Source: a bacterium (lineage in GTDB: Bacteria > NPL-UPA2 > JAGMAN01). Taken from it: 8,964 nucleotides of DNA. Under the pieces are notes generated by a model, which made no database searches, had not been told where the DNA came from, and was given only the letters and a program-made list of their open reading frames with translations. A program made the position numbers and the translations under genes. Of the stretch, positions 1 through 8,964 are shown in pieces (the stretch's first letter is position 1; each line of letters begins with the position of its first letter). The stretch lies in assembly GCA_023130215.1 (NCBI GenBank), contig JAGMAN010000008.1:1-8964 (forward strand). The letters run 5' to 3'.

Positions 1-10
1 AATAAGTCAA

Positions 11-25
11 TAAAATTCGGGATTA
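11..25. repeat. Left copy of 15-bp direct repeat (target site duplication)
   Basis: TAAAATTCGGGATTA occurs here and again, in the same orientation, at 1773-1787, just outside the two ends of the insertion sequence. Neither copy extends further (A versus G before it, T versus A after it). A direct repeat that brackets an element is what staggered-cut insertion leaves. From memory, ISTde1-type members of the IS1202 group make duplications of about this length, longer than most IS families. Confidence 0.7.
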
Positions 26-82
26 TGTTGTTACAATAACAAAATGATAGTTTTTATTACTACGTGAAAATGTTAGTTTTTT
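26..82. repeat. Left terminal repeat of the insertion sequence (two units)
   Basis: Two related units, with cores AAAATGATAGTTTTT at 41-55 and AAAATGTTAGTTTTTT at 67-82, are the reverse complement of the units at the right end. The inner one is preceded by TACTACGTG as in the right end; the outer one starts with a diverged TGTTGTTACAATAAC. These are likely transposase-binding sites. Confidence 0.65.
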
Positions 83-123
83 GGTTTTGTAAAACATGCG
101 TTTTTAGATTGATTTTGATGATC

Positions 124-315
124 ATGATAGACAATCACCTTGCTTCAGATAGGTTTATCAAGTCCATAGAATTAAACTTTGATGAAGGTTCCATTAAGAA
201 GAGGTGGCGTAGAGCCAGGGATTTTTTTAACCAGGTAGAAGATGACCACTGGGATGATACCCTTAGAGATGTTAAAGCAATTTTGAGATATACTAAGATA
301 TGTCCCAAGCTTTAG
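124..315 (+). CDS. Doubtful small hypothetical protein inside the insertion sequence
   Basis: This is an open frame of 63 codons from an ATG at 124. It could start as early as a GTG at 64, but that would translate the terminal repeat itself and no convincing ribosome binding site is seen, so I chose the internal ATG. The product is highly charged, with an Arg/Lys stretch (IKKRWRRARDFF) followed by an acidic stretch. I do not recognise a family. It lies between the left end and the transposase, so it could be a passenger or a relic. Another broken frame at 300-452 (one in-frame TAA at 351-353) follows, which fits decayed sequence better than a working gene. Confidence 0.22.
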   Translation: MIDNHLASDRFIKSIELNFDEGSIKKRWRRARDFFNQVEDDHWDDTLRDVKAILRYTKICPKL

Positions 316-470
316 AAATGGCTCTACGGCCCTTCTATGAGCCTAATTTTTAAACTAAAGGTGTCTCTTTAGCTAAAATGCCAGAAATTGTCAAAGAACA
401 AGTTTTTCAAATGCTCTTTATAGAGCAAATGCGGAGCTCTAATGTTGACTGAGTAAAGATAAATCCGTAT

Positions 471-509
471 CCTTCCTCTTAGGGCAAGGTAAGCCCGAAA
501 GGAGGAAGG
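471..509 (+). promoter_or_regulatory. Hairpin sequestering the transposase ribosome binding site
   Basis: CCTTCCTC (471-478) pairs perfectly with GAGGAAGG (502-509), extended by a T-G and a T-A pair, and an inner stem GGGC/GCCC (482-485 with 493-496) closes a 7-base loop. The right arm is the ribosome binding site GGAGGAAGG that lies directly before the ATG at 511. In RNA this fold would hide the site and keep transposase translation low, a control known for other insertion sequences such as IS10 and IS50, where read-through transcripts are silenced this way. Confidence 0.72.
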
Positions 510-510
510 T

Positions 511-1728
511 ATGGAACTGAAAATCATAGGGGTTGAGAAAGCAGTGCATAGATATACTGTTATTAAAGATTGCCTGAAGAAAAGAATTAAGGCAATCCAG
601 GCCAGCCAAATATTGGGTCTTAGCTATATACATTTCTTAAGACTCAAAAAGAAAGTTGCTATCCATGGCTTTCAAGCGCTTATAAGAGTATCCAGACCCT
701 CTCCCAGAAAGATCCCTGAGGCAAAGGCCAAGGTGATAGCTGGTTTGTATGAGGATTATTATTCCGATTTCAATGTTCTTCATTTTAAAGACAAACTGGA
801 AGATGTCCATAAAATCCTTCTATCCTATGAGGCCATAAGAAAGATCCTTATAGAGTATAATCTGCATACTCCTAAAAAGAAGAAAATTGTCCATCGTAGA
901 CGTCGGAGGATGCCTAAGGCCGGTATGTTAGTCCAGATGGATTCATCCCAGCATAACTGGATAGAACACATCCCTGAGAAATGGTGGTTAGTAGCCATGA
1001 TTGATGATGCCACTAATGAGACTCCCTATGCTAAGTTCTATCCTTCTGATACTGTCTTTGCCAACATGCATGTGATAAGAAGATTCACTGAACTAAAGGG
1101 TATCTTCATGTGCCTTTATCCGGACAAAGCCTCTCATTTTAAAACCACAAGGCATGGTGGCACCCATTATGATGTCAAGGAGCAACAGAAAGATACTCAG
1201 ATAGAACGCGCTCTGGATGAGCTTGGTATAAATATCATCAATGCAAACTCCCCCCAGGCAAAGGGAAGGATAGAACGGCTCTTTAGATTCTTCCAGGACC
1301 GCCTTATCAAAGAGATGAGATTAGCTGGCATAAGAGATTATACTCAAGCTAATAAGTTCCTAATAAATAAGTTCCTCCCCTGGTATAACAAAAGATATAC
1401 TCACACGGCTGAATCTGCTTATCTACCATTGCCTAAGGATAAGAATCTGGATACTATCTTTTGTATCAAGAAAGAAAGAACGGTAAATCATGATAATACT
1501 ATCTCCTGGGATAACCAGATCATCCAGATCCCTCCCAGTGATATAAGGCTATCCTTTGCTAAGGCCAAGGTGGATGCCTGTCTCCTGAAGAATAGAGATG
1601 TCCTGGTGCTATACAAAAACACTATCATTGCCAAGGCAAAGCTATCTAAGAGTAATAAGTTTATCAAAGAACAGCAGCTAGAACAAAAGATATTAGGTGC
1701 TAAACTCTATGAACCGGTTGGTGTGTAA
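511..1728 (+). CDS. DDE transposase, IS1202/ISNCY type
   Basis: This enzyme cuts and rejoins the ends of the insertion sequence. The 405-residue product starts with a helix-turn-helix segment (about residues 12-60), then a basic linker (KKKKIVHRRRRR, 122-133), then an RNase-H-like integrase core. Visible acidic residues are Asp144 in VQMDSS, Asp205 in YPDKASHF and Glu255 in NSPQAKGRIERLF, the DDE set, with the Asn-Ser-Pro-Gln-x-Lys-Gly-x-x-Glu motif typical of rve-fold transposases. The frame is unbroken and of full length for such proteins, so it may be active. The ATG follows GGAGGAAGG but within a strong hairpin. The stop codon (1726-1728) falls at the edge of the right terminal repeat, so gene and end overlap slightly. 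Assignment to the IS1202 (ISNCY) group is from recognition of the core; an IS481-like relative is less likely. Confidence 0.85.
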   Translation: MELKIIGVEKAVHRYTVIKDCLKKRIKAIQASQILGLSYIHFLRLKKKVAIHGFQALIRVSRPSPRKIPEAKAKVIAGLYEDYYSDFNVLHFKDKLEDVHKILLSYEAIRKILIEYNLHTPKKKKIVHRRRRRMPKAGMLVQMDSSQHNWIEHIPEKWWLVAMIDDATNETPYAKFYPSDTVFANMHVIRRFTELKGIFMCLYPDKASHFKTTRHGGTHYDVKEQQKDTQIERALDELGINIINANSPQAKGRIERLFRFFQDRLIKEMRLAGIRDYTQANKFLINKFLPWYNKRYTHTAESAYLPLPKDKNLDTIFCIKKERTVNHDNTISWDNQIIQIPPSDIRLSFAKAKVDACLLKNRDVLVLYKNTIIAKAKLSKSNKFIKEQQLEQKILGAKLYEPVGV

Positions 1729-1774
1729 AAACTATCATTTTGATGTAGTAAAAAACTATCATCTTGACGTAGTA
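1727..1774. repeat. Right terminal repeat of the insertion sequence (tandem 24-bp units)
   Basis: Two 24-bp units lie head to tail at 1727-1750 and 1751-1774, differing at only two positions (T/C each). Each contains AAAAACTATCAT and ends in GTAGTA. They are inverted relative to the left-end units, so each end offers two transposase-binding sites. Confidence 0.75.
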
Positions 1775-1787
1775 AAATTCGGGATTA
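1773..1787. repeat. Right copy of 15-bp direct repeat (target site duplication)
   Basis: Identical to bases 11-25 and adjacent to the right end of the insertion sequence. The first two bases may also belong to the last terminal unit. Removing the element and one copy would join base 25 to base 1788. Confidence 0.7.
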
Positions 1788-1833
1788 ACATGTGCGCCAA
1801 AAAAATCTGCACCACCGCCTGCACCATCGCCTG

Positions 1834-1862
1834 TTGACAAACTCACCTTTCTGTGGTAATAT
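1834..1862 (+). promoter_or_regulatory. Strong sigma70-type promoter
   Basis: TTGACA (1834-1839), a 17-base spacer and TAATAT (1857-1862), with TG at 1854-1855 giving an extended -10. This is close to consensus and lies just outside the insertion sequence, about 45 bases before the next start codon. Just upstream, 1808-1831 is a 12-bp tandem repeat (TGCACCACCGCC / TGCACCATCGCC). Confidence 0.75.
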
Positions 1863-1905
1863 TTAGGACAACAAAACAGGATGAGCTCCCGGGAGAATAT
1901 TCATT

Positions 1906-2415
1906 ATGAAAAATACAATAGAAGTTATAAATGAATTAAAGAAAGAAAAATTGATAAAAGATTATGCTGTGGGAGGAGCGATAGGGGCTTTAAAGTGGGT
2001 TGAACTGTTTTTTACGAGCAACTTAGATATATTTATTATTCCCGTAAAGGAAACGGAAAAACTGATTAATCTATCACCTATATATGAGTATCTCAAGAAA
2101 AAAGGATATTATTGGAAAGGACAGTGGATAATTATCGAAGAGGTTCCCGTATATTTTATTCCAGCTGATGCCCTTGGAAAAGAAGCAGTAGAAAATGCGG
2201 AAGAAACAGAATACGAGGGAATAAAAACTAAAGTAATAACTCCGGAATATCTGATAGCATTGTTTTTAAAAGCTGGCCGAGATAAAGATGTAAGAAAGAC
2301 AGAGATGTTATTAGAACAGGCAAAGGTAGATACAGGAAAGCTTGATAAAATTTTAGAGGAATACGGGTTAACCAGTAAGTTTGTTAAGTTTAAGAAGAGG
2401 CGACATGGAAGATAA
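1906..2415 (+). CDS. AbiEii-like nucleotidyltransferase (toxin-like)
   Basis: The 169-residue product resembles small proteins of the polymerase-beta nucleotidyltransferase superfamily related to AbiEii/MNT toxins, which transfer nucleotides to RNA or protein targets. Seen: AVGGAIGALKW (21-31) with the Gly-Gly pair of the fold, TSNLDIFI (37-44) where the metal-binding acidic motif should be, VPVYFIPADAL (80-90) as the third strand, and a helical C-terminal half with ITPEYLIALFLKAGRDKD (111-128), the segment that I associate with this family. The usual DxD motif reads N-L-D here (Asn39, Asp41), so one metal ligand is altered. The ATG follows GGGAG at 1891-1895, which is part of a perfect palindrome CTCCCGGGAG (1886-1895). 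The stop overlaps the next gene by 11 bases, so the two are translated together. Family call is from recognition; whether it is an active toxin is open. Confidence 0.7.
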   Translation: MKNTIEVINELKKEKLIKDYAVGGAIGALKWVELFFTSNLDIFIIPVKETEKLINLSPIYEYLKKKGYYWKGQWIIIEEVPVYFIPADALGKEAVENAEETEYEGIKTKVITPEYLIALFLKAGRDKDVRKTEMLLEQAKVDTGKLDKILEEYGLTSKFVKFKKRRHGR

Positions 2416-2596
2416 TCAAAAAATCGTTATCGGTGATAAGATAATAACCCGTAAAGAGTTATTTGAAGAAAAAGAAAAATTTCGCAAGGTTCGAGCCGCC
2501 ATGCCTTTTGAAGAAAAAATAAAGGTACTGATTGAACTGCAGAAAATTGCCTACCAGTGGGGTAAAAGAAAAGATGTAATAATCTGGATGAGCTGA
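2405..2596 (+). CDS. Small partner protein of the nucleotidyltransferase
   Basis: This 63-residue charged protein has an acidic and basic N-terminal half followed by AAMPFEEKIKVLIELQKIA (about 33-51). A segment of the form L/M-P-F-x-E-K-L/I is what I recall in short proteins encoded next to AbiEii-like nucleotidyltransferases. An earlier in-frame ATG at 2381 would add eight residues, but the ATG at 2405 is preceded by AAGAAGAGG at good spacing and gives the expected start MEDNQK, so I prefer it. It overlaps the upstream stop codon, the usual layout of a two-gene module. By position it could be an antitoxin or a target-binding subunit; neither role is shown by the sequence. No membrane segment or signal peptide is visible. 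Confidence 0.65.
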   Translation: MEDNQKIVIGDKIITRKELFEEKEKFRKVRAAMPFEEKIKVLIELQKIAYQWGKRKDVIIWMS

Positions 2597-2742
2597 CATA
2601 GAAATATTGCCATTTAATAAAGAAAGAGTGAGTGTGTAAGTTTGTCAATTTAAAGCGTATTTTGACCTTCCATAATATATTCCCCGACGATAAAATTATG
2701 GCCTAACAAGTCAGGTTTAACTGTTGAAAGAAAGTCTGAAAA

Positions 2743-3948
2743 ATGAGTGTAGATGTTTTGGTCATAAATACGGCGGTAGTAGATTTTAGAAGCAGTGAAT
2801 TTAATTTTGTTGAAAAACTTGTTGGCCCCGGCGGCCTGGCCAAATGCAGTACTGAAGATATGCCTGATTATTCCCAGGAAGAATACAGGCAATGGATAGA
2901 GCGGGGTCAGGCAACAGCCGGCGGACCAGGCAATGCCGCGCCTTTAATGGCCAGAGCGGGACTGAAAACAGCTGTTGATGTTAATCTGGGCAAGGGTGCT
3001 TTTAACGGTTTAGATGCGGCCGGCCGATATTTTTATGATGTCATGACCGAGGATAGCATAGATATGTCCGGGACATATATCCATTCAACCTTGCCTACAG
3101 GCACTACCTTTATTCATGAAAAAGGCAAAGAAGAGCGTGGCGGCATAGCCTATTTCCCTAATGCCAATAATGATTTTGACTTTGATTATTTCAAAGAATC
3201 TGTAGAGCGCCTGAATCCCAAGATTGTTTATTACATGTATTCCGGCCTTTCAGATAGAGGTGATGCCAATGGCGGAAAGGATCTGGCAGAATTTATTAAA
3301 TGGTGCCGCAAGCAGGGAGCTATTACTATTGTTGACAGCCATACCTTGACCGGTAATCCTAAGAAATTGATTGATTCCGGCCAGCCAGTAAAAGAATATA
3401 AATTGCTTATTCCGCTTCTACCCGAAGTTGATATCTTTTTCACCTCTTCAGACGAAGCCAAGATGATAGAAAACACGTTGAGCTCACCCCGTGACTGGAC
3501 TCCATTTAGTTACGATGAGAACATGTGCCATTTTCTGGATTTTCTCACCTCTAAATTCTGGCAGGGCGATAACCGGACCAAAATATTCGGAGTTACAGTA
3601 AATAACGGCGCCTATGAAAAACATATGAAGCCGGACGGCACAGTTCCCGAACAGGCAAAAACAGAATCACGGTTTATCGCCAGTGAAGTTATAGATTTGG
3701 TAGGCGCGGGTGACTCATTCAGGGCAGGACTTATTACTTACATTGCCAGGAATATTGATAGTTTTCGACAGGGTAATCTCAATTTTTCCGAGGCAGTCCA
3801 GATGGGCAATCTTTTTGCTTGTTTATATATTAAAGCTCCGCTTGGTGACAGGTACAGGTATATAAAGCCTTATGAAAAGATGTCAAAAATAATCCGAAGC
3901 CAGAAAACTTATAATGCTTTTACCGAATTAATAGAACTCCTGGAATAG
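2743..3948 (+). CDS. PfkB-family sugar kinase (ribokinase-like)
   Basis: A cytoplasmic kinase that uses ATP or ADP to phosphorylate a sugar or nucleoside hydroxyl; the substrate cannot be read from sequence. Seen: the Gly-rich substrate-binding segment AGGPGNAAPLMARAG (59-73), NLGKGAFNGLDAAGRYFYD (81-99), the lid region LPTGTTFIHEKGKEERGG (117-134), SSDEA in the nucleotide half (encoded near 3449-3463), and the second PfkB signature DLVGAGDSFRAG (318-329), where Asp324 is the expected catalytic base and GAGD the anion hole. At 401 residues it is longer than the usual 300-330, with extra sequence near residues 28-58 and in the C-terminal half. The ATG has only a weak purine-rich site (GAAAGAAAG) before it. 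It sits 146 bases after the nucleotidyltransferase pair with no clear promoter or terminator between, so it could be read through from upstream. Confidence 0.85.
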   Translation: MSVDVLVINTAVVDFRSSEFNFVEKLVGPGGLAKCSTEDMPDYSQEEYRQWIERGQATAGGPGNAAPLMARAGLKTAVDVNLGKGAFNGLDAAGRYFYDVMTEDSIDMSGTYIHSTLPTGTTFIHEKGKEERGGIAYFPNANNDFDFDYFKESVERLNPKIVYYMYSGLSDRGDANGGKDLAEFIKWCRKQGAITIVDSHTLTGNPKKLIDSGQPVKEYKLLIPLLPEVDIFFTSSDEAKMIENTLSSPRDWTPFSYDENMCHFLDFLTSKFWQGDNRTKIFGVTVNNGAYEKHMKPDGTVPEQAKTESRFIASEVIDLVGAGDSFRAGLITYIARNIDSFRQGNLNFSEAVQMGNLFACLYIKAPLGDRYRYIKPYEKMSKIIRSQKTYNAFTELIELLE

Positions 3949-4195
3949 GACAAAAAGGCGTTTGTCAAAAGAAAGACAGCGAAGGCGATTGAAGAATCAG
4001 CGGCGCCGGAAAAAGGTCTTTCTTCTATCTGCTCTAACGATACCCTGTCTGCTGCTTCATAAATATGGTCCTGATACACGCCGTAAATTTAGTCGAGAAT
4101 ATCCTCCAAAACTGGGAATTTTAGACAGACCTCTTCGAATGCTCCTTTTTCTGTTAAAAAAACCCCTGTTAAAAAAACACTGTTAAAAAAACCCC
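3949..4195. other. Intergenic region before fic, no supported gene
   Basis: A 74-codon frame beginning with TTG at 3962 crosses this stretch, but its product is a Lys/Arg-rich start followed by nondescript sequence that ends inside the A-rich tandem repeat, and I do not accept it as a gene. There is a 9-bp inverted pair AAGAAAGAC (3969-3977) and GTCTTTCTT (4016-4024) with a 38-base middle that contains CGGCGCCG. It lacks a T-tract after it, so it is not a normal terminator. I see nothing else. Confidence 0.5.
4151..4194. repeat. A-tract tandem repeat, three units of 14-15 bp
   Basis: CTGTTAAAAAAACCC is repeated three times (4151-4165, 4166-4179 with one base fewer, 4180-4194). The third unit ends one base before the -35 box of the fic promoter. 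The A7 tracts could act like an UP element or as slippage-prone sequence that changes promoter strength. Confidence 0.7.
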
Positions 4196-4224
4196 TTGAC
4201 ATATCGTATCGGATAGTGTATATT
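4196..4224 (+). promoter_or_regulatory. Promoter of fic
   Basis: TTGACA (4196-4201), 17-base spacer, TATATT (4219-4224). Start of transcription is expected near 4231, leaving a short leader before the ATG at 4260. Two palindromes lie within and just after the promoter. Confidence 0.8.
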
Positions 4225-4242
4225 TTTAGTGTATCCGATACA
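4206..4242. promoter_or_regulatory. Twin palindromic operator over the fic promoter
   Basis: GTATCGGATA (4206-4215) and TATCCGATAC (4232-4241) are perfect reverse complements. Each also contains its own palindrome TATC-S-GATA, and the second extends to TGTATCCGATACA (4230-4242). One site lies between -35 and -10, the other at the start of transcription, 26 bases apart centre to centre. A bound dimer at either would block RNA polymerase. The Fic protein itself, with a DNA-binding C-terminus, is a candidate regulator. Confidence 0.65.
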
Positions 4243-4259
4243 AAGGGAGAAAAGCGCAT

Positions 4260-5198
4260 ATGATGGACAGAAATCTATATAACAGAATAGTCCAGAAGAA
4301 AAAGCAACTCGATAAGTTAAGGCCATTTCCTAAAACTGCCTTAGAAAAATTAAAAGAAAAAATTGTTGTGGAATGGACGTATAATTCCAATGCTATAGAA
4401 GGAAGTTCCCTTACTCTTAAAGAAACTAAGTTAATATTGGAAGATGGCTTAACTATAAAAGGCAAACCCTTGAAGGAACATCTTGAAGCAATCAATCATA
4501 GAGATGCTATTGAATTTGTGGAAAAATTACTCTCTAAAAGAGTCATGGTTACTCCTTTGCTTATAAGGCAGATACATTCGCTTGTATTGACTAAAATCGA
4601 TGATAAAGAAGCAGGTAAATATAGAAACGTAAAAGTTACTATTTCCGGGTCAAAATATATTCCTCCGGAGTTAATTTCGGTTCCTCATCTTATGGCTGAT
4701 TTTGGCAAATGGCTTAAAAATAAGAAGTCAAAGGCCAATATTATAGAATATGCTGCAATAGCTCATTTTAAACTTGTGCATATTCATCCATTTATTGATG
4801 GCAACGGCAGAACCGCAAGATTATTAACAAATCTTATTCTTATGCAGCATGGATTTCCGCCAACAGTAGTGCTAAAAGTAGATAGAAAAAGATATTATGA
4901 TTGTTTAGAAAAAGGACACAAAGAAAAATTAGTTGATTTTATCAATTTTATGGCTAGATCTGTTGAGCGCTCATTAGCAATCTGGATTGAAGCAATAAAA
5001 CCTGAAAAAGAACAAAAGCCTGAGGAGAAATATTTACCTATAAGCAAGGTTTATAAGGAAACACCTTATGGTCAGGAATATTTGAGTCTATTGGCAAGAG
5101 AAGGTAAGATTGAAGCTGTAAAATTTGGCAGAAACTGGTTTATTTCTAAAGAAGCAGTAAAAAAATATATTACTTCCTTAGAAAAAAGAAGTAGCTAA
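4260..5198 (+). CDS. Fic-domain AMP transferase with C-terminal excisionase-like DNA-binding domain
   Basis: Fic proteins usually transfer AMP from ATP to hydroxyl groups on target proteins. Seen in 312 residues: an N-terminal helix with SNAIEG (43-48), matching the S/T-x-x-x-E-G inhibitory motif of class II Fic proteins, where Glu47 would block the ATP gamma-phosphate; the Fic core with catalytic HPFIDGNGRTAR (176-187), including His176 and the Asn and Arg residues of the active loop; and a C-terminal segment (about 258-305, with YLPISKVYKETPYGQEY and FGRNWFISKEAVKKYI) that looks like a MerR/excisionase-type DNA-binding domain. All key residues are intact. The GGGAG at 4245-4249 supports the ATG at 4260; the next codon is also ATG. 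It has its own promoter and operator and is followed by a terminator, so it is probably a single-gene unit that regulates itself. Confidence 0.88.
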   Translation: MMDRNLYNRIVQKKKQLDKLRPFPKTALEKLKEKIVVEWTYNSNAIEGSSLTLKETKLILEDGLTIKGKPLKEHLEAINHRDAIEFVEKLLSKRVMVTPLLIRQIHSLVLTKIDDKEAGKYRNVKVTISGSKYIPPELISVPHLMADFGKWLKNKKSKANIIEYAAIAHFKLVHIHPFIDGNGRTARLLTNLILMQHGFPPTVVLKVDRKRYYDCLEKGHKEKLVDFINFMARSVERSLAIWIEAIKPEKEQKPEEKYLPISKVYKETPYGQEYLSLLAREGKIEAVKFGRNWFISKEAVKKYITSLEKRSS

Positions 5199-5253
5199 AG
5201 TTGTGCGTACATAGCCTTGTTATCAACATTGACCGGCCCGGGGAGCCACTATT

Positions 5254-5282
5254 TGTAACTTACTGTAAATAGGTAAGTTACA
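5254..5282. repeat. 10-bp perfect inverted repeat with 9-base loop
   Basis: TGTAACTTAC (5254-5263) and GTAAGTTACA (5273-5282) are exact reverse complements. The arms are AT-rich and no T-tract follows directly, so on its own this is a poor terminator. It lies five bases before the terminator and may be part of the same 3' structure or a protein-binding site. Confidence 0.6.
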
Positions 5283-5286
5283 CCAT

Positions 5287-5324
5287 AAAGAGTCTGTCTG
5301 CTTTTAGGCAGGCTCTTTTTATTT
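5287..5324 (+). terminator. Rho-independent terminator after fic
   Basis: AAAGAGTCTGTCT (5287-5299) pairs with AGGCAGGCTCTTT (5306-5318) through 13 pairs, two of them G-T, around a 6-base loop, followed by TTATTT. It closes the fic transcript and isolates the downstream operon. The T-rich tail runs into the -35 box of the next promoter. Confidence 0.85.
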
Positions 5325-5351
5325 GACATGTAGAAAATTATTTGGTAAAAT
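5323..5351 (+). promoter_or_regulatory. Promoter of the nagB operon
   Basis: TTGACA (5323-5328), 17-base spacer, TAAAAT (5346-5351). Transcription should start near 5358, inside the palindrome that follows. It is the only clear promoter for the four genes downstream. Confidence 0.8.
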
Positions 5352-5352
5352 T

Positions 5353-5374
5353 ATTATGAACACATGTTCATAAT
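5353..5374. promoter_or_regulatory. 22-bp palindromic operator, GAAC-N4-GTTC core
   Basis: ATTATGAAC (5353-5361) and GTTCATAAT (5366-5374) are perfect reverse complements separated by ACAT. The site covers the expected start of transcription directly after the -10 box, so binding should repress. The core GAAC-ACAT-GTTC also satisfies the Gram-positive LexA box form GAAC-RNRY-GTTC. Alternatively it belonged to the DUF134 gene whose start follows, since such proteins have helix-turn-helix domains and could regulate themselves. Confidence 0.7.
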
Positions 5375-5388
5375 TAATAGAGGTGGCC

Positions 5389-5487
5389 ATGAGACCAAAA
5401 AAGACAAGATGGATTAAATGTGAGCCCGGAGAAAGAAAGGAGGAGGAAGAATGCAGGTATTTATTAAGAAAGATTATGAGGAGATGA
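5389..5487 (+). pseudogene. Truncated DUF134-like gene start (32-codon leader)
   Basis: An ATG at 5389, two bases after the good ribosome binding site GAGGTGG, opens a 32-codon frame. Its first 16 residues, MRPKKTRWIKCEPGER, look like the N-terminus of DUF134 proteins, small regulators with a helix-turn-helix, which usually continue with an aromatic-Pro segment. Here the frame instead runs into the purine-rich ribosome binding site of nagB (KEEEE) and stops inside nagB at 5485-5487. It overlaps nagB by 37 bases. It thus looks like promoter, operator and first codons of a regulator gene joined to nagB by deletion or recombination near base 5435. It may still be translated as a leader peptide. 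The DUF134 match is from memory of the family. Confidence 0.5.
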
Positions 5488-6236
5488 GCCAAAAGGCGGC
5501 TGAGATTGTGGTTGAGGAGATGGGAAGAAAGAAGGATGGTTTCGTTCTTGGTCTGGCCACGGGAAGCACTCCGGTTGGTCTATATAAGGAGCTCATCCGC
5601 ATGCACAAGGATGAGGGCTTAGATTTCTCCAGGGTGACCACCTTTAACTTAGACGAATACTGTAGCCTGGCCCCAGACCATCCACAGAGCTACCATTACT
5701 TCATGGACGATAATCTCTTCAATCACATAAATATTGATAAGAAGAATGTCCATGTCCCAGATGGAATGGCTAAAGACTTAGAGGCTCATTGTCGGGAATA
5801 TGAGAAAATGATTCGTGATGCCGGGGGGATAGATTTACAGGTCTTGGGGATTGGAGGGGATGGCCACATTGCTTTCAATGAACCTGGTTCCTCGCTTGGT
5901 TCCCGAACCCGGGTAAAGACCTTAACTGAGGAGACAATTAAGGATAACGCCCGTTTCTTCAAAAACATTGATGAGGTGCCCAAATATGCCATCACCATGG
6001 GAGTCGGGAGCGTAATGGAAGCTAAGATTTGTCTGCTCCTGGCTAACGGAGCCAAGAAGGCCGAGGTATTAGCTAAGGCGGTGGAGGGTCCGATAACGGC
6101 TGAGATTACTGCTTCTGTGCTCCAGATGCATCCCAATACTATGGTGGTGATGGATGAAGCTGCCGGGGCGAAGCTAAAAAGAAAAGATTATTATAAGCAT
6201 GTTGAAAAGATGACTGATGCATTAAAAAAGAAGTAA
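5451..6236 (+). CDS. nagB: Glucosamine-6-phosphate deaminase
   Basis: This enzyme interconverts glucosamine 6-phosphate and fructose 6-phosphate plus ammonia, linking amino sugars to glycolysis. The 261 residues match the family length and contain every key residue I can place against E. coli NagB: the phosphate loop GLATGSTPVGLYKEL (34-48), catalytic Asp68 in NLDEY (E. coli Asp72), Asp137, His139 and Glu144 in GGDGHIAFNEP (Asp141, His143, Glu148), Arg168 in ARFF (phosphate-binding Arg172) and Lys203 (Lys208). The allosteric-site residues are also kept (Ser147, Ser148, Arg154, Lys156), so N-acetylglucosamine 6-phosphate control is possible. AGGAGGAGG at 5438-5446 gives a very strong ribosome binding site for the ATG. 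It is the first full gene of a four-gene operon, with the next start 12 bases after its stop codon. Confidence 0.93.
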   Translation: MQVFIKKDYEEMSQKAAEIVVEEMGRKKDGFVLGLATGSTPVGLYKELIRMHKDEGLDFSRVTTFNLDEYCSLAPDHPQSYHYFMDDNLFNHINIDKKNVHVPDGMAKDLEAHCREYEKMIRDAGGIDLQVLGIGGDGHIAFNEPGSSLGSRTRVKTLTEETIKDNARFFKNIDEVPKYAITMGVGSVMEAKICLLLANGAKKAEVLAKAVEGPITAEITASVLQMHPNTMVVMDEAAGAKLKRKDYYKHVEKMTDALKKK

Positions 6237-6248
6237 GGAGATTGTGAA

Positions 6249-8141
6249 TTGAATATTCACCAAATTCTGAAAGAGGCCATCAGCACTTCAGAGTTAATTA
6301 AGGGTTTGGAAGAGGTAAGAGAAAGGGTGGCCGCGCAGAGTCTAAGTCCTGCAACAATAAAGAAGCTTGAAGAGAATGGAAACTATGCCTCTGACTGGAG
6401 TAAAGTGAAAGTGACCTCAGGATTTAACCCCGGGAGAGTAAAGAATTCCTGCTTCTACGGAGAGGTCATTCTCGGCAAGTTTGAAGAAGAGATAGAGGTA
6501 GAAAAAGAAGTGAGTCTCAGCAGTGGAATATATAATTCTACCCTGATAAATTGCAGGATTGGCAACAATACTCTCATAAAGGAGGTTAGGTGTTTAGCCA
6601 ATTATGTGGTTAGAGACAGAGCAGTTTTGTTTAACCTGGGTGTCATTTCCACCGAAAAGGCAGCCACTTTTGGTAATGGAATAGAGCTACCTCTGGCCAT
6701 AGAGACAGGGGGGCGGGAGGTAAAAACCTATGCCGAAATCACCGTTGAGGTTGCCGAGAAGTTAGCCCGTTCCCGGGGTGATAAGAAACTGCTCTCTGAA
6801 TATGAAAGGTTAATCAAGGAATATTTGGCTAAAGTCACCTCTGATAAAGGGATTATTTCTGAAGGAGCAGTGGTGAAGAATACCCCAAAGGTGCTCAGTA
6901 CCTATATTGGACCCTACGGAGTTATTGAGAACGCATCTACAGTGATTAATGTTACTATGTTAAGCAGTAAGGATGAGCCAACTAAAATCAGCGACGGAGC
7001 ATATGTAAAAGACTCAATCCTCCAGTGGAGTAGTCAGGTTACTTCTTTAGCTATTGTTACTTCCTCTGTTTTGACCGAACACTCTCATGTTGAGCGCCAC
7101 GGCAAGGTTACTGACTCTATTCTCGGGCCCAATAGCGGGGTGGGCGAAGGAGAGATAACTGCTTCGCTGGTAGGGCCATTTGTTGGTTTCCATCATCAGG
7201 CGCTACTTATTGCGGCCTTCTGGCCCGAGGGTAAAGGCAATGTAAGTTACGGGGCAAATGTTGGTTCTAATCATACTGGTAAAGCACCCGACCAGGAGAT
7301 TTTCTGCGGTGAGGGAGTTTTTTTTGGTCTCGGATGCAATATAAAGTTCCCTTCTAATTTTAGAAATGCACCATATTCACTAATTGCTTCAGTAGTTGAC
7401 GCTTTACCTCAAAAGGTCGAGTTCCCCTTCTCGCTTATCAATACGCCTGCTCATGCCTTGGAAGGTGTCTCTCCCGCCTTAAATGAGATAATACCGGCGT
7501 GGGTTCTCTCGGATAATCTCTACATGATAAGGAGGAACGAAGCCAAATATAAAAAGAGAAATAAAGCAAAGAGGTCGAAAATCATTTTTGATATTCTCCG
7601 AACTGAAATTATTGATTTAATGATAGAGGCCAGAAGAAGACTTTTGCATGTGAAAGAGGTAAAGCAAGTCTATACTCAGGAAGACATTCCTGGTCTTGGC
7701 AAGAATTATCTTCTTGAAATAAATAGAGAAAAAGCGATAGAGACTTATACCTTCTTCATAAGATATTATGCACTCATCGAGTTAAAGAAAGTTTTAGAAA
7801 AAAATCTCTTAGAGGGAATATCACCAAAAGAGATTCTCTCTGTCTCCTCTTTCGATTCCGAAGGACACTGGGAACACGCAAGGCAGATAATTTCAAAAGA
7901 TTTCCCCTCAAAAGATATTGGAGAATTACTAAAAACCCTCCTTCGGATGGAAGAAAAGGTGAGTAAAATGGTGGAAGAGTCTAAGGAAAAGGACGATGTT
8001 AGGGGCGAGAAAATTATTGACGACTATTCTGAGGTACATATATCAGCATCTGATGATCCATTTGTAAAAGAAACACGCCGGGAGGTTGAAAGAATAAGGG
8101 CGGAGATTCACAATCTTTTTGGAAAGGAGAAAAAATGGTAA
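6249..8141 (+). CDS. DUF4954-like left-handed beta-helix protein (putative acyl- or sugar-transferase)
   Basis: I recognise the N-terminal two thirds as DUF4954-like: a left-handed parallel beta-helix of the kind used by LpxA/GlmU-type transferases. Seen in 630 residues: NYASDWSKVKV and GFNPGRVKNSCFYGEV (45-73), helix-coil repeats such as SSGIYNSTLINCRIGNNTLI (91-110), FGNGIELPLAIETGGREV (141-158), more coils (200-310), GPFVGFHH (309-316) and GANVGSNHTGKAPDQE (335-350), whose His315, His316 and His342 are the best catalytic candidates. Residues about 425-630 are helical and charged, possibly a partner-binding domain. No signal peptide or membrane segment is visible, so it should be cytoplasmic. 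The start is TTG at 6249, supported by AAGGAG at 6235-6240; no in-frame alternative close by is better. It overlaps the ACP gene by 7 bases. No reaction is established for DUF4954; acyl or sugar transfer is inferred from fold and neighbours. Confidence 0.7.
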   Translation: MNIHQILKEAISTSELIKGLEEVRERVAAQSLSPATIKKLEENGNYASDWSKVKVTSGFNPGRVKNSCFYGEVILGKFEEEIEVEKEVSLSSGIYNSTLINCRIGNNTLIKEVRCLANYVVRDRAVLFNLGVISTEKAATFGNGIELPLAIETGGREVKTYAEITVEVAEKLARSRGDKKLLSEYERLIKEYLAKVTSDKGIISEGAVVKNTPKVLSTYIGPYGVIENASTVINVTMLSSKDEPTKISDGAYVKDSILQWSSQVTSLAIVTSSVLTEHSHVERHGKVTDSILGPNSGVGEGEITASLVGPFVGFHHQALLIAAFWPEGKGNVSYGANVGSNHTGKAPDQEIFCGEGVFFGLGCNIKFPSNFRNAPYSLIASVVDALPQKVEFPFSLINTPAHALEGVSPALNEIIPAWVLSDNLYMIRRNEAKYKKRNKAKRSKIIFDILRTEIIDLMIEARRRLLHVKEVKQVYTQEDIPGLGKNYLLEINREKAIETYTFFIRYYALIELKKVLEKNLLEGISPKEILSVSSFDSEGHWEHARQIISKDFPSKDIGELLKTLLRMEEKVSKMVEESKEKDDVRGEKIIDDYSEVHISASDDPFVKETRREVERIRAEIHNLFGKEKKW

Positions 8142-8386
8142 ACAGAGAAGATGTTCAAAAAGGGGTGATAAAAATAGCCTCGCAGGTATTGAAGATTGAC
8201 CCATCTGAAATTAAACCGGAATCGAATTTTGTGTTTGACCTTGGAGCAGAATCAATAGATAGTGTCGAGTTAGTGGCTGGTTTTGAAACGGAATTTGATA
8301 TCGAAATGGATGAAGAGGCTGCTTTGGAAGTGCAAACAGTAGATAAAGCTGTAGATTACATCATCGGTTACCTTGAGAAGAAATAA
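8135..8386 (+). CDS. Acyl carrier protein, operon-specific
   Basis: A small acidic four-helix carrier that holds acyl chains as thioesters on a phosphopantetheine arm. At 83 residues it has normal length. FDLGAESIDSVELV (34-47) is the attachment motif, with Ser40 as the modified residue; the usual D-S-L reads E-S-I. Helix 2 and the acidic segment EFDIEMDEEAALEV (53-66) are typical for partner recognition. Its ATG lies inside the last codons of the beta-helix gene (7-base overlap) with AAGGAG at 8123-8128, so translation is coupled. No fatty-acid synthesis genes sit nearby, so this is likely a dedicated carrier for a special pathway and not the housekeeping AcpP. A peptidyl or D-alanyl carrier is a less likely alternative. 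Confidence 0.9.
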   Translation: MVNREDVQKGVIKIASQVLKIDPSEIKPESNFVFDLGAESIDSVELVAGFETEFDIEMDEEAALEVQTVDKAVDYIIGYLEKK

Positions 8387-8413
8387 AAAAACCAGAGGAG
8401 GTGCTTCAAAAAA

Positions 8414-8964
8414 ATGAAAGTTATTATCGCAAAAGATTATAATGAAATGAGCAAACGAGCGGCATCAATTATTACTGAAGGTATTCGTAAAAAACCTCAC
8501 TTTGTTCTTGGTTTGGATGTATCTAATACAATAATCGGGACCTATAAGGAGCTTATACGGTCACATAAAGAGGGGAGTTTAGATTTTTCACGAGTATTCA
8601 CTTTCAACCTGGATGAATATCTGGGGTTGGCCCCAAACCATACCCAGAGCTGTCGTTACTTTATGGATACCAATCTATTCAATCATATTAACATTGATAA
8701 GCGTAATATAAACATTCCCAACGGTCTCACTAAGGACCCACAGACTCTTTGCCAGCAATATGAAAAATTGATTAGAGAAGTAGCCGGAATTGATCTTCAA
8801 ATTTTAGGGCTTGGACAGGATGGACATATTGGATTCAATGAACCCGGTTCTTCTCTCGCGTCTCGGACCAGGATAAAGACCCTGACGGAAAAAACGGTTA
8901 AAGATAGGACTCAATTTTTTGAAAAACCAGAAGATGTCTCTAAGTTTGCTATAACCATGGGAGT
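8414..8964 (+). CDS. NagB paralogue with altered phosphate-binding site (partial, runs off window)
   Basis: The first 183 codons of a second NagB-fold protein are visible; the rest lies beyond the window. It aligns along its length with the NagB encoded at 5451-6236, sharing FNLDEY, HINIDK and LTE/LASRTRIKTL-type segments. The catalytic residues are kept: Asp67, Asp136, His138 and Glu143 (E. coli Asp72, Asp141, His143, Glu148), as are allosteric-site residues Ser146, Ser147, Arg153 and Lys155. The phosphate loop, however, reads GLDVSNTIIGTYKEL instead of GLATGSTPVGLYKEL, and the phosphate-binding Arg172 equivalent is Gln167. It may therefore act on a sugar that lacks a free 6-phosphate, or be a regulatory subunit. 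AGAGGAGGTG at 8394-8403 gives a very strong ribosome binding site 10 bases before the ATG; the gene starts 27 bases after the ACP stop, in the same operon. Confidence 0.88.
   Translation, partial: MKVIIAKDYNEMSKRAASIITEGIRKKPHFVLGLDVSNTIIGTYKELIRSHKEGSLDFSRVFTFNLDEYLGLAPNHTQSCRYFMDTNLFNHINIDKRNINIPNGLTKDPQTLCQQYEKLIREVAGIDLQILGLGQDGHIGFNEPGSSLASRTRIKTLTEKTVKDRTQFFEKPEDVSKFAITMG

Follow-up and report, generated by a model that had tools for sequence, protein, structure and literature searches.

A recurrent bacterial gene module combines NagB, a DUF4954 beta-helix protein and a dedicated acyl carrier protein

The stretch of DNA that we analysed (the window; 8,964 nt) is one whole contig, C115 (JAGMAN010000008.1), of a draft assembly (GCA_023130215.1) that is 1.01 Mb in size and 90% complete. 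Four genes follow each other on one strand (Table 1): nagB1, a DUF4954 gene, a gene for an acyl carrier protein (ACP) and the 5' part of nagB2, with intergenic spacings of +12, -7 and +27 bases. Our ORF calls and profile searches thus reproduce the four frames, families, spacing and strand given in an initial annotation of this DNA. The window stops at base 8964 because the contig ends there. The initial annotation had proposed reading on beyond that base, and the operon does continue: the start of a second contig, C131, overlaps exactly with the window's last 25 bases, and a NagB-family search located the missing C-terminus of nagB2 at that point. Four further genes follow nagB2 on C131 without a change of strand; they encode, in this order, an ADP-forming acyl-CoA synthetase (ACD), a GlmU-type protein that matches TIGR03991 (GlmUalt) with 378 bits (cut-off 225), a second protein resembling GlmU (GlmU-like) and a metallo-hydrolase (MBL). 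The overlap between nagB2 and ACD is 4 bases, and the later gaps are 36, 59 and 66 bases. The window covers the first half of an operon of eight genes, nagB1-DUF4954-ACP-nagB2-ACD-GlmUalt-GlmU-like-MBL, which we infer from this spacing to be read as a single transcript.

Table 1. Positions of the features in the window, with the evidence for each.
Feature	Position	Strand	Assignment and evidence
Promoter-like site TTGACA-17-TAAAAT	5323-5351	+	Consensus match only
Inverted repeat ATTATGAAC-ACAT-GTTCATAAT	5353-5374	.	Seen in sequence
nagB1	5451-6236	+	Glucosamine-6-phosphate deaminase/isomerase; TIGR00502; active-site alignment
DUF4954 protein	6249-8141, TTG start	+	PF16314; 43-sequence alignment; model and fold comparison
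ACP	8135-8386	+	TIGR00517; subfamily profile; tree; carrier serine S40
nagB2, 5' part	8414-8964	+	Completed on C131 (L024:1-263); TIGR00502 when joined

The promoter-like site agrees with the consensus at 11 of 12 positions and has a TG preceding its -10 element; the inverted repeat right behind that element is, judging by its sequence, a candidate operator. Consistent with the earlier description of one promoter and no terminator, a scan of 5319-8964 found no terminator-like site on the + strand, and none was found on that strand between the operon genes of C131; one such site does lie directly upstream (+ strand, 5287-5318). Terminator-like sites are about as frequent in shuffled sequence, so that they are weak evidence.

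NagB1 scores 341.6 bits against TIGR00502 (cut-off 236.9). Its alignment to E. coli NagB, the reference sequence of which we verified against 1cd5, indicates that the catalytic residues D72, D141, H143 and E148 and the phosphate-binding residues are all retained. NagB2, when joined across the contig break, is a protein of 262 amino acids that scores 299.7 bits on the same profile; in the same alignment it retains D72, D141, H143, E148 and K208 but departs from E. coli NagB in the phosphate loop and at R172 (T41 is replaced by V, G42 by S, P45 by I, Y85 by C and R172 by Q). The two proteins are sisters (support 87/83), with a branch length of 0.50 for NagB2 versus 0.22 for NagB1. We rejected decay of a gene copy as an explanation of nagB2: its frame is open, and it differs from nagB1 most at third codon positions (60%, versus 19% at second positions); it therefore seems to be under selection. 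The initial annotation had called this gene a second NagB paralogue, which is correct as to its family and its kinship with NagB1, but, with phosphate-binding residues lost, it cannot be regarded as just another NagB. It probably derives from nagB1 and acts as a regulatory subunit or on an altered substrate.

The DUF4954 protein matches PF16314 with an E-value of 3.7e-60 (204 bits, cut-off 26.2), and is built of an N-terminal segment, a left-handed beta-helix domain and C-terminal helices. An alignment of 43 sequences contains 25 invariant columns, which include E152, R156, N295, E302, H315, H316, N331, R429, K433 and R437. Structures predicted with AlphaFold2 for the window protein (pLDDT 78) and for a second family member, from locus L078 (pLDDT 80), both contain the beta-helix domain. 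At this moderate model confidence, their nearest solved folds in VIA-align are GlmU, LpxD and LpxA, in line with the comparison to LpxA and LpxD in the initial annotation. For the window protein, the VIA Z-scores are 12.6 for GlmU, 12.4 for LpxD (4ihg, from a study of LpxD with ACP) and 9.4-10.9 for LpxA; for the L078 protein, they are 12.4 for LpxA, 12.2 for GlmU and 11.8 for LpxD. Neither model matched anything in Foldseek at E < 0.001. Similarity to GlmU was also seen with a profile of the DUF4954 core, which matched the acetyltransferase domain of E. coli GlmU (E 1.2e-7, prob 94; the GlmU reference sequence differs from 1hv9 at one residue, outside the stretch used); 20 shuffled sequences and the reversed sequence, used as controls, gave a prob of at most 1.3. 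The LpxA and LpxD family models TIGR01852 and TIGR01853 gave no match up to E 0.1, and profile searches found no nucleotidyltransferase domain in DUF4954. The invariant pair H315/H316 is a candidate for the catalytic site, in a stretch of the beta-helix that is modelled with low confidence in both structures and has an unstable register relative to GlmU. An equivalence between His316 and the catalytic His363 of GlmU appeared in one alignment only, vanished with group-specific profiles, and was rejected. DUF4954 has no described function: in the literature that we searched two papers mention the family, one of them only as an annotation in Treponema pallidum.

The window ACP scores 73 bits against TIGR00517 (cut-off 70.45). 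We built a profile (A2) of the ACPs linked to loci of this kind and applied it to 40 genomes: members score 108-135 bits, and all other ACPs at most 87. The window ACP reaches 127 bits, on a profile built with this sequence and most of the other members; three ACPs linked to GlmUalt, which lie outside the building set, score 108-118 bits. Furthermore, when 16 linked ACPs were placed in one tree with 16 housekeeping ACPs, the two sets separated with 100/100 support, the window ACP falling in the linked clade. Genes for fatty acid synthesis (fab) are present at 14 of the 14 housekeeping ACP loci that we fetched and at none of the linked loci; the host's own housekeeping AcpP is inside a fab cluster on contig C113. 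The separate clade, the gap in profile scores and the lack of fab neighbours led us to reject an identity of the window ACP with housekeeping AcpP, and they bear out its earlier designation as a dedicated ACP. The carrier serine (S40 in the window) is invariant, and no enzyme for loading an acyl group onto this ACP was evident. Members of the ACP subfamily are absent from genomes G020, G060, G064-G069, G074, G111 and G112, though DUF4954 occurs there. The ACP is therefore not essential to the role of DUF4954 everywhere, and we rejected the proposition that DUF4954 always needs a linked ACP.

Close relatives of the DUF4954 protein (group A; 46-58% identity) occur in Omnitrophota, Spirochaetota, Fibrobacterota (Chitinispirillaceae) and one further family. 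A nagB gene lies immediately upstream of DUF4954 at 12 of 13 of these loci, and in five a ROK kinase gene precedes nagB. Searches of eight other genomes from the window's own phylum returned no DUF4954. In a further class, DUF4954 scored over the cut-off in 34 of 63 genomes; among 24 main-type loci in that class, DUF4954 has an ACP neighbour at 15, NagB at 13, and ACD or AckA/Pta at 10. The full set of DUF4954, ACP, NagB and either ACD or Pta-AckA is assembled at eight loci, from four families and in varied gene orders: ACP-ACD-NagB-DUF4954 (L078, L079, L083, L084 and L085), NagB-Pta-AckA-ACP-DUF4954 (L092 and L095), and Pta-AckA-ACP-DUF4954 with NagB on the opposite strand (L090). Several contigs are short, and these locus counts are therefore lower bounds; the loci are also not independent, because related species share ancestry, and the variation in gene order carries more weight. 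At four loci, the ACP neighbours include an HMGL-like protein, similar to homocitrate/isopropylmalate synthases; two were tested and were below the cut-offs. A third, longer DUF4954 type (group C) has an ACP, NagB or acetate-enzyme neighbour within 1.5 kb at none of its eight loci.

Three genomes in which our searches gave no DUF4954 match have an ACP of the linked subfamily beside GlmUalt instead, together with AckA and/or Pta and, in one of them, NagB. Two different beta-helix proteins therefore share one slot: the linked ACP accompanies whichever of them, DUF4954 or GlmUalt, is present. The initial annotation had regarded its proposal as refutable by a gene set conserved in no other genome; it withstands this check, since NagB-DUF4954 pairs and ACP-DUF4954 neighbours recur, and the module is real and conserved, not a local accident. 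Across phyla, it comprises NagB, one or more GlmU-type beta-helix proteins, a dedicated ACP and an acetate/acetyl-CoA enzyme (ACD, or Pta with AckA). The module appears to be undescribed in the literature that we searched; queries on the gene set, on PF16314/TIGR03991 and on NagB working as an aminating enzyme gave no useful results.

GlmS is broadly conserved, and is normally required for glucosamine 6-phosphate. No glmS scored over the cut-off in a profile search of the 90% complete host assembly (best 63 bits versus 418), using a profile that found glmS in 14 of 14 control genomes; the gene was likewise absent over cut-off from two other genomes of the host genus (81% and 69% complete) and present in four other genomes of the phylum. 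A profile search of the host assembly also found no nagA. With glmS undetected in the host, NagB1 most likely works in the synthetic direction, and the two GlmU-type genes in the operon favour a biosynthetic direction in this organism. The proposition that the module is a simple replacement for GlmS is weakened by G006 and G007, which have both. The neighbours in other genomes (ROK kinases, NagB-like/PRK02122 proteins, pyruvate:ferredoxin oxidoreductase and AckA-Pta) fit the breakdown of amino sugars equally well.

The best explanation that we can offer, and one that we hold tentatively, is that the dedicated ACP serves DUF4954 as a beta-helix acyltransferase acting on glucosamine phosphate; we infer the catalytic steps, the contact between the ACP and DUF4954, the acyl chain and the direction. 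NagB1 would interconvert fructose 6-phosphate plus ammonia and glucosamine 6-phosphate, here most likely in synthesis, and ACD would supply acetyl-CoA, or a short acyl-CoA related to it. The dedicated ACP would take up the acyl group on its phosphopantetheine, and DUF4954 would pass it on to glucosamine phosphate, at the amino group or at a hydroxyl. A UDP-sugar would then be formed by GlmUalt and the GlmU-like protein. That DUF4954 uses an acyl-ACP donor is predicted from the adjacency of its gene to that of the ACP, and is a reasonable lead. The acetate/acetyl-CoA enzymes and the GlmU-type genes speak at least as much for a short acyl (acetyl) group as for a fatty acyl group. The initial annotation had also proposed the acylation of an amino sugar from ACP, giving an acyl-aminosugar or a lipid-linked product; the recurrence of the gene set and the LpxA/LpxD/GlmU-like fold lend partial support to that interpretation, which missed the acetate/acetyl-CoA enzymes and the GlmU-type genes. 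The wider proposition, that DUF4954 and its own ACP form a new amino-sugar acyltransferase system in several phyla, in which acetate-derived or other short acyl groups reach glucosamine phosphates on a carrier protein instead of CoA and so provide a different path to acylated amino sugars, is in our estimation rather unlikely.

The module may instead ferment N-acetylated amino sugars: a ROK kinase would make the 6-phosphate, deacylation and deamination by NagB would follow, and ACD or Pta-AckA would yield acetate and ATP. The deacylation step might release acetate, or DUF4954 might run in reverse and move the acetyl group to ACP/CoA. This possibility, which we regard as doubtful, draws on the five loci where a ROK kinase adjoins NagB, on a NagB-like/PRK02122 protein encoded next to or close to DUF4954 in L007, L009, L086 and L098, and on pyruvate:ferredoxin oxidoreductase beside DUF4954 in L089, L092 and L095; moreover, ACD and AckA-Pta are usually ATP-yielding. 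Set against it are the failure to find nagA in the host and the GlmU-type genes, which are biosynthetic company within the same operon; we also know of no precedent for a role of an ACP in a route of amino-sugar breakdown.

That NagB is the most constant neighbour of DUF4954, even where there is no ACP, raises another prospect: DUF4954 could be a sensor or scaffold, no longer catalytic, that recognises by binding an amino-sugar phosphate as well as the acyl state of the ACP and so controls NagB, with NagB2 as a regulatory subunit. The supply of carbon and acetyl-CoA would then be coupled to amino-sugar flux. NagB2, which has lost phosphate-binding residues yet has the codon-position bias of purifying selection, would suit such an arrangement, but the 25 invariant residues of DUF4954, with the polar E152, R156, N295, E302, H315, H316 and N331 among them, extend across three divergent groups and resemble an active site; we consider the regulatory role improbable. 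As for chance proximity or general operon crowding without a common function, several DUF4954 loci do lack these neighbours (among them L013 and, within 1.5-kb flanks, all eight group C loci). Nevertheless, the ACP at 15 of 24 loci and NagB at 13 of 24, in changed gene orders and several families, together with the separate ACP clade, largely refute that account, which we deem very improbable.

The repeated company of NagB, acetate enzymes and ACP offers a concrete, testable reaction for DUF4954. If an ACP does deliver the acyl group to a phosphorylated amino sugar outside lipid A biosynthesis, this would be an exception, in several phyla, to the textbook rule that N-acetylation uses CoA only; the module may also provide a GlmS-free route to glucosamine 6-phosphate.

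Parts of the module have counterparts in three known systems. NagB, the ROK kinase and the acetate enzymes recall a nag operon (nagA, nagB and a kinase) with AckA-Pta or ACD; however, nagA was not detected in the host, and the ACP and DUF4954 are foreign to a nag operon. The acetyltransferase domain of GlmU is the best fold for the window DUF4954 (Z 12.6; profile E 1.2e-7), and the TIGR03991 version of GlmU, GlmUalt, occupies the slot of DUF4954 beside the same ACP subfamily; unlike GlmU, DUF4954 has no nucleotidyltransferase domain. The acyl donor of GlmU is acetyl-CoA, not ACP. LpxA and LpxD are acyl-ACP dependent acyltransferases of UDP-GlcNAc and UDP-acyl-GlcN, respectively, and DUF4954 shares with them the left-handed beta-helix (Z 11.8-12.4 for LpxD and 9.4-12.4 for LpxA), the ACP neighbour and the amino-sugar context. 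In contrast to these enzymes, DUF4954 is a protein of 630 amino acids with long C-terminal helices, and its neighbours are NagB, acetate enzymes and a non-housekeeping ACP.

The leader and start of nagB1, the first gene of the operon, hold an inverted repeat and a small ORF that are possibly the leftover of another regulated gene; a Pfam search with a 22-aa piece of this ORF gave no match. The PfkB-type kinase fell under the cut-off for every named subfamily. We also observed that window positions 1-1790 form an insertion-sequence-like element, with similar short stretches on either side of its transposase ORF.

Features of the window and of loci in other genomes (L numbers)
Feature	Position	Remark
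Transposase ORF, 405 aa	511-1728	weak integrase-core match
PfkB-type sugar kinase	2743-3948	outside the operon
Promoter-like site of the Fic-domain gene itself	4196-4224	
Fic-domain protein	4260-5198	helix-turn-helix-like stretch at C-terminal end
Inverted repeat, 9 bp, 4-base spacer	5353-5374	immediately downstream of -10
Small ORF, 33 codons, MRPKKTRWIKCEPGERKEEE...	5390-5491	overlaps start of nagB1
Long NagB-like protein	L007:5826-8159	PRK02122 match under its cut-off
Long NagB-like protein	L098:3228-5567	PRK02122 match under its cut-off
Long NagB-like protein	L009:11895-14228	BLAST only
Long NagB-like protein	L091:11813-14170	BLAST only

In other genomes, the long NagB-like proteins, two of which give sub-threshold matches to the glucosamine-6-phosphate deaminase-like model PRK02122, adjoin DUF4954 or stand near it, and a homocitrate/isopropylmalate-synthase-like gene lies immediately 3' of the linked ACP in four loci (L088, L091, L093 and L094).
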